64,000 bases of DNA from Zobellia uliginosa (GTDB lineage Bacteria; Bacteroidota; Bacteroidia; Flavobacteriales; Flavobacteriaceae): positions 701,166-765,165 of the forward strand of contig NZ_JAHKPY010000012.1 in assembly GCF_018860745.1 (NCBI RefSeq), written 5' to 3'. Every line of letters starts with the position of its first letter. The first letter of the stretch is position 1. The notes under the pieces are model-generated. The model made no database searches, was not told where the DNA came from, and worked only from the letters and a program-made list of their open reading frames with translations. The position numbers and the translations under genes were made by a program. Positions 1 through 64,000 of this stretch are shown piece by piece.

Positions 1-28
1 ATAGTATTCATTAAGCCCCCTCTTACAT

Positions 29-1477
29 ATGCTATTTAACTCTATTGATTTTGCTATTTTCCTACCAATTGTTTTTATCCTCTATTGGTACGTCATACAC
101 AATCACTTAAAGCTACAAAACTTGTTAATAGTTCTAGCAAGTTATGTGTTCTATGGCTGGTGGGATTGGAGATTCTTGACCCTAATAGTCTTCAGTACCA
201 TTATTGATTACACTATTGGAAAAAAACTTAAAATTACCACAGCTACTTCTAGGCGAAAATTACTATTATGGACAAGTGTTTTCGTGAATCTTGGGTTTTT
301 AGGATTTTTTAAATATTATAATTTCTTCTTGGACAATTTTGTTTCAGCCTTTTCATTCTTTGGAAATGAAATACCTATAAACTCATTGAACATTATACTA
401 CCGGTGGGAATTAGCTTCTATACGTTCCAAACCATGAGCTACACCATAGACGTGTACAAAGGAAAATTGAAAGCCACGGAAGACTTTGTCGCGTTTTCAG
501 CATTTGTTTCTTTTTTCCCGCAGCTGGTGGCCGGACCAATTGAAAGAGCCACCAACCTTCTTCCTCAATTCTACACGAAAAGAAACCTAAGTAAAAAGAC
601 TGTTTATGACGGTTTGGGACAGATTTTATGGGGGCTTTTTAAGAAAATTGTCATTGCCGATAATTGTGCCATATTTGTTAACGAAATTTTTGCAGACTAC
701 AACAGTTACCCTGGTAGCACATTACTTCTTGGTAGTATTCTTTTTGCTTTTCAGATATATGGAGATTTCTCCGGCTATTCGGATATTGCTATTGGAACTG
801 CTAAGCTATTTGGTTTCAACCTGATGCAAAATTTTGCTTTTCCCTATTTCTCCAGGGATATTGCCGAATTTTGGAGACGTTGGCATATTTCCCTCTCAAC
901 TTGGTTTAGAGACTATCTTTATATTCCTTTGGGAGGAAGCAGGGGTTCTTTAGATAAGAAAATCAGAAATACATTTATCATTTTTGTTGTGAGCGGCTTT
1001 TGGCACGGCGCTAATTGGACGTTCATCATTTGGGGTGCACTGAACGCCATCTACTACTTACCATTATTATTATCTAAAAAAAATAAAGCTAATACGGATA
1101 GCGTAGCAGAAGGAAAGTGGTTCTTTTCAATAAAAGAGTTCTTTCAAATGCTGCTTACTTTTTGTTTAATAACCGTCTCATGGGTATTTTTCAGATCCGA
1201 TACCGTTACCGACTCTTTAAATTACCTATCAATAATATTCTCGGAAACATTATTTTCTATGCCAACGGTTTTTCCAATAGACTTTTTGGCCATTCTAACC
1301 GTATTTATAATAGTAGAGTGGTTTTCGCGTATGAAAAAGCACCCATTTGAAATCAATGATGAGTTTTGGCACGCTAGATATTCACCATTAAGACTTATTT
1401 CCTTTTCCGCTTCCATATGGGCTATTATCCTCTGGGGAGCATTTGGAAATAAGGAATTCATATATTTCCAATTCTAA
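29..1477 (+). CDS. MBOAT family O-acyltransferase (AlgI-like)
   Basis: Membrane-bound O-acyltransferase of the AlgI/DltB type, 482 aa, which is the usual length for AlgI. Many hydrophobic segments run through the protein. The region SGFWHGANWTF holds the expected active-site histidine at about residue 326, and the RDIAEFWRRWHISLSTWF block is the conserved MBOAT region near residue 285. Family members take an acetyl group from the cytoplasm and pass it across the inner membrane to modify exported polysaccharide. The next gene, 11 bp downstream, is an SGNH-like protein, the normal partner for the periplasmic transfer step. Which glycan is modified cannot be told. The start at ATG 29 begins with MLFNSIDFAIFLP, typical for the family. 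Confidence 0.93.
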   Translation: MLFNSIDFAIFLPIVFILYWYVIHNHLKLQNLLIVLASYVFYGWWDWRFLTLIVFSTIIDYTIGKKLKITTATSRRKLLLWTSVFVNLGFLGFFKYYNFFLDNFVSAFSFFGNEIPINSLNIILPVGISFYTFQTMSYTIDVYKGKLKATEDFVAFSAFVSFFPQLVAGPIERATNLLPQFYTKRNLSKKTVYDGLGQILWGLFKKIVIADNCAIFVNEIFADYNSYPGSTLLLGSILFAFQIYGDFSGYSDIAIGTAKLFGFNLMQNFAFPYFSRDIAEFWRRWHISLSTWFRDYLYIPLGGSRGSLDKKIRNTFIIFVVSGFWHGANWTFIIWGALNAIYYLPLLLSKKNKANTDSVAEGKWFFSIKEFFQMLLTFCLITVSWVFFRSDTVTDSLNYLSIIFSETLFSMPTVFPIDFLAILTVFIIVEWFSRMKKHPFEINDEFWHARYSPLRLISFSASIWAIILWGAFGNKEFIYFQF

Positions 1478-1488
1478 AAGATAGCCAT

Positions 1489-2484
1489 ATGAAAAAAATT
1501 ACTTTTTTAATTTTTATCCTATCCTTTTTTGTTGTTGGAGAGCTCTTGATACGCTTAACCGAAGAATTTAGCATAATGGAAACGAACCGTATTCAAATGG
1601 TAGACGTGGCCCTTGACGATACGGAAGAATTAAGACTTCTGGAAAGAAACAAAATAGACTTAAGTGACTCATCTTTAAGAGTACTGGTGATTGGAGATTC
1701 CTATATGCACGGAGCCGGAATACCTAAAGACAAGAAAATTTCCAGTAGGCTAAGAGAATCCTTATTAAAGAACAACTCTAAATACAAGAACGTCTACGTT
1801 CTTGATGCTTCGGTTCCAAATTCAAACAATTTAGATAATAAAAACACCTATTTTAGATACAAAGAAGAATTTCAACCTCAAATCGTTATCTGGGGCTACC
1901 ACTACAACGATATCAACGGGAATTTAGAGCAAACTAATGAAATGATTGCCGACAACACTAGCAAACAGAAAAGCCCCCAGAAAAAACCAGCTGGTAAAGA
2001 AAGTAAAATGAAAATTCGTCAAATTACAAATCTTCTTTACAATTCTGCTATGTTAAAATTTGTTATGCCAAAGATAAACAGCACTGCGCTAAGCATGGGC
2101 TACATTATACCTAAAAGCAGACTTGCAAATACTACAAAGCATTACGAGACGAACAACACCACCTGGAAAAAATCAAAAGAATACTTAGCGGAAACTCTAA
2201 ACGACTCCAAAGATTCGGACATTCATTTTATTGTTTATCAATTTGCATATACTAATTTGATAGAATACCCTGAACTTTTTACAAATGCCAATGATGAAAT
2301 AGAATCGTTCTTCACATCGTTCGATAATCTTACTTATATTTCTGGAACGGAGCAATTTAAAGGACAAAAGGCGGCTGATTATTTTATATATAAAGATGAT
2401 GGACACCCGAATGAAAAAGCTCATTTCCTTATCAGTAAGAAGATAGAAAGTCATATATATAAATACTCTACTTCCCTGAACTAA
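1489..2484 (+). CDS. SGNH/GDSL hydrolase-like protein, partner of MBOAT
   Basis: 331 aa with an N-terminal signal anchor (hydrophobic residues 4-20). The SGNH nucleophile block is VLVIGDSYMHG with Ser71, and a matching C-terminal acid/histidine block is DDGHPNEKAH (Asp303, His306). This is the layout of periplasmic SGNH acyltransferases or esterases such as AlgX/AlgJ. It follows the MBOAT gene by 11 bp, so the two probably form an operon for O-acetylation of an extracellular polymer. The middle third (about 150-250) is not recognised. It could equally be an acetylesterase; the genomic pairing favours transferase. Confidence 0.8.
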   Translation: MKKITFLIFILSFFVVGELLIRLTEEFSIMETNRIQMVDVALDDTEELRLLERNKIDLSDSSLRVLVIGDSYMHGAGIPKDKKISSRLRESLLKNNSKYKNVYVLDASVPNSNNLDNKNTYFRYKEEFQPQIVIWGYHYNDINGNLEQTNEMIADNTSKQKSPQKKPAGKESKMKIRQITNLLYNSAMLKFVMPKINSTALSMGYIIPKSRLANTTKHYETNNTTWKKSKEYLAETLNDSKDSDIHFIVYQFAYTNLIEYPELFTNANDEIESFFTSFDNLTYISGTEQFKGQKAADYFIYKDDGHPNEKAHFLISKKIESHIYKYSTSLN

Positions 2485-2508
2485 CCGTAGTAATACAGAG
2501 CGTTTAAA

Positions 2509-2679
2509 TTACTTTAATTCGAGTTTTGCCAAATCATACAAGTAAAATTTTTTATCGTTCATAGCTACAAAAAGGGTATTTTTATAAGTACTGTTTAACA
2601 GAATTGTCACAATATCACCACCATCGTTTTCCAAAGTATTGCGGAGAGGTAACGTATAAATATAAATCTTAGTCCTCCT
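2509..2679 (-). pseudogene. Possible 3' remnant of a lost gene
   Basis: Reading the minus strand here gives 56 sense codons followed by TAA, with protein-like composition (for example LENDGGDIVTILLNS, then FVAMNDKKFYLYDLAKLELK). It has no suitable upstream start and is closed by an in-frame stop at 2680-2682. This looks like the C-terminal end of a once longer protein left in the gap between the SGNH gene and rpmA. It may instead be chance open frame. I do not recognise the family. Confidence 0.3.
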
Positions 2680-2759
2680 TTAATTACTATTGAACGGCTC
2701 GATTTAGATTGACAGAAAACAAGAACATACCCTTATTTATTCTAGTACAAATAGTAAAC

Positions 2760-2795
2760 AAAAAAACCCTCTCCAAAAGCTTGGAAAGGGTTTTT
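2760..2795 (-). terminator. Terminator of rplU-rpmA
   Basis: A stem of about 14 bp (AAAAACCCTCTCCAA with TTGGAAAGGGTTTTT, one mismatch) around a 4-5 base loop. Read on the minus strand it follows the rpmA stop by about 20 bp and ends in a run of T. The remaining part of the 2485-2816 gap holds only the possible gene remnant listed separately. Confidence 0.85.
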
Positions 2796-2816
2796 ATTCG
2801 ATAAAAGAAATACTTC

Positions 2817-3077
2817 TTAAGCCTCGAACGGCTCTATGGAAACATAAGATTTTCCACCTGCTTTCTTTTCAAACTTTACTAGTCCGTCTACACGGGCATG
2901 CAATGTATGATCTTTACCGGCATACACATTCTCACCTGGATTGTGTCTTGTACCACGTTGTCTAACGATGATATTTCCGGCAATAGCGGCTTGGCCACCA
3001 AAAATCTTAACGCCTAAACGTTTCGATTCCGATTCCCTACCGTTTTTAGAACTACCTACACCTTTTTTGTGTGCCAT
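2817..3077 (-). CDS. rpmA: 50S ribosomal protein L27
   Basis: 86 aa, the usual bacterial length. The start [16 protein letters not shown] and the block [16 protein letters not shown] are diagnostic for L27, which sits at the peptidyl-transferase region of the large subunit. It has no cleavable N-terminal extension of the Firmicutes type. It lies 78 bp downstream of rplU in the conserved rplU-rpmA order and shares its promoter and the terminator after it. Confidence 0.99.
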
Positions 3078-3155
3078 GATATTAGGTTTTTAAAAGTGCT
3101 ACCGTTAGAAAACTTAAGGTTGCACAATATTGATTATACTTTAAGGGGTTAGCAA

Positions 3156-3800
3156 TTATGCCTTACCACCGTCTAATTCGTCTTGCCATTTCTTCAACTC
3201 ATCCCACTTACCTTCAGCAGCTAATTTAGCTTGTGCAGGCCAAGTGTCAGTTACGTGGTTACCACGTACATCAGCAATGATTTCAGAAATCTTCGCAGCA
3301 TCAGTTTTTGCCAGTTCAGCAAATGTAGATATACCTGCAGCGGTCAAAGTTTCGGCAATTTTTGGTCCGATACCTTCAACTTTTTTCAAATCATCTGCTT
3401 TTGCTGCTTTTTTAGGAGCGGCCTTTGGTGCTGCTTCTTTTTTAACAGGCTTCTCCTCTTTCTTAGGAGCAGCAGCTTTCTTACCACCTTTCGCAACGAT
3501 ACTCTCGATTACGATTTCGGTCAAAGCTTGACGGTGACCGTTCTTAACACGGTACCCTTTACGTCTTTTTTTCTTAAAAACGATTACTTTGTCACCTCTT
3601 AGGTGTTTAACGACTTTTGCCTCAACAGCGGCTCCGTCTATAGCCGGGGCGCCAACAGTTATGTTCGTTCCGTCAGCTAAAAGAAGTACGTTGTCAAAAG
3701 TTACCTTTTTACCTTCTTCAGTCTGTAAACGGTGAACATACACTTTTTGGTCTTTCGCAACTTTAAATTGCTGCCCTGCCATCTCTACGATTGCGTACAT
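3156..3800 (-). CDS. rplU: 50S ribosomal protein L21 with C-terminal helix-hairpin-helix extension
   Basis: Residues 1-103 are a complete L21 (MYAIVEMAGQQFKVAKDQK..., then FKKKRRKGYRVKNGHRQ). A Lys/Ala/Pro-rich linker follows (about 105-136), then a domain of about 78 aa containing LKKVEGIGPKIAETLTAAGI, a helix-hairpin-helix motif like those in DNA-binding proteins, ending with a WPAQAKLAAEGKWDELKKWQ segment. Total 214 aa against about 103 for ordinary L21. The fusion recurs in Bacteroidota as far as I know. The extension may bind nucleic acid or another ribosomal partner; its role is unknown. It is the first gene of the rplU-rpmA operon. Confidence 0.97.
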   Translation of the reverse strand: MYAIVEMAGQQFKVAKDQKVYVHRLQTEEGKKVTFDNVLLLADGTNITVGAPAIDGAAVEAKVVKHLRGDKVIVFKKKRRKGYRVKNGHRQALTEIVIESIVAKGGKKAAAPKKEEKPVKKEAAPKAAPKKAAKADDLKKVEGIGPKIAETLTAAGISTFAELAKTDAAKISEIIADVRGNHVTDTWPAQAKLAAEGKWDELKKWQDELDGGKA

Positions 3801-3853
3801 AATTGTGTATATATTAGTTTATTGTTTTCGCCCATTTTTTCAATAAGCGGATG

Positions 3854-3883
3854 CAAATATACGTCTAAATCGTTAACCCACAA
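3854..3883 (-). promoter_or_regulatory. Bacteroidota-type promoter for rplU-rpmA
   Basis: On the minus strand TTG (plus 3881-3883), then exactly 19 bases, then TATATTTG (plus 3854-3861). This matches the primary sigma consensus of Bacteroidota, TTG-N19-TAnnTTTG. Transcription would start about 45-50 bases upstream of the rplU ATG. Confidence 0.8.
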
Positions 3884-3934
3884 GCGTTTTTTGTATAATT
3901 TACCCTCATTTTTTAGGTGTCACAAGCAAAAATT

Positions 3935-3959
3935 AAGCTGCAAATCTAATTTGCAGCTT
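3935..3959 (-). terminator. Terminator of the DUF4199 gene
   Basis: Perfect 11-bp stem AAGCTGCAAAT / ATTTGCAGCTT with a three-base loop, followed on the minus strand by a T-rich run. It lies 26 bp beyond the stop of the minus-strand gene at 3986. Confidence 0.85.
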
Positions 3960-3985
3960 TAACATCATTTTATTCCCTGTATTTG

Positions 3986-4450
3986 TTAGGGTTGATTCAC
4001 CAGTTTTCTTTTAAGATTTCGGCTGGTTTTAAACAGTTGCATAAATGACAATGTAAGTACCAAAGATGTGGCAAACCCCATGATAGCAACAGTAAAAAAG
4101 ACTATACCTTCAAAGCTTTTGTAGTCATTGAACCAAGCAGAGGACAGCTCTTGTAAAAAAGCACCGTTTATCTCCGTACTGTACAAAGCAAAAAATATAG
4201 TGAAAACCAATGTTGCTATAAAGCCAGTTACCAGCCCTGCGGTAAATCCTTTTCCATAGTCGAAACTATCTGGATTGGTAAGCTTAAAATACTTTATAGC
4301 TTCATAGATACCAAAGCCTGTTATGACACCATTAAATAAACTATAAAAAATGTTTGTGTGTAAGTTAAACAAGGACAATATCAAGAAATAGGCAATTAAG
4401 CAACCGCTAGTGGCGATTCCAAATCTAATAGGTTGTGCAAATTGTTTCAT
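3986..4450 (-). CDS. DUF4199 family membrane protein
   Basis: 154 aa with four hydrophobic segments (about 13-28, 33-50, 70-92 and 113-135), a pattern and length typical of the DUF4199 proteins of Bacteroidota. Their function is not known. The gene stands alone between rplU and the M16 peptidase pair and has its own terminator. Start chosen at ATG 4450, giving MKQFAQPIRFGIATSG; no alternative start is attractive. Confidence 0.75.
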   Translation of the reverse strand: MKQFAQPIRFGIATSGCLIAYFLILSLFNLHTNIFYSLFNGVITGFGIYEAIKYFKLTNPDSFDYGKGFTAGLVTGFIATLVFTIFFALYSTEINGAFLQELSSAWFNDYKSFEGIVFFTVAIMGFATSLVLTLSFMQLFKTSRNLKRKLVNQP

Positions 4451-4617
4451 ATTATAAGTTTTTGAAATTCAGATTTTTAAGTTACAAATTATTTTATTTC
4501 GATGCTACAAAAGCATGTTAATTGGAAGCGATAGAGTTAACTTTTCTTACAAAAGAGATATATTCGTGTAACAATTTTAAATGCTCAGCTACTAACTAGG
4601 CATCTAAACACTATATT

Positions 4618-5940
4618 ATGAAAAACAAATTATTATCAGGAGGATTTCTTTTGATGGCAAGTCTTTGCATCCAGGCACAAGAAGTGACCTATGAGGAGTA
4701 TGAACTAGACAATGGTCTTCATGTTATTCTACACCAAGACAATACCGCACCATTGGTTACCACATCTGTAATGTATCACGTAGGAGGTAAAGACCGTACT
4801 GAAGGAAGAACCGGTTTTGCCCACTTTTTTGAACATCTGCTCTTTGAGGGGACTAAAAATATAGAACGAGGAAAATGGTTTGAAATAGTTTCCTCCAATG
4901 GTGGAAAGAACAATGCAAACACCTCTCAAGACCGTACCTATTATTACGAAGTTTTTCCTTCCAATAATTTAAAATTAGGGCTCTGGTTAGAATCTGAGCG
5001 TATGTTGCACCCGGTCATTGACCAAAAGGGCATTGACACTCAGCAGGAAGTAGTAAAAGAAGAAAAAAGATTGCGTTACGACAATAGTCCATATGGCAAA
5101 CTTATTAATGAAGTGGGGAAAAATCTTTTTAAAAAACACCCCTATAAAGACCCTAACATTGGCTATATGGCAGATTTGGATGCCGCTACTTTAGAAGACG
5201 TAATAGCCTACAACAAAAAATACTATTCCCCAAATAATGCTGTGCTTGTTGTAGCGGGTGATATTGACCTAGTAGATACTAAAAAAATGGTTATAGACTA
5301 TTTCGGAGACATTCCTAAAGGAGAAGAAGTTACACGCAACTACCCCCAAGAAGACCCAATTATAAAAGAGGTGAGAGCTAAAGCTTATGACGCCAACATT
5401 CAGATTCCCGCTACTGTTATTTCATATAGAACTCCTGGTTTTAAAGAAAGGGATGCCTACGTACTAGATATGATTTCGACATACCTAAGTGATGGCCGCA
5501 GCTCTAAACTTTACAAAAAAATGGTGGATGACCAAAAACAAGCCCTGCAGGTAGGCGCTTTTAATGTTGGACAAGAAGATTATGGTATGTATTTGGTTTA
5601 TGCCCTTCCTGTTGGAGAAACAGGTCTAGAGACATTGAATACCGAAATGGAAGAAGAAATTGCAAAAGTCAGGGACGGTCTTATTTCGGAAAAGGACCAT
5701 CAGAAATTATTGAATAAGTTCGAGAATCAGTTCGTCAACTCCAATTCTAGTATTGAGGGTATTGCCAATTCTCTGGCAAGAAATTATTTGCTTTATGGTG
5801 ATACTGAATTAATCAATAAGGAAATTGACATCTTTAGATCCATAACCCGAGAGGAAATTATGGAGGTTGCCAACAAATACCTAAGACCAGACCTGCGGGT
5901 GATTATTGAATACCTTCCTGCAGAGCAACAGGCTAACTAG
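4618..5940 (+). CDS. M16 family zinc metallopeptidase, active subunit
   Basis: 440 aa with a signal peptide (about 1-20, ending CIQAQ) and the inverted zinc motif HFFEH at residues 69-73, with the third ligand expected in the QEVVKEEKR block near 144-149. The remainder is the usual two-lobed M16 (pitrilysin/processing peptidase) fold. It probably degrades peptides in the periplasm. The next gene, 41 bp downstream, is a related protein without the zinc motif, so the two likely form a heterodimer in the manner of mitochondrial processing peptidase and other bacterial M16B pairs. Confidence 0.95.
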   Translation: MKNKLLSGGFLLMASLCIQAQEVTYEEYELDNGLHVILHQDNTAPLVTTSVMYHVGGKDRTEGRTGFAHFFEHLLFEGTKNIERGKWFEIVSSNGGKNNANTSQDRTYYYEVFPSNNLKLGLWLESERMLHPVIDQKGIDTQQEVVKEEKRLRYDNSPYGKLINEVGKNLFKKHPYKDPNIGYMADLDAATLEDVIAYNKKYYSPNNAVLVVAGDIDLVDTKKMVIDYFGDIPKGEEVTRNYPQEDPIIKEVRAKAYDANIQIPATVISYRTPGFKERDAYVLDMISTYLSDGRSSKLYKKMVDDQKQALQVGAFNVGQEDYGMYLVYALPVGETGLETLNTEMEEEIAKVRDGLISEKDHQKLLNKFENQFVNSNSSIEGIANSLARNYLLYGDTELINKEIDIFRSITREEIMEVANKYLRPDLRVIIEYLPAEQQAN

Positions 5941-5981
5941 TCAACAGTTATTTTATTTCCTAAAAACAAAATACACTACAC

Positions 5982-8051
5982 ATGAAAAATATATTTACTA
6001 CTTTATTCTTTCTTGCTTTTGCATTAGTAGCACAGGCACAGATAGACCGTACACAAATGCCAGAACCTGGTCCGGCTCCGGAAATTAACCTAAAGGACCC
6101 TCAAACTTTTGAACTTAGAAACGGACTTAAAGTATTAGTGGTCGAAAACCATAAACTGCCGCGGGTTTCCATTCAATTGAGTATTGACAATCCACCAGTT
6201 CTAGAAGGAGCTAAGGCAGGTGTGTCAGCGTTAACCGGCAGCCTTTTGGGCAAAGGTTCTAAAAACATCAAAAAAGATGATTTTAACGAGGAGGTAGATT
6301 TTCTTGGAGCCCGTATCAATTTTGGTTCTCAGAGTGCTTTTGCAAGCTCACTATCAAAGTATTTCCCCAGAATATTGGAACTTATGGCAGACGCAGGTCT
6401 AAACCCAAACTTTACACAAGCCGAGTTCGATAAAGAAAAACAGAAAATACTTACCGGTTTAAAATCGGAAGAAAAAAGTGTCTCCGCTATTTCCGGACGA
6501 GTTGGATTGGCCTTGGCCTATAGCAAGAAGCACCCGTATGGTGAATTTATGACCGAAGAAACCGTAAATGCAGTTACCCTTACTGATGTCATTCAATTTT
6601 ACGAGGATTATTTTGTTCCCGCCAATGCTTATTTAGTGATTGTTGGCGATATAAATTTTGATGATGTTAAGACTTTAGTAGAAGAACAATTCACACCATG
6701 GACAAAGGCTGTGCCACCTTCTTTCGGTTTTAGCAAACCTTCGGATGCACTGTATACACAAATCAATTTTGTAGATGTGCCCAATGCCGTTCAATCTGAA
6801 ATTACGGTTGAAAATCTAGTAAGCCTTCAAAAGAAAGACCCCGACTATCTTTCTGCGCTTATAGCCAATGAAATCCTGGGCGGTGGTGGCGAAGGACGTC
6901 TGTTCCTAAATCTGCGTGAAGACAAAGCATACACTTACGGATCCTACTCCAGATTAGGTAATGATAAGTTTGGCCCTGCTCGCTTTAGAGCTACGGCTAG
7001 TGTTAGAAATGTAGTTACCGATAGTTCTGTTATAGAAATTTTAAAAGAAATCGAGCGCATTCGTACGGAACCAGTTACCAAAGAAGAGCTGGAAAATACA
7101 AAAGCAAAATATACCGGTCGGTTTGTTATGGCTTTGGAAGACCCCGCAACCATAGCAGATTACGCCCTAGATATAGAAACCGAGGGTTTACCGGAAGATT
7201 TTTATACTACATATTTAGAAAAAATAAATGCTATTACCATTGAAGATGTACAACAAGTAGCTCAAAAATACATGAAACCGGACAACCTACGTATTGTTGT
7301 AGCAGGTAAGGGCAGTGATGTTGTTGAAAATCTAGAAAACGTGACGTTTAAAGGTAAAAAATTACAGGTTAAGTACTTTGATAAATTTGCCAATGCTGTC
7401 GAAAAACAAGATTACTCCGCCAGCTTACCTGCAGATATAACCGCCAACACAGTATTGAACAATTATATTGAAGCCATTGGAGGAAAAGAAAAAGTAAAGG
7501 CCGTCACTTCTTACTCCCTCTTAGCGGAAGCCGAAATGCAAGGCATGAAATTAAACTTGGATGTAAAGAAGACAGCTAAAAGTCAGTTTATGCAGGATGT
7601 TAAAGTAGGCGGCAACTCTATGAGTAAGCAAGTTTTAAACGTAGATAAAGGCTATATGGTGATGCAAGGACAAAGGAAAGATATGGGTCCTGATGAAATA
7701 GCAAAGGTTAAGGACGAATCTGCCCCTTTTCCTGAATTGAACTACCTCAACTCTGATATTACCTTAGAAGGAATGGAAAGCGTTGATGGCAAAAAAGCAT
7801 ATAAACTTAAAATATCTGATGAAAAAACAGTTTTCTATGATGCGGAAAGTGGTTTAAAACTTCAAGAAGTAACATCGGCGGAAATGAACGGACAGACCAT
7901 TACAAGTACCATAAATTATATGGACTACAAGGAGGTTTCCGGTATACAGTTTCCGTTTATCATAGCACAAACGGTAGGTCCTCAGAGTTTTGAATTTGTA
8001 GTTTCTGAGGTAAAAGTGAACGAAGGTGTTTCTGATACTGACTTCGAGTAG
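5982..8051 (+). CDS. M16 family peptidase-like protein, non-catalytic subunit with C-terminal extra domain
   Basis: 689 aa, signal peptide ending VAQAQ (about residue 19). The M16 fold is seen in LRNGLKVLVVENHKLPRVSIQL and the R/Y-containing block GEGRLFLNLREDKAYTYG, but where HxxEH should stand there is LTGSLLGKGSKNIKKDDFNEE, so the zinc site is lost. After about residue 480 an added domain of some 200 aa follows (VLNNYIEAIGGKEKVKAV onward), like LolA-type or outer-membrane lipoprotein-sorting folds found on Bacteroidota M16 proteins. It is the presumed regulatory or substrate-binding partner of the preceding active peptidase. Confidence 0.9.
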   Translation: MKNIFTTLFFLAFALVAQAQIDRTQMPEPGPAPEINLKDPQTFELRNGLKVLVVENHKLPRVSIQLSIDNPPVLEGAKAGVSALTGSLLGKGSKNIKKDDFNEEVDFLGARINFGSQSAFASSLSKYFPRILELMADAGLNPNFTQAEFDKEKQKILTGLKSEEKSVSAISGRVGLALAYSKKHPYGEFMTEETVNAVTLTDVIQFYEDYFVPANAYLVIVGDINFDDVKTLVEEQFTPWTKAVPPSFGFSKPSDALYTQINFVDVPNAVQSEITVENLVSLQKKDPDYLSALIANEILGGGGEGRLFLNLREDKAYTYGSYSRLGNDKFGPARFRATASVRNVVTDSSVIEILKEIERIRTEPVTKEELENTKAKYTGRFVMALEDPATIADYALDIETEGLPEDFYTTYLEKINAITIEDVQQVAQKYMKPDNLRIVVAGKGSDVVENLENVTFKGKKLQVKYFDKFANAVEKQDYSASLPADITANTVLNNYIEAIGGKEKVKAVTSYSLLAEAEMQGMKLNLDVKKTAKSQFMQDVKVGGNSMSKQVLNVDKGYMVMQGQRKDMGPDEIAKVKDESAPFPELNYLNSDITLEGMESVDGKKAYKLKISDEKTVFYDAESGLKLQEVTSAEMNGQTITSTINYMDYKEVSGIQFPFIIAQTVGPQSFEFVVSEVKVNEGVSDTDFE

Positions 8052-8062
8052 AAAATTTTCCT

Positions 8063-8125
8063 AGTGCAGTTGAAAAGTTGTCTAGAAATTTACAGAAACT
8101 TTTTTTTTACCTTTTTAACTGCACT
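8063..8125. terminator. Large inverted repeat between convergent genes
   Basis: AGTGCAGTTGAAAAG (8063-8077) pairs with CTTTTTAACTGCACT (8111-8125), 14 of 15 bases, around a 33-base loop that itself holds a T-run. It lies between the stop of the M16 gene and the stop of the minus-strand transporter gene and probably acts as a terminator for both. Confidence 0.6.
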
Positions 8126-8140
8126 TTTAAAAAATTTATG

Positions 8141-9016
8141 CTACTTCTTTTTCTTATTCACTAACCATACTCCAAAAAGAATTACCAAACCACCTAGCAA
8201 CTGGTAACTATTTAATGCTTCCCCATCTAGAAGGGCCCAAAAAATAGCTACTAATGGAATTAGGTAAGTAACTGAAGCGGCAAAAACCGGGCTAGACAAA
8301 TGTATTAGTTTATTAAAGAAAATATTGGCAATTGATGTGCCAATTATAGCCAGTGCCAATAGATACCATAAGGAGGTCTGCATATTTATGTTTCCCTGAA
8401 CTTCGTTAAAAAAACCAGAATTAAAGACAAGAATTAAAGCGGGTAAAAAAGCTACAGCAAAACTAGCGGTTGTCACCGCCAACGGCCTTAAATGCGCCAA
8501 GTGTTTCTTTACGATATTAATATTCAAGGCATAACCTAAAGCGGAAAGAAGTATAAAAATTGCGTACCAATAATTCTGATCGGGATTAAAGTCCATTCCT
8601 GCTACAATCAACGCAATGGTACCAGCCAAGCCAATAAACACCCCTAAAATCTGTCTTTTGGTAATGATAGCGCCAAAAAGAAGGACTCCTACAATAGTGG
8701 TCAATAAGGGTACTACCGAATTAAAAATAGAAGTTACCCCACTATCAATCTGGGTTTGTGCCAATGCAAATAAAAATGGTGGAAAAAAGGAACTTAGCAA
8801 ACCTGCCAACGTTACCCATTTCCAATCCTTAAGACTTAATTTTTGAACACTTTTGAAACCAAAGGCAAATAAAACAAGTGAGGCAAAAACAATCCGCAAA
8901 CCACCTAATTGCATAGGGGTAAGACCAATTAAAGCTCTTTTTATCAAAATAAAGGATGATCCCCAAACCAATGACAATAAAATAAGATAAAGCCACTTTT
9001 TATTATAATCGTTCAA
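8141..9016 (-). CDS. EamA/DMT family permease
   Basis: About 291 aa with ten predicted membrane segments in two EamA repeats, the usual length for the drug/metabolite transporter superfamily. The first segment starts WLYLILLSLVWGSSFILIK, a typical EamA opening. An ATG lies 25 codons further upstream (9091), but the extra segment is Asn/Ser/Arg-rich and unlike the family. TTG at 9016 gives MNDYNKKWLYL, which fits better, so that start is used. The substrate cannot be predicted. The gene is convergent with the M16 pair. Confidence 0.85.
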   Translation of the reverse strand: MNDYNKKWLYLILLSLVWGSSFILIKRALIGLTPMQLGGLRIVFASLVLFAFGFKSVQKLSLKDWKWVTLAGLLSSFFPPFLFALAQTQIDSGVTSIFNSVVPLLTTIVGVLLFGAIITKRQILGVFIGLAGTIALIVAGMDFNPDQNYWYAIFILLSALGYALNINIVKKHLAHLRPLAVTTASFAVAFLPALILVFNSGFFNEVQGNINMQTSLWYLLALAIIGTSIANIFFNKLIHLSSPVFAASVTYLIPLVAIFWALLDGEALNSYQLLGGLVILFGVWLVNKKKK

Positions 9017-9181
9017 ATTATTATTTTGGTTTAAGTTGGATTGGCTAAAACGAGAAGTAAAAGTGCGTATTTTTTTTAGAAATAAAACCAATTAACATCA
9101 AATTAATCCTTTAAAAACCAAAATCACCCTTCACATACTTAATTAGACTTCCATCAACTATTTTAACCGTCACGGGAGTAT

Positions 9182-9189
9182 TATATTTG
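9182..9189 (+). promoter_or_regulatory. Candidate -7 promoter element
   Basis: TATATTTG, a perfect match to the Bacteroidota -7 box TAnnTTTG, 13 bp before the ATG at 9203. No clear TTG is seen at the -33 position. Confidence 0.5.
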
Positions 9190-9202
9190 CAAAAAACAAA
9201 CA

Positions 9203-9613
9203 ATGAAAAAAATAATCATTCTAATCGCACTTGCTTTTTCAGCTATTACCATTTCGTGTAATTCAAAAAACGAGAGTACCCAGATGAAGACGGTCATGGC
9301 CGTTCATGATGAAGTAATGCCTGAAATGAGTAAGATGGGCAGACTAGTAGGGGAACTCAGTAGCAAAGAAGATAGTACGGAAATAGGTTTAAAATATAAA
9401 AAAGCCCGTAAAGATTTACAAGAAGCTCACAAATCCATGATGGATTGGATGCAAAATTTTGGTAGTCGCTTTACATCAGATGAAATTCTTAACGGCGCCG
9501 AACTATCTGATGAGAAACAAGTTTGGCTGAACGAAGAGGAAGAAAAAATTGAAGAAGTACGCGAGCAAATAAATGGAAGCATAAAAAAAGCCGAAGAATT
9601 ATTAAAGAAATAA
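9203..9613 (+). CDS. Small helical lipoprotein, paralogue of the next gene
   Basis: 136 aa. The first 19 residues are a lipoprotein signal (AFSAITISC, lipobox Cys near residue 19). The mature part is charged and predicted helical, with MMDWMQNFGSRFTSDEILNG and a C-terminal coiled-coil-like stretch EEEEKIEEVREQINGSIKKAEELLKK. It resembles small Bacteroidota proteins sometimes labelled viral A-type inclusion protein, a label with no functional meaning. It shares most motifs with the protein encoded 114 bp downstream. Function unknown. Confidence 0.75.
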   Translation: MKKIIILIALAFSAITISCNSKNESTQMKTVMAVHDEVMPEMSKMGRLVGELSSKEDSTEIGLKYKKARKDLQEAHKSMMDWMQNFGSRFTSDEILNGAELSDEKQVWLNEEEEKIEEVREQINGSIKKAEELLKK

Positions 9614-9687
9614 TGTCAGGAACAAGCAGTATAGCGAAAAAACACAGCGTTAGCGGATAATTGAAACCATCTAAGGTGTTTACAACG

Positions 9688-9695
9688 TATTTTTG
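9688..9695 (+). promoter_or_regulatory. Candidate -7 promoter element
   Basis: TATTTTTG matches TAnnTTTG and lies 31 bp before the ATG at 9727. A TTG at 9661-9663 is 24 bases upstream, slightly longer than the ideal spacing. Confidence 0.45.
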
Positions 9696-9726
9696 CAAAG
9701 CAAATTAGTTTAAAAGTTTTATTGCT

Positions 9727-10140
9727 ATGAAAAATGTATTTTTAATTCTTGCTACAGTTATGGTTTTAGGAACCACTAGCGCCCAAGATACGATTACGGA
9801 ACCAACAAAAATGGAGCAAGTAATGGAATCCCATGATGTAGTCATGGATAAAATGCCCTTGATTTCTAAACTTATAAACCAATTGCAGACTAAAGCTAAT
9901 GCCTCTTATGATAAGAAAAAGTATGAGGATGCCATAGCAGACTTAAAAAACGCGAACAAATCTATGATGACTTGGATGGAAAATTTTGGTAAGCGTTTTG
10001 ATGCGGATGAAATGCTGAAAGGCAAACAACTTACGCCTCAAAAGCAGGAATGGATACTTGAAGAAGAGGAAAATGTTAGCCTGTTGGATGAAGAAATAGA
10101 GCTAAGCATTGATCAAGCAAAGGCCGTTCTAGACTATTAG
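9727..10140 (+). CDS. Small helical secreted protein, paralogue of the preceding gene
   Basis: 137 aa with a signal peptide (about 1-19, ending TTSAQ) but no lipobox cysteine, so it should be released into the periplasm rather than lipidated. The mature protein carries the same blocks as its upstream neighbour: TKMEQVMESHDVVMDKMP, NKSMMTWMENFGKRFDADEML and WILEEEENV. The pair is therefore a tandem duplication in which one copy is membrane-anchored and the other soluble. It has its own promoter-like element. Function unknown. Confidence 0.75.
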   Translation: MKNVFLILATVMVLGTTSAQDTITEPTKMEQVMESHDVVMDKMPLISKLINQLQTKANASYDKKKYEDAIADLKNANKSMMTWMENFGKRFDADEMLKGKQLTPQKQEWILEEEENVSLLDEEIELSIDQAKAVLDY

Positions 10141-10178
10141 AATTTTATTTAAACTGGCCCACGGCCAAGTAGAATGTA

Positions 10179-11432
10179 TTAGGAATTACCTTGCGCCTCC
10201 ATTTCCATATCTGCAATATGGGCTACAGTCTTCACTAATCTGTTATGTTTTTTGACGAATGGATTTGTTTTATCCCAAACATAACCTGCCAATACCGCAC
10301 AAATCTGTTCTTTTATTACCTTGTTCTCTTTACTGTGAAAGAAAATAGTCTGTAAATTTCCAGTGTACCATTCTTTTACATAAGTAGAAAACACATTTAC
10401 ACCTTCCAACATATAATCAGTATATTCAACTTGCCAATCTATTGATTCTCCTCTTAGCTCCCTCACGATTAATTGTGAAGCTAAATGAGCAGATTCTACG
10501 GCAAAAGTTACTCCAGAAGAGAATACGGGATCTAAGAACTCCGCACTATTACCCGTCAACACAAAGCCCTTTCCACACAACTGTTTTACGGATTTGGCAA
10601 TATTCTTGATCATTCTAGGTTCAAACGTATACGCAACATCCTCAAACCTATCATTATAATAGCTGGAAAGCTGCATCATTTGCTGTAGCTTCTCCGTATT
10701 GGTTCCTTCAAACGACTCTAAATATTCAGTTTTTCCAACATAACCAATACTTGTAGAACCATTAGAAAAAGGAATAACCCACAACCAAGTATCCCTATCG
10801 ATTATATCAAAAGTAATTATCGTACCCTCTTCTCCTTCCGGTCTTTTTATATCCTCAACATGGGTAAAAATAGAAGAATGTTTAGGTATTTCAGAAGGCT
10901 TCTCTAAATCTAATAATCTGGGCAAAACCCTTCCAAATCCACTCGAATCAACAATGTATTTTGCCTGAACAGCAGATTCATTACCATTAAGATCCTTAAT
11001 AATGGTCATTGAAGAACCGTCATCAGAAAAATCTACAGCGGTTACCTCATGCTCAAAAGCAATATCCACTCCCCAGGATTGAAGTTCATCCGTTAATGCC
11101 TTATCAAAATCGGCTCTGGGCACTTGCCATGTCCAATCCCAACCATTTCCATGCTTTTTACTAAAATCAAAATTGCACACCACACCCTTATCATTCATAA
11201 AGCGGGCTCCGCCTTTAACTTCAAAATTCATGGCTTTAAGACAATCCAACAATCCCACTGCCTCAAAATTATCCATACAGCGGGGAATTAAACTTTCACC
11301 TATTACAAATCGAGGAAACCTACTTTTCTCAACTACCTTGATTTTCAGCCCTTGTTTATGAAGGTAAGCTGCAGCAACAGAACCTGATGGCCCTGCCCCT
11401 ATTATAAGTACGTCCACATTTTCTTGTTGCAT
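10179..11432 (-). CDS. FAD-dependent oxidoreductase, halogenase-like (flexirubin cluster)
   Basis: 417 aa flavoprotein. The dinucleotide site GAGPSG is at residues 12-17, the GESLIP block at 45-50 and WLWVIP at 216-221. GxGxxG, GESxxP and WxWxIP together are the signature of the flavin-dependent halogenase branch of the group A monooxygenase/geranylgeranyl reductase superfamily. Flexirubins are often chlorinated on the aromatic ring, so a phenol halogenase is a reasonable guess; a hydroxylase or reductase is also possible. It is the only gene of the cluster on the minus strand and diverges from the tyrosine ammonia-lyase gene, sharing a 207-bp promoter region. Confidence 0.85.
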   Translation of the reverse strand: MQQENVDVLIIGAGPSGSVAAAYLHKQGLKIKVVEKSRFPRFVIGESLIPRCMDNFEAVGLLDCLKAMNFEVKGGARFMNDKGVVCNFDFSKKHGNGWDWTWQVPRADFDKALTDELQSWGVDIAFEHEVTAVDFSDDGSSMTIIKDLNGNESAVQAKYIVDSSGFGRVLPRLLDLEKPSEIPKHSSIFTHVEDIKRPEGEEGTIITFDIIDRDTWLWVIPFSNGSTSIGYVGKTEYLESFEGTNTEKLQQMMQLSSYYNDRFEDVAYTFEPRMIKNIAKSVKQLCGKGFVLTGNSAEFLDPVFSSGVTFAVESAHLASQLIVRELRGESIDWQVEYTDYMLEGVNVFSTYVKEWYTGNLQTIFFHSKENKVIKEQICAVLAGYVWDKTNPFVKKHNRLVKTVAHIADMEMEAQGNS

Positions 11433-11544
11433 TTGCCTTATTTTAAATTGAAAGAATCCTCTGTTCTGCTAATTTAAAAAACGAATTCTAGAACCAGAAC
11501 ATTGTATTGTCTGCTAAATTAAGACATTGATTCACTAATTATTA

Positions 11545-11552
11545 TAAATTTG
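11545..11552 (+). promoter_or_regulatory. Candidate -7 element of the main flexirubin operon
   Basis: TAAATTTG matches TAnnTTTG. A TTG lies at 11527-11529, giving a 15-base spacer, shorter than the ideal 19. It would give an mRNA leader of about 80 bases before the ATG at 11640. Confidence 0.45.
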
Positions 11553-11639
11553 CAATCCAAAATCGCTAATTTTAGGTTACCAAGTCTTTATTGTAGACGT
11601 CACTAAAATATTACAAATACCTCATAGACCCAATCGTAG

Positions 11640-13178
11640 ATGCCAAAAATAAAAGGAAAGTTAGGAATTGAAGAGTTTTACAGTATCATTTTCAAAGGAG
11701 AACCCCTATCCGTAGATGACAAAGTAATCAAGACCGTAAAAGACAGTTTTGATTTTCTTAAAGAATTTTCTAAGAACAAGGTTATATATGGGGTTAACAC
11801 GGGTTTTGGTCCAATGGCTCAATACAAAATCAAAGATTCCGAAACCATTCAGCTACAATATAACTTGATCAGAAGCCATGCTTCAGGCACGGGAAATGCA
11901 ATACCTCCTAAATACGTAAAAGCTGCAATGCTGGCGCGCCTAAACACCTTGAGTCTAGGAAATTCAGGAGTTCACCCTTCTGTCTTAGTGGTCATGACCG
12001 CCTTGATAAATGAAGATGTTACACCTCTTATATTTGAACATGGTGGTGTAGGAGCAAGCGGAGATTTAGTTCAACTGGCACATCTGGCATTGGTGCTTAT
12101 TGGTGAAGGCGAGGTTTTTTATAAAGGAGAAAGAAGAGCTACACAAGAGGTTTTCAAAGAACTGAACATTACACCCATAAAAGTAGAATTACGTGAAGGT
12201 CTTGGGCTAATAAACGGAACCTCTGTAATGACCGGTATAGGAATAGTAAATGCCATTTACACGCGTAGATTATTGGAATGGACTATTTGTTGTTCTTCGG
12301 CTATAAATGAAATTATGCATGCTTATGATGATCATTTGTCAGAAGAGCTTAACCATACCAAAAGACATAAAGGACAACGCGAAATTGCACGGGCAATGCG
12401 AAGCCACTTGGAAGACAGCACACTTACCCGTAAAAGAGAACATCATTTGTATGTAGACAATAATGGGGTTTCCGTATTTGAAGAAAAAGTGCAGGAATAC
12501 TATTCCATACGTTGCGTACCACAAATATTAGGACCCGTATTGGACACTTTGCAGAATGTAGAACGTACTTTAATAGAAGAAGTAAATTCTGCTAATGACA
12601 ATCCTATTGTTAACGTTGAAAAGAAGAACGTATATCATGGAGGGAATTTTCACGGAGATTATATTTCCTTGGAGATGGACAAGCTTAAACTTGTGGTAAC
12701 TAAAATGACAATGCTGGCAGAAAGACAACTTAACTATCTTTTAAATTCAAAATTGAACGATATTCTACCTCCTTTCGTAAATTTAGGAACTTTGGGACTT
12801 AATTTTGGAATGCAAGGAGTACAATTTACAGCAACCTCAACTACGGCTGAAAACCAAATGTTATCCAACTCAATGTACGTTCACAGCATTCCTAACAACA
12901 ATGACAATCAAGACATTGTAAGCATGGGCACCAATGCAGCCAATATAACCAAGCAAGTAATAGAGAATGCCTTTGAAGTAGTTGCTATAGAAATGATTAC
13001 CGTGGTCCAAGCTATAGAATATCTAGATTTGAAAGACAAGGTTTCTTCAAAGACCAGAAAAATGTACGATGCGGTTCGTAAAATAGTTCCCCCGTTTAAA
13101 GAAGACACTATTATGTATCCTTATGTTAACGAGGTAAAAGACTATATTATTAACCATCAAAACAAAGACGTAAAATGA
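11640..13178 (+). CDS. Tyrosine ammonia-lyase (HAL/PAL/TAL family)
   Basis: 512 aa. The Ala-Ser-Gly that forms the MIO electrophile is at residues 139-141 in GGVGASGDLVQLAHL, the catalytic Tyr50 is in IYGVNTGFGPMAQY, and the selectivity loop reads NLIRSHASGTG (75-85). The RSH loop alone suggests histidase, but from memory the sequence closely resembles the characterised Flavobacterium johnsoniae tyrosine ammonia-lyase, which has the same loop. It should convert L-tyrosine to 4-coumarate, the aryl starter of the flexirubin polyene. The stop overlaps the start of the next gene by 4 bases, so they are translationally coupled. Confidence 0.93.
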   Translation: MPKIKGKLGIEEFYSIIFKGEPLSVDDKVIKTVKDSFDFLKEFSKNKVIYGVNTGFGPMAQYKIKDSETIQLQYNLIRSHASGTGNAIPPKYVKAAMLARLNTLSLGNSGVHPSVLVVMTALINEDVTPLIFEHGGVGASGDLVQLAHLALVLIGEGEVFYKGERRATQEVFKELNITPIKVELREGLGLINGTSVMTGIGIVNAIYTRRLLEWTICCSSAINEIMHAYDDHLSEELNHTKRHKGQREIARAMRSHLEDSTLTRKREHHLYVDNNGVSVFEEKVQEYYSIRCVPQILGPVLDTLQNVERTLIEEVNSANDNPIVNVEKKNVYHGGNFHGDYISLEMDKLKLVVTKMTMLAERQLNYLLNSKLNDILPPFVNLGTLGLNFGMQGVQFTATSTTAENQMLSNSMYVHSIPNNNDNQDIVSMGTNAANITKQVIENAFEVVAIEMITVVQAIEYLDLKDKVSSKTRKMYDAVRKIVPPFKEDTIMYPYVNEVKDYIINHQNKDVK

Positions 13179-14302
13179 AAAAACTAGTATTCTTATTGGT
13201 ACTTATCGCTAACACGTTCACACTTAGCGCACAAGAATTAGCCTTGGTAAGAGAGGACGGAAAATTTGGTTTTATTGATAAAACTGGAAAATTTGTAATT
13301 GAACCACAATTTGAAAAGGCAGATAGTTTTTCCAATGGGTTGGCGGCAGCATTAGAAGATGACTCTTGGGGCTTCATCAATACAAAGGGAGAATGGGCTA
13401 TAAAACCTGATTATGATCGAGTAAAAATGTACAACTCCGGTTATGCTTTAGCTTTAAAAGACGATCAATGGAGGTATATTGATACCGCAGGCAAAAAGCT
13501 TGAAACCCCAAGTAGCGAAAAATATTATGATTTTGAAGATGGAGTGGCTCTTTTTCGCTCTGGAGGCAAAGTAGGCCTTTTGGGAACGGATGGGGAATTA
13601 GTTTTAGAGCCTACTTATGACGCTATAAAAAAGTTCAGAAACGGCTATGCTAAAGTAAACAACGGAGAACTGTGGGGTATGATCGATGCTAATGGCAAAG
13701 TGATTATTCCCGTTGAATACGAAGAGGTTGGCAACATTTATAAGGAAGCAGGTGTCTACGGAAAAAAAGATGGCATCCTTGGCATTATACACAATGGTTC
13801 TTTCAATCCAATTGACAATGCTACTAAAGTGCACAACTTTTACGGAGATTCAAAACTAACTTATGCATCCCGCGAGAAGAAAACAGGTTTTGTAAATAGC
13901 AAGGGAGAATGGGTTCTTGAACCTACATTTGATAAAGCCAGAGCTTTTTCTAATGGTCTGGCTCCAGTTGCACAAGGCAAAAAATGGGGATACATTAATG
14001 AAAAAGGAGAAATGGTTATAGAACCACAATTCCGCGATGCAGAAGTATTTTCTAAAAGTGGTTTGGCTCCTGTAAAAGATAAGGCTTGGGGTTTCATAAA
14101 CACCTCTGGTGAAGTCATCATTCCTATGGAATACGGAATTTCAGGCAATTTTGCTTTCTTAAAAGGTTCAGAAGAGAAAGGTTTTGTAAACGGCGTGGCT
14201 AGAGTAAAATCCAAAAAAGGCTGGGGTTTTTTCAATGAAAAAGGGGAATTACTGGGTAACAAATGGTTCCAGAATGCAGAGCCATTTGTATCCGTTAAAT
14301 AA
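13175..14302 (+). CDS. WG-repeat protein in the flexirubin cluster
   Basis: 375 aa with a signal peptide (about 1-20, ending TLSAQ). Most of the mature protein is built of WG repeats of about 23-48 residues, each with a core like KWGYINEKGEMVIEPQF or SWGFINTKGEWAIKPDY; about eight copies can be counted. WG repeats form beta structures and are common in Bacteroidota exported proteins. There is no catalytic motif. It overlaps the ammonia-lyase gene by 4 bases, which argues for co-expression. Its role in pigment assembly, if any, is not known; a scaffold or surface role is possible. Confidence 0.85.
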   Translation: MKKLVFLLVLIANTFTLSAQELALVREDGKFGFIDKTGKFVIEPQFEKADSFSNGLAAALEDDSWGFINTKGEWAIKPDYDRVKMYNSGYALALKDDQWRYIDTAGKKLETPSSEKYYDFEDGVALFRSGGKVGLLGTDGELVLEPTYDAIKKFRNGYAKVNNGELWGMIDANGKVIIPVEYEEVGNIYKEAGVYGKKDGILGIIHNGSFNPIDNATKVHNFYGDSKLTYASREKKTGFVNSKGEWVLEPTFDKARAFSNGLAPVAQGKKWGYINEKGEMVIEPQFRDAEVFSKSGLAPVKDKAWGFINTSGEVIIPMEYGISGNFAFLKGSEEKGFVNGVARVKSKKGWGFFNEKGELLGNKWFQNAEPFVSVK

Positions 14303-14409
14303 AATCATTCCTTTTTTTTCCTATAAAATATACCTAGCTTTAAGTAACAACTAGAGAACCGAACAACACACTCCGTACTTATGGAGTTTTTAAACCTTAC
14401 AATTCTTAA

Positions 14410-15165
14410 ATGAAAGAGAAGAAAGCCGAAAAACAAAAATATGCTTTGGTAACCGGTGGGTCTAGAGGAATAGGCCGTGCAGTTTGTGTACAATTGGCCA
14501 AAGATTTAGACTACCCTATTCTAATTAATTATAATAGTAATAAAGCAGCAGCAGAAGAAACCTTGAAACTTGTTGTTGAAGCTGGCGGAAAAGGTGAACT
14601 AATGCCTTTTAACGTTACAGATTCCGAGGCTGTAAAAGTAGCTCTGGAGAATTGGCAAGAAGCACATGAAAATGATGTAATTGAGGTAATCGTGAATAAT
14701 GCCGGTATAACCCAAGACGGTATGTTCATGTGGATGAAATATAAAGATTGGTCAAAAGTTATAGATACAAGCCTTCATGGTTTCTTTAACGTCACCAATA
14801 CCCTTATCCAAAAACTACTCGTCAATAAATATGGACGGATCATTAATATGGTTTCTGTTTCCGGTCTTAAAGGTACGCCAGGCCAGACCAACTATTCTGC
14901 AGCCAAAGGGGCCGTAATAGGAGCAACAAAATCACTTGCACAAGAAATCGCCAAAAGAAACGTTACTGTAAATGCTGTTGCACCCGGTTTTATCAAAACC
15001 GATATGACCAATGATCTAGATGAAAAGGAACTGAAACGAATGATTCCCGCAAATAGATTTGGAGAACCTGAAGAAGTAGCACATGTGGTTTCTTTTTTAG
15101 CTTCAAAAAAATCGGGTTATATTACTGGTGAAGTCATCAATATCAACGGCGGTATTTATTCTTAA
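14410..15165 (+). CDS. fabG: 3-oxoacyl-ACP reductase, FabG-like SDR
   Basis: 251 aa classical SDR. Cofactor motif TGGSRGIG (15-22), NNAG (96-99), catalytic Ser149-Tyr162-Lys166 in NYSAAK, and the FabG-type NADPH preference is likely from the RG pair. In aryl-polyene clusters the corresponding enzyme (ApeQ in E. coli) reduces each 3-oxoacyl-ACP to the 3-hydroxy form. It is followed 15 bp later by a ketosynthase and an ACP gene, so it is a core elongation enzyme of this pathway rather than the primary FabG. Confidence 0.92.
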   Translation: MKEKKAEKQKYALVTGGSRGIGRAVCVQLAKDLDYPILINYNSNKAAAEETLKLVVEAGGKGELMPFNVTDSEAVKVALENWQEAHENDVIEVIVNNAGITQDGMFMWMKYKDWSKVIDTSLHGFFNVTNTLIQKLLVNKYGRIINMVSVSGLKGTPGQTNYSAAKGAVIGATKSLAQEIAKRNVTVNAVAPGFIKTDMTNDLDEKELKRMIPANRFGEPEEVAHVVSFLASKKSGYITGEVININGGIYS

Positions 15166-15180
15166 AATTACAGTGGGGCA

Positions 15181-16398
15181 ATGAGAAGAGTAGTAATCAC
15201 AGGCATGGGTATTTATTCTTGTATAGGCAAAAACCTAGACGAAGTAAAAGCATCCTTGTACGAAGGTAAATCAGGTATCGTTGTTGACCAAGAACGTCTT
15301 GATTTTGGCTATCGCTCTGGACTTACGGGTATGGTAGAAGAACCAAACCTAAAGAAACTCTTATCTAGAAGACAACGTGTAAGCCTGGGCGAAGAAGGCC
15401 AGTATGCCTATATGGCGACTATTGAGGCTTTAAAAAATGCTAAAATCGAAGATAGTTTCTTTGATAAAAATGAAGTTGGTGTTATTTACGGCAATGACAG
15501 TACCGCAAGGTCTGTTGTAGAATCTACTGATATCCTAAGAGAAAAAAAAGATACCACGTTGGTAGGGTCAGGAGCTATTTTCAAAGCCATGAACTCTACC
15601 ATTACCATGAATCTTTCCACTATATTTAAGCTAAGAGGCGTTAATTTTACCATTAGTGCCGCTTGCGCAAGCGGATCGCATTCTATTGGTATGGGCTACC
15701 ACCTTATAAAAAGCGGTCTTCAAGATTGCATAATTACAGGTGGAGCACAAGAAATAAATAAATTGGCTATGGGCAGTTTTGATGGCCTTGGGGTTTTCGC
15801 CACAACCGATGGTGACCCTGCAAAAGCATCAAGACCTTTTGACCAAGCCAGAAACGGACTAGTGCCTAGCGGTGGCGGTGCCACTTTGATCTTAGAAAGT
15901 TACGAATCTGCAGTTAAAAGAGGTGCACCTATTCTAGGTGAAGTTATAGGGTATGGGTTTTCATCCAATGGTGGACATATTTCTACGCCAAACGTAGACG
16001 GGCCTTCAAGAGCTATGAGAAATGCATTGAAAGATGCTAAGATAGATGCCTCGGCTATAGATTATGTAAACGCACATGCTACTTCCACCCCTGTTGGTGA
16101 TGCAAATGAAGCAAAAGCTATTTATGAGGTCTTTGGCGAAAGCAATCCTCCGGTGAGCTCTACAAAATCTATGACGGGTCATGAATGTTGGATGGCCGGC
16201 GCTAGCGAAGTTATTTATAGCATGCTTATGATGGAAAACTCATTTGTTGCACCCAACATCAATCTAGAGAATATTGATGTAGACGCAGCGAAATTAAACT
16301 TAGTTAAGGAAACGTTAAATAAAAAAATTGACGTATTTTTGTCCAATTCATTCGGGTTTGGTGGTACGAACTCTGCTTTGATATTAAAAAAATGCTAG
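15181..16398 (+). CDS. Beta-ketoacyl-ACP synthase (KAS I/II type), active
   Basis: 405 aa with the full Cys-His-His triad: Cys162 in SAACASGSHSIG, His299 in YVNAHATSTP and His334 in KSMTGHECW. Length and motifs fit FabB/FabF-like ketosynthases. It sits between FabG and an ACP, an arrangement like ApeR-ApeQ-ACP modules of aryl-polyene clusters, and should carry out decarboxylative condensation with malonyl-ACP. It is one of three intact KAS I/II-type enzymes in the cluster. Which intermediate it prefers cannot be told from sequence. Confidence 0.92.
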   Translation: MRRVVITGMGIYSCIGKNLDEVKASLYEGKSGIVVDQERLDFGYRSGLTGMVEEPNLKKLLSRRQRVSLGEEGQYAYMATIEALKNAKIEDSFFDKNEVGVIYGNDSTARSVVESTDILREKKDTTLVGSGAIFKAMNSTITMNLSTIFKLRGVNFTISAACASGSHSIGMGYHLIKSGLQDCIITGGAQEINKLAMGSFDGLGVFATTDGDPAKASRPFDQARNGLVPSGGGATLILESYESAVKRGAPILGEVIGYGFSSNGGHISTPNVDGPSRAMRNALKDAKIDASAIDYVNAHATSTPVGDANEAKAIYEVFGESNPPVSSTKSMTGHECWMAGASEVIYSMLMMENSFVAPNINLENIDVDAAKLNLVKETLNKKIDVFLSNSFGFGGTNSALILKKC

Positions 16399-16404
16399 CG
16401 AAAG

Positions 16405-16653
16405 ATGGTGATGACCAAAGATGATATTATACAAAAAATCGATGATTTTCTGATTGACGAATTTGAAGTTGAAGAAGAAGATATCGCTGCTGATGCCGAT
16501 CTTAAAGACACACTTGGTTTAGATAGTTTGGACTTTGTTGATCTTGTCGTAGCTGTAGAAAGCAATTTTGGTGTAAAATTGGTAGGTGAAGACTTTGTAA
16601 ATGTTACTACCCTACAAAATTTTTACGACCTTATTGAGCGTAAACTTCACTGA
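16405..16653 (+). CDS. Acyl carrier protein 1 of the flexirubin cluster
   Basis: 82 aa, acidic, with the phosphopantetheine site GLDSLDFVDL (Ser41). It starts 7 bp after the ketosynthase stop; MVMTKDD offers two ATG starts six bases apart. A second, different ACP lies at 26281. In APE and flexirubin systems separate ACPs serve the aryl-polyene and resorcinol branches; this one, near DarA/DarB, could serve either. Confidence 0.9.
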   Translation: MVMTKDDIIQKIDDFLIDEFEVEEEDIAADADLKDTLGLDSLDFVDLVVAVESNFGVKLVGEDFVNVTTLQNFYDLIERKLH

Positions 16654-16676
16654 TATTCCCTCGAGAAAACCCAACA

Positions 16677-17564
16677 ATGGCAACAGAATGGGAAGGAAAA
16701 TCCAAAGGCACCGTTTTAGGATATAGAATCTATATTTTCTTTATCAAAAAACTAGGATTAGCCGCTTCCTATTTACTCCTTCATTTTGTGGTTCTTTATT
16801 ACTGCATTTTCTCAGTTGCTAGCACAAAGGCAATTTTCTATTATTTTCATAAAAGACAAGGATATTCTACCCTAAAAAGTCTTTTCTATGTGTATAGGAA
16901 CTATTATGTTTTTGGTCAAACGATAATTGACAAGGCAGCAATATCTGCAGGCTTACGAAATAAATTTACTTATGATTTTGATGGAATAGATAAAATAGAA
17001 AACCTTCTATCTCAAAAAAAAGGGGGCATTCTTTTAAGCGCTCATATTGGTAATTTTGAGGTAGCTCAACATTTTCTACAAGATGTAAATGCTTTTTCTT
17101 CAATTAATTTGGTAACCTGGGACCGTGAGCATGAAGAAATCAAAGCGTACATGGATAGTGTTACCTCAAAAAGCAACATCAAACTTATTTTAATAAAAGA
17201 AGATATGTCGCACATTTTTGAGATACACACGGCATTGACCAATGGAGAATTAGTTTGTTTTACTGGTGACCGCTACATTGAGGGTACAAAATTTTTAGAG
17301 CAACGATTTTTAGGTGCCAACGCTAAATTTCCAATGGGGCCGTTCCTTTTAGCATCTCGTTTAAAAGTCCCCGTATTGTTCGTTTACGTAATGAAAGAAT
17401 CTAAAAAACATTACCACCTATATGCTCGAACCGCAGAAGTGAAACGTGGAGATGCCCAAGGCTTACTAGAAAAATACACCGAAAATTTAGAATGGATTAT
17501 TGACAAGTACCCCTTACAGTGGTTTAATTACTTTGACTTCTGGGGAGATAAAACAAATAAATAA
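16677..17564 (+). CDS. Lipid A acyltransferase-like (LpxL/HtrB family)
   Basis: 295 aa with an N-terminal membrane anchor (about 27-52) and the catalytic HX4E motif in SAHIGNFE (His123, Glu128). The family moves acyl chains from ACP to lipid acceptors at the inner membrane. In flexirubin and aryl-polyene clusters such an LPLAT is thought to join the aryl-polyene acid to its acceptor, here perhaps the dialkylresorcinol or a lipid. It ends just before the darA gene. Confidence 0.88.
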   Translation: MATEWEGKSKGTVLGYRIYIFFIKKLGLAASYLLLHFVVLYYCIFSVASTKAIFYYFHKRQGYSTLKSLFYVYRNYYVFGQTIIDKAAISAGLRNKFTYDFDGIDKIENLLSQKKGGILLSAHIGNFEVAQHFLQDVNAFSSINLVTWDREHEEIKAYMDSVTSKSNIKLILIKEDMSHIFEIHTALTNGELVCFTGDRYIEGTKFLEQRFLGANAKFPMGPFLLASRLKVPVLFVYVMKESKKHYHLYARTAEVKRGDAQGLLEKYTENLEWIIDKYPLQWFNYFDFWGDKTNK

Positions 17565-17632
17565 GATGTGTGCCTACCTCTAAAGTGCCATCAAATTGTT
17601 ACTTTTATTGGTTTTACCATAACCGAATGCAA

Positions 17633-18556
17633 ATGAAAGAAGTACTTGTTGTTTATTACTCACAAACAGGGCAATTACGTACAATTATAGATTCTGTCCT
17701 ATCCCCGCTAGAACAGGAATCCGTTACTATTACTTATCATCAAATCATTCCGGCCGAGCCATATACATTCCCATGGAAGAAAGAACGGTTCTTTGATGTC
17801 TTTCCAGAATCATTTCTACAGATTCCAACGGCAATCAATACACCTGATGCTTCCGTGTTGAACAAAAAATATGACCTTGTTATATTGGGCCATCAAGTAT
17901 GGTACCTAACCCCCTCCATCCCTTTAAATTCATTTTTAAAATCAGAAGCGGCAAAAACACTGTTGAAAGACACGCCTGTAATCACGGTTATTGGAGTTAG
18001 GAACATGTGGGCCATGTCGCAGGAGAAGGTAAAAAAAATGCTAATTGGCCTAAATGCAAAACTTGTTGGTAATATTGCATTAGTAGATAATAACCCCAAT
18101 CATGTTAGTGTCATTACCATAGTACACTGGATGCTTAAAGGCAAAAAGGACCGTATGTGGGGAATTTTTCCAAAACCGGGTGTTTCTGATAATTCCATAG
18201 CATCGGCAGATAAATTTGGATACCCTATTAATGAAGCCCTTTTGGCATCAGACTTCTCTTCCCTGCAAGAAAAACTAAATGATTTAGACGCATCAAAAAT
18301 CAGTAACTTACTGGTTCAGATGGACAAACGAGGCAACATGCTATTCGCTAAATGGGCCAACCTTATCAAAAAGAAGGGCGACCAAGGAGACCCAGCCCGA
18401 AAAAAATGGCTACGATTATTCAACTATTACCTGATATTTGCCATTTGGATAATCGCGCCTATAGTTTTTATTGTATTTTTGCTGACTTATATCCCTATGT
18501 ACAGAAAGATTCAAAGGGAAAACAAATATTACGCCTCTGTAGCTTATAAGGAGTAA
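17633..18556 (+). CDS. darA: Dialkylresorcinol biosynthesis protein DarA
   Basis: 307 aa. The N-terminus MKEVLVVYYSQTGQL is flavodoxin-like, and the C-terminal part has a membrane segment (about 275-298). The order with the next gene is that of darA-darB, which make 2,5-dialkylresorcinols. DarA is usually described as the aromatase/cyclisation partner. An upstream GTG at 17570 would add 21 residues (MPTSKVPSNCYFYW...) that do not fit the flavodoxin-like start, and an ATG at 17627 adds two residues; 17633 is preferred. Confidence 0.88.
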   Translation: MKEVLVVYYSQTGQLRTIIDSVLSPLEQESVTITYHQIIPAEPYTFPWKKERFFDVFPESFLQIPTAINTPDASVLNKKYDLVILGHQVWYLTPSIPLNSFLKSEAAKTLLKDTPVITVIGVRNMWAMSQEKVKKMLIGLNAKLVGNIALVDNNPNHVSVITIVHWMLKGKKDRMWGIFPKPGVSDNSIASADKFGYPINEALLASDFSSLQEKLNDLDASKISNLLVQMDKRGNMLFAKWANLIKKKGDQGDPARKKWLRLFNYYLIFAIWIIAPIVFIVFLLTYIPMYRKIQRENKYYASVAYKE

Positions 18557-18565
18557 GACTGACAC

Positions 18566-19699
18566 ATGAAAAACGCTTACATTACCAAAATATCCAAGTT
18601 TCTACCCAACTCACCTGTCGAAAATGACCAAATTGAAGAAAAATTAGGGTTTATAGACGGGCAAAAATCACGGGCGAAAAGCATAATTCTGCGCAATAAC
18701 AAAATTAAAAAAAGGTACTACGCCATTGATGAAAATGGTAATGTTACCCATAATAACGCGCAGCTTACCGCAGCAGCGATAGAAGAACTTTGCGACGAAA
18801 ATTTCAACAAAAAAGACATGGAGCTCCTCTCTTGCGGAACCTCTACACCAGATCAACTATTACCGTCTCATGCGGCAATGGTTCACGGAGTATTGAAAAA
18901 CGGCAATATGGAGATCAATTCTGCTTCCGGAGTTTGTTGTTCCGGCATGAACGCCCTTAAATATGGTTTTATGGCCATACAGGTAGGTCAGGTCAAGAAT
19001 GCGGTTTGTACGGGTTCGGAAAAAGTTTCAACTTGGACCAAAGCAGATTTCTACCAAGAAGAAATTGAGCATTTAAAGGAATTGGAGGAAAATCCAATGA
19101 TTGCGTTTGATAAGGATTTTTTACGATGGATGCTTTCTGATGGATCAGGAGCCATGCTCATAGAAAATGAACCAAATGGTGACACTCCGTTAAAAATAGA
19201 GTGGATGGAAGGATTTTCATACGCTTTTGAGATGGAAACCTGTATGTACGCCGGTGGTGAAAAACTAGAAAACGGAGAACTCAAACCATGGAGCGAATTC
19301 GCACCGGAAGATTGGGCCAAAAAATCTGTGTTTGCTATTAAACAAGATGTTAAGCTCTTGGGTGAAAACATCTTGAAAAAAGGAGTTGATTGCCTAAAGA
19401 CGATTTACGAAAAACATGGCATAGGACCTAATGACGTAGATTATTACCTACCACACATTTCTTCGTATTTCTTTAAACAAGGCCTATATGACGAAATGAA
19501 AGACCAAGGTGTAGAAATGCCTTGGGATAAATGGTTTTTGAATTTAGAGCATGTAGGTAATGTAGGTGCTGCCTCTATTTATCTAATGCTAGAAGAACTC
19601 GTTGATTCTGGCAAATTAAAAAAAGGAGATAGAATTTTGCTACATGTACCGGAAAGCGCCCGCTTTTCTTACACTTATGCCTATTTAACAGTGTGCTAG
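18566..19699 (+). CDS. darB: Dialkylresorcinol synthase DarB (KAS III-like)
   Basis: 377 aa ketosynthase of the FabH type with triad Cys125 (SGVCCSGMNAL), His297 (YLPHISS) and Asn332 (HVGNVGAAS). DarB condenses a 3-oxoacyl thioester with an alpha,beta-unsaturated acyl thioester to make the cyclohexanedione that becomes a dialkylresorcinol. It follows darA by 9 bp. The presence of both genes distinguishes a flexirubin cluster from a plain aryl-polyene cluster. Confidence 0.92.
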   Translation: MKNAYITKISKFLPNSPVENDQIEEKLGFIDGQKSRAKSIILRNNKIKKRYYAIDENGNVTHNNAQLTAAAIEELCDENFNKKDMELLSCGTSTPDQLLPSHAAMVHGVLKNGNMEINSASGVCCSGMNALKYGFMAIQVGQVKNAVCTGSEKVSTWTKADFYQEEIEHLKELEENPMIAFDKDFLRWMLSDGSGAMLIENEPNGDTPLKIEWMEGFSYAFEMETCMYAGGEKLENGELKPWSEFAPEDWAKKSVFAIKQDVKLLGENILKKGVDCLKTIYEKHGIGPNDVDYYLPHISSYFFKQGLYDEMKDQGVEMPWDKWFLNLEHVGNVGAASIYLMLEELVDSGKLKKGDRILLHVPESARFSYTYAYLTVC

Positions 19700-19700
19700 C

Positions 19701-20138
19701 ATGAACACATTGAAAGTACCCATAACCGACCAAGAGTTTCTACAAAATCTCATTCCGCAGAAACCACCTTTTATAATGGTTGGTAAGTTACTTCAATACT
19801 CAACCACCAGAATTGTATCCGGTCTAATTGTTCCCGAAGACAATCTATTTGTTTTTGAAAACAGGTTTATGGCTCCTGGTCTTATTGAGAATATGGCCCA
19901 GACTGTGGCATTGCATACCGGATATAAATATTATTTAGCAAAAAAACCGGCTCCCGTCGGGTATATTGGTGCCATAAAAAACGCTACTGTAAACGCTTTG
20001 CCCTTTGTAGGTCAGGAATTGGAAACCACTGTAGAAATCCTTCATGACATTATGGGCATTACCATGGTTTCTGCCAAGGTAACGTGTGAAGGCATTATAT
20101 TGGCAACTAGTGAAATGAAAACCGCATTGGCAAATTAA
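19701..20138 (+). CDS. Hotdog-fold 3-hydroxyacyl-ACP dehydratase-like protein (ApeP type)
   Basis: 145 aa. The opening FLQNLIPQKPPFIMVGKLL and the helix block APGLIENMAQTVALHTGYKY match the FabZ/ApeP-like hotdog dehydratases of aryl-polyene clusters. It starts one base after the darB stop and is followed one base after its own stop by a paralogue. The pair could form a heterodimer, as ApeI/ApeP-type dehydratases do, and would make the trans double bonds of the polyene. Confidence 0.82.
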   Translation: MNTLKVPITDQEFLQNLIPQKPPFIMVGKLLQYSTTRIVSGLIVPEDNLFVFENRFMAPGLIENMAQTVALHTGYKYYLAKKPAPVGYIGAIKNATVNALPFVGQELETTVEILHDIMGITMVSAKVTCEGIILATSEMKTALAN

Positions 20139-20139
20139 T

Positions 20140-20592
20140 TTGGAAGCACGGATTAACATAGATATCAAGAATTTTCTACCACACAGGGATCCTATGCTCA
20201 TGGCCAGCGTTACTCCTTATCTTGATGAAACCTCTGTTGAAACTTGTTTTGAGATAAAAGCATCCTGTATTTTCGTAAAAAACGGATACCTGTCCGAAAC
20301 CGGGCTCATTGAAAATGCCGCACAAACCTGTGCCGCTATAGTTGGTCAAAGCTTTTTTGATGATGATGACAAAGACGGGAGCAAAAGTAAAGTCATAGGT
20401 TACATTAGCGCGGTAAAAAAAGTTCAGATTATGGCATTGCCAAAAGTGGGCGAAACCATCTCTACAAAAGGTGAGCTCGTATCAAGGTATGATAATGATG
20501 CGTTCAGCAGCTGCACCATTGCTTCGGAAACTTTCAGAAACGGAGAATTAATCGTAGCTTGTACATTGAACTTTTTGATCCATGAGGTTTAA
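20140..20592 (+). CDS. Hotdog-fold 3-hydroxyacyl-ACP dehydratase-like protein, paralogue
   Basis: 150 aa, probable TTG start giving MEARINIDIKNFLPHRDPMLM. LPHRDPMLM and SETGLIENAAQTCAAIVGQ are the hotdog dehydratase landmarks, with the histidine retained here (PHRDP) where the preceding paralogue has QKPPF. It is tightly coupled to that gene. The two may divide catalytic and structural roles in one dehydratase complex. Confidence 0.82.
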   Translation: MEARINIDIKNFLPHRDPMLMASVTPYLDETSVETCFEIKASCIFVKNGYLSETGLIENAAQTCAAIVGQSFFDDDDKDGSKSKVIGYISAVKKVQIMALPKVGETISTKGELVSRYDNDAFSSCTIASETFRNGELIVACTLNFLIHEV

Positions 20593-20628
20593 GAGGGAAA
20601 AATTACGAATCCCCCAAAACAAAGACCA

Positions 20629-21027
20629 GTGAAAAAAGAAGAAGTACCACAAGACAAAGGCCTTTTAGATTCTGCCCAAACCAAAGAACTCACCTATGCC
20701 GTAGATGAGAACGGTGAGTATACTACAGAACTTAGCTCTGGCTGGGACCCTAAAACCATTGCCCTTAGCAATGCTATAAAGGATATTGAAGAACGTGTGG
20801 CTTTAGCTAAAAAACGCGTAGAAAACAAAGAGACCAGCCCTATTGAATATTATATGGAACTTCATAAAATGGACCTCCCGATTCTTTCAAGTTATGTTGG
20901 GCTTTGGCAGTGGCGCGTAAAACGTCATTTTAAACCAAAAAACTTTCAAAAACTAAACCAAAAGACCCTTGAAAAGTATGCCGATGTTTTTGATATCAGC
21001 ATTGAAGAACTGAAACACATTCCTTAA
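20629..21027 (+). CDS. Conserved hypothetical protein of flexirubin clusters
   Basis: 132 aa, GTG start, no signal peptide or membrane segment. Landmarks are SSGWDPKTIALSNAIKDIEER, ETSPIEYYMELHKMDLPILSS and a C-terminal FDISIEELKHIP. The protein is predicted helical and charged, and I recall it only as an uncharacterised partner in such clusters. It ends 8 bp before the BtrH-like gene, so the two may work together. No function is proposed. Confidence 0.75.
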   Translation: MKKEEVPQDKGLLDSAQTKELTYAVDENGEYTTELSSGWDPKTIALSNAIKDIEERVALAKKRVENKETSPIEYYMELHKMDLPILSSYVGLWQWRVKRHFKPKNFQKLNQKTLEKYADVFDISIEELKHIP

Positions 21028-21035
21028 ACATCCCC

Positions 21036-22031
21036 ATGCAAATAGAATTCACCCATAAACAATCGGCTCACTGTGAAAACGGCGTCGTAAGCAACCTAAT
21101 GCGCCATAACGGTTTCGATATCAGCGAACCAATGGTCTTTGGTATCGGGTCCGGTCTATTGTTCTGTTATATTCCCTTCCTAAAAGTAAACCATGCTCCC
21201 GTGGTAACTTACAGAGCTATGCCGGGCTTCATCTTTAACAGATTTGCAAAGCGAGTAGGTATTAAGATAAAACGTGAAAAATTTAGTAATCCTGAATCCG
21301 CAAAAGCACGTTTAGACGAAAATCTCAATAAAAACAATCCTGTTGGCCTACAGGTTGGAGTTTACAATTTATTGTACTTTCCAGATGAATACCGCTTTCA
21401 TTTTAATGCTCATAATCTAGTGGTTTATGGTAAAGATGGTGATAACTATCTCATTAGCGATCCCGTAATGGAACAGGTAACTACTTTAACAGAAAAACAA
21501 CTTGAAAAGGTTCGTTTTGCAAAAGGAGCTTTCGCACCTAAAGGCCATATCTACTACCCTACTTCATTTCCGGAAAAGCTGGAACTGGAAAGTGCTATTA
21601 TTAAGGGCATCGAACAGACCTGCCGTGAAATGACCGCTCCTTTCCCTATTGTTGGTGCCAACGGAGTAAAAACTATTGCCAAGCTAATACGCAAATGGCC
21701 CAAGAAAAAAGGAGCTAAAGTTGCCAATCACTATTTAGGCCAGATTGTACGTATGCAGGAAGAGATCGGTACGGGAGGTGGTGGTTTCAGGTATATTTAT
21801 GCCGCTTTTTTACAAGAGGCTAGCCAGGTTATTGGAAATGACAAATTGAAAGAACTCTCAAAAGAAATGACTCAAATTGGTGATAATTGGCGTGATTTTG
21901 CTGTGAACGCCTCTCGTATTTACAAAAATCGAAGTGCTCAAGATGATGCTTATAATAAGGTTGCAGATGAACTTGAAGCTATTGGTAATAGTGAAGCTGC
22001 TTTTTTCAAGAAATTGAAAAAGGCAATTTAA
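21036..22031 (+). CDS. BtrH N-terminal domain protein, probable thiol acyltransferase
   Basis: 331 aa. The N-terminal region HKQSAHCENGVVSNLMRHNG belongs to the BtrH N-terminal domain family. A papain-like triad can be proposed: Cys13, His126 (HFNAHNLVVYG) and Asp142 (LISDPV). BtrH moves an acyl group from a carrier protein to an acceptor in butirosin synthesis. By analogy this enzyme could transfer the finished polyene from ACP to an acceptor such as the resorcinol. This role is inference; the domain call is firm. Confidence 0.82.
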   Translation: MQIEFTHKQSAHCENGVVSNLMRHNGFDISEPMVFGIGSGLLFCYIPFLKVNHAPVVTYRAMPGFIFNRFAKRVGIKIKREKFSNPESAKARLDENLNKNNPVGLQVGVYNLLYFPDEYRFHFNAHNLVVYGKDGDNYLISDPVMEQVTTLTEKQLEKVRFAKGAFAPKGHIYYPTSFPEKLELESAIIKGIEQTCREMTAPFPIVGANGVKTIAKLIRKWPKKKGAKVANHYLGQIVRMQEEIGTGGGGFRYIYAAFLQEASQVIGNDKLKELSKEMTQIGDNWRDFAVNASRIYKNRSAQDDAYNKVADELEAIGNSEAAFFKKLKKAI

Positions 22032-22106
22032 CCCTAACGACCCTTCAATTAACCTAAATAAGAAAAATCATATTTTATCTTAGAAATTTCGATTAGTTTT
22101 GATATC

Positions 22107-22850
22107 ATGATTCAAATCAATGAGCTTTCAAAAAAGTACAAGGGTGCGGATGATTTTTCTGTCCGTAATTTGGATTTAACCATAGAACAAGGAGAGATTT
22201 TCGGGCTTTTAGGTCCTAATGGTGCTGGAAAGACTACCTTAATCTCTATGCTTAGCTCGTTATTAAAACCAACATCAGGCAATTTTACTATTGACGGACT
22301 TAATTATAAAGATCATAAAAACCAGCTGAAGCAGCTTATTGGTATTGTTCCACAAGAATATGCGCTCTACCCTTCGTTGAGTGCCTACGAAAACCTAATG
22401 TACTTTGGAAGTATGTACGGTTTAAAGGGGCAATCCCTAAAAGATGATGTGTATATGCATCTTGAGGAAATGGGGCTATTAAAATTCGCCCATAAAAAAA
22501 TACATGCTTTTTCAGGAGGAATGAAAAGGCGTATAAATTTGATTTCAAGCATTCTACATAAACCAAAAGTATTATTTCTAGATGAACCTACAGTTGGTGT
22601 TGATGTACAGTCCAAGAATGTGATCATGGCACATTTAAAGGAGTTGAATTTATCAGGCACAACTATTATTTACACCTCGCATCATTTAAATGAAGCTGAA
22701 CAATTTTGTACACGTGTAGGCATTATTGACCATGGTTCGCTTATTTGCCTAGGCAAGCCCAAAGACCTCATTGCTCAAGAAGAAAATACCGAGCATCTTG
22801 AAGAAGTGTTTTTAGCAAAAACCGGTAAAGCCCTTCGTGACCATGCATAA
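22107..22850 (+). CDS. ABC transporter ATP-binding protein
   Basis: 247 aa ATPase: Walker A GPNGAGKT (36-43), signature FSGGMKRR (near 137), Walker B VLFLDEPTVG. It resembles the ABC-2 (NatA/CcmA/DrrA) class. It overlaps the following permease gene, with which it forms an exporter likely to move the pigment or a precursor out of the cytoplasm. Confidence 0.93.
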   Translation: MIQINELSKKYKGADDFSVRNLDLTIEQGEIFGLLGPNGAGKTTLISMLSSLLKPTSGNFTIDGLNYKDHKNQLKQLIGIVPQEYALYPSLSAYENLMYFGSMYGLKGQSLKDDVYMHLEEMGLLKFAHKKIHAFSGGMKRRINLISSILHKPKVLFLDEPTVGVDVQSKNVIMAHLKELNLSGTTIIYTSHHLNEAEQFCTRVGIIDHGSLICLGKPKDLIAQEENTEHLEEVFLAKTGKALRDHA

Positions 22851-24111
22851 ACTTTGGGCTTCTACATACAAAGAGTTTTTACTCGTTACCCGTGATATAG
22901 GCGGACTTGCAGTACTTTTTCTAATGCCGTTATTGTTGGTTATTGTCATTACCACTATCCAAGACAACTCTTTTAAAACTATAAAAGAGACCAAACTGCC
23001 TATTCTTTTAGTTGATATGGACAAAGGGAAAGTATCCAAAGATATTTTAAAAAGCTTGGCGGATTCAAAACTGTTTCAAGTAGATACGGCAGCTACGGAT
23101 GAGGAAGCAAAACAACAAGTGCTTAAGGGTGATTACCAACTGGCTATTGTTATACCCAAAAATCTATCAACAGACCTTCAAATTAAAATCAACGAAAACG
23201 TAGATGGTATACTGTCCAAATTTAGTGACAATGAAGAAAGCATTCCCGAAGTAAAATCTCAGATGATGCCCAAAGAGGTAAAACTCTATTTTGACCCGGC
23301 CACACAGCAATCCTTCAAAAGTTCGGTGAGAAGTAATATTGATAAAATGATTTCCAAAATAGAAACGGAAACCATTTACACCGCTTTTCAGGAACAATTG
23401 ACCGATGACCCTTCCGAGGATATTTTTGAAACTGAAAAATTTATCACTTTTACAGAAATTGTTCCAAGTAAATACAAAGAGGCCCTGATACCTAATTCCA
23501 CCCAGCACAATATACCTGCGTGGACGCTATTTGCCATCTTTTTTATTATTCTACCTCTGGCCATAAATATGGTGAAAGAAAAAAACCAAGGCACATTTGT
23601 ACGGCTTAGAACCAACCCCGTATCATACGCTACGGTGCTAGGAGGTAAAACAATTGTTTTTCTAGGGGTTTCTTTAGTTCAGTTTACGCTAATGCTAGCG
23701 GTGGGTATCTTTCTTTTCCCATTAATTGGCTTACCTAAATTAGATGTTTCAGGTAGATTACCTCTATTATTCGTCGTGGCCTTTTTTGCAGGTTTGGCAG
23801 CTGTAGGTCTTGGTCTGTTATTGGGCACTGTAGCCAAAACCCAAGAACAATCCGCCCCATTCGGAGCTACATTCGTAGTGATTTTAGCCGCTATCGGAGG
23901 TGTCTGGGTCCCTGTTTTTGCCATGCCAAAATTTATGCAGGTACTATCTAACCTATCACCAATGAATTGGGGTCTAAGTGCATTTTATGATGTATTTTTG
24001 CGCAACGCAACCTTTATTGAGATTATTCCGGAAATATCACTTTTATTGCTATTTTTTGTGGTTACCACACTCATAGCCATTATCTATAACGAAAGAAAAA
24101 ATGCCGTCTAA
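22843..24111 (+). CDS. ABC-2 type transporter permease
   Basis: About 422 aa: one membrane segment near the N-terminus (GLAVLFLMPLLLVIVITTI), a large periplasmic part (about 50-215), then five C-terminal segments, the ABC2_membrane_3 layout. Starts at GTG 22837 or ATG 22843, inside the end of the ATPase gene; the ATG is used. The downstream thioesterase gene overlaps its end. This overlap chain shows it belongs to the biosynthetic operon. Confidence 0.92.
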   Translation: MHKLWASTYKEFLLVTRDIGGLAVLFLMPLLLVIVITTIQDNSFKTIKETKLPILLVDMDKGKVSKDILKSLADSKLFQVDTAATDEEAKQQVLKGDYQLAIVIPKNLSTDLQIKINENVDGILSKFSDNEESIPEVKSQMMPKEVKLYFDPATQQSFKSSVRSNIDKMISKIETETIYTAFQEQLTDDPSEDIFETEKFITFTEIVPSKYKEALIPNSTQHNIPAWTLFAIFFIILPLAINMVKEKNQGTFVRLRTNPVSYATVLGGKTIVFLGVSLVQFTLMLAVGIFLFPLIGLPKLDVSGRLPLLFVVAFFAGLAAVGLGLLLGTVAKTQEQSAPFGATFVVILAAIGGVWVPVFAMPKFMQVLSNLSPMNWGLSAFYDVFLRNATFIEIIPEISLLLLFFVVTTLIAIIYNERKNAV

Positions 24112-24538
24112 CACCAAAAAAGAAATCAGTTTTACTAGTGAAATCCGTGTGAGATTTGCAGAAACGGACCCATTGGGGATTGTATGGCACGGTAATTACA
24201 TTCAGTATTTTGAAGACGGTCGCGAAGCTTTTGGGCGTCATCATGGTATCTCATACCTAGACCAGAAAGACCATAATTTCTCTACGCCTATTGTAAAATC
24301 GGCATGTGAGCATAAATTACCCTTAAGCTATGGTGATGTGGCCACAATCAAAACCACCTATGTAGATTCACAAGCGGCAAAGATGATTTTCAAATACGAA
24401 ATCTTCAACCCTGCCGGAACTGTTGTATGTAAAGGTGAAACCGTTCAGGTTTTTGTTGAACTTGGTGGCGAATTATCATTAGTCATTCCTGAGTTTTTCG
24501 CAAGCTGGAAGAAAAAAGTGGGCCTTTTAAATGAATAG
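24101..24538 (+). CDS. Acyl-CoA/ACP thioesterase, 4HBT hotdog family
   Basis: 145 aa. The block RFAETDPLGIVWHGNYIQYFEDGREAFGR is the 4-hydroxybenzoyl-CoA thioesterase signature, with Asp in the DPLGIV position. In aryl-polyene clusters a 4HBT-like thioesterase (ApeK type) is a regular member. It could remove stalled chains or release acyl groups. The gene overlaps both neighbours (11 bp and 8 bp). Confidence 0.88.
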   Translation: MPSNTKKEISFTSEIRVRFAETDPLGIVWHGNYIQYFEDGREAFGRHHGISYLDQKDHNFSTPIVKSACEHKLPLSYGDVATIKTTYVDSQAAKMIFKYEIFNPAGTVVCKGETVQVFVELGGELSLVIPEFFASWKKKVGLLNE

Positions 24539-25679
24539 CGTTTACCTATCACATAACAATATAATTTCCGCTTACGGATTTGATAGTGCCGCTGCAGTCA
24601 GTAGCATTAAAAATGAAGTTTCCGGTCTGTCCTTGGTAGATGATTCTAAAATTCTACCAAATCCCTTTTATTCCTCTCTTATTCCTCAAGGAAGCTTGTC
24701 CGAGGCATTTGAAAAGTTAAACCCAAAAGAGGCGTATACTAGACTAGAACAAATACTTTTGGTTTCCTTGGCCGATACCATCAAGAAATCCGGAATTGAA
24801 CTTTCAGATAGAGTGGGCCTAATTGTATCAACTACAAAGGGCAACATAGATGTTCTTGAAGATGATAGTCCATTTGATGAAGAAAGAGCTTATCTTAACG
24901 AATTAGGCAAAAAAATAGAAAATTTTTTTGGTTTCAAAAACGAAGCTATTGTACTCTCCAACGCATGTGTTTCTGGAGTTTTAGCATTAGCGGTTGCCAA
25001 AAGATTCATTCATCAAAAACGCTACGATCATGTATTTGTGGTTGCCGGAGATTTAGTGAGCAAATTTATATTAACGGGGTTCAACTCGTTTCAGGCTTTA
25101 AGCGAAACACCTTGCAGACCTTATTGTAAAACCCGGGCGGGAATCAATATTGGCGAAGTAGGTTGCAGCGTTCTCGTTACTGCGGATAACACTAATTTAG
25201 TAGATGAATCAGTTCGTATTATAGGTGAAGCCTCTTGCAATGATGCCAACCATATTTCTGGCCCCTCTAGAACAGGAGAAGGTCTTTACCGAAGTATAGT
25301 TTCGGCAATGAATCAAGCAGAGATAGAAGCAGATGCTATAGATTATATTTCTGCGCATGGTACCGCTACCAATTACAATGATGAAATGGAAGCCATAGCT
25401 TTCAATAGAGCTAATTTACAGCACACGCCCCTAAACAGTCTAAAGGGCTATTTTGGGCACACGCTAGGAGCTTCCGGTCTTTTGGAAACTATAATCGGCA
25501 TGTATTCTTTGCATTCAAATACTTTATTCGCTTCTCTTGGTTTTCAAGAACTAGGGGTATCCAAACCTTTGCATATTATTAAAAAGACGACAGCCAAAGA
25601 AAGTAGCATCTTCCTAAAAACCGCTTCTGGTTTTGGAGGTTGTAATACCGCTGCAATTTTTCAAAAAGTCAATTCATGA
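24531..25679 (+). CDS. Beta-ketoacyl-ACP synthase, active
   Basis: 382 aa. Triad Cys146 (LSNACVSGVLAL), His276 (ISAHGTATN) and His310 (KGYFGHTLGASG) is complete. It is divergent from the other cluster synthases and belongs with the ApeR/ApeO-like set. It overlaps the thioesterase gene by 8 bp and the next gene by 4 bp (ATGA), so it is translationally coupled to both. Confidence 0.9.
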   Translation: MNSVYLSHNNIISAYGFDSAAAVSSIKNEVSGLSLVDDSKILPNPFYSSLIPQGSLSEAFEKLNPKEAYTRLEQILLVSLADTIKKSGIELSDRVGLIVSTTKGNIDVLEDDSPFDEERAYLNELGKKIENFFGFKNEAIVLSNACVSGVLALAVAKRFIHQKRYDHVFVVAGDLVSKFILTGFNSFQALSETPCRPYCKTRAGINIGEVGCSVLVTADNTNLVDESVRIIGEASCNDANHISGPSRTGEGLYRSIVSAMNQAEIEADAIDYISAHGTATNYNDEMEAIAFNRANLQHTPLNSLKGYFGHTLGASGLLETIIGMYSLHSNTLFASLGFQELGVSKPLHIIKKTTAKESSIFLKTASGFGGCNTAAIFQKVNS

Positions 25680-26284
25680 GCAGTGCTGACTACAAAATAA
25701 AATCATACTGCCACATTAGAGATGGTAAGGTTTCAAAAAACGGAGAAGTCCTTTTTTCCGATTCTTCGGAAGAGTTTTCTGCTTTCATTAAAGCAACATA
25801 CAAACATTTTGAAACCGACTATTCCAAGTTTTTCAAAATGGACAATCTTAGTAAATTGGCCTTTATGGGTGCAGAGGTTCTTTTACGAGATACTGATGAA
25901 AAAAATATAGCGCTTATTCTATCCAACAGAGCGTCTAGTTTAGACACTGACCGTAAACACCAAGCCGCTATTAGCAAGCAATCAGGCGCGTTTGCCAGTC
26001 CTGCCGTGTTTGTTTACACGCTTCCTAACATCTGTATGGGTGAAATTAGCATTCGCCACGAACTGTATTCTGAAAATAGTTTCTTTATATTTGCCGAGTT
26101 TAAACCCCATTTATTATCAGATTATGCCAATGATCTGTTAGAAACGGAAAAGGCCAATGAAGTACTTTGCGGTTGGGTTGATTATGATAAAGGAAAATAT
26201 GATGCGTTTTTATACGTTATCGCTAAAAAAGGTTTGTTACCCCTTGATACAGGTGAACTTACCAAATTATACAGAACAAAATGA
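25676..26284 (+). CDS. Short ketosynthase-like protein, catalytically inactive
   Basis: 202 aa, half the size of a ketosynthase. The pieces FKMDNLSKLAFMGAEVLL, LILSNRASSLDTDRKHQ and PAVFVYTLPNICMGEISIRH match the N-terminal ketoacyl-synthase-like domain family. No Cys-His-His triad is present. It is placed between an active synthase and an ACP, overlapping both by 4 bp, which suggests an accessory or scaffold role in a synthase complex. Not a truncation by mutation: the frame is clean and such short forms recur in aryl-polyene clusters. Confidence 0.75.
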   Translation: MSSADYKIKSYCHIRDGKVSKNGEVLFSDSSEEFSAFIKATYKHFETDYSKFFKMDNLSKLAFMGAEVLLRDTDEKNIALILSNRASSLDTDRKHQAAISKQSGAFASPAVFVYTLPNICMGEISIRHELYSENSFFIFAEFKPHLLSDYANDLLETEKANEVLCGWVDYDKGKYDAFLYVIAKKGLLPLDTGELTKLYRTK

Positions 26285-26538
26285 GCGAACTTAAACTAGA
26301 ATTGAAGGAAAAAATCATCGAGCAATTAAACTTAGAGGATGTTTCCGTTGACGAAATCGCAGATAACGACCCGCTTTTTGGCGAAGGTCTTGGACTTGAT
26401 TCTATTGATGCATTAGAACTTATCGTAATGCTAGATAAAGATTATGGTATTAAGCTAGCCGACCCAAAAGAGGGCCGTAAGATTTTTGAGTCTATTGATA
26501 CTATGGCCGCATACATTGCTGCTAATCGTTCAAATTAA
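26281..26538 (+). CDS. Acyl carrier protein 2 of the flexirubin cluster
   Basis: 85 aa, with phosphopantetheine site GLDSIDALELIV (Ser41). Its helix-2 motif DSIDALEL differs from ACP 1 (DSLDFVDL), suggesting a different set of partners. It overlaps the preceding gene by 4 bp (ATGA). Confidence 0.92.
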   Translation: MSELKLELKEKIIEQLNLEDVSVDEIADNDPLFGEGLGLDSIDALELIVMLDKDYGIKLADPKEGRKIFESIDTMAAYIAANRSN

Positions 26539-26660
26539 AAACACCATCTTTTTTGAACCTAACGGCACTCTCATTAAATATCCTTAATGTAAGTTGACTG
26601 TTGTGCTTAAGCCTAAGATTCGTATTTTTATTCTTATTTCTAAATTACCTCCAAATTAAT

Positions 26661-27863
26661 ATGTGCAAGGGCGTAGCAATTACGGGCATAGGTGCTATTT
26701 CTGCCATTGGAAACAATGCGCAAGAAAATTATGATGCACTTGTTTCTGGCAAAATAGGAATTTCTACTATTTCCAAAATAAATACCGTCCATAAAGATGA
26801 TATTATGGTTGGCGAAATAGAAATGACCAATGATCAATTGAAAGAAAAATTGGGAATTGCCAAAGGGGATGCCATATCACGAACCGCGCTTTTAGCCATG
26901 TTCGCTGCAGATGAAGCCATATTGCAGGCAGGAATTACCGATATAAACGATTATGAAACCGGACTAATCTCCGGAACTACCGTTGGCGGTATGGACCAAT
27001 CTGAAAAATATTATTTCGAATATTTTGAGAGTGAGGAAAATTGGGGTCATATTAATGGTCTTCATGCCGGGGATTCTACGCAAAAACTAGCGGCCCACAT
27101 AGGTTTAATCGAAAGTTTCGCTTCAACCATTAGCACAGCGTGTTCCTCTGCGGCCAATGCCATTATGTTGGGGGCACGAATGATAAAATCAGGTCAATTA
27201 GACCGTGTTATCGTTGGTGGCACGGATAGCCTGTGTAAGTTCACCATTAATGGTTTCAAAACGTTAATGATTCAATCGGATACGTATAACACACCTTTTG
27301 ATGACAATAGAAAAGGGCTAAATCTTGGTGAGGCAGCAGCTTACCTAGTTTTAGAATCGGATGAAATTATAAAAAAGAACAAAAGAACGATATTAGGGTA
27401 TGTAAAAGGGTATGGCAATGCCAACGACGCTTTTCACCAAACCGCATCTTCGGATAATGGCGATGGCGCCGTTCTAGCAATGGAAAAAGCGTTTAAGGTT
27501 TCTGGCTTAAAGCCGTCTGATATTGATTATGTGAATGCCCATGGCACAGCCACCCCTAATAACGACCTTTCCGAAGGCCGTGCTTTATTACGGACTTTTG
27601 GTGATAAGGTACCGGAATTCAGCTCAACAAAAGCATTTACCGGCCATACCTTGGCAGTAGCCGGCGGTTTAGAAGCTGTTTATTCCGTTTTGGCCTTACA
27701 GAACAACATTATTTATCCAAACCTAAACTTTAAGACTCCGATGAAGGAGTTTAGTCTGCTTCCTCAAACCACGGTGAAAAAGAAAGAACTTCGCAACGTG
27801 CTTTCTAATTCATTTGGTTTTGGAGGAAATTGTTCTACACTAATATTTTCAAAAGAAGCCTAA
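26661..27863 (+). CDS. Beta-ketoacyl-ACP synthase (ApeO-like), active
   Basis: 401 aa, triad Cys161 (ISTACSSAANAI), His294 (VNAHGTATP) and His329 (KAFTGHTLAVAG). The start at ATG 26661 gives MCKGVAITGIGAIS; an upstream TTG at 26601 would add 20 hydrophobic residues unlike any ketosynthase. The next gene overlaps its stop by one base and encodes a ketosynthase fold without the catalytic Cys. Such a pair resembles the ApeO-ApeC ketosynthase/chain-length-factor heterocomplex known from E. coli aryl-polyene synthesis. Confidence 0.92.
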   Translation: MCKGVAITGIGAISAIGNNAQENYDALVSGKIGISTISKINTVHKDDIMVGEIEMTNDQLKEKLGIAKGDAISRTALLAMFAADEAILQAGITDINDYETGLISGTTVGGMDQSEKYYFEYFESEENWGHINGLHAGDSTQKLAAHIGLIESFASTISTACSSAANAIMLGARMIKSGQLDRVIVGGTDSLCKFTINGFKTLMIQSDTYNTPFDDNRKGLNLGEAAAYLVLESDEIIKKNKRTILGYVKGYGNANDAFHQTASSDNGDGAVLAMEKAFKVSGLKPSDIDYVNAHGTATPNNDLSEGRALLRTFGDKVPEFSSTKAFTGHTLAVAGGLEAVYSVLALQNNIIYPNLNFKTPMKEFSLLPQTTVKKKELRNVLSNSFGFGGNCSTLIFSKEA

Positions 27864-28927
27864 TGAAACCAGTATATATACATAGCGTAGGTTCCGTATC
27901 GGCACAGAAAACTTTTGAAAATGAAGAGTTTCTTAATGAAATCAGGGAGTATAATGACACCACGGTAAAAGTTATAGATCCCAACTATAAAGATTTTATT
28001 CCACCGGCGGCGGCACGCCGTATGGCGCGTGGTATAAAAATGAGTGCGGTAAGCTCTAAAAATGCCCTTACCGAAGCTGGATTGGAAAATGTAGATGCTA
28101 TTATTGTGGGCACAGGATTAGGCTGCATTGGCGACTCTGAAAGATTTGTTAGCGATATTATTAAAAATGATGAGCAGTTTTTAACGCCAACACGTTTTAT
28201 ACAATCATCGCACAATACCGTGGCTGGACAAATTGCCCTAGGCCTAGGCTGCAAAGGCCATAATTTTACTTTTGTTCATTCGGCAATTTCATTTGAATCA
28301 TCATTGATCGATGCTAAAATGATGCTGGAAAATGATGAAGCCATTACTGTTTTAGTTGGTGGTGTAGATGAACTTGTTGACCACCATGTAGAAACTCACC
28401 GTTTAATCGGCCATATCAAAAAAGAACCTTTAGCGTCTCAAGACCTTTTAAAATCCAAAACAGAAGGAATGGTTATGGGTGAAGGGTCTCATTTTTTTGT
28501 ACTTTCCAATGAAAAAACACCTTCTAGCTATTCTGAATTGCTTGCTGTAAGAACGTTCAATACTATTTCCAAAGACCGTTTAAATCAGAAAATCAATAGG
28601 TTTTTAGAAAGTCAGCAGGTAAGCATAGAAGATATTGACTTAATTATACTGGGTAATAACGGTGATATTAACTTTGACGATTATTATAAGCAGCTAACTA
28701 CCGGCATATTCGCAAACACGGCTCAAGCGTACTACAAACATCTATCCGGCGATTTTGATACCGCATCTGGATTCGCTTTTTGGTTGGCCAATAAAATTCT
28801 AAAAACACAGCATATACCCGATGTTGTTAAATTGAATGCTATTGAATCCTCTAGTTTAAAAACCATTTTGATTTACAACCAATACAGAGGAGAAAACCAT
28901 AGCCTTACTTTAATTCGCAAATGCTAA
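27863..28927 (+). CDS. Chain-length-factor-like ketosynthase homologue (ApeC-like)
   Basis: 354 aa with ketosynthase fold landmarks (IIVGTGLGCIGDSERF, LVGGVDELVDHH, EGMVMGEGSHFFVLS). At the nucleophile position the sequence is FVHSAISFESSL, so the catalytic Cys aligns with Ala141, and the NAHGT and TGH histidine blocks are also missing. It should be an inactive partner that sets chain length for the active synthase encoded just upstream. The start at 27863 (MKPVYIHSVGS) is preferred to an upstream one that would read through the previous gene. Confidence 0.85.
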   Translation: MKPVYIHSVGSVSAQKTFENEEFLNEIREYNDTTVKVIDPNYKDFIPPAAARRMARGIKMSAVSSKNALTEAGLENVDAIIVGTGLGCIGDSERFVSDIIKNDEQFLTPTRFIQSSHNTVAGQIALGLGCKGHNFTFVHSAISFESSLIDAKMMLENDEAITVLVGGVDELVDHHVETHRLIGHIKKEPLASQDLLKSKTEGMVMGEGSHFFVLSNEKTPSSYSELLAVRTFNTISKDRLNQKINRFLESQQVSIEDIDLIILGNNGDINFDDYYKQLTTGIFANTAQAYYKHLSGDFDTASGFAFWLANKILKTQHIPDVVKLNAIESSSLKTILIYNQYRGENHSLTLIRKC

Positions 28928-29697
28928 AGCGAAAAAGGACAAATACCGTTGCTCTTCTTCTTTTGCTATTTGCTGTAGCAGTTTATTTTTTAGAATACGG
29001 CCCCTTGTGGCCTATATTCATTATCCTGTTCATTTGGTTCGCCGTTACCCTATTTGGCTCTTTTTTTATCCGATGGAATTATCACCTTACTTCTAAACAT
29101 TCCAACAAAGACACAACTTATCAATGGGTCTCCATAACATTTGATGATGGGCCTAATACTGAATTTACACCCCGAATATTAGAGTTACTGGCCAAGTTTG
29201 GTGCCAAAGCAACTTTCTTCTGCGTGGGAAAGAATATTGAGCAACATCCTGAAATTCTAAAACAGCTTATATCTCAAGGGCATAGTGTGGGCAACCACAC
29301 CTACTCCCACTCCAACAATTTTGGATTTTTACCGTTAGATAAAGTGTTGAACGAACTAAAACAAACCGAAAATCTGGTGCACTCTTTAACCGGTAAAAAA
29401 ATGAAACTCTATCGTCCGGCTTTTGGAGTGACCAATCCACAAATTGCAAAAGCAGTTCAACAGTTGAAAGTACATTCCATAGGATGGAACGTACGTTCTT
29501 TGGACACCACCTTCAGGTCCGAAAAAACAATCCTGAAACGAATTACCAATACTGTTTCCAAAGGTGATGTGATACTATTACATGATACCAGCGAAAAAAC
29601 AATAGTCGTTTTGGAACAGTTATTGTTATTTTTGCGAGAGAAAAATCTGGGTTCGGTCACGATTGACCGCCTATTAGAAATCGAAGCTTATGCATAA
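28921..29697 (+). CDS. Polysaccharide deacetylase (NodB) family protein
   Basis: 258 aa with two N-terminal hydrophobic segments (about 9-25 and 28-50) and a NodB domain: SITFDDGP (Asp75, Asp76) and the zinc pair NHTYSH (His126, His130). It overlaps the preceding gene by 7 bp and the LolA gene by 8 bp. Deacetylase-like genes are regular members of flexirubin clusters, but their substrate in this setting is unknown. Confidence 0.88.
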   Translation: MLKRKRTNTVALLLLLFAVAVYFLEYGPLWPIFIILFIWFAVTLFGSFFIRWNYHLTSKHSNKDTTYQWVSITFDDGPNTEFTPRILELLAKFGAKATFFCVGKNIEQHPEILKQLISQGHSVGNHTYSHSNNFGFLPLDKVLNELKQTENLVHSLTGKKMKLYRPAFGVTNPQIAKAVQQLKVHSIGWNVRSLDTTFRSEKTILKRITNTVSKGDVILLHDTSEKTIVVLEQLLLFLREKNLGSVTIDRLLEIEAYA

Positions 29698-30307
29698 GAT
29701 ACTTTTTCTTTTATTTTTTATTTCCATTTCTGTCATTGCTCAGAAGGAAATGACCCCTACTGAAGCTGTTGCCTTAAAAACCAAGGTAAAAACCAGAGCA
29801 GAGGCTATTAGCACGGTAATGAGCGAGTTTACACAATACAAGCATTTAGACTTCTTATCAGATGATATTGTATCGCAGGGCAAGCTTGCATTTAAAGTCC
29901 CTAACCTTGTAAAATGGGAGTATACAGAACCTTTTGCTTACTCCGTTTTGTTCAAAAATGAAACCTTGTTCATTAATGATGATGGTAATAAGAGTAATAT
30001 GGATGTGGGTTCCAATAAAATTTTTAAACAGTTGAACCAATTGATTACCGCCAGTATCCGTGGTGATATGTTTGACGATAACGAGTTCAATATCAAATAT
30101 TTTAAAATCAATGATTCCAGTTTGGTCTACTTTCTTCCAAAAGACGAGCAGTTCTCCAAATTCATTAAAGCCTTTCATCTTACTTTCAATGCCAATGGCG
30201 ATGTAATAGAAGTAAAGATGATTGAGCCTTCTGACGATTACACCCATATTAAATTTACTGATCGTGTCGTGAACAAAACCTTGTCAGATGCGGTATTTAC
30301 TGAGTAG
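29690..30307 (+). CDS. LolA-like outer-membrane lipoprotein carrier protein
   Basis: 205 aa, signal peptide ending SVIAQ (about residue 17). The block FTQYKHLDFLSDDIVSQGKLAFKVPNLVKWEY is typical of the LolA/ApeF-like family, which shields hydrophobic cargo in the periplasm. In this cluster the cargo is probably the pigment or its lipid-linked form. Overlaps both neighbours. Confidence 0.87.
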   Translation: MHKILFLLFFISISVIAQKEMTPTEAVALKTKVKTRAEAISTVMSEFTQYKHLDFLSDDIVSQGKLAFKVPNLVKWEYTEPFAYSVLFKNETLFINDDGNKSNMDVGSNKIFKQLNQLITASIRGDMFDDNEFNIKYFKINDSSLVYFLPKDEQFSKFIKAFHLTFNANGDVIEVKMIEPSDDYTHIKFTDRVVNKTLSDAVFTE

Positions 30308-30899
30308 CCTTAGTTTGTTTCTATTAATAGGATGTGCTTCTTACCCTGTTCAAAACGGGTTTGAACCAAAAAGTGATTCCCCAAAGAAAACATCCAACCC
30401 TTACTTCTCAAATGCCAGAAAAGATTATGTTTACAAAGCAAAAATAGATGCATTCAACAGGTCATTTGGTGGTATTTTTATCGTTAAAAAATTAGGTGCG
30501 GAGCATCATCGTATTGCCTTTACCACAGAGATAGGAAACACTATTTTTGATTTTACTTTTAAGGGAGATGATTTTAGGGTGAATCGTATTCTAAAAGACT
30601 TAGACCGTAAAGTACTCATCAATATATTAAAGAGGGACTTTAAAGCTTTAACTCAAGAACACTCTCCGGTTAAAAAGAACTTTGTATTAAACACAGAGAA
30701 CATCCTTCAGACCGATATCCTTTCTAAAAAACATTACTTTTATTACAATGATGAGCAATTGAACAAGATTGTTCGTGTAGACCGAAACAAAGAAAAAGTA
30801 GAATTTACTTTTACCAATATAGACGATCAGTTTGCCAAACAGATTGAAATAGCGCACCACAACTTTAAGCTTCACATTGCATTAAAAGCATTCAAATGA
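30288..30899 (+). CDS. Lipoprotein of the flexirubin cluster, function unknown
   Basis: 203 aa, lipoprotein signal with lipobox LLIGCAS (Cys16). The mature part is rich in charged and aromatic residues and lacks known motifs. It overlaps the LolA gene by 20 bp and the next gene by 4 bp. Aryl-polyene clusters have a comparable small lipoprotein next to LolA and the MMPL-type exporter; a LolB-like receptor role at the outer membrane is a guess supported only by position. Confidence 0.78.
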   Translation: MRYLLSSLSLFLLIGCASYPVQNGFEPKSDSPKKTSNPYFSNARKDYVYKAKIDAFNRSFGGIFIVKKLGAEHHRIAFTTEIGNTIFDFTFKGDDFRVNRILKDLDRKVLINILKRDFKALTQEHSPVKKNFVLNTENILQTDILSKKHYFYYNDEQLNKIVRVDRNKEKVEFTFTNIDDQFAKQIEIAHHNFKLHIALKAFK

Positions 30900-31483
30900 A
30901 GATAATAAAACTCCTTATAATACTGTGCTCTCTATGCAACTCCGGGTTAGCCACCGCACAAGTCCGCCCAGGTTTTAAGGTTGGTTTGAACAGTGCTAAG
31001 ATTAGTAACACCACACTTGATGCTAAATCGGGAATTTACATAGGTGCATTGGTAGATATCCCAATTACGGATTATTACACCCTACAGCCCGAACTTCTAT
31101 ATAGCAATCAAGGCGGAAAATCAAATTCCGACATCTACGGAGATGTAAACATCAATTACGTCTCTATTGGCCTACCCAATAAATTTTATGTGAGTCCAGA
31201 TAGTGGACTTCACTTTATTCTGGGTCTAGGTTTAGACATTAACTTTGAGAACAATTTTGTTAATTTGACGAACTTTAACGGCGATGATGAAATCTCACCT
31301 GTTGATGTTACCGTATTTGGCGGAATTGGCTATGAATTCAATTTTGGTTTAATTCTTGAAGCTAGATATAAGCAAGGCACCATAAGTGTTGATTTCTTTG
31401 GAGAAGATGATTTTTATGAAGAAGTAGGAAGTAACCTCAATGGCGTTTTCCAAATAGGTGCCGCATATAAATTTAAAATCTAA
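30896..31483 (+). CDS. Outer-membrane beta-barrel protein (PorT-like)
   Basis: 195 aa, signal peptide ending ATAQV (about residue 22). The sequence alternates short beta strands, with FKVGLNSAKIS, YTLQPELLYSNQGGKS, GIGYEFNFGLILEARYKQG and a C-terminal strand ending YKFKI, as in small eight-stranded outer-membrane barrels of Bacteroidota. It sits inside the operon and may help place the pigment in the outer membrane. Confidence 0.82.
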   Translation: MKIIKLLIILCSLCNSGLATAQVRPGFKVGLNSAKISNTTLDAKSGIYIGALVDIPITDYYTLQPELLYSNQGGKSNSDIYGDVNINYVSIGLPNKFYVSPDSGLHFILGLGLDINFENNFVNLTNFNGDDEISPVDVTVFGGIGYEFNFGLILEARYKQGTISVDFFGEDDFYEEVGSNLNGVFQIGAAYKFKI

Positions 31484-31488
31484 GTAAA

Positions 31489-31857
31489 ATGTTGATTGAA
31501 GGGTTATACACCACAGAGAATTTTGAAAAGGAAGACCAAACCGTAAATGCTACGGTAAAACTAAATGCCGCACATAAAGTTTTTAAGGGTCATTTTCCTG
31601 GCAATCCTGTTATGCCTGGTGTGTGTATGATTCAGATTATAAAGGAACTTACGCAACAAGCTACGGGAAAGACTTTGTTTTTATCGGTTGCCAATAACGT
31701 TAAGTTTATGGCAATCATCAATCCTGAGAAGAATAATATTATTCAACTCACTTTGAATATCACAGAAGAAAATAGCGTTGTAAAAGTAAAGAATACTACT
31801 ACTTTTGATGAAACTTTAGCTTTGAAACTTAGCGCCACTTTTAATGTGTTAAACTAA
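31489..31857 (+). CDS. FabZ/FabA-like 3-hydroxyacyl-ACP dehydratase
   Basis: 122 aa hotdog protein with the classical FabZ active-site block GHFPGNPVMPGVCMIQ (His in the HFPG motif). This is the third dehydratase-like gene of the cluster and the only one with an HFPGxPxMPG site. It may serve the resorcinol branch or one stage of polyene elongation. Confidence 0.88.
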   Translation: MLIEGLYTTENFEKEDQTVNATVKLNAAHKVFKGHFPGNPVMPGVCMIQIIKELTQQATGKTLFLSVANNVKFMAIINPEKNNIIQLTLNITEENSVVKVKNTTTFDETLALKLSATFNVLN

Positions 31858-31862
31858 ATCCA

Positions 31863-32366
31863 ATGAGCTTAAAACTAGGTATTACAACAGTATTTTCATT
31901 CTTATTTCTTGCCGGTGTAATTGATCTAGGAAAAGCTAGGTCTGCTTATATAGGAGCTGCAGATAATGAGAATGCAACCCTGGCATTACATGAAGACTTA
32001 ATTTCGGTTGCTAAAACAGATAATAAAACATTGGTAGCCTTTAAAGGTGCGGTAACTACAATGATGGCTAAATATACCAAAGGTATAAAGGACAAAAAAG
32101 CCTATTTTAAAGAAGGTGCGGAACTCTTGGAATTTGCGTTAGAAAAAGACCCTAACAATGTAGAAATACACTGCATAAGATTAAGCGTGCAAGAGAATGT
32201 ACCCAAGATTACGGGATATACTAAGAACATTAAAGAAGACAAGCAATTTATACTGGATAATTTTGGTTCTATCTCCAACAAAAACAGCAAAAACTTCGTT
32301 AAGGGATATATTTCTAAATCCAAGGCTTTCAGTGAAGCAGAAAGGCAATTGCTACAAGGTTCGTAA
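31863..32366 (+). CDS. Hypothetical secreted protein
   Basis: 167 aa, with an N-terminal hydrophobic segment (about 5-20) that may be a signal peptide or anchor. The rest is helical and lysine-rich, with LLEFALEKDPNNVEIHCIRLSVQ, which recalls a TPR-like helix pair. No catalytic motif. It starts 5 bp after the dehydratase and belongs to the operon by position. Not recognised beyond that. Confidence 0.7.
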   Translation: MSLKLGITTVFSFLFLAGVIDLGKARSAYIGAADNENATLALHEDLISVAKTDNKTLVAFKGAVTTMMAKYTKGIKDKKAYFKEGAELLEFALEKDPNNVEIHCIRLSVQENVPKITGYTKNIKEDKQFILDNFGSISNKNSKNFVKGYISKSKAFSEAERQLLQGS

Positions 32367-32408
32367 TACGTATCTTTGTAAAAAATTCGAACCGGTTTTC
32401 TGAACCCT

Positions 32409-33626
32409 TTGAAAAAATTGCTCGTGTCAACCCCTATTCCATCACTTCAAAATTTTATGCAGCAGGCTAATTGCTGTGTACTGGTACCAACATATAACAA
32501 TGCGGGAACCTTAAAAAGGGTGCTTGACAGCATTTTGGAACGAACTAATTCCATTATCGTCATTAACGACGGCGCAACGGATAATACTGCGGAAATCCTA
32601 AAGGCATACCCCAATATTGAGCAAATTAATTTACCTGAAAACAAAGGCAAAGGAAATGCCCTTCAAAAAGGCTTTAAGGCAGCTATTTCTAAAGGATACG
32701 ATTACGCAATAACCATTGACTCGGACGGCCAACATTTTCCTGAAGACCTTTCTGTATTTTTAGAGGCATTGCTAAAAGAAGAAACGCCTAATGTTCTTTA
32801 CATTGGCTCCCGTAACATGCAGCAGGAAGATGTTCCCGGAAAAAGCAGTTTTGGCAATAAGTTCTCTAATTTTTGGTTTTGGTTTGAAACTGGCACAAAA
32901 CTTCAGGATACGCAGTGCGGCTACCGTCTTTATCCTTTAAAAGAAATAAAGGATCTAAATTTTTATACACCAAAATTCGAGTTTGAAATAGAGGTAATTG
33001 TTCGTCTGGCATGGAACGGAACTTTGGTGAAAAATGTACCCGTTCGTATTCTATATGACGAAACGGAAAGGGTATCTCACTTTAGAACCGTTCCCGACTT
33101 TACCCGTATAAGTGTACTTAACACTTGGTTGGTTATTATTGCTATTCTATATATAAAGCCCCGTAACTTTATTCGGAAAATTAAAAAAAAAGGCTTTAAA
33201 AAATTCCTTTTAGAAGATTTGCTCCGCAGTGATGATCCTCCCAAAACAAAGGCACTTTCCATAGCTCTTGGTGTATTTTTGGGCATAGCTCCTTTCTGGG
33301 GTTTCCAAACCATTCTGGTTTTTGCATTGGCCGCACTTTTTGGATTGAACAAAGCTATAACCTTCGCATTTTCCAATATTAGTCTACCCCCTTTAATTCC
33401 GTTCATAATATTCTTCAGTATTGAAATTGGAGTATTGATTACTGGTGAGGATGTTTCTTTTTCCGTAGAGAACATGACCCAAAATTTTGACCTCCTGCAA
33501 AACCTTAAGACCTACCTTATTGGTAGCTTTGTTCTAGCTATATTATCCGCATTATTGTTTGGTATAATTGGCTATTTCACGATTCTCTTTTTAGGTAAGA
33601 AAAAAATGGTTGTAGATAATGGGTGA
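32409..33626 (+). CDS. Glycosyltransferase family 2 with C-terminal DUF2062
   Basis: 405 aa. The N-terminal GT2 domain has CCVLVPTYNNAGTL, NDGATDNT and the metal-binding DxD-like block TIDSDGQHFPEDL (near 105-118). The C-terminal part has DUF2062 landmarks (APFWGFQTILVFALAALFG) with membrane segments near 290-330 and 365-390. The fusion is common in Bacteroidota and in aryl-polyene clusters. TTG 32409 is used as start; ATG 32457 (MQQANCCVLV) is an equally good choice. Substrate unknown. Confidence 0.87.
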   Translation: MKKLLVSTPIPSLQNFMQQANCCVLVPTYNNAGTLKRVLDSILERTNSIIVINDGATDNTAEILKAYPNIEQINLPENKGKGNALQKGFKAAISKGYDYAITIDSDGQHFPEDLSVFLEALLKEETPNVLYIGSRNMQQEDVPGKSSFGNKFSNFWFWFETGTKLQDTQCGYRLYPLKEIKDLNFYTPKFEFEIEVIVRLAWNGTLVKNVPVRILYDETERVSHFRTVPDFTRISVLNTWLVIIAILYIKPRNFIRKIKKKGFKKFLLEDLLRSDDPPKTKALSIALGVFLGIAPFWGFQTILVFALAALFGLNKAITFAFSNISLPPLIPFIIFFSIEIGVLITGEDVSFSVENMTQNFDLLQNLKTYLIGSFVLAILSALLFGIIGYFTILFLGKKKMVVDNG

Positions 33627-36600
33627 TTTTTTCTATAAAGCATACCAGTTCATTGCTCAAAAAAGACTTATCTCTTTATCTGTGCTTTTGCTCATCTTGA
33701 TCGGACTATCCGTAATTGTCTCAAAAATTCAGTTTGAAGATGACATAACGTCCTTAATTCCTGCAAATGAGGAAGCGCAACGTGTTCAGAAAGTATTGAA
33801 ATCCATTACGTTCACGGATAAAATTATCATCAACGTACAAAAAGAGGAAGACGGCACAGTAGACGACCTTACCAAATACGCAAAAGACCTATTGGATAGT
33901 CTAGAGCAAAATCAATCTGAATATATAAAAAGTATCCAAGGACGTGTCAATTCCGATGATGTTCCCAAAACGCTGGATTTGGTTTATAATAACCTACCTC
34001 TCTTTTTAGAATTAGATGATTACCCTAGCATCTCTAAAAAGATCGGCCCGGATAGCATTGCAAAAGTCACTGAGGAGAATTACCGTACGCTTATTTCCCC
34101 TTCAGGTATCGTAGCTAAAAAAACGATTGTAAAAGACCCTTTGCACCTCTCTTTCATTGCCCTGAAACGCTTACAGGAATTAGGCGTTGGGGACGACTTT
34201 AAACTAAAAAACGGATTCCTATTGGATAAAGAAGAAAAAAACATTCTTCTCTTTCTGACCCCTGCAAATGGCTCCAACGAAACTGACAAAAACCTACCGT
34301 TTTCTAATGCCTTATATGTTCTACAAGACCAACTTAACCAGGTTTACAAAGCAAAAGTACATAGCGAATACTATGGTGCAGCACTGGTTGCCGTTGCCAA
34401 TGCCAAACAAATAAGAAGTGATATTCAGTTTACGGTAAGTGTTGCCATGACCTTGCTCATCATTATTTTAATGTTGTTCTACAGAAAATTGGCTTTACCG
34501 TTTATTCTTTTTTTACCAACCCTGGTTGGGGCGTTGATGTCCATTGCTTTTCTGTGTGTTCTCAGGGACAGAATTTCAGCTATTTCCTTGGGTATCGGCT
34601 CAGTTTTATTGGGTGTAACGCTAGATTATGCCTTACATATCCTCACCCACATTAGAAACGGAAACGGGGTTGAAAGCCTTTACAAAGAAGTGGCGCCTTC
34701 CATTCTTATGAGCAGCCTTACTACGGCCTCTGCCTTTTTGTGCCTTTTGTTCTTAGAATCCCAAGCCTTACAAGATCTTGGTATTTTTGCCGCAGTAAGT
34801 GTTCTGGGAGCATCGGTTTTTGCTTTACTGTTCATTCCACAGGTATATTCGCCGAAAAGCGCCGTAAGTGCAAGACGAACAATTTTAGACCGGGTGGCTG
34901 CCTTTGACTTTCACAAATCTAAGTGGGCCATTATTGGCTTGGTTCTATTTTCCGTTATTAGCATCTTCACTTATAACAAGGTTGTTTTCAATAAGGATAT
35001 TGCCAAATTGAATTATGAAACCAAAGTACTTCGCGAGGCTAGGGAACGACTGGAGATTTTGACCGATATTAGTTCAAAGTCTATCTACTTGTCAACCTAT
35101 GGAAATGACATTGAAAGCGTTTTGACTCAAAACGACTCTCTTTATGACGAATTGAAAATCCTTGAAGAGGAAAACAATATACTCAGTTTCAGTTCTGTTG
35201 GCGGACTCATACGAGCAAAGAAAACACAGGAAGCAAAAATCAAAGCTTGGGAAAATTTCTGGAATCAAGAGAAAATCAATGCTACTAAAAAAACTCTAAT
35301 TGAAAGTAGTGCTGAATTCGGTTTTAAACCTACTACGTTCTCTAAGTTTTATGATTTATTGAATGCGGATTTTGAACCTATGGAGGTCACCGCTTTTGAA
35401 TCTATAAAATCATTCTCGCTTGATGATTATATCGTGAATGATGAGAACGGAACTACAATTACCTCCTTGGTAAAAGTAGATGATGACCATATTGATGCCT
35501 TGCGCAAACGCTTTGAAAATTCGCCCAACACCCTTCTCATTGACCGGCAACAGGTAAACGAAACGTTTTTAGGTAACCTTAAAAATGATTTCAACAGCCT
35601 TATTGGGTATTCCTTTGTGGTGGTTCTGCTTATTCTTATTCTATTTTATCGTAGTCTTTCATTGACCGTGATAACCAGCATCCCTATTTTCCTCACTTGG
35701 TTTTTGACCGTGGGTATAATGGGCCTTTTTCATATTGAATTCAACATTTTTAATATTATCATCTGCAGTTTCATTTTTGGGCTTGGAGTAGATTATAGCA
35801 TTTTCATAACCAACGGATTACTTACTGAGTACCGAACGGGCGAAAAAGTTCTTCCTACCCATAAGACTTCTATATTATTATCGGTCATAACTACTATTGC
35901 GGGAGTTGGCGTATTGATTTTTGCAAAGCACCCTGTTCTATATACTATCTCTACAGTATCGTTAATTGGTATTCTATCTGCTGCATTTGTTGCTTTTACC
36001 CTTCAACCCTTATTATTTAGATTGTTTATTGGTAGTGCTGATAAGCGACCCATTTCTATACGCTATTTTATTCATTCCGTTTTATCATTTACCTATTTCG
36101 GTTCAGGAGGTTTTTTACATTCCATATACGGAGTGATTAAACTAAAACTATCACCACAGAGTAGACAAAAAGTGAATCTTGGGTTTCATAAATCGGTTTC
36201 AAAATTAATGGGATCCGTTTTGTATACGAATCCGTTTGTATCCAAAGAAATAAGAAATCCGTATAACGAGACTTTTGAAAAGCCGGTGATGATCATTGCT
36301 AACCATACCAGCTTTTTAGACATACTGGCTATTGGCATGCTCCATCCAAAGATTATATTCATGGTAAACGATTGGGTGTACAACTCGCCTGTATTTGGTA
36401 GTGCTGCAAAATTAGCAGGGGCTTACCCTGTCTCCGGAGGTATTGAAAACGGAGAAGCATTTTTAAAGGAAAAGGTTGCGCAAGGCTTCAGTATTATCGC
36501 TTTCCCAGAAGGCACACGCTCAACGAGCAATAAAATAAAACGCTTTCATAAAGGGGCTTTTTATCTGGCACAGCAGTTTGAGTTGGATATTCTACCTGTA

Positions 36601-37305
36601 CTTATTCATGGAAATTCCGAAGTACTGCCTAAAGGTAGTTTTATCATTCGCGATGGTAGTATCACTATAGAATTGTTACCGAGAATCAAGGCTCATGACA
36701 CACAATACGGCAAGAACTATAGTGAGCGTGCTAAAAAGCTTGGCGCATATTTCAGGAATGAGTTCAGAAGACTTAGAGATGAGATTGAGGACGAAAACTA
36801 TTGGAACAAAGCACTTTTAGAAAATTTCAGATACAAAGGTGATGTGGTTTACAAGGCCGTTAAACAGGATATAGAAACGCATAAAAAAACCTACCAATTA
36901 CTTCTAAAACGAATTGGACCAAAAACCAAAGTCGTTCATATATCTCAAGATTTTGGACAATTGGACATACTTCTTGCTCTAGATTCCATAGACAGAAAAA
37001 TTACGGTGAAACTGCAAAACACCGAAGCTTCCGCTTTGCTTAAACATAATTTCCTGACCAAGAACTATAGTAAAATTACGGTGGCAAATTCTATGAAAGA
37101 AGCCATAAGCACCCCTGGTGATGTTCTTTTAATCGATATAAAACTGGACACAAAATATTTTTCAGAACCTGAATTTAATAAGTTTGAAACTATTATCTTA
37201 TTCAAGAAAGCCCAGCAATTAGAATTAGCTCCATTAGAAGCACTGGGTTTCATTACTAGCGAACAAAATGATAACTTTAGGCTACTAAAAAATATCGGCG
37301 GATAA
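33619..37305 (+). CDS. MMPL family exporter fused to lysophospholipid acyltransferase and a degenerate methyltransferase-like tail
   Basis: 1228 aa. Residues 1-820 are an RND/MMPL exporter with two sets of membrane segments (about 17-36, 265-420; 655-820) and two periplasmic loops. Residues about 860-1060 are a PlsC-type acyltransferase with NHTSFLD (near 895) and FPEGTRS (near 961-967). The last 150 residues resemble a Rossmann-type methyltransferase (related proteins are annotated as trifunctional), but the SAM-binding glycine motif is not visible. It overlaps the GT2 gene by 8 bp. It probably exports and esterifies the pigment or its precursor at the membrane. Confidence 0.9.
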   Translation: MGDFFYKAYQFIAQKRLISLSVLLLILIGLSVIVSKIQFEDDITSLIPANEEAQRVQKVLKSITFTDKIIINVQKEEDGTVDDLTKYAKDLLDSLEQNQSEYIKSIQGRVNSDDVPKTLDLVYNNLPLFLELDDYPSISKKIGPDSIAKVTEENYRTLISPSGIVAKKTIVKDPLHLSFIALKRLQELGVGDDFKLKNGFLLDKEEKNILLFLTPANGSNETDKNLPFSNALYVLQDQLNQVYKAKVHSEYYGAALVAVANAKQIRSDIQFTVSVAMTLLIIILMLFYRKLALPFILFLPTLVGALMSIAFLCVLRDRISAISLGIGSVLLGVTLDYALHILTHIRNGNGVESLYKEVAPSILMSSLTTASAFLCLLFLESQALQDLGIFAAVSVLGASVFALLFIPQVYSPKSAVSARRTILDRVAAFDFHKSKWAIIGLVLFSVISIFTYNKVVFNKDIAKLNYETKVLREARERLEILTDISSKSIYLSTYGNDIESVLTQNDSLYDELKILEEENNILSFSSVGGLIRAKKTQEAKIKAWENFWNQEKINATKKTLIESSAEFGFKPTTFSKFYDLLNADFEPMEVTAFESIKSFSLDDYIVNDENGTTITSLVKVDDDHIDALRKRFENSPNTLLIDRQQVNETFLGNLKNDFNSLIGYSFVVVLLILILFYRSLSLTVITSIPIFLTWFLTVGIMGLFHIEFNIFNIIICSFIFGLGVDYSIFITNGLLTEYRTGEKVLPTHKTSILLSVITTIAGVGVLIFAKHPVLYTISTVSLIGILSAAFVAFTLQPLLFRLFIGSADKRPISIRYFIHSVLSFTYFGSGGFLHSIYGVIKLKLSPQSRQKVNLGFHKSVSKLMGSVLYTNPFVSKEIRNPYNETFEKPVMIIANHTSFLDILAIGMLHPKIIFMVNDWVYNSPVFGSAAKLAGAYPVSGGIENGEAFLKEKVAQGFSIIAFPEGTRSTSNKIKRFHKGAFYLAQQFELDILPVLIHGNSEVLPKGSFIIRDGSITIELLPRIKAHDTQYGKNYSERAKKLGAYFRNEFRRLRDEIEDENYWNKALLENFRYKGDVVYKAVKQDIETHKKTYQLLLKRIGPKTKVVHISQDFGQLDILLALDSIDRKITVKLQNTEASALLKHNFLTKNYSKITVANSMKEAISTPGDVLLIDIKLDTKYFSEPEFNKFETIILFKKAQQLELAPLEALGFITSEQNDNFRLLKNIGG

Positions 37306-38852
37306 TGAAAGAGCATTATGATGTAGTGGTAGTTGGTAGTGGCATGGGCGGTCTCGTTTCTGCTATTATCATGGCGCGCGAAGGTAAGAGTGTCTGCGTA
37401 TTGGAAAAAAACAACCAATACGGTGGCAACTTACAGACTTTTGTTCGTGAACGGACCATTTTTGACACAGGTGTTCATTATTTAGGCGGATTGGATAAAG
37501 GTCAGAACCTCTACCGTTATTTTAAGTATCTAGATATCTTAGACGGACTCTCCCTTACACGATTAGACGAAGACGGTTTTGACCTGATTACTTTTGATGG
37601 CGATGAAAAAGAGTACCCGCATGCACAAGGCTATCAAAATTTTGAACAAAAACTAGCAGAACAATTTCCTGAGGAAAAAAAGGCCATTCATACCTATTGC
37701 GAAAAACTACAGGAAACCTGTAGCGCATTTCCACTTTACAACTTAAAATTGGGCAAACCATATCATGACGATACCGAGCTATTTACCCTTCCGGCAAAAG
37801 CCTATATTGATTCGGTTACTCAAAATGAAAAACTAAGAGCCGTGCTTGCAGGTTCTAATCTGCTATATGCGGGTGAAGCAGATAAAACCCCTTTCTATGT
37901 CCATGCACTTTCTACGAACTCGTACATTCAAAGTTCGTACAGATGTGCAGATGGCGGTAGTCAGATTACCAAGCTTCTTATAAAAAGATTAAAAGAAAGT
38001 GGAGGAGAGACATTCAAACATAGTGAAGTAACCCAATTTCATGTTGAGGACAAACAGGTAGTTTCGGTCATCACGAAAAAGGGCGAGACCATAAAAGGCG
38101 ACTTGTTCATCTCCAACATAGAACCTAAAATTACACTTAAAATGGTTGGAGAGGAACATTTCCGAAAATCTTACGCCAACCGTATTAAAAATATAGAAAG
38201 TACCGTTTCCGCTTTTAGTATTCATATTGTTTTGAAGCCTGAAACTTTCAAATATCTGAACCATAATTATTATCATTTTAAAGACCATAAAACAATTTGG
38301 AACTCACATAACTACACTCAAGAATCATGGCCAGAAGCCTACATGGTTTCAATGGGCACCCGCAAAAACCAAGGAGAATGGGGAGACCAACTTACCGCCA
38401 TCACGTATATGCGCTATGAAGAGCTAAAGCCCTGGTCCAGCACATTCAATACCGTTGCACAGAAAAATAGTCGCGGGGAAACCTATGAAGAATTTAAAGC
38501 GTCAAAAATAGAGGCTTTTCTAAAGGTACTTGAAGCGAAGTTTCCCAACCTACGTGAATGCATTCAATCGGTTCACACCTCTACCCCATTATCGTACAGA
38601 GACTATATTGGCTGCAATGAAGGTTCTATGTACGGCTACGCAAAAGATTACCGTAACCCATTAAAGACATTTATTTCTCCCCGCACCAAAATAAAAAACC
38701 TATTTTTCACAGGCCAAAGCATTAATATGCACGGAATTTTAGGGGTTACCATTAGCAGTGTGGTTACCTGTTCCGAGATTTTAGGTAGTGAATATTTGTT
38801 AAGCAAAATAACCAAAGGGAGCTCTAAGACCAACGAAAAAATTGATGCATAA
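37305..38852 (+). CDS. FAD-dependent oxidoreductase, phytoene desaturase (CrtI)-like
   Basis: 515 aa. The FAD motif VVVGSGMGGLVSAIIMAREG (about 9-28) and the EKNNQYGGNLQTF block match the CrtI/CrtO family. The C-terminal MHGILGVTISSVVTCSEIL is also of that type. In this context it more likely acts on the polyene or the resorcinol than on a carotenoid, because no crtB or crtE is in the window. It shares one base with both neighbours. Confidence 0.88.
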   Translation: MKEHYDVVVVGSGMGGLVSAIIMAREGKSVCVLEKNNQYGGNLQTFVRERTIFDTGVHYLGGLDKGQNLYRYFKYLDILDGLSLTRLDEDGFDLITFDGDEKEYPHAQGYQNFEQKLAEQFPEEKKAIHTYCEKLQETCSAFPLYNLKLGKPYHDDTELFTLPAKAYIDSVTQNEKLRAVLAGSNLLYAGEADKTPFYVHALSTNSYIQSSYRCADGGSQITKLLIKRLKESGGETFKHSEVTQFHVEDKQVVSVITKKGETIKGDLFISNIEPKITLKMVGEEHFRKSYANRIKNIESTVSAFSIHIVLKPETFKYLNHNYYHFKDHKTIWNSHNYTQESWPEAYMVSMGTRKNQGEWGDQLTAITYMRYEELKPWSSTFNTVAQKNSRGETYEEFKASKIEAFLKVLEAKFPNLRECIQSVHTSTPLSYRDYIGCNEGSMYGYAKDYRNPLKTFISPRTKIKNLFFTGQSINMHGILGVTISSVVTCSEILGSEYLLSKITKGSSKTNEKIDA

Positions 38853-39733
38853 TGGGACAGTTTAAATCAACACCAGTAGAACGGGTAGAAAACATCTCAA
38901 AGGCAGATTTTATAAAAAACTACTACAAACCGCAAAAGCCTGTTCTCATTACCGGTTTGACCAAAGATTGGCCAGCGTTCGAGAAATGGAAACTAGATTA
39001 CGTTCAGGAACGAGCGGGAGACCAAATTGTACCGTTATATAATAACGAACCTGCCAAAGACAAGGAAAGTGTATATGCTCCAAAAAAGGAAATGAAGTTG
39101 AGCGAGTATATTGAAATTTTAAAAACCGAACCTACGGATCTACGGATTTTCTTTTACAATATTTTAAAGGAAATGCCGGAATTGCTCAAAGACTTTGAAT
39201 ACCCGGATATTGGCCTTAAATTCTTTAAAAAACTACCTGCACTGTTTTTTGGAGGAGGGAAATCTAAAGTTTTTATGCATTATGATATTGACTTGCCGGA
39301 CAGTATGCATTTTCATTTTGATGGTGACAAGATCGTAAATCTTTTTTCACCGGAACAAACGCAATACTTATATAAAGTTCCATTTTCCATTCATAATATT
39401 GAGGATATAGACATGGACAATCCGGATTTTGAGAAATATCCTGCTTTGCAATATGCACAAGAAATCCGTGCTGAAATGAAACATGGCGATGCCCTTTATA
39501 TGCCAAGTGGGTATTGGCACAGTATCCGCTATCTTAACGGGGGTTTTTCTATGACGCTTAGGGCGCTACCCAGACACCCCGGTCGTTTTGCCAATATGCT
39601 ATACAATGTTATGATTATGCGTCATATTGATAATCTCACCCGAAAATATCGGGGTCAAAAATGGTTGGACTATAAAGACCGTTGGGCCATAAAACGAACG
39701 GAAAAGAATCTAAAAACGAGACATAATAGGTAA
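38852..39733 (+). CDS. Cupin-like (JmjC-related) oxygenase-type protein
   Basis: 293 aa. The start KADFIKNYYKPQKPVLITGLTKDWPAF and the later HxD site FMHYDIDLPDSMHFHF with GDALYMPSGYWHSIRYL form the cupin-8/JmjC pattern, with metal ligands His, Asp and a distal His. Such proteins are Fe(II)/2-oxoglutarate hydroxylases. It could hydroxylate the aryl head or the resorcinol; this is inference from the cluster. Confidence 0.82.
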   Translation: MGQFKSTPVERVENISKADFIKNYYKPQKPVLITGLTKDWPAFEKWKLDYVQERAGDQIVPLYNNEPAKDKESVYAPKKEMKLSEYIEILKTEPTDLRIFFYNILKEMPELLKDFEYPDIGLKFFKKLPALFFGGGKSKVFMHYDIDLPDSMHFHFDGDKIVNLFSPEQTQYLYKVPFSIHNIEDIDMDNPDFEKYPALQYAQEIRAEMKHGDALYMPSGYWHSIRYLNGGFSMTLRALPRHPGRFANMLYNVMIMRHIDNLTRKYRGQKWLDYKDRWAIKRTEKNLKTRHNR

Positions 39734-39783
39734 GGCACCGTACTTTTACACATAGCTCGTTTTTTGAATAGCCGATAGACATC

Positions 39784-41460
39784 ATGCCGCAAAAAAAAAT
39801 TCCAAAAATATACGTACTTCTAGGCTTTACTTTCCTTCTGGTTTCCTGTGGCGTTAAAAAATCACTGAGAGACCTACCCAATATCAGTCAATACGAAACA
39901 GATGTGGCCCAACGGCATCAACTTACAGATTCCTCCTTTGTTCTAGGCAATAATTTTTTAACCAAAAACCAACAAGGCATTTATGAACTTTACGTTTCCG
40001 GTAACCCCTATGAATTGGGTCTAAAAACGGGTAGTCTTACAAGAGAGCTGTTTCAAGAACAAGAAAAAGTTTTCATTGAAAAAATAGACGACCTAGTTCC
40101 TTCGGAAAAAAAACAGAAAATGCTACGGAAGTTCTTAGCTTGGTTCAATCGGAAGATGTACAAACATGTAGATGAACAGTATAAGGCAGAGATTTACGGA
40201 ATAGCTCATTATGCTTCAAAGAATTATGACCGTATAGCGGCACCCTACCCGCGTGTTATGTACTTTCATGGCGCTCATGATATTGGCCATGCCTTACAAG
40301 ATCTAGCGCTGGTTGGCTGCTCATCTTTTGCAGCTTGGGGCGACCATACTGAAGATGGAAAACTTCTTATTGGTAGAAATTTTGATTTTTATGCTGGTGA
40401 TGACTTTGCCAAGAACAAGATTATTGCTTTTGTAGCTCCTGATGAAGGCTATAAATTCATGTCCGTTACTTGGGGAGGAATGATCGGCGTAGTTTCAGGT
40501 ATGAACGACCAAGGTTTGACCGTAACCATCAATGCAGGAAAGTCCAAGTTCCCTTTGGTGGCAAAAACTCCTATTTCATTGGTAACACGAGAGATTTTAC
40601 AATACGCATCAACTATAGAGGAAGCCATCTCTATTGCCAAAAAACGGGAAGTATTCGTTTCCGAATCTATTTTCATTGGAAGTGCCAAGGATAAAAAAGC
40701 AGCCCTAATTGAGGTTTCCCCGCACAATTTTGGAGTGTATGAAGTAGAGAACAACAATCAGTTGGTATGTTCCAATCACTTTCAAAGTGCAGCCTACGCT
40801 AAAGACAAAAAGAATAAAAAACATATATTCGAAAGCCATTCTCAATATCGTTACGAACGTATGGAGGAGCTTTTGGAAGAAGAACCAAAGGTGACTCCGG
40901 AAAGTGCCGTAAGTATTCTACGAAACAAGAACGGACTTAATAACGAACGCATAGGTTACGGCAATGAAAAAGCCTTGAACCAAATGCTAGCCCATCATGG
41001 TATCGTGTTTCAACCGGAAGATTTAAAAGTTTGGGTGTCTAGCAATCCGTATCAATTGGGCGAATTTGTAGCTTATGACTTGAATGAGATTTTTGAGAAC
41101 ATTAAAAAGAACCCGGAAGCACGCCCTATTTCATCTTCCAGCGAAAATATTGAAGCTGACCCTTTTTTACAAACTTTGGCGTATCGTCACTACGAATGCT
41201 ACAGAGAGTTAAAAAGTGAGATTACTACTGCTATTGCCTCCGAAGAAAAAATTGAAACTTCTTTATTATCGGAATTTGTAGCGGTAAATCCTGATTTATG
41301 GGAGGTCCATTTTCTCGTTGGAACCTACTATTACGAAAACGAATTGTATCAAAAAGCGCTTGAAGCTTTTGAAGCGGCAAAAACCAAAGAAGTAACTACC
41401 GTACCTGACATGGAGGCACTAGACAAATACATAAAAAAAACCAAAAGGAAGCTCAAATAA
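39784..41460 (+). CDS. C45-type Ntn hydrolase/acyltransferase, lipoprotein
   Basis: 558 aa lipoprotein (lipobox LLVSCGV, Cys near 20). The block LVGCSSFAAWGDHTEDGKLLIGRNFDFY carries Cys179, the expected N-terminal nucleophile after self-cleavage in the C45 (isopenicillin acyltransferase) and choloylglycine-like families. The C-terminal 100 residues look like a TPR pair (YYYENELYQKALEAFEAAK). Facing the periplasm, it could cleave or transfer an acyl group on the pigment. It overlaps the next gene by one base. Confidence 0.8.
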   Translation: MPQKKIPKIYVLLGFTFLLVSCGVKKSLRDLPNISQYETDVAQRHQLTDSSFVLGNNFLTKNQQGIYELYVSGNPYELGLKTGSLTRELFQEQEKVFIEKIDDLVPSEKKQKMLRKFLAWFNRKMYKHVDEQYKAEIYGIAHYASKNYDRIAAPYPRVMYFHGAHDIGHALQDLALVGCSSFAAWGDHTEDGKLLIGRNFDFYAGDDFAKNKIIAFVAPDEGYKFMSVTWGGMIGVVSGMNDQGLTVTINAGKSKFPLVAKTPISLVTREILQYASTIEEAISIAKKREVFVSESIFIGSAKDKKAALIEVSPHNFGVYEVENNNQLVCSNHFQSAAYAKDKKNKKHIFESHSQYRYERMEELLEEEPKVTPESAVSILRNKNGLNNERIGYGNEKALNQMLAHHGIVFQPEDLKVWVSSNPYQLGEFVAYDLNEIFENIKKNPEARPISSSSENIEADPFLQTLAYRHYECYRELKSEITTAIASEEKIETSLLSEFVAVNPDLWEVHFLVGTYYYENELYQKALEAFEAAKTKEVTTVPDMEALDKYIKKTKRKLK

Positions 41461-42749
41461 TGATTCCAGAAATAGAAAAAGCATCCGTAGAGCAAATAAA
41501 GGCCTTTCAAGAAGAAAGGCTTTGCAAGCTTATTAGCTACGTTGCTGAAAATTCGCCATACTACCGGCGTCTTTTTAGACAGTATAAAATACTTCCTTCG
41601 GACATCAACTCGCTTGAAGACTTGGCAAGAATACCTGTAACGACCAAAGAGCAGTTACAGACTAATAATGACGATTTTCTTTGCGTTCCGAAATCGCAGA
41701 TTATCGATTTTGTAACCACCTCCGGAACGTTGGGCGAACCCGTAATTCTTGGTCAGACGGATAAAGATTTAGACCGCTTGGCCCATAATGAAGCTATTTC
41801 ACTTGCATGTTCTGGTGTAAACGCAGATGATATTATACAGATGACCACCACTATGGACCGCAGGTTTATGGCCGGTCTCGCTTATTTTATGGGAGTTAGA
41901 AAATTGGGAGCGGGAATCATTCGTGTGGGTGCGGGTATACCTGAATTGCAATGGGATACTATTCTAAAGTTCAACCCTACCTACCTTATTGTAGTGCCCT
42001 CCTTTTTATTAAAACTAATTCAGTATGCCGAAAATCACGGCATAAATATTAATACCTCAGGAGTAAAAGGGGCCATTTGTATTGGGGAATCCTTACGGAA
42101 CCAAGATTTTTCATTGAATGTTCTTGCCGAAAAAATTAAATCCAAGTGGAACATTGAACTGTATTCCACTTACGCCTCTACTGAAATGAGTACCGCTTTT
42201 GCCGAATGTTCGGAACAGCAAGGAGGACACCATCATCCGGAGCTTATTATTGCCGAAATCTTGGATGAGGATAATCAGCCTGTTGCCGATGGTCAGGAAG
42301 GGGAACTTACGATTACAACGCTGGGCGTTGAAGCTATGCCGCTGCTTCGTTTTAAAACAGGTGATATTGTGGTTGCCCATACTTCACCTTGTGCATGTGG
42401 TAGAAACACCATGCGTTTAGGACCTGTGGTTGGACGAAAGAAACAAATGATCAAGTACAAGGGCACTACCCTCTATCCACCTGCAATGGACAATCTATTG
42501 AACGATTTTGAGGAAGTGGAAGGTTATGTATTCGAGATTTATCATAACGAGATTGGTACGGATGAGATTTTGATTAAAATCGCCTCATCTTCTGCGGACC
42601 ATAAATTGATGCAGGCCATTAAAGACCATTTTAGGTCTAAATTGAGAGTGTCGCCTAATATTGAACTTTGCGATTCGGAAGAAATTCAGAAGTTACGGAT
42701 GTCCAAACTGGGAAGGAAACCTATTAGCGTGATTGATAAGCGGGCGTAG
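41460..42749 (+). CDS. AMP-dependent ligase, phenylacetate-CoA ligase (PaaK)-like
   Basis: 429 aa adenylate-forming enzyme: phosphate-binding TTSGTLGEPVILGQT (about 86-100), YSTYASTEMSTAFAEC (about 238), LLRFKTGDIVVAH and the C-terminal GRKKQMIKYKGTTLYPPAMDN. The SPCACGRN cysteine pair is a PaaK feature. It should activate an aromatic acid, most likely 4-coumarate made by the tyrosine ammonia-lyase, for loading on a carrier protein. It is the last gene of the cluster. Confidence 0.88.
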   Translation: MIPEIEKASVEQIKAFQEERLCKLISYVAENSPYYRRLFRQYKILPSDINSLEDLARIPVTTKEQLQTNNDDFLCVPKSQIIDFVTTSGTLGEPVILGQTDKDLDRLAHNEAISLACSGVNADDIIQMTTTMDRRFMAGLAYFMGVRKLGAGIIRVGAGIPELQWDTILKFNPTYLIVVPSFLLKLIQYAENHGININTSGVKGAICIGESLRNQDFSLNVLAEKIKSKWNIELYSTYASTEMSTAFAECSEQQGGHHHPELIIAEILDEDNQPVADGQEGELTITTLGVEAMPLLRFKTGDIVVAHTSPCACGRNTMRLGPVVGRKKQMIKYKGTTLYPPAMDNLLNDFEEVEGYVFEIYHNEIGTDEILIKIASSSADHKLMQAIKDHFRSKLRVSPNIELCDSEEIQKLRMSKLGRKPISVIDKRA

Positions 42750-42753
42750 CACC

Positions 42754-42914
42754 TGTCTTCGACTGCGCTCAGACATATGGTGCTATTCACGTAATAAATG
42801 TTTGTTTCAGATTGCGCTCAGACAAGCACAACACGCAAAACTAACGTCAATTGCAGTACACAAAGCCAAAAACATAGCTTTTACGGAATGTCACCCCGAG
42901 CGCAGTCACGGGCT
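42754..42914. repeat. REP-like short repeats with core TGCGCTCAG
   Basis: Three related units lie in this spacer: 42754-42775 (TGTCTTCGACTGCGCTCAGA with TGTCT/AGACA ends), 42802-42825 (TTGT...ACAA ends, core TGCGCTCAG) and 42889-42914 (CCCGAGCGCAGTCACGGG, the core inverted). A further inverted copy is at 43272-43291. The units flank the GIY-YIG gene and end the flexirubin region. Confidence 0.6.
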
Positions 42915-43237
42915 TAGGAACACCCATCTGGCTTGTACTTTGAATGCGTGTAATTTCGGCATTCGGCAAGTATTTGAAGTCGCTCGAATTTACCGTTCAT
43001 CAATGCTATCTTTTTAGCCCGTGACCAGCCTTTCAACTGCCTTTCGAACTTAAGAGCTTCATGTGCTTTTGGAAATTGTAAATGGTACAGCAACTTCACC
43101 GGACGTCTTGTGCTAGTGTATGCATTCTCATAGAACCCAGTTTGATGCTCAACTAGCCTACGGTCAACATCATTTGTAAAACCCGTATAATAACTTTTAT
43201 CGGAGCATTCCAGTATGTAGATGTAATAGGGTCCCAT
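42914..43237 (-). CDS. Small GIY-YIG nuclease family protein
   Basis: 107 aa. The start MGPYYIYILECSDKSYYTGFTNDVDRRLVEHQ is the GIY-YIG catalytic core (YIY...YTG, with Arg and a downstream Glu in ALKFERQLKGW). These single-domain proteins are plentiful in Bacteroidota and their role is not known. The start at 43237 is used; an extension to 43294 would read through a REP-like repeat. The gene is enclosed by REP-like units and its 3' end touches the unit at 42889-42914. Confidence 0.87.
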   Translation of the reverse strand: MGPYYIYILECSDKSYYTGFTNDVDRRLVEHQTGFYENAYTSTRRPVKLLYHLQFPKAHEALKFERQLKGWSRAKKIALMNGKFERLQILAECRNYTHSKYKPDGCS

Positions 43238-43261
43238 GAAATTTGCTTTTTGAGCGTGAGC

Positions 43262-43303
43262 GTAAAATGCGCGGCTGAGCGCAGCCGAAGCCACGCATTT
43301 TAC
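43262..43303. repeat. Inverted repeat at the recQ 3' end
   Basis: GTAAAATGCG (43262-43271) is the exact reverse complement of CGCATTTTAC (43294-43303), around a GC-rich loop holding the REP-like core CTGAGCGCAGCCGAAG. The right arm overlaps the recQ stop codon. It may be the recQ terminator and a fourth copy of the REP-like unit. Confidence 0.65.
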
Positions 43304-45393
43304 TTCCCTATCAAATACAGCCCCATTTGAATTTTCCAGTAGGGCATCTTCTCTTCAAAATGTTCAAAGAATACTTTTAGTCCCTCGGGGTTTTCAAGTT
43401 CGGAATGGGCTTTTTTAATTTTTACAATTTCATCCTTAGAAATAAACTGACTCAAATCTACATCGGCGCCTTCGGCATGGGCTTTTTGAAGGTGGTTGTA
43501 AATGCTACTTTCCTGTATTCCACGCTGCATAGCAATATCCTGAACCGAAAACCCCTCTTGCAACAGTTGAAACGACAGTTGGTGACTCGGATTTTTCTTT
43601 GGTTTCTTTTTTGGTTTGGGCGCGTTTATCTCCTTGAGAAATGCTTCGGCGTACTTTTCAAGCTTCGCTTGTCCTACCCCAGAAATTTCTAGGAATTCCG
43701 TTTCGTTTTTGGGGCGTTTTTCTTCCATATCCTTTAAACTGGCATCACTAAAAACCACGTAGGCAGGTACATTTTGTTCGGCTGCAATTTGTTGTCGCAA
43801 TACCCGTAGTTTTTCGAACAACCCGGTGGCTGCTGTTTTGGACTGGCTAGTTTTCTTGGCTTTACCTTTTTCTTTCTTCTCTAAAATAGCAAGTTGTATC
43901 TGCTTCTTCTCATACAGCACCTGTTTTGCCAATGGCGTAAGCGACAGCCTACCGCCTTCCCTAAAATTAATGGAAAGCACACCTTGGTTCAACAACTGAA
44001 TTATATATTGCTGTAAATCTTGCCAAGACACTTCTTTTACGGCACCGTACGTTTTTATATGCTGATACCCTTTTTCCATCACTTGGGCATTTTGCGCACC
44101 GCGAAGTACATCTACCAACATACCCATCGCTTCTTTTTCCTTTAAACGCGCTACTCCGGAGCAGATTTTTTGTGTAAGCACGGTAGCATCAAAATATTTG
44201 GGAGGCCGGTTACAGATATCACAATTGCCACAATTCTGGGTCATGTGCTCCCCAAAATAGTTGAGCAAAGCAATCCGCCGGCAACTTAAAGCTTCGGCAA
44301 ATTGCTGCATGCGCTCTAACTTGGCATACTCCACATCTGCATTTTCGCTGGTATTGATGAACCTTCGCAATTGTGCTACATCGGCAAAACTATAAAAAAG
44401 CAAAGCTTGTGCAGGCAGGCTATCCCGACCTCCACGACCTATTTCTTGATAATAGCCCTCTATATTTTTCGGCAAGTTATAATGGATGACCCAACGTACG
44501 TTACTCTTATCTATTCCCATTCCAAAAGCAATGGTCGCTACAATTATGGGCACGCGGTCTGTAATAAAATCTTCTTGCACCTTGCTACGTTCATCCGCAG
44601 GAAGACCTGCGCTGTAGGCTTTCGCATTAAAACCGGAAGCCACAAGTTTATCCGCAATGGTCTGGGTACTTTTTCGGCTTAGGCAATAGATGATTCCGCT
44701 TTCATTAGGTCGCTCTGCTAGAAACTCCAAAATCTGGGTAATCCTATCCTGTGCCGGACGTACCTCCAAAGAAATATTGGGCCGATTGAAAGATGCCAGA
44801 TGCCGCAACGCCTGTGGAATTCGTAACTGGTCTAAAATATCGTCCTGCGTTGTTTTATCCGCCGTAGCGGTCAATGCAATTATAGGCACCTGTGGAAAAC
44901 GTTGTTTTAGACTCCCAAGTTGAGTATATGCAGGTCGAAAATCGTGACCCCAAGAAGAGATACAATGTGCCTCATCTATGGCAAAAAGGCTAATGGTTAT
45001 TTCCAAAATAATATGTTGCAATAGCGCTAAACTCTCCGGTGCTACGTACAATAACTTCAGCTCACCCTTAAACAATTTGGTCTCTACCTCTTCTTTTTTT
45101 GAAGCTTCCAATGAACTATTAAAATAAGCTGCAGAAATACCATTTCCGGTCAAAGCATCTACTTGGTCTTTCATTAAAGCAATAAGCGGAGAAATTACGA
45201 TAGCCGTACCTTCCATAGATAAGGCCGGAAGTTGAAAGCAAAGCGATTTTCCACCACCCGTAGGCATAATGGCCAGCACATCTTTTTTAGCAAGTACATC
45301 GCTAATAACGTTCCATTGGTTGGCCCGAAACGAATCGTAACCAAAATTTGTTTTTAAAAGAGGAAGTAGTTCTTGTTCTGTTGTAAGCGTCAT
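43300..45393 (-). CDS. recQ: ATP-dependent DNA helicase RecQ
   Basis: 697 aa. Walker A PTGGGKS (44-50), DEAH box (140-143), the ARO loop [11 protein letters not shown], the RQC zinc cysteines in [11 protein letters not shown]...[11 protein letters not shown], an HRDC domain (about 535-605) and a C-terminal helix-turn-helix segment ([22 protein letters not shown]). The start at 45393 gives [13 protein letters not shown]; a longer reading frame to 45492 only translates an inverted repeat. It unwinds DNA in recombination and repair and lies downstream of ssb on the same strand. Confidence 0.95.
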
Positions 45394-45424
45394 GTAATAC
45401 GTATAGAGATTCTTGCTCAAAAGA

Positions 45425-45500
45425 GCCGTTTTAGCAAACGAAGCGGACCGAAAGTAGCGTATGGCACCACTCCGTAAAGGCTTCGTTTGCAAAGAACGGC
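45425..45500. repeat. Inverted repeat between ssb and recQ
   Basis: Left arm 45425-45444 and right arm 45480-45500 are near-perfect reverse complements (about 19 of 20 with one extra base), loop 35 bases. It fills most of the spacer between the ssb stop and the recQ start. It could be the ssb terminator or a small mobile palindromic element; no T-run follows directly. Confidence 0.6.
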
Positions 45501-45505
45501 ATATT

Positions 45506-45838
45506 CTATTTACCCAACATTAAAAGTTCGTTACAACGTACTTCTGTTATGTATCGTTTTTCACCCTCTTTGGTCTCATACGAGCGGTGGGTAAGTTTTC
45601 CCTCTACAGCTACCTGCTTTCCTTTGGTTAAATAATTTTCTACGATTTCTGCGGTCTTTCCCCAAGCTACCACATTGTGCCATTGGGTATCATCTACACG
45701 CTCTCCTTGTGCGTTTTTATAACTCTCTGTAGTAGCTATGGAAAACTTGGCAAGTTTATTACCATTGTCCATGTTTACAATTTCTGGGTCTTGACCCAAA
45801 TTACCGATCAACTGTACTTTGTTTTTTAAGGCGTTCAT
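45506..45838 (-). CDS. ssb: Single-stranded DNA-binding protein, short form
   Basis: 110 aa OB-fold [56 protein letters not shown]. It stops at NELLMLGK, so it lacks the disordered tail and acidic tip (DDIPF type) by which standard SSBs of about 160-180 aa recruit repair proteins. It may be an accessory SSB. recQ lies 112 bp downstream. Confidence 0.93.
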
Positions 45839-45893
45839 TCTATTAGTTTTACGTTAAACAGTTTTACTATTGAACCACAATGATTCAACACTG

Positions 45894-45901
45894 CAAACAT
45901 A
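45894..45901 (-). promoter_or_regulatory. Candidate -7 element of ssb
   Basis: On the minus strand TATGTTTG, matching TAnnTTTG, 56 bases before the ssb ATG. The -33 TTG is not well placed. Confidence 0.45.
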
Positions 45902-46029
45902 GAACGAGCACCAAAATGTATTCGGTTACAAAACAATTGTTTTCGTTTGTAAACGTTTGAAAATGGATAAAAAACAATAGTAATACTTTAAAACACTGTA
46001 TATATGTATGTTTTGGAGGATTTGTTTAA

Positions 46030-46086
46030 ATTACGGCTAAAATAGAAATAAACGTACCTATGTACGTTTATACAATTGTTATCTGC
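46030..46086 (+). repeat. Right-half repeat at the upstream edge of the cassette array
   Basis: This stretch has the form of the right arm only of the repeats further on: GTACGTTTATACAATT leading to GTTATCTGC (46078-46086), after which the first gene starts 15 bases later. GTTATCTGC is the exact reverse complement of GCAGATAAC at 47119-47127, the start of the next repeat. A small palindrome CGTACCTATGTACG lies just before. Confidence 0.55.
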
Positions 46087-46100
46087 AAGCTGAAAAAAAT

Positions 46101-46418
46101 ATGACAACTGAAGAATTTGTAAAAGCCTTTTACTGCGAGAAACAGGATTTTCTGAAAGAATATCTGTCGGACAATACTCAAACCGAAGCTGGAGAATTAA
46201 TTAAAAAACTCAAATTGACCGCCAACCAAACCGAAATAATGGGAAAGGTTTTGGATTCTGCATTTACCGATATTTTCTACACAATATTACTTGGACTGGA
46301 TGGGGCTGCTTCAATTGGTGGACATCAAGAAATTTATGAATTAAAAGATGAAAATGGTAACAAGTTCAGTGGAGAAATCGAAGGTTTTGCTTATGAATAC
46401 TTTCATGAATCAAATTAA
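46101..46418 (+). CDS. Cassette 1, first gene: hypothetical protein
   Basis: 105 aa, acidic, no signal peptide or membrane segment. The sequence MGKVLDSAFTDIFYTILLGLDGAASIGGHQEIYELKDENGN is the most distinctive part. It recalls small cytoplasmic proteins of unknown role, some near toxin systems, but I do not recognise a named family. It starts 15 bp after the cassette boundary and is followed 2 bp later by the second gene of the same cassette, so the two probably act together. Confidence 0.72.
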   Translation: MTTEEFVKAFYCEKQDFLKEYLSDNTQTEAGELIKKLKLTANQTEIMGKVLDSAFTDIFYTILLGLDGAASIGGHQEIYELKDENGNKFSGEIEGFAYEYFHESN

Positions 46419-46420
46419 GA

Positions 46421-47113
46421 ATGGAAGAAAGCAAAGCACATAATAAAATTGATATTTTTCAATCAGTAAAGTCAACCGCGATAAATGAACTAACTCCTGA
46501 ACTGCTTGAAACTGGATTTGACTTATTAACGGAGTCAGAAATTTTAAAGGATATTCCAGTTTTTGGAATTGGTTTCAAGGGTTTTAGTCTTTATAAAAAA
46601 GTAACAGAATCTTTCTTCACAAAGAAACTTTTGAACTTCTTGTTTGAATTAAAAGAAATCCCCCAAACTAATAGGGAAGAGTTTATTTCTCAACTAGAAT
46701 CCAAAAATGAGACTAAAAAAGCCGGTAGGAATATTTTAGTGTCACTAACCAGATTAGGAGATGAAGAAAAAGCAACTATAATGGGCAAGTTATTTAAAAA
46801 CACCATTTTAGGCAACATGGGATTTAGTGATTTCAATCGCTTAACCCACATAATAGATGGTGCATATATTGAGGACTTAAAAGCGTTACAGGACAACTAT
46901 ATATTAGGAGGAATAAGTGATGATGTAAAAATAAATTTACATCAAATTGGACTTGTAAAACAATCATTATCTGATATAAAAAGGCAAAAAAAACTAAATA
47001 TCAGACTAGGTGGAACTGGAGAGGATGTACAACCTAAATTTGAATACAGAGTTAATCAAATTGGTTCAATTTTGATTGAAAATGGATTTGACAAAGATAG
47101 CCCACAGAAATAA
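46421..47113 (+). CDS. Cassette 1, second gene: hypothetical protein
   Basis: 230 aa. The N-terminal half holds SEILKDIPVFGIGFKGFSLYKKV followed by FFTKKLLNFLFELKEIPQTNREEF, a pattern seen in cytoplasmic proteins from defence and mobile regions, with a short amphipathic or membrane-touching segment. The middle part has ATIMGKLFKNTILGNMGFSDFNRL. I cannot assign a family. Being paired with the preceding small gene within one cassette, a two-component toxin/immunity or defence role is possible but unproven. Confidence 0.72.
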   Translation: MEESKAHNKIDIFQSVKSTAINELTPELLETGFDLLTESEILKDIPVFGIGFKGFSLYKKVTESFFTKKLLNFLFELKEIPQTNREEFISQLESKNETKKAGRNILVSLTRLGDEEKATIMGKLFKNTILGNMGFSDFNRLTHIIDGAYIEDLKALQDNYILGGISDDVKINLHQIGLVKQSLSDIKRQKKLNIRLGGTGEDVQPKFEYRVNQIGSILIENGFDKDSPQK

Positions 47114-47118
47114 AGCCA

Positions 47119-47318
47119 GCAGATAACAAAACCTATAAACAATACGGACTTCGGGCTTAATCGCAGGGTTTGCGTATTTTTATAATGACCGCAAAATCTT
47201 TGGGATTTTGCTTAAAACAAGGAAAAGAAAAAACAAAACCAAAAGATTTGGCTATGTACGAGGCGGAAAGCAAACGCTAGTTTGCTCCCGTACTGTTCAT
47301 AGCTAAACCGTTGTGCTT
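47119..47318 (+). repeat. Cassette repeat B (attC-like)
   Basis: Begins GCAGATAAC and ends GTTGTGCTT. The outer arms CTATAAACAATACGG (47133-47147) and CCGTACTGTTCATAG (47288-47302) are complementary at 13 of 15 bases, with a 140-base interior. The interior holds two further hairpins: GCAAAATC/GATTTTGC (47191-47211) and GCAAAC/GTTTGC (47270-47285). The core TGCGTATTTTTATAATG (from 47171) recurs in the other three repeats. Confidence 0.7.
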
Positions 47319-47381
47319 CATTATGACCCGTCCTGAAATATGTATACAAAAAACAACCGTGAATTATTAACTTCAAAAAAT

Positions 47382-47843
47382 ATGATGATAAAAAAAATAA
47401 TTACTATGCTTCTTTTTTCATTTATTTTAAGTTGCGGACAAAAATCAGAACCAAAAGAAATATTATTTGTTTGTACACATGGAGCTGCAAGAAGCCCAAT
47501 AGCAGCTGCGTATTTCAATAAAATGGTAAAGGAACAAAATTTAAACTATCATGCTGTTTTTAAAGGAACTGAGCCGGATAGTATATTGACTATCGAAACG
47601 ATAAAAGGGCTTACAAAAGACGAGTTCAAAATACAGAATTGGAAACCAGAATTGGTATCTGAAAATAATATTAGAGAAGCCGATAGAATAATAACTTTTG
47701 ATTTGGAACTCCCTTCAAAAGGAATTTCCAATAATATAGAACAATGGAATGGCACACCTTCAATTAGTAAGGATTATAATGCGGCCAGAGATGTCATAAA
47801 AGAAAAAGTAGAACAATTGGTAGCTTCACTTCCAAAAAATTAA
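47382..47843 (+). CDS. Cassette 2: low-molecular-weight phosphatase/ArsC-like lipoprotein
   Basis: 153 aa. The N-terminus MMIKKIITMLLFSFILSCGQ is a lipoprotein signal (Cys near 18). The mature part opens with EILFVCTHGAARSPIAAAYF, the CX5R phosphate loop of low-molecular-weight protein tyrosine phosphatases and thioredoxin-type arsenate reductases. Members are normally cytoplasmic, so a periplasmic, lipid-anchored version is odd. An upstream ATG (47340) lies in the cassette boundary and would spoil the signal peptide; ATG 47382 or 47385 is chosen. The substrate is unknown. Confidence 0.8.
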   Translation: MMIKKIITMLLFSFILSCGQKSEPKEILFVCTHGAARSPIAAAYFNKMVKEQNLNYHAVFKGTEPDSILTIETIKGLTKDEFKIQNWKPELVSENNIREADRIITFDLELPSKGISNNIEQWNGTPSISKDYNAARDVIKEKVEQLVASLPKN

Positions 47844-47867
47844 GGAGTAAGGAGTAAAAAATAACGA

Positions 47868-48068
47868 AAGCACAACACAACCTATAAACAATACGGGCTT
47901 AGGGTTTAAACGCCAAGGTCTATGTATCTTTATAATGTCGCTAAATCTTATGGATTTAGCTTTGGACAAGAAAAAATAAAACTAAACAATAAGCTTTAGC
48001 TTCGTGCGCAGACGGAAACGAAAAGTTTCCTTGCCTCCGCACTACGCTTAGCCTAGACGTTAGCATTA
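47868..48068 (+). repeat. Cassette repeat C (attC-like, arms mismatched)
   Basis: Begins AAGCACAAC and ends GTTAGCATTA. The left arm CTATAAACAATACGG (47882-47896) is identical to that of repeat B, but the right arm near 48036-48052 (CTCCGCACTACGCTTAGCC) pairs with it poorly. Interior hairpins GCTAAATC/GATTTAGC (47940-47960) and GGAAAC/GTTTCC (48014-48030) are kept, with different sequence but the same positions as in repeat B. The core TATGTATCTTTATAATG starts at 47921. Confidence 0.65.
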
Positions 48069-48082
48069 ATTATGCTCAAAAA

Positions 48083-48790
48083 ATGAACAACGAAACAATC
48101 AGACAAAATTTAGTCAATAAAAGAGACAGCTACTTATCTACTCTTGAGTCAAATTCAAATCTAGACAAACTTCTAAAAACTATTCTCTTAAATTTAAAAG
48201 CATTCAATTTTAAAGATTACAAACGGAAATTGGAGATTGAAATTCTTAAAAATCTAAATGACTGGTGGTCCAATTCTGAAAAAGGAATAAAAAAAGAAGA
48301 AGAATTATATGCAATCCTTTTCGAGTATGATTACTTTTTTCAAAAGAATGTAGAAGCTGCGGCTTATGGTATTGGCGAATGGAGAGACTTCCAAGTTAAG
48401 TTTGAAAAGTTCGATATGGGATTCGATTATGACTTCACAACAGATTTTTATGCGTGCCCAGGTATCGGACTAAATTTTTTCGATAGTCTTGAAAGTTTAA
48501 ATCATGATGACCTACCTAAAGAATATACAAACGACCATATAGACTTTGATGGACTTAAAGATGGAGATATCATAGAAATGGATGAATTCAATGATATCGA
48601 ATCCATCGATGGATATGATGAAATAATCGAACTACATAAGTGCAAAGGAATGATTGCAATTCATGATGTTCTAGTAAAAATGGATAAGAATAATGGATTT
48701 GAATCACTTAACTATAAAGATAATTTCATGTTTATAATTGATGAACATGATTCTGGAGAAGTCTATCCTTTGCTTGTGAAAAAAAAATAA
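48083..48790 (+). CDS. Cassette 3: hypothetical acidic protein
   Basis: 235 aa, cytoplasmic by appearance, strongly acidic in the second half (DDLPKEYTNDHIDFDGLKDG, EMDEFNDIESIDGYDEI). The C-terminus MFIIDEHDSGEVYPLLVKKK. No recognised domain. It starts 14 bp after the cassette boundary GTTAGCATTA. Base composition is more AT-rich than the core genes around it, in line with acquired DNA. Confidence 0.72.
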   Translation: MNNETIRQNLVNKRDSYLSTLESNSNLDKLLKTILLNLKAFNFKDYKRKLEIEILKNLNDWWSNSEKGIKKEEELYAILFEYDYFFQKNVEAAAYGIGEWRDFQVKFEKFDMGFDYDFTTDFYACPGIGLNFFDSLESLNHDDLPKEYTNDHIDFDGLKDGDIIEMDEFNDIESIDGYDEIIELHKCKGMIAIHDVLVKMDKNNGFESLNYKDNFMFIIDEHDSGEVYPLLVKKK

Positions 48791-48791
48791 C

Positions 48792-48955
48792 TAATGCTAA
48801 CAAAACCTTTAAACGATACGAGTTTCGGGCTTAGCTGGATGGTTTGCGTATTTTTATGAAGTCCGAAAAATCTTTTGGATTTTGCTATGTAAGTAGCGAA
48901 AAGCAAACGTTGGTTTGCCGCAGTAATTTTAATAATTTAGGTGTTGTAAGTAATC
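48792..48955 (+). repeat. Cassette repeat D
   Basis: Begins TAATGCTAAC, the exact reverse complement of GTTAGCATTA at 48059-48068 (14 of 15 when extended), and ends GTTGTAAG (48943-48950). It carries the core TTGCGTATTTTTATGAAG from 48844 and hairpin GCAAAC-GTTG-GTTTGC (48903-48918), shared with repeat B. The outer right arm is not complementary to the left arm. Confidence 0.62.
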
Positions 48956-48972
48956 ATTGTATCTAATAAACA

Positions 48973-49512
48973 ATGAATGAGACAGTAGAGAAATTTAGTT
49001 TATTTTTTAAAAAAGATTTTAAAAAAAAGTTTATTTGCTTTTTTACCATACCCTTCTTAGCTAGTGTTATATTTTTAGTAGATTTTTTTCTTTTACCAGA
49101 AACAAATACAAGTGATATTATAACTCATATAAGCATTATAAAAATCCCTTCAAATGTAGGGGGTACATCGGTTAGGGTTAGTAAAGTTTCAGGTTACAGA
49201 TATATTACAGAAACAAACCTCAAATTTTCTACTTTAAATACAAGAATAAAATCTTCAGAAATTAAATTAAGGGTAACTCCACTTTTTAAAACGGTCAAAG
49301 CAGTTAGTAGTACCTCTAAACAGAAAATAGTTCTTGCATCTGGCTTTAGCGGCTTAAATCAAGTGTTATTTGTTTTGTGTAATGGATTTATCCTTGTTTC
49401 AATTATTTATATCCTACTAACAAAACATATAACTGAAAATGCTAGACTCAACTTACTTTTTTCAAATACTTTCATCCTAGCCGTTTGGATATATGCTCTG
49501 ATTTTATATTAA
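48973..49512 (+). CDS. Cassette 4: hypothetical membrane protein
   Basis: 179 aa with three hydrophobic segments: about 20-40 (FICFFTIPFLASVIFLVDFFL), 127-148 and 158-178. Between the first two lies a beta-rich soluble loop of about 85 residues (ISIIKIPSNVGGTSVRVSKVS onward). No family recognised. It is very AT-rich and starts 18 bases after the cassette boundary region. Confidence 0.7.
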   Translation: MNETVEKFSLFFKKDFKKKFICFFTIPFLASVIFLVDFFLLPETNTSDIITHISIIKIPSNVGGTSVRVSKVSGYRYITETNLKFSTLNTRIKSSEIKLRVTPLFKTVKAVSSTSKQKIVLASGFSGLNQVLFVLCNGFILVSIIYILLTKHITENARLNLLFSNTFILAVWIYALILY

Positions 49513-49521
49513 CCTGCCTAA

Positions 49522-49745
49522 TCTACCTTACCTAACCATTTTTTTGAGCGTTTTGATGTTTCTTTAGATTATGTAATAGGCACAAAGCCTAAACGCAATG
49601 CCCACTTTAGGGCTATATTGAAAGGTCTGCGTATATTTATAATGTCGCCAAATCTTATTGATTAAGCTTTGGACTAGAAAAAATAGAACTAAAAATACCC
49701 ATTACCTCTTCTATACGCTTAGCTAAACTTTTATTTACTATGCTA
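49522..49745 (+). repeat. Cassette repeat E, degenerate
   Basis: Contains the shared core CTGCGTATATTTATAATG (from 49627) and the following AATCTTATTGATTAAGC, matching repeat C most closely (TCTATAC-GCTTAGC near the right end as well). The cassette-end sequence expected as complement of GTTGTAAG is only partly kept (CCTTACCTAAC, 49525-49535). This is the downstream edge of the array, just before the Crp/Fnr gene. Confidence 0.5.
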
Positions 49746-49762
49746 AAACAACAATGCGCTAA

Positions 49763-50326
49763 ATGGAAATAGACCAGATTCTTAATAACATATACCCTTT
49801 ACCTGAGTCTTCAAAATCAGTAATAAAAAAGTACATTTCGGAAATAAGCTATCCTAAAGGGCACATTCTACTGAGAGCTGAAAAAATTGAAACAAGCATT
49901 TATTTTATCAAAAAAGGAATTGTTCGTGCCTATGCTAATTCTGCCGATAATGAAATAACATTTTTCTTCGGAAAAGAAGGAGATACCGTTATCTCCATGA
50001 AAAGTTATGTTGCAAATGAGAAAGGATACGAAGATATTGAGCTATTAGAAAACTGTGATTTATACGAACTGAAAACCCAAAACTTACAGCAACTTTTTGA
50101 GAAAGACATAGCTATAGCAAATTGGGGACGAAAGTTTGCCGAGCAAGAACTTATTAAAACAGAAGAACGACTTATTTTCCGGGAATTCCGGACAGCTAAA
50201 GAACGCTATATAGAGCTTTTAACCAATAACGCGGACTTAATTAAACGTGTTCAATTAGGCCACATCGCCTCTTATTTGGGCATAACTCAAGTAAGTTTAA
50301 GCAGAATAAGAGCAGAAGTAAAATAG
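49763..50326 (+). CDS. Crp/Fnr family transcriptional regulator
   Basis: 187 aa: cyclic-nucleotide-binding-like domain (about 20-115, SYPKGHILLRAEKIETSIYFIKKGIVR) and a C-terminal helix-turn-helix in IASYLGITQVSLSRIRAE. It lacks the Cys cluster of Fnr and the full cAMP-binding signature, as usual for this Bacteroidota subgroup. It precedes a SugE/Gdx exporter gene by 68 bp and probably controls it. Confidence 0.9.
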   Translation: MEIDQILNNIYPLPESSKSVIKKYISEISYPKGHILLRAEKIETSIYFIKKGIVRAYANSADNEITFFFGKEGDTVISMKSYVANEKGYEDIELLENCDLYELKTQNLQQLFEKDIAIANWGRKFAEQELIKTEERLIFREFRTAKERYIELLTNNADLIKRVQLGHIASYLGITQVSLSRIRAEVK

Positions 50327-50394
50327 GTTCGTATTTTTTATCATTTGTAAAATTTTCCTTTGACCTCATTTCTCAACTTTGCAAAAAAAAAGTT

Positions 50395-50721
50395 ATGAAT
50401 TGGATTATTTTGGTTATTGCAGGTTTATTTGAAGTAGCATTTGCATTTTGTTTGGGCAAAGCAAAAGAAACCACCGGAAATGAGATGTATTTATGGTATT
50501 TGGGGTTTCTTATCACCTGTAGCATTAGTATGATTCTTTTAATTAAGGCAACGCAAGCATTACCTATAGGAACCGCTTATGCTGTGTGGACAGGAGTTGG
50601 TGCCGTAGGAACCGTTTTAGTGGGCATAGTCGTGTTTAAAGAACCCGCAACATTTTTAAGATTGCTTTTTATCTCTACATTAATCTGCTCAATTGTTGGG
50701 TTAAAAGTAGTATCTCACTAA
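50395..50721 (+). CDS. sugE: SMR family exporter, SugE/Gdx type
   Basis: 108 aa with four membrane helices. Glu13 in GLFEVAFAF is the proton/substrate site, and the segment LPIGTAYAVWTGVGAVGTVL matches E. coli SugE rather than EmrE, so guanidinium/proton exchange (Gdx) is the best guess. No guanidine riboswitch is evident in the 68-bp leader. It follows a Crp/Fnr regulator gene on the same strand. Confidence 0.9.
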   Translation: MNWIILVIAGLFEVAFAFCLGKAKETTGNEMYLWYLGFLITCSISMILLIKATQALPIGTAYAVWTGVGAVGTVLVGIVVFKEPATFLRLLFISTLICSIVGLKVVSH

Positions 50722-50872
50722 AATAGAGAAAGTCACCAACACATAGCTTGTAAAAATAGTCCAAGTCCTTTGCTACCAAAAAAATTGCGCGTTTTCTAAA
50801 AGTCGCCAAAATTTAGTATCTTTTTTAAGCGCTAGTTTTCATACGCAATTCTTCTCAGTTTTTTAATTAGGT

Positions 50873-50880
50873 TATATTTG
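50873..50880 (+). promoter_or_regulatory. Candidate -7 element of the sulfatase gene
   Basis: TATATTTG, a perfect TAnnTTTG match, 58 bases before the ATG at 50939. No good -33 TTG. Confidence 0.45.
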
Positions 50881-50938
50881 CTATATTAAGTGTATAAAAC
50901 ACTCTTATACTTGCTGTCATAAAACTAACTTTTAGAAG

Positions 50939-52399
50939 ATGTCATTTTTTAAATTAAATATTAGATTACTTACCCTCCTTATTTTTGTTCCTCTCTTTTT
51001 ATCCAGTCAGGAAAAGAATGACACAAAACCCAACGTACTATTTATTGCAGTAGACGACCTCACCACTAGTTTAGCTTCTTATGGTGATCCTTTAGCCAAG
51101 ACACCAAACTTTGACCGGCTAGCCAAGATGGGAGTTCAATTTAATAAAGCATATTGCCAGATTCCACTTTGCAACCCTTCCAGAGCTTCGGTCATGACCG
51201 GTTTAAGACCAGATGCAATAAAGGTTTATGATCTTGATGCGCACTTTAGAGATGAAGTTCCCAATGTTACTACCCTCCCCCAACTTTTTAAAGACCAAGG
51301 GTATTGGGTTGGAAGAGTAGGAAAGTTATATCATTACAATGTTCCAGCAGCTATTGGCACAAATGGTCATGATGACCCTGCTTCTTGGCACGAAGTTTTT
51401 AATCCTAAAGGACGGGATAAAGACGAGGAACATCTTATTACAAATGCAGAGCCTCACCGTAAGATAAGTGCCGCCTTGAGTTGGCTGAAAGCCGAAGGTG
51501 AAGATAGCGAGCAGACAGATGGTATGGTTACTACGGAAGCCATTAAACAAATTGAAAAACATAAAGAGAATCCGTTTTTTCTTGGTGTCGGTTTTTTCAG
51601 GCCCCACACTCCTTATATCGCACCTAAAAAGTATTTTGACCTCTATCCTATAGATTCCATAAGTATCCCATACGCACCTGAAAATGACAGAGCTGACATC
51701 CCCTATGCTGCTCTTGCCCATAATTGTAAAGTAGCCCACTACGGCTTACCAGAATCTGTCTGTTTGGAGGCTAAACAGGCCTATTATGCCACAGTTTCTT
51801 TTATAGATGCCCAAGTAGGACTATTATTGGATGCATTGGAAGACAACCAGTTAATGGACAATACTATTATTGTCCTATGGAGTGATCACGGTTATCATTT
51901 AGGAGAACACCAAGGTATCTGGCAAAAGCGCTGCCTATTTGAAGAATCATCTAAAGCGCCCTTACTTATCTATGCGCCTGGTGCAGCAGGTAATGGCATC
52001 AAGTCTGATCAAGTTGTAGAATTTATTGATATCTACCCAACAGTAGCCAAGTTGTGCAATATAAACCCTCCAAATGAACAGCCCGGAAAGAATCTAATGC
52101 CCTTATTAAATGACCCCCTCCTGAATTGGGAAGGCCACGCCTATACGCAAGTTCTTAGACCAGGCAATGGAAACCCTGTTATGGGTAGAAGTGTACGTAC
52201 CAACAAATGGCGCTACACAGATTGGAACGAAGGCAAAGAAGGCGAGGAATTGTATGATCAAATAAAAGACCCAAAAGAGTTTAACAATTTAGAAAGTGAC
52301 CCCAATTACCAGCAAATAAAGGCTGAACTCAAAACACTTTTAGAAGAAAATGTAAGCGGACAAGTACCAACCACTCCTTTTAATCCTGATAGGCTTTAA
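50939..52399 (+). CDS. Sulfatase, iduronate-2-sulfatase-like (S1 family)
   Basis: 486 aa with a signal peptide (about 1-24, ending FLSSQ). [15 protein letters not shown] holds the calcium-binding Asp pair, and the formylglycine signature [16 protein letters not shown] gives Cys78 within CxPSR, so maturation by FGE or anSME is needed. [11 protein letters not shown] is the usual downstream metal/substrate block. The nearest types are the S1_7-like enzymes of algal-polysaccharide degraders. It is not next to SusC/SusD or other glycan genes here, so the substrate is not deduced. Confidence 0.93.
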
Positions 52400-52607
52400 C
52401 AGTAATAGGCAACCTCTCATAAAAACTAGAACTGCTCAGCACAAGAAAAACTACGCTTGATTACTAAAAGAAATTGCTTAACCCTTTAAAGGTTTAGGAA
52501 GATACTTTATACGTATAATTCTTACTTTTTTTCCTACAAATATTGGCGATATGTATGATTTGATTAAATTAGTAGCAAATGAAAAATAGTTGGAAACTAA
52601 TTTAATT

Positions 52608-52862
52608 ATGGATTCAAACAATAACATAAAGCCAGTACCAGTCTTTTCAGGTACACACTGGGAAGCCGGAATGATTAAAAATCTTTTGGAAAACGAGCAA
52701 ATTGAGTCCTATGTGAAAGACGGAATTATGGCAAGTCTAAATACATTTTCTTCGTTACCTGGCGGTGCTATTCAAGTAAAAGTTATGGTTTCAAACAATG
52801 ATCTAGATAAATCCTTGAAGGTTATTAATGAATATAAAAAGAATATAAAGGAAGAAAAATAA
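52608..52862 (+). CDS. DUF2007 (putative signal-transducing protein) family
   Basis: 84 aa: KPVPVFSGTHWEAGMIKNLLENEQIESYVKDG and a C-terminal QVKVMVSNNDLDKSLKVINEYK fit the DUF2007 family, which has a ferredoxin-like fold related to PII-type signal proteins. An upstream TTG (52590) would add six residues; ATG 52608 is preferred. Function unknown. Confidence 0.8.
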   Translation: MDSNNNIKPVPVFSGTHWEAGMIKNLLENEQIESYVKDGIMASLNTFSSLPGGAIQVKVMVSNNDLDKSLKVINEYKKNIKEEK

Positions 52863-52969
52863 CTAAATTCTCCTGTAGGTCTTTAAACTAAATACACATA
52901 ATGCTTAGCAACAGTAACCTTTGCTCACGCCATTAATTAAGCATAAAATAACTTAGAAAAAATTGTTTC

Positions 52970-52977
52970 TATATTTG
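52970..52977 (+). promoter_or_regulatory. Candidate -7 element close to a start codon
   Basis: TATATTTG ends 5 bases before the ATG at 52983. If used, transcription would begin at about the start codon and the mRNA would be leaderless. Confidence 0.4.
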
Positions 52978-52982
52978 TACTA

Positions 52983-53360
52983 ATGAAGAAAGCTTGCAAA
53001 ATAAATAAAGTATATACCATCTTGTCTGTTTTTGGACTTGTGTTGTTGCTTTTTCTTTCCCCTTGCAAGACCCGGAACTTTATTCAGGCGGAGTTAGGTG
53101 TTATTCAAACCAAGGTTTTAAATAAGAGTCAATCTACTGTTTCCCAATTAGATTGCCCGTCTTTTGAGGTTTCAGAAATTATACAAACTGTCTCAAAACC
53201 ATCTTTTCACCAACCTAACATTTTAACACCAGAAGTTTATCATTTTAGGTTTGCTTTTAATTGGCTTAGGCACTACCCTATTCCTACTTCTTCAAAAGAA
53301 CAATTGGTTTCTGATGTACCTCTATACATTTTGTACCAAAATCTTAAAGTGTATTCGTAA
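52983..53360 (+). CDS. Hypothetical protein with N-terminal hydrophobic segment
   Basis: 125 aa; residues 10-27 are a hydrophobic signal or anchor (VYTILSVFGLVLLLFLSPC, with Cys that could be a weak lipobox). The C-terminus DVPLYILYQNLKVYS recalls small Bacteroidota proteins encoded upstream of metal-efflux genes, but no efflux genes follow here. It may be a remnant of such an operon. Function unknown. The 384 bp after it (53361-53744) hold no gene I can support, only AT-rich sequence with a short inverted repeat near 53488-53510. Confidence 0.65.
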   Translation: MKKACKINKVYTILSVFGLVLLLFLSPCKTRNFIQAELGVIQTKVLNKSQSTVSQLDCPSFEVSEIIQTVSKPSFHQPNILTPEVYHFRFAFNWLRHYPIPTSSKEQLVSDVPLYILYQNLKVYS

Positions 53361-53744
53361 TTGGCCTTCCAAAGAAAAAAACTTAAAGCCGTTTCTATTT
53401 CTACGCTACAGCAATTACGTATATCAAAAATAAAATTTTAAAGAAAAACATTTGATGTCGGCTACATGTTCGTGGCTGTAGTACGTATTGTACGTAGTTC
53501 CATTTTTATAGGCGCAAATATTCACTGTATTATATTAAAAAACAGTGATCGGGCTAAAAAATGTACTTAGGACTTTGCAACCCATATTCTTTGCACACCC
53601 TTGTTCTAGAAGCGCATTTTATTTCCTATAAGCTTGACAGTTCTCTTTGGACAAATTACAACTTTGAGGCAACTTTAAGAAGTTTGCCCTATTTGATAGA
53701 CTTCTGTTTTTCAAAATTATTTCAATCTTAAAAATTCATAAGCA

Positions 53745-54167
53745 ATGAAAAAATATATCATTTTCACAATCACAGTATTGGTATTACTATGTGGAACATT
53801 CCAGTTACAAGCTCAAGATATTAATCTAAAAAAGAACAATTATTTAGTGCTTTCCAAAAACATTCAACAACTTAAACCTGTATTACTGACCGTCAACGAA
53901 CTGGCAAAAGAAGACGGCAAAAAATATGGAGATTTTTATATGATCATATGCGGCAAAACTATTAATGATATTGCAGATAATCCCAATTTTACCGAGCTTT
54001 TAGAAAAGGCAAAGGCCCAGAATGTAAAAGTTTTTGTCTGTGGAATTTCCCTTTCAAAATTTAATGTAAATACAGATACACTGCCAAGTAATCTAGAAGT
54101 AACACCCAATGGCATCTTATACGGTTTTCAGCTTACCAAGCAAGGTTTCATAACACTTACAATTTAA
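53745..54167 (+). CDS. DsrE-like protein, exported
   Basis: 140 aa, signal peptide ending LQAQD (about residue 24). The mature part (NNYLVLSKNIQQLKPVLLTVNE, FYMIICGKTINDIAD, KVFVCGISLSKFNV) fits the DsrE/DsrF fold, with a Cys in each of the two blocks. It precedes a DoxD-DoxA gene by 6 bp, so a role in sulfur transfer or thiosulfate metabolism is likely; being periplasmic it differs from the cytoplasmic sulfur carriers. Confidence 0.75.
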   Translation: MKKYIIFTITVLVLLCGTFQLQAQDINLKKNNYLVLSKNIQQLKPVLLTVNELAKEDGKKYGDFYMIICGKTINDIADNPNFTELLEKAKAQNVKVFVCGISLSKFNVNTDTLPSNLEVTPNGILYGFQLTKQGFITLTI

Positions 54168-54173
54168 CGAATT

Positions 54174-55193
54174 ATGAAAACTGTACATATAAAGAACGAT
54201 GCAGGGCTTTTAGCTCTAGCACTACGATTGGTAGTTGGCTGGACTTATTTTTCAGCATTTTGGAGAAGAACTGTTTTAGCGGACAAACTTGATCCTGAGA
54301 TGACCGGATACATAGGAGAAAAGTTCAACGCTTTTTTACCCAATGCTTTGGGCATTAAACCTATCATTCAATATTTAGTTGAAAACCCAGATATGCTTTG
54401 GATAAATATGGTAATATTTACCATTATTGAAGGAATCGTGGGTCTATTCATAATGTTCGGTCTATTTACGCGATTAATGAGCATAGGTGTATTTGGCCTG
54501 GCCATGGGTATTCTTCTTGGTTCTGGGTGGATAGGGACAACTTGTTTGGATGAATGGCAAATTGGCGTATTAGGAATAGCTACAGGTTTTGTCTTATTCT
54601 TAACTGGAAGCGACAAATATTCAATTGATAATTACTTAATAAAACACAATTTTGCCATTACCAAAAAGAAATGGTTCAGTTGGTTTGGCTCAGGTGTTTT
54701 ACCAATTAAGGAAAGTATTTTTCCTAGAGCTGTTTTATTGGGTTCCCTGCTGATTTTTGGCATGACGTTAATGACCAATCAAGTTTTTCACGGAGGACTT
54801 TGGGGAACACTCCACAACAAATCCGTAAAGCCAAAACTTGAAATTACCGAAGGAGAAATTAAAAATAACTCACTTACTTTTGACGTCTTCAGAACCGAAG
54901 GTGTAGATGTATATGGTGCTTGGATTATAGGTATGGAGCTCGTTGACGAAAAAAACAATACTATTGTAACCTACGGGCAAAACGATTTGGCTTCTTTATC
55001 TAAGAACAACATTACTAATTATTACGTTTCTAAGATAAAGCCTGGGAAGCATAGTTTAATCGTACCTCTAGGAGCTAAGGCAAATATTAAACTAGAAAGC
55101 AATGCTTTAACAAGCTTGCCAATGGGAGTGTATTCCCTAATAATTACCGACATTAGTGGTGCCAATTGGAAACATAAAATTATCAAACAATAA
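54174..55193 (+). CDS. DoxD-DoxA fusion, thiosulfate:quinone oxidoreductase-like
   Basis: 339 aa. The N-terminal part (about 1-160) has four membrane segments and the DoxD block LALRLVVGWTYFSAFWRR; the C-terminal part (about 195-339) is a soluble DoxA domain (GLWGTLHNKSVKPKLEITEGEI). In archaea DoxD and DoxA are separate subunits of thiosulfate:quinone oxidoreductase; fused forms are known in Bacteroidota. The upstream neighbour is a DsrE-like protein. Electron acceptor would be menaquinone; the reaction is inferred. Confidence 0.88.
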   Translation: MKTVHIKNDAGLLALALRLVVGWTYFSAFWRRTVLADKLDPEMTGYIGEKFNAFLPNALGIKPIIQYLVENPDMLWINMVIFTIIEGIVGLFIMFGLFTRLMSIGVFGLAMGILLGSGWIGTTCLDEWQIGVLGIATGFVLFLTGSDKYSIDNYLIKHNFAITKKKWFSWFGSGVLPIKESIFPRAVLLGSLLIFGMTLMTNQVFHGGLWGTLHNKSVKPKLEITEGEIKNNSLTFDVFRTEGVDVYGAWIIGMELVDEKNNTIVTYGQNDLASLSKNNITNYYVSKIKPGKHSLIVPLGAKANIKLESNALTSLPMGVYSLIITDISGANWKHKIIKQ

Positions 55194-55215
55194 AAGATTA
55201 CCAAGTCTAAAATCA

Positions 55216-55248
55216 AAAGCGGTTCAGGTGTAAACTAGAACCGTTTTT
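55216..55248 (+). terminator. Terminator of the DsrE-DoxDA operon
   Basis: Stem AAAGCGGTTC / GAACCGTTTT with a 12-base loop and a following T-run, 23 bp after the stop. Confidence 0.8.
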
Positions 55249-55378
55249 GTATTTTACAATACCATAGATTGATAATTTAAAATTCTTTGCATTTTGTTCT
55301 CAACCATTTCAATATCTGTACACCCTGCGAGATCAGGGTTTAATCATAAGGTTTATGCATAATACGGGAAAGACAACT

Positions 55379-56506
55379 ATGATAAAGAAGTTTAACTTAC
55401 ATATAGCTCAATCAGAACTAGATGATTTAAAAGAACGGATTAGAAAAGTTAGGTGGCCAGATGAAATTGAAAATTCTAATTGGCAATTTGGGACAAGCTT
55501 AAGTTACCTTAAAGAACTCTCTAATTATTGGGAGCAGAATTTTGACTGGAGAAAGGTTGAGAATACCATAAACTCCATTCCAAATTTTATTACTGAAGTG
55601 GATCATCATAAAATTCATTTTTTGCATATTAAAAGTGAAAATAAAAATGCTATTCCTCTTTTAATTACACATGGTTGGCCAGGTTCTTTCTTGGAAATGC
55701 TTAAAATCATTCCCCTATTAACAAGTTCAAAAGAAGTTTCCTTTGATTTGGTCATCCCTTCTATTATTGGATTCGGTTTTTCAGAAAAAAGCATAAAAGG
55801 TGGTGTTGATTATAGTTTTGTAGCGGACTTATGGCACAAACTTATGATTAGCCTTGATTATCAAAAATATGGGCTTCAAGGCGGAGATTTGGGTGCTGGC
55901 ATTAGCATAAGATTAGCTCAACAACACCCCAAGAGTATCATCGGGTTACATTTAAATTATATATCGGATTCCTATCAACCCTATTTGACCGAAGATATCG
56001 ATAATGAAACCCAACAGTACAAAACGTATTTAAAAAGCTGGAACGAAAAGGAAGCTGCGTATGCCCTAATTCAAAGCACAAAACCTTTGTCCTTGGCTTA
56101 TGGCCTGAACGATTCTCCTATTGGACTTTGCGCGTGGATAATTGAAAAATTCAATGCTTGGAGCGATAACAATGGGAATATTGAAAATAGTTTTACAAAA
56201 GATGAATTGCTTGCCAACGTAAGCCTCTATTGGTTTACGCAAACCATTCATTCTTCCATTCGGATATATCATGAAACAAGCTTAAAGCCATTGGTGTTTA
56301 AGGAAAACGATTTTGTGCATCTTCCCGTGGGTTTTGCAAATTTCCCAAAGGAAATACCCGTGCCCCCAAGAAAATATATTGAAAAAGGATTTAATATTGT
56401 TCGTTGGACAGAGATGCCTAAAGGTGGCCATTTTGCTGCTTTTGAAGAGCCCGAACTTTTATCGGCTGATGTAACAGCATTCTTTAAAAAAATAATTGGG
56501 AGTTAA
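55379..56506 (+). CDS. Epoxide hydrolase-like alpha/beta hydrolase
   Basis: 375 aa. The N-terminal EHN domain (FNLHIAQSELDDLKERIRKVRWPDE) and the fold motif LLITHGWPGSFLEML (oxyanion HGWPG, 98-102) match epoxide hydrolases. The nucleophile is Asp170 in YGLQGGDLGAGIS, and the catalytic His is in KGGHFAAFEEPELL. The start at ATG 55379 (MIKKFNLHIAQ) is preferred; ATG 55355 adds eight residues. Confidence 0.9.
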   Translation: MIKKFNLHIAQSELDDLKERIRKVRWPDEIENSNWQFGTSLSYLKELSNYWEQNFDWRKVENTINSIPNFITEVDHHKIHFLHIKSENKNAIPLLITHGWPGSFLEMLKIIPLLTSSKEVSFDLVIPSIIGFGFSEKSIKGGVDYSFVADLWHKLMISLDYQKYGLQGGDLGAGISIRLAQQHPKSIIGLHLNYISDSYQPYLTEDIDNETQQYKTYLKSWNEKEAAYALIQSTKPLSLAYGLNDSPIGLCAWIIEKFNAWSDNNGNIENSFTKDELLANVSLYWFTQTIHSSIRIYHETSLKPLVFKENDFVHLPVGFANFPKEIPVPPRKYIEKGFNIVRWTEMPKGGHFAAFEEPELLSADVTAFFKKIIGS

Positions 56507-56752
56507 AATATAGTGTGATTATTATAACGAACATTAGTCCAAAGCCCTCTGTTCTATCTGCATAATAATGCTGTTCAAAAGAGTTAATAATTAAGCTATT
56601 GAAGAAATTACACCATTACATGGTTCCCAGTAAGGATAGTTCAAGAAGCAGTATAGGAATGCTAAAAAATAGTTTCGTTTTATTAATTTAGTCTCAAAAT
56701 ATAAAGCCTACAAAACCTCACTTTATTACCTATCCAAAATAGAATATTCCTA

Positions 56753-57325
56753 ATGATAAATCACTTGTTAATAGCGAACATAGACGAAAAAGGCCTTCTT
56801 TCCAAATCGGAACAAGAGGAGTTCTGTTCCTACTTTCAACCTAAATCTATTTCAAAAAAGGAGTTTCTTTTGGAGCAAGGCAAAGTCTGTAAATTTGAGG
56901 GGTTTGTTCTAGAAGGTTGTTTTAGAATCTTTACAATAGATACAAAAGGAAATGAAAATACGATATACATTGCTGCTAGAAACTGGTGGCTGATGGATAT
57001 AGATAGTTTCATGAACCATGAACCATCGGCCTTAAATATAAAAGCTTTAGAAGATAGTAAAGTGCTTATTATTTCTGAAAAAGATAAGGCTGCACTTTAT
57101 AAATCCATCCCAAAAACAGAAAAACTGTTTAGGATAATGTTTCAAAAATCTATTGTTGCCTGGCAACGTAGGCTCGTTAGAAACCACAGCCTAACCGCTA
57201 AAGAGCGATACTCCCATTTTACAAAAAGCTACCCTGATATTGCCTCTAAACTAACGGATAGGCAAACTTCTAGCTATCTAGGTATTACGCATGAATTCTT
57301 AAGTAAAATTAAAAAACAGTCTTGA
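56753..57325 (+). CDS. Crp/Fnr family transcriptional regulator
   Basis: 190 aa, cNMP-binding-like N-terminal domain (FLLEQGKVCKFEGFVLEGCFRI) and a short C-terminal helix-turn-helix (TDRQTSSYLGITHEFLSKIKKQ). It lies directly upstream of a three-gene operon on the same strand; a perfect inverted repeat sits between them and may be its operator. The 246 bp before the gene (56507-56752) show nothing clear. Confidence 0.9.
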   Translation: MINHLLIANIDEKGLLSKSEQEEFCSYFQPKSISKKEFLLEQGKVCKFEGFVLEGCFRIFTIDTKGNENTIYIAARNWWLMDIDSFMNHEPSALNIKALEDSKVLIISEKDKAALYKSIPKTEKLFRIMFQKSIVAWQRRLVRNHSLTAKERYSHFTKSYPDIASKLTDRQTSSYLGITHEFLSKIKKQS

Positions 57326-57346
57326 TTTCATTAAAATTTGAATCAA

Positions 57347-57362
57347 GTTGAACTTGTTCAAC
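57347..57362. promoter_or_regulatory. Candidate Crp/Fnr operator (16-bp perfect inverted repeat)
   Basis: GTTGAAC-TT-GTTCAAC, perfect 7-bp arms with a 2-bp spacer. It lies 22 bp after the Crp/Fnr stop and 55 bp before the next operon, about where a -33 region would be (an imperfect -7 box is near 57383-57391). Confidence 0.6.
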
Positions 57363-57416
57363 TCTTTTCTCGGTCTAGTTTATAATTTTTGCAACATAAC
57401 ATTATAAATAAGAACG

Positions 57417-57905
57417 ATGTCCTTACGCAAGCAAATAAAAACTTTGGTATCTGCAATTACTCTAATGGCAGTATCTTTCACAGCACAAGCACAAATAACC
57501 AATGATCTTACGCATGACGAAGCGTTGAAAGCCCTTATGGCCGCGAAGAAAAATGCGGAAGCTTCAGAGGTGTTGGTAAATATTGCCGTGGTAGATGCCG
57601 GTGCCAATCTAAAGGCTTTTATTCGCATGGATGAATCCTACTTGGGAAGTATTGACGTAGCTATTAAGAAAGCCAAAACGGCAAGATATTTTAATATGGA
57701 TACTGGGGAATTGGGAGAATTAACACAACCCGGAGGTATAATTTATAATATTGAACATTCTAATGATGGTTTAATAACTTTTCCCGGGGGAATTCCCATT
57801 AAAAACAAAGAGGGTAAAATTATAGGAGCCATTGGTGTTAGTGGTGGTACTATAGAACAAGACCGCGCCATTGCCATTGCAGGAGCAACATCAATTATAG
57901 AGTAA
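57417..57905 (+). CDS. GlcG/HbpS family protein, exported
   Basis: 162 aa with a signal peptide ending TAQAQ (about residue 25). The body (ALKALMAAKKNAEASEVLVNIAVVDAGANLKAFIRMD and IGAIGVSGGTIEQDRAIA) is the heme-binding GlcG/HbpS fold. Members bind heme, cobalamin or small ligands. First gene of an operon with a beta-propeller protein and an SDR, downstream of a Crp/Fnr gene. Confidence 0.88.
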   Translation: MSLRKQIKTLVSAITLMAVSFTAQAQITNDLTHDEALKALMAAKKNAEASEVLVNIAVVDAGANLKAFIRMDESYLGSIDVAIKKAKTARYFNMDTGELGELTQPGGIIYNIEHSNDGLITFPGGIPIKNKEGKIIGAIGVSGGTIEQDRAIAIAGATSIIE

Positions 57906-57934
57906 CACATTAGATTTCAAAAAAAACAAAGATT

Positions 57935-59464
57935 ATGAATAGCTTAAAAGGTTACTTTTTACTAAGTATAATATTACTATCGCAAATAGGTGTTGCGCAA
58001 GTTTCAGATGATTTAATGCTGTACAGAAAAGATTTTAAAAGCATATCCGGAAAAAATACGGTTTCTGTTACGAGCTATAATAAAGGAGGTTCTAACTATG
58101 TATTTGCTGGTGGCGCAGGTAAAATAGACGTGTATAGTTTAGACAAGGAGGGACAGTTAAATCCTATTAGCAACCACGAACTTCATAAAAAGAAAGGGCC
58201 TGCTAGAGGTATGGTCGCAGATCATATTAATGGTACGGATTTCTTATTTGTAGCCAATAAACACGGTAATGTTATTGAAACCTTTAAAATTTTGGATTCA
58301 GGTTCTCTTGAACGTACCTCCTTGGTTGAAGATACGGAAGAAACCCACCTTGGCACCGCCATTACTTTGCAGGTGGTTCATATGAAACAATCTTCTTACC
58401 TCTTTGTTGGTGGCTTAGAAAATACACCGGGCTTAAGTTGTTTTAAAATAGAGGATGATGGCAAACTAACCCATGTTCAGTCTATGAAAGATGACGAGAA
58501 CATACATACAGATGGTATTATAGGGATGTTCATTCACAAAATTAAAGGAAAGACCTTTTTATACACAGGCGGTTTCCAAGACAATGGCGTTAGTAGCTTT
58601 AGAGTGTATGAGAATGGGACTTTTAAAAACATAAATAATATAAGCGATAATACTACGGACCGCTATTTAACCGGGGCCTACCCTGTAACTGGTGTAACGT
58701 TGGGCAATACTAAGTATGTTGTTGTTGGTCATCGCCATCATAAATATTACGACGCTACTACCAACTTTATAAAAAGGAAAGATTTTACTTATCATGGTGA
58801 TGGTGTTAGTGTGTTTAAAGTGAATAAAAAGGGCGCTTTAGTTCCCCATTTTGTTTTAAAAGATGATGAAAACACTAAACTATCCGGACAAACACGTATT
58901 GAAGTAGTTTCCACAAATGCTACCGAAGCCGTTCTTGCGGTTGGTACTAGAGATGATGCCAGTATACAATTGGTGAAATTGAACGAAGAAGGAATCTTGA
59001 GTCCCATAAACTATTTAGAAACGGGCTTTTCTATCTATTACGGTTTACGTTCTCATAAAATTGACGGTCAAGATTTTCTTATTGCGGGTTCTAATCAGTT
59101 CGATTTTAATAAGGTCGTAACTTATAAAGTTTCGCCCAAAATCAATAGAGAAGGCCAAGTACTTAGGCATATAGTAAACTTAAAATATAAAGAAGATGCC
59201 ACGAAAGAGCAGGTAAGCGAAGCGGAAAAGGCCTTTATAAACCTAAAAAACGATATTCCGGAAATTCAAAATTTAGAATGGGGAATCAATGATAGTGAGG
59301 AAGGTGCCAGTAAGGGGTTTACACATACTTTTACGTTAACTTTTAATAACGAACACGGTAGGGAAATATACTTGTTCCATAAGGCACATTTAGACTTAGT
59401 AAGCAAAATAGGACCAATTATAGCAGATGTTTTGGTAATGGATTATTGGACAACTATTAAATAA
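57935..59464 (+). CDS. Beta-propeller protein with C-terminal Dabb domain
   Basis: 509 aa with a signal peptide (about 1-21, ending GVAQV). Residues about 30-400 form a seven-bladed propeller of lactonase/YncE type (repeats such as YVFAGGAGKIDVYSLDKEG). Residues about 408-509 (LRHIVNLKYKEDATKEQVSE...) are a stress-responsive Dabb alpha/beta-barrel. The two domains are seldom fused, and the substrate is unknown. It is 29 bp after the GlcG-like gene and 14 bp before the SDR gene. Confidence 0.82.
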   Translation: MNSLKGYFLLSIILLSQIGVAQVSDDLMLYRKDFKSISGKNTVSVTSYNKGGSNYVFAGGAGKIDVYSLDKEGQLNPISNHELHKKKGPARGMVADHINGTDFLFVANKHGNVIETFKILDSGSLERTSLVEDTEETHLGTAITLQVVHMKQSSYLFVGGLENTPGLSCFKIEDDGKLTHVQSMKDDENIHTDGIIGMFIHKIKGKTFLYTGGFQDNGVSSFRVYENGTFKNINNISDNTTDRYLTGAYPVTGVTLGNTKYVVVGHRHHKYYDATTNFIKRKDFTYHGDGVSVFKVNKKGALVPHFVLKDDENTKLSGQTRIEVVSTNATEAVLAVGTRDDASIQLVKLNEEGILSPINYLETGFSIYYGLRSHKIDGQDFLIAGSNQFDFNKVVTYKVSPKINREGQVLRHIVNLKYKEDATKEQVSEAEKAFINLKNDIPEIQNLEWGINDSEEGASKGFTHTFTLTFNNEHGREIYLFHKAHLDLVSKIGPIIADVLVMDYWTTIK

Positions 59465-59478
59465 CTCAAACTAATTTC

Positions 59479-60198
59479 ATGAACAATCTTAAGAACAAAA
59501 AAGCCATCATAACCGGAGGTGGCAGAGGATTGGGAAAAGCGACCGCCATTGCTTTTGCCAAAGAGGGAATTGATATTGCCATTACGGGTAGAAATGAAGA
59601 TACCTTAAAAGAAACCGTTTTAGAAATTGAAGCATTGGGTGTTAGAGCTACTTATGCGGTATTCGATGTTGGTAATTATGAGAACGTTAAAACAAGTATT
59701 AAAAATGTCATAGACACTTTAGGCGGCGTAGATATTTTGGTTAATAATGCGGGCATAGGAGGCTTTGGTTCATTTAATGACATGCCGGTTGAACAATGGT
59801 CTCAAATTATACAAACCAATCTTATGGGCATGTATCATGTGACCAAGGAAGTTTTACCGTCTTTAATTGCTAAGAATGAAGGCGATATTATTAATGTGTC
59901 TTCTACAGCAGGATTAAATGGAAATGCAACTACATCGGCATATTCAGCATCAAAATTTGCAGTTATCGGCATGTCCGAATCATTGATGAAGGAAGTACGT
60001 AAAAATAATATTAGGGTTGTTACATTGACCCCAAGCACCATAGAATCAGATATGTCAATTGAAGCAGGTATTGCAGAAAAGGGTTCTGCAGATAGCGTAT
60101 TACAACCCGAAGATTTTGCGGAATTAATTGTTGCAGGTCTAAAATTACCAAGAAGGGCAATGCTCAAGAGTGCTGCCTTATGGTCTACAAATCCATAA
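59479..60198 (+). CDS. Short-chain dehydrogenase/reductase (FabG-like)
   Basis: 239 aa SDR: TGGGRGLG (12-19), NNAG (89-92), Ser142, Tyr155 and Lys159 in YSASK. It looks like a 3-ketoacyl reductase, but in this small operon with a GlcG-like and a propeller-Dabb protein it may act on another carbonyl substrate. A strong hairpin follows its stop. Confidence 0.88.
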   Translation: MNNLKNKKAIITGGGRGLGKATAIAFAKEGIDIAITGRNEDTLKETVLEIEALGVRATYAVFDVGNYENVKTSIKNVIDTLGGVDILVNNAGIGGFGSFNDMPVEQWSQIIQTNLMGMYHVTKEVLPSLIAKNEGDIINVSSTAGLNGNATTSAYSASKFAVIGMSESLMKEVRKNNIRVVTLTPSTIESDMSIEAGIAEKGSADSVLQPEDFAELIVAGLKLPRRAMLKSAALWSTNP

Positions 60199-60232
60199 CA
60201 TAACAATTGTTAGGTAGTAGTCATGTATAAAA

Positions 60233-60268
60233 AAACAGTCCACTGATTTTAAAATCAGTGGACTGTTT
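60233..60268. terminator. Bidirectional terminator, perfect 36-bp palindrome
   Basis: 18-bp arms with no mismatch (60233-60250 and 60251-60268), flanked by A-run on the left and T on the right. It is shared by the SDR operon (plus) and the tonB gene (minus). Confidence 0.92.
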
Positions 60269-60282
60269 AGTTTTCAAGAAGC

Positions 60283-61008
60283 CTAAAGCTGCATTTTAAA
60301 GTTAATAGGTATGCTATAAGGCACTTTTACATTCATACCCCTTTGTGTACCAGGCTTCATTTTTGGAAGTGCAGCTACAATACGTGAAGCTTCACTCTCT
60401 AAATTAGCATCCGGTCCTCTTGTTTTAATACCGGTAATGTAACCTTTTTGGTCAATAACGAAATATACGAATACCTTACCCTGTATGTTTAGTTCTAATG
60501 CAGTTGCAGGATATTGAAACTCTTTCTTAACGTGCTCCTGAATTTTTTGTTGAAAACATGCTTTCTTCTCATCATTAGTTTTCATGTTTTCGCAACCTGG
60601 AAATACAGGTACGTTTTCAATAACAGCAAAAGGGACTGTTATTTCTTCTTCTTCTTCAGCAACCTCAACTTCATTAACGGCAATTTCTTTTTCTATTACC
60701 GTTTCTTGGTTGATTTCGCTACTCTCAATAATAGTTTCTTCAACTTCAGCAGCATCTTCTACAATCTCTATGATTTCAGGTGCTGATGGAGGAGGTGGAG
60801 GCGGCGGCGTATTAAAGGCTTTCGTAATAGGTACATCTTCCTGTAAATCTTCTTGCACATCCAATAATTGTACAAATTCATCTACAGTATCATATGTTTT
60901 ATACTCCAATGCTCTCCATACGATTAAAAGAGCAATGGTTAGGCCTATTACAAAATACAGGCCACTATTTCGGTTCAAATCTGCTTGTGGGTTTTTTTTG
61001 ACTTCCAT
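60283..61008 (-). CDS. TonB family energy-transducing protein
   Basis: 241 aa. N-terminal membrane anchor (about 16-33), a Pro-rich linker (TPPPPPPPSAPEI), a Glu/Val-rich spacer and a C-terminal TonB domain (PATALELNIQGKVFVYFVIDQKGYITG). It passes energy from ExbB/ExbD to outer-membrane receptors. Monocistronic here, so it is one of several TonB paralogues usual in Bacteroidota. Confidence 0.93.
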   Translation of the reverse strand: MEVKKNPQADLNRNSGLYFVIGLTIALLIVWRALEYKTYDTVDEFVQLLDVQEDLQEDVPITKAFNTPPPPPPPSAPEIIEIVEDAAEVEETIIESSEINQETVIEKEIAVNEVEVAEEEEEITVPFAVIENVPVFPGCENMKTNDEKKACFQQKIQEHVKKEFQYPATALELNIQGKVFVYFVIDQKGYITGIKTRGPDANLESEASRIVAALPKMKPGTQRGMNVKVPYSIPINFKMQL

Positions 61009-61091
61009 AACTGTTGATTTAATACATTAAAAGTAAGCTACTTACAATGAGAATTAAATGACTTTTGTCATGTTCCTGAAAATTATAGAAA

Positions 61092-61129
61092 AAGAAGAGC
61101 AAAATTCCAATTGGGCTTTTGCTCTTCTT
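61092..61129 (-). terminator. Terminator of dps
   Basis: Perfect 13-bp stem AAGAAGAGCAAAA / TTTTGCTCTTCTT with a 12-base loop, 20 bp beyond the dps stop on the minus strand, followed by a T-rich stretch. Confidence 0.85.
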
Positions 61130-61148
61130 ATCTTACTTTCTACCTTAT

Positions 61149-61625
61149 TTAGCTCAAATAGGCAGTTAGCATCCAAATCAATTTCTCCTGACTTGAAATT
61201 AAATCGCTCATTAAAGCACCTGTTCCTTCATCTTTATTTTTAGAAGCAATTTCCAAAATATCTCTTTCCTGAATCAATAGCTCATTTAAGTTTCCTAATA
61301 TAGAACGTACTGCCATATCTCCGTCAGATATATTCTTGGTAATTCTAATGGTTTTATTTTCTAGGTAGTCATCAAAAGAATGCAATGGCTTTTCCCCTAA
61401 CGATAAAATGCGTTCTGCGATTTCGTCAACAATCTCATTGGTATCATTATATAGTTCTTCAAACTTCTCATGTAACATAAAAAACCTTCGTCCTTTTACA
61501 TTCCAATGTAAACCCCTTAAGTTCATATAGTAAATTTGAAAATCCGCTAGAAGGAAATTAAGTTTTCCCGAGATTTCTTTTCTATAATCTTGCTCTAACC
61601 CTACTTTTAATTCTAAAGTTTCCAT
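61149..61625 (-). CDS. dps: Dps family DNA-protecting ferritin-like protein
   Basis: 158 aa, typical length. The ferroxidase residues are all present: His40, His52, Glu56 (Asp in many), Asp67, Glu71 in LHWNVKGRRFFMLHEKFEELYNDTNEIVDEIAE. It stores iron and protects DNA from peroxide. A likely promoter (TTG-N23-TACTTTTA on the minus strand) is just upstream. The 408-bp gap to the next gene (61626-62033) has no gene; it holds two divergent promoter regions. Confidence 0.95.
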   Translation of the reverse strand: METLELKVGLEQDYRKEISGKLNFLLADFQIYYMNLRGLHWNVKGRRFFMLHEKFEELYNDTNEIVDEIAERILSLGEKPLHSFDDYLENKTIRITKNISDGDMAVRSILGNLNELLIQERDILEIASKNKDEGTGALMSDLISSQEKLIWMLTAYLS

Positions 61626-62033
61626 AATTGCTTTGTTTTAATTTATGAAGTAAAAGTACCTGTAACCACCACGGTGTAGAGCAACTTATGTTACACTGAC
61701 CATTGGGATTACTTATATAGGTATCAGAAAATCTTGGAGTAACCTTAATAACTATTTCGAATAAATTTTAAAAGCCATAAATAATACTCGTTTTAAGAGC
61801 TGTTTTCTTTTTTAAGGGTATGGAAATTTTCAAATTTTGCAAAAGTACATTGGTAATACAAAAAGGACAGTATCTTATTTGTGCTTCATATTAAAAGGCT
61901 GTACTTTTTTACGATCTTAAGGCTGCATTACCAAACAAAAGTTCATTTTGAATCAGCCATTTCTTTACAAACGTCTAACAAATGATGTTTGAACATCGGC
62001 CAAAAGCATTATGATAACCCATAACCGACCTTC

Positions 62034-63296
62034 ATGAAAAAACGCGACTTTCTAAAAAACTTATCTCTGGTGGCCCTGGCAACCCCGTTTTACGGAAGCG
62101 CCTTGGCATCCCATGCGGAGAAAGCCTCAAAAATTCCAGCACATAAATTAGCTTCCGATGAAGAGTTCTGGCTAAATGTGCGTCAGGATTATAAACTGAA
62201 ACCAGACTACATCAATTTAGAAAGCGGATATTACAACATCATACCTACACCTACTCTAGAAGCTTTACACAAAAATATAGATATGGTGAACTACGAAGGT
62301 TCTTTTTATATGAGAACCGTACAGTGGGCCAATAAAAAACGGATGTCCGAGAAAGTGGCCAATATTATAGGGGCGAGAAAAGAGAACATCATAATTACGA
62401 GGAACGCCACGGAATCTTTGGATATGGTCATTAAAGGAATGGACTGGAAAGCAGGAGACGAAGCAGTCTATGCCATACAGGACTATGGGGCCATGAAACT
62501 TATGTTCCAGCAAGTTGCCGAAAGATTTGGAGTCGTAAACAAAGAAGTATCGGTACCCAATCATCCTAAGACGGATGAAGAAATAGTAGCATTATACGAA
62601 AAAGCCATTACAGATAAAACCAAGTTGTTAATGGTCTGTCATATGATTAATATAACAGGACACATACTCCCAATAAAGAAAATTTGCCAAATGGCACATA
62701 GTAAAGGGGTGAAGGTCATGGTTGACGGTGCACACTGCATTGGTCATTTTCAATTTGATATTACGGATTTAGAATGTGACTTCTACGGTTCAAGTCTCCA
62801 CAAATGGTTGGCGGTACCATTGGGCACAGGACTTCTATACGTTGCAGATGAACATGTAGATACGCTCTGGCCAATTTTTGCAGAGCACAAAACAGAACCT
62901 GGCGACATCGCTAGATTAAATCATACAGGTACAATTCCCGTATATCACGACTTGACCATAGAAAATGCGGTAGACTATTATGAACTGTTAGGTGGTAAAA
63001 GAAAAGAAGCCAGATTACGCTATTTACAGGAGTACTGGACAGGTAAAGTAAGAAACGAGCCAAAGATTATCATCAACACACCTAAAGAGTCTCACAGAGC
63101 CTGTGGCATCGCAAACGTAGGAATCGAAGGAATAGAACCTACCGATCTGGCAAAAAAACTGCTAGATGAGTACGCTATCTTTACGGTGGGCATTAACTAC
63201 GCCAATGTGCAAGGGTGTAGAATTACACCCAATGTATTTACCACTACCAAGGAGTTAGACACCTTTGTTAATGCGTTAAAAGAAATGGCGAGCTAA
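62034..63296 (+). CDS. Class V aminotransferase-fold PLP enzyme, exported
   Basis: 420 aa with an N-terminal MKKRDFLKNLSLVALATPFYGSALA, a signal-like leader with a single Lys-Arg that resembles a weak Tat signal. The PLP lysine is Lys257 in SSLHKWLAVPLGTG; VMVDGAHCIGHFQFD is the cofactor-Asp block. It is similar to isopenicillin-N epimerase-like and cysteine-desulfurase-like enzymes. Substrate unknown; periplasmic location is unusual for PLP enzymes. Confidence 0.88.
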   Translation: MKKRDFLKNLSLVALATPFYGSALASHAEKASKIPAHKLASDEEFWLNVRQDYKLKPDYINLESGYYNIIPTPTLEALHKNIDMVNYEGSFYMRTVQWANKKRMSEKVANIIGARKENIIITRNATESLDMVIKGMDWKAGDEAVYAIQDYGAMKLMFQQVAERFGVVNKEVSVPNHPKTDEEIVALYEKAITDKTKLLMVCHMINITGHILPIKKICQMAHSKGVKVMVDGAHCIGHFQFDITDLECDFYGSSLHKWLAVPLGTGLLYVADEHVDTLWPIFAEHKTEPGDIARLNHTGTIPVYHDLTIENAVDYYELLGGKRKEARLRYLQEYWTGKVRNEPKIIINTPKESHRACGIANVGIEGIEPTDLAKKLLDEYAIFTVGINYANVQGCRITPNVFTTTKELDTFVNALKEMAS

Positions 63297-63399
63297 TGAG
63301 TTTAATAAAACATTTTACTAAAAACGATATTTTTTAGATACAGTTCGTAACGTAATCACTAATTTTCAGCAATATAAAACCAGCTAGAAAAGATATATT

Positions 63400-64000
63400 T
63401 TGCGTAAAGAAATTGATATAAAAACATGGTACAGAAAAGACCATTTTGAGTTTTTTTCAAAATTTGACGAACCATTTTATGGCATAACCGCTAAAGTAGA
63501 TTGTACAGAAACCTATCATACGGCAAAAGAAAAAGGTCATTCTTTCTTTTTGTCTTATTTACACAAATCTCTGGTTGCAGTAAACCGCACGGTTCAATTC
63601 AGATACCGGATTGTTGACGGTAAGTTATATGAATACGATACTGTTAATGCCTCACCCACCATAAACAGGGAAAACGGCACTTTTGGTTTTTCGCATTTAA
63701 AATATCGAGAAGATTTTGAGGAGTTTCTTGCCTTGGCCTTACCTGCTATTGAGAAAGTAAGGAATTCTAACCGACTCATGCCTGACGAATCCGGAGAGAA
63801 TGTAATACATTGTTCCGCTATCCCATGGGTAGATTTTACATCTATCTCCCATGCCAGACATTATACTAGGCCGGATAGTTGCCCCAAAATTGCTTTTGGA
63901 AAAATGACTTCTGAAGGTGATAGATTGTTTATGCCGGTTTCAGTTCATGTGAATCATGCGCTAGTAGACGGTTATCATATTGGCCAGTTTATGGAAGAAT
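63400..64000 (+). CDS. Chloramphenicol acetyltransferase-like protein, cut by window end
   Basis: About 200 residues visible, open to the window end. Probable TTG start (MRKEIDIKTWYRKDHFEFFSKF). FYGITAKVDCTETY and VHVNHALVDGYHIGQFMEE (the HxxxDG catalytic block) are the CAT fold landmarks. Members in Flavobacteriaceae are mostly general acetyltransferases; resistance is not implied. A TATATTTTG box overlaps the start, so a later start or an upstream one is possible. Confidence 0.85.
   Translation, partial: MRKEIDIKTWYRKDHFEFFSKFDEPFYGITAKVDCTETYHTAKEKGHSFFLSYLHKSLVAVNRTVQFRYRIVDGKLYEYDTVNASPTINRENGTFGFSHLKYREDFEEFLALALPAIEKVRNSNRLMPDESGENVIHCSAIPWVDFTSISHARHYTRPDSCPKIAFGKMTSEGDRLFMPVSVHVNHALVDGYHIGQFMEE

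Follow-up and report, generated by a model that had tools for sequence, protein, structure and literature searches.

A gene-cassette system of Bacteroidota with a linked recombinase and a probable integron-like mode of action

The cassette array of Zobellia uliginosa

The window, a stretch of 64,000 nt from Zobellia uliginosa (GCF_018860745.1, contig NZ_JAHKPY010000012.1, positions 701,166-765,165 of the forward strand), harbors a gene-cassette array that is headed by a palindromic attI-like site and punctuated by long, folded repeats. Its features are as follows.

46048..46077, plus strand: attI-like site, with the palindrome ATAAACGTAC-ctat-GTACGTTTAT (46048-46071) followed by ACAATT, ending at the putative crossover GTT (46078)
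46078..47127, plus strand: cassette 1, start GTTATCTGC, end GCAGATAAC, with ORFs 46101-46418 and 46421-47113
47125..47312, plus strand: site 1, 188 nt, AAC-left arm ... right arm-GTT, arms TATAAACAATACGG / TATGAACAGTACGG, found by the structural scan with 0 mismatches
47310..47876, plus strand: cassette 2, start GTTGTGCTT, end AAGCACAAC, with ORF 47340-47843 of the low-molecular-weight phosphatase family
47874..48061, plus strand: site 2, in which two arm subtypes are combined as a hybrid (judged by eye)
48059..48801, plus strand: cassette 3, start GTTAGCATTA, end TAATGCTAAC, with ORF 48083-48790
48799..48945, plus strand: site 3, shortened to about 147 nt
48943..49594, plus strand: cassette 4, end decayed, with ORF 48973-49512
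49587..49737, plus strand: last site, degenerate; its right border is 97% common with the sister species G002, where the cargo differs

The ORFs of cassettes 1, 3 and 4 are without a Pfam match at E 0.001. An earlier note on this DNA had described exact end pairs for the first three cassettes, and these are confirmed; in cassette 4 the end match is lost and the site is degenerate. Two of the window sites, folded alone, are of moderate stability (z -2.5 and -2.2). Site 2 is absent from the hits of the structural scan, and its hybrid make-up hints at recombination between sites.

Cassette ends, sites and cargo across genomes

Like sites are found on five contigs of the Z. uliginosa genome, with 39 in the stretches examined, and on contig C2 one array spans 34 kb. 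A cassette generally begins with about 13 nt that are reverse-complementary to those at its own end, apart from a constant mismatch at base 11. Among 105 distinct end pairs, drawn from the 131 cassettes that passed an arm filter (in which a few chance or nested pairs remain, such as window 10323), position 11 matches in none, the mismatch being A/G in 93, and positions 12 and 13 match in 92 and 91. The end matches of adjacent sites are more than chance: at least 4 bases match beyond GTT in 23 of 33 adjacent site pairs, compared with 74 of 1373 non-adjacent ones, in the window and stretches of four other contigs, and in the C2 and C5 arrays, with sites detected by structure, 24 of 28 pairs of consecutive sites match over 9-10 nt.

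Chaining yielded 383 raw sites, and 78 in shuffled sequence, from which 100 were retained for paired arms at a +2 offset; the remainder are chance pairs together with a second subtype that has one extra base in the right arm and was left uncounted. The core is GTTR in 99 of these 100 sites. As the earlier note had stated, it does not follow the integron consensus GTTRRRY, to which just 3 of the 100 sites and 5 of the 105 cassette starts conform. In a MAFFT alignment the two arm subtypes fell out of register, and pairing was therefore counted by script rather than with a covariance model. Arm complementarity amounts to 92.1% within a site, as against 53.5% (maximum 62.3%) when right arms are redealt, over 30 distinct arm pairs; the arms thus covary while their sequence is free. 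The arms fold better, and are more stable, on the bottom strand in all 100 sites, and for whole sites the bottom strand is favored in 85 and the top strand in 14. The layout resembles that of attC, but top-strand A.C mismatches, at R11, L9 and L14, replace the extrahelical bases. Sites range from about 65 to 217 nt, and classes of about 65, 120-125 and 180-217 nt have arms in common; neither length nor the inner hairpins, which are conserved, were retained as defining features.

The cargo is unrelated, with 127 proteins falling into 114 families, and 121 of the 131 cassettes have their longest ORF on the plus strand. Within Z. uliginosa itself, 11 of 20 cassette proteins score above a Pfam cut-off, in varied families. 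The earlier note had held that its view of a cassette system with folded repeats would fall if the repeats occurred only once or always beside the same genes, or if end complementarity vanished elsewhere. The repeats are instead present in many copies next to different genes, and the complementarity persists in other copies and other genomes, so that the sequence evidence supports that view.

The linked recombinase and the attI-like site

Two elements go beyond the earlier note: the attI-like palindrome directly ahead of the first cassette, and a linked recombinase. The note had proposed that a linked tyrosine recombinase be sought elsewhere in the genome, and one of 375 aa indeed ends 45 nt ahead of the first C2 cassette. 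Its description of the array as having no integrase holds for the window array only; a tblastn search with the recombinase P0001 against the ssb-locus stretches examined gave no hit. The ssb gene adjoining the window array was considered as a part of the system and rejected, no ssb having been noticed when the ORFs flanking the C2 recombinase were read.

The P0001 family combines an N-terminal domain of its own with a SAM-like and a catalytic domain. The catalytic part is Xer-like, with Y359 as the presumed catalytic tyrosine by alignment, and searches of Pfam, PHROGs and PDB sequences gave no usable match for the N-terminal domain. In three sets of relatives, a strictly defined first cassette begins 24-179 nt past the stop of the recombinase in 20 of 34, 14 of 35 and 12 of 25 cases, where the loci counted (out of 38, 42 and 28) are those with a match and 400 nt downstream. 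Since the strict rule was derived from the first set, the second and third are the independent ones. Under the same counting (3 of 4, 10 of 12 and 33 of 35 loci), the order is seen in 0 of 3, 0 of 10 (IntI) and 1 of 33 controls, the 35 being more distant relatives with a few Bacteroidota among them. Even a loose test finds no first cassette in 9 of 34, 20 of 35 and 7 of 25 relatives, and this test is not clean, being positive at 3 of 10 IntI loci. Outside sets and controls stand L206, where the loose test finds a first cassette, and L214 and L222, where it finds none. In G002 and G003 sites are present but the recombinase matches are Xer-like only.

The attI-like palindrome of the window is of the type, and at the GTT distance, found beside many of the recombinases, and a further copy heads the C10 array of the same genome. 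It is kept in sister species with a different sequence after GTT: of nine species compared, five (Z. uliginosa included) have a common left flank up to GTT and diverge thereafter, one has ATT at that position, and in three the flank stops earlier. The presence and absence of cassettes between close strains, which the earlier note had asked about, is reflected here in close species carrying different cassettes at the same locus. As only one cassette pair is common to genomes at a threshold of at least 60% of length, cassette movement was deduced from this locus comparison. The window array is probably an integrase-less, partly decayed outpost that uses an attI copy; on the integron side, arrays likewise without an integrase are termed CALIN, a term that calls for two or more attC sites under the attC covariance model with no IntI close by.

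Interpretation and relation to integrons

Integrons are the textbook device for gene capture, and surveys of them rely on IntI, with its extra domain, and on attC models. At the level of sequence, the ends complementary cassette by cassette, the covarying arms, the fixed mismatch positions, the order of recombinase, attI and cassettes, and the different cargo behind the same border in sister species are all evident. We consider it highly probable that they belong to a Bacteroidota cassette system that acts in an integron-like manner, with P0001, an attI-like site and cassettes folded as single strands. The P0001-type recombinase would be the enzyme, cutting after the G at the GTT of the double-stranded attI-like site that immediately follows the gene encoding it. 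Circular cassettes would be joined there, the single site of each folded as the bottom strand into an R stem of about 13 nt, an unpaired spacer of 5 or 7 nt and an L stem in which two T.G mismatches are programmed; the repeats themselves would recombine in this way. Counted against this explanation are the relatives without an array, the species with Xer-like matches only, the whole sites that favor the top strand, the moderate stability of the two window sites folded alone, the absent I2-type insertion and the single shared cassette.

The likeness to integrons lies in arrays of unrelated, mostly one-gene cassettes in a single orientation, in cassette starts complementary to their own ends, in an attI-like site that adjoins the recombinase (a likeness of position, with cassette entry presumed), and in a site whose bottom strand would fold into an R stem, a spacer and an L stem with two strand-marking positions, although the marks here are mismatches. 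It is very improbable that the system is a classical IntI/attC integron whose sites are unusually divergent and whose true IntI was missed. Such a reading would account for the attC topology, with its R and L boxes, unpaired spacer and bottom-strand bias; Bacteroidota are among the integron-bearing phyla of one review (PMC8618304), and other classes of the phylum often carry IntI. However, of the 84 among 296 genomes with IntI above the cut-off, 83 share the phylum of Z. uliginosa, one its class and none its order, family or genus, and its own genome has no IntI at E 1e-60. An additional domain specific to IntI is named as defining for integrons (PMC9668308), and this the linked recombinase lacks: it shows a gap against IntI4 and scores 207.6 bits against TIGR02249 (cut-off 265). 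It also lies apart from IntI in a tree that left out four of 38 candidates under 360 aa, one of 12 IntI without a readable frame and two of four recombinases from Z. uliginosa. The spacing from KG.K.R to RHSFAT is 61 residues in 33 of the 38 candidates (two more have 62 and 54, and in three it could not be measured), compared with 103 in 11 of the 12 IntI, one not being readable. The insertion corresponding to the I2 helix, by whose gain integrases reportedly turned to single-strand recombination (PMC7790495), is absent here. The structural scan gave 0 hits at the 12 IntI loci. attC sites have the core RYYYAAC ... GTTRRRY, lengths of 57-141 bp and an extrahelical T-N6-G (PMC3053210), whereas here the core is GTTR, the sites reach 217 nt and the T.G mismatches lie 4 nt apart. 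The R stem of about 13 nt with its fixed mismatch, the extra N-terminal domain and a recombinase gene that shares the strand of the cassettes are further differences. The system is best read as not an integron by its defining enzyme.

Recombination of the sites as plain double-stranded palindromes, through P0001 or XerC/XerD and with folding incidental, is unlikely. It would suit the 13 of 25 attI-like starts that are palindromic as double strands and the Xer-like catalytic part, but the fixed mismatches by which the arms of every site disfavor the top strand have no clear double-strand role, and the arms covary with their sequence free. Scarcely credible is another mobile or regulatory repeat family, such as a non-autonomous transposon or a terminator, with end complementarity arising from homologous recombination. 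The conserved inner hairpins and the hybrid site could be so explained; the end pairs, however, are private to each cassette, matching across a whole gene and far more rarely between non-adjacent cassettes, the first cassette starts shortly after a recombinase, and positions 45400-50800 of the window match nothing in Rfam up to E 0.1.

For the favored system of folded cassettes and P0001, XerCD integration of CTX-type phages offers a parallel, in which a Xer-type enzyme works on folded single-stranded DNA and exchanges one strand (PMC3089051); there, however, one phage genome enters at dif, whereas here there are cassette arrays, a dedicated recombinase and an attI-like site. From XerA and NF040815 tyrosine recombinases the enzyme differs in its extra N-terminal domain and its linkage to cassette arrays. 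Searches of published open-access papers turned up no account of such a system. A bolder proposal, of which we remain somewhat doubtful, is that this is a second, independently arisen integron class widespread in Bacteroidota, in which an N-terminal distortion-recognizing domain, rather than the I2 helix credited with making integrons possible, would sense the programmed T.G mismatches in the long-stemmed site of the folded single strand; the damage-recognition domain of XPB and the HARP domain of SMARCAL1 are candidate likenesses.

If the system operates as proposed, a large stock of Bacteroidota gene cassettes escapes tools based on IntI and attC, and a recombination tool with different site rules would become available. 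Single-strand cassette recombination would have arisen or persisted without the I2 helix, making the current account of integron evolution directly testable. Marine and host-associated Bacteroidota would also have in it a general means of exchanging genes. A full-length relative lies on a Chryseobacterium plasmid, where a working array is a lead only: the plasmid has one good cassette pair, and 10 shuffles gave 2 pairs.

Putative folding sites and the cassettes that they delimit

The window array starts at the GTT at 46078 and finishes with a degenerate site near 49737. It comprises four cassettes, all on the plus strand, of which only the second has a Pfam match (low-molecular-weight phosphatase family). 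The three pairs of complementary cassette ends claimed in the earlier note are exactly there in the window sequence, and the end match is lost in the fourth cassette. Site 2 (window 47874-48061) is an apparent hybrid, with the left arm of one subtype and the right arm of another, and looks as if it came from homologous recombination of two sites. Directly left of the array (43300-45838) lie an ssb gene, recognized by Pfam, and a RecQ-like helicase gene, recognized by eye, whose products could affect hairpin folding.

The genome spans 4.86 Mb in 15 contigs, the window included, and a BLAST search of all of it with one site located 25 matches, distributed over contigs C1, C2, C5, C8, and C10. 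A profile built from the four window sites, and searched at E < 1e-5 against the window and the stretches retrieved from the four remaining contigs, found 39 sites (4, 22, 7, 3, and 3, respectively). Because the C2 sites run from 63.9 kb up to the contig end at 98.1 kb, and C5 (9,057 nt) is almost entirely array, the two may be parts of a single larger array split by assembly. Cassette ends match for at least 4 bases past GTT in 23 of 33 adjacent site pairs, against 74 of 1373 non-adjacent ones.

A structural rule learnt from these sites specifies a left arm (AAC, 5 nt, 4 paired, A, 4 paired, A, 5 paired) and, reversed, a right arm (AAC, 7 nt, 4 paired, G, 4 paired, G, 5 paired), with at most 2 mismatches. 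It has 67 matches in 1.68 Mb (both strands) and none in one shuffled control; 33 lie in the genome's own stretches, and 16 of 40 loci of relatives hold the other 34. No match was found in 12 classical integron integrase (IntI) loci (88 kb), and 37 other recombinase loci (695 kb) held one, at L190 in a Bacteroidetes MAG.

Circularity was avoided with a second set, defined solely by complementary ends in two cassettes that lie side by side. This gave 383 raw sites (78 in shuffled sequence), 100 of them, from 11 genomes, with paired arms. All 100 have A as the left base at position 14, opposed by C (scored as A/G) in 60 at this offset; A/G is also found at position 9 in 62 and at position 10 in 30. 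In the first subtype, the 62 sites picked by A/G at position 9 (30 distinct arm pairs), pairing at the remaining counted positions is 92.1%, compared with a mean of 53.5% and a maximum of 62.3% when right arms were dealt anew 1000 times. The A/G oppositions at fixed arm positions are therefore A.C mismatches on the top strand and T.G on the bottom. The bottom strand folds better in 100/100 sites when the arms are taken alone; for whole sites it is favoured in 85, the top strand in 14, and one is equal. The claim that the cores do not follow GTTRRRY holds in this set, in which GTTRRRY occurs in 3 sites and GTTR in 99.

Among 105 distinct end pairs, for which the first 9 bases and the arms had already been used in selection, matches number 82 at base 10, 0 at base 11, 92 at base 12, 91 at base 13, and 72 at base 14, with A/G at base 11 in 93. 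As base 11 never matches and bases 12-13 mostly do, the R stem is about 13 nt long with one programmed mismatch. The cassettes (n = 131) have a median length of 676 nt, and the longest ORF, on the plus strand in 121, fills a median of 88%. Their 127 proteins fall into 114 families, 102 of them singletons. In this genome 11 of 20 cassette proteins exceed the Pfam cut-off, encompassing S41 peptidases, DUF3667, DUF4062, HNH, NUDIX, glyoxalase, a GldB-like lipoprotein, the beta-lactamase family, an AraC-type regulator, and an alpha/beta hydrolase.

The associated tyrosine recombinase

The genome encodes five tyrosine recombinases (PF00589), and the linked enzyme that the earlier note proposed to seek elsewhere in the genome is among them: P0001 (375 aa) is encoded on the same strand as the C2 array, and its gene stops 45 nt before the GTT that opens the first cassette there. 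Residues presumed to be catalytic vary little or not at all. Three samples of P0001 relatives were examined for a first cassette starting 20-220 nt past the recombinase stop, which was found in 25/34 (70/680 in shuffles of this sample), 15/35, and 18/25 loci, compared with 0/3 for the genome's other recombinases, 3/10 for IntI loci, and 2/33 for more distant relatives. When a mismatch at base 11 and matches at 12-13 were added, a rule learnt on the first sample, the counts were 20/34, 14/35 named loci, and 12/25 best matches of the phylum sample, with controls at 0/3, 0/10, and 1/33. The one control locus that passes, L187 from a Spirochaetota MAG, has its cassette 98 nt past the stop; the system may extend past Bacteroidota, or the case may be due to mis-binning of the contig or to chance.

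A tree of 47 rows, for which the tool issued a long-branch warning, groups the 34 P0001 relatives at 89/91 and 11 IntI at 100/99. The interval that houses the insertion in IntI measures 61 residues in 33 of 38 relatives, versus 103 in 11 of 12 IntI. The P0001 family (profile, E up to 1e-80) occurs in 91 of 296 phylum genomes, many matches being without the N-terminal domain: own genome 1, same genus 1, family 20, order 1, class 18, and phylum 50. IntI exceeds the cut-off in 84 of the 296, 83 marked as same phylum and one as same class. Named relatives among the closest are from a Maribacter MAG (78%), Winogradskyella ursingii (61%), and Seonamhaeicola (60%). Two genomes of the genus, G002 and G003, have sites and recombinase matches at Xer level only, and their arrays may have outlived their recombinase. 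IS110-family elements and group II introns are known to target integron attC sites; on a Chryseobacterium plasmid (L290, NZ_CP041688.1), the row of genes that follows a P0001 relative includes, at 16269-20051, an IS110-family transposase and the reverse transcriptase of a group II intron.

Relation to integrons and a possible mechanism

As far as sequence can tell, the system works like an integron. It is not filed as one, since P0001 fails the IntI test and the site core fails GTTRRRY. In the literature excerpts drawn on here, the IntI-specific domain is called defining (PMC9668308), the integrases' shift to single-strand recombination is attributed to gain of the I2 helix (PMC7790495), acquired by an ancestor of today's integrases (PMC4792948), and attC sites are described by core sequences, 57-141 bp, and extrahelical T-N6-G bases (PMC3053210). 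When CTX-type phages integrate, XerC/XerD work on a folded single strand (PMC3089051), so such recombination does not necessarily depend on the IntI insertion.

Site anatomy, linkage to a recombinase, and differences in cargo are observed features of these loci. In the mechanism that we propose, a cassette site would fold as its bottom strand, and the recombinase would bind the R and L stems, with mismatches and unequal spacers giving orientation. A single strand would then be exchanged with attI at GTT, and the junction would be resolved by replication, in integron fashion.

Phyla with integrons include Bacteroidota in the excerpt of PMC8618304; for Bacteroidetes, that of PMC9024848 gives earlier In0 and one complete integron, from Salinibacter, the wider group including Chlorobi and Ignavibacteriae; no word beginning Flavobact was found in its main text. 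An integron-like recombinase subgroup has an insertion that is not fully conserved (PMC8138268), so some relatives may already be there as proteins. Searches that covered open papers, but not preprints or most subscription journals, listed no earlier description of this system.

The attI-like palindrome and probable turnover at the ssb locus

An attI-like palindrome with inverted arms of 9-12 bp and at most one mismatch, ending 4-7 nt before GTT, precedes 13 of 25 recombinase-linked starts. The 12 others have 8 bp or fewer, and 9 or more occur in 7 of 500 shuffles. Ten of the 13 lie beside the recombinases nearest P0001, the remainder being at loci L106, L111, and L114. The window has one of the same kind.

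46048-46071: attI-like palindrome of the window array, as beside recombinases

The flank at the ssb locus is kept in 9/9 genus genomes. As to the check suggested earlier, cassette presence or absence between close strains, these genomes of the genus differ at the locus: the present genome, G001, G002, G004, and G005 share the flank as far as the palindrome and GTT and then diverge. A complete first cassette follows in all of these except G004, whose contig stops soon after GTT. G007 has ATT in place of GTT, and in G003, G006, and G008 flank homology stops earlier (window 45963-45972), with one site in G003 about 7 kb beyond. The right flank of G002 resumes at 97% identity from window 49587 on, the intervening cargo being different. 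No P0001 relatives were found in the ssb-locus stretches of these genomes. Cargo thus varies behind a fixed border, and the enzyme presumably works in trans or has been lost. Another copy of the palindrome is found at the C10 array. In G001 (L101), another cassette is headed by a second palindrome with GTT, which lies 11.7 kb downstream from the recombinase; attI copies may be seeded at new places.
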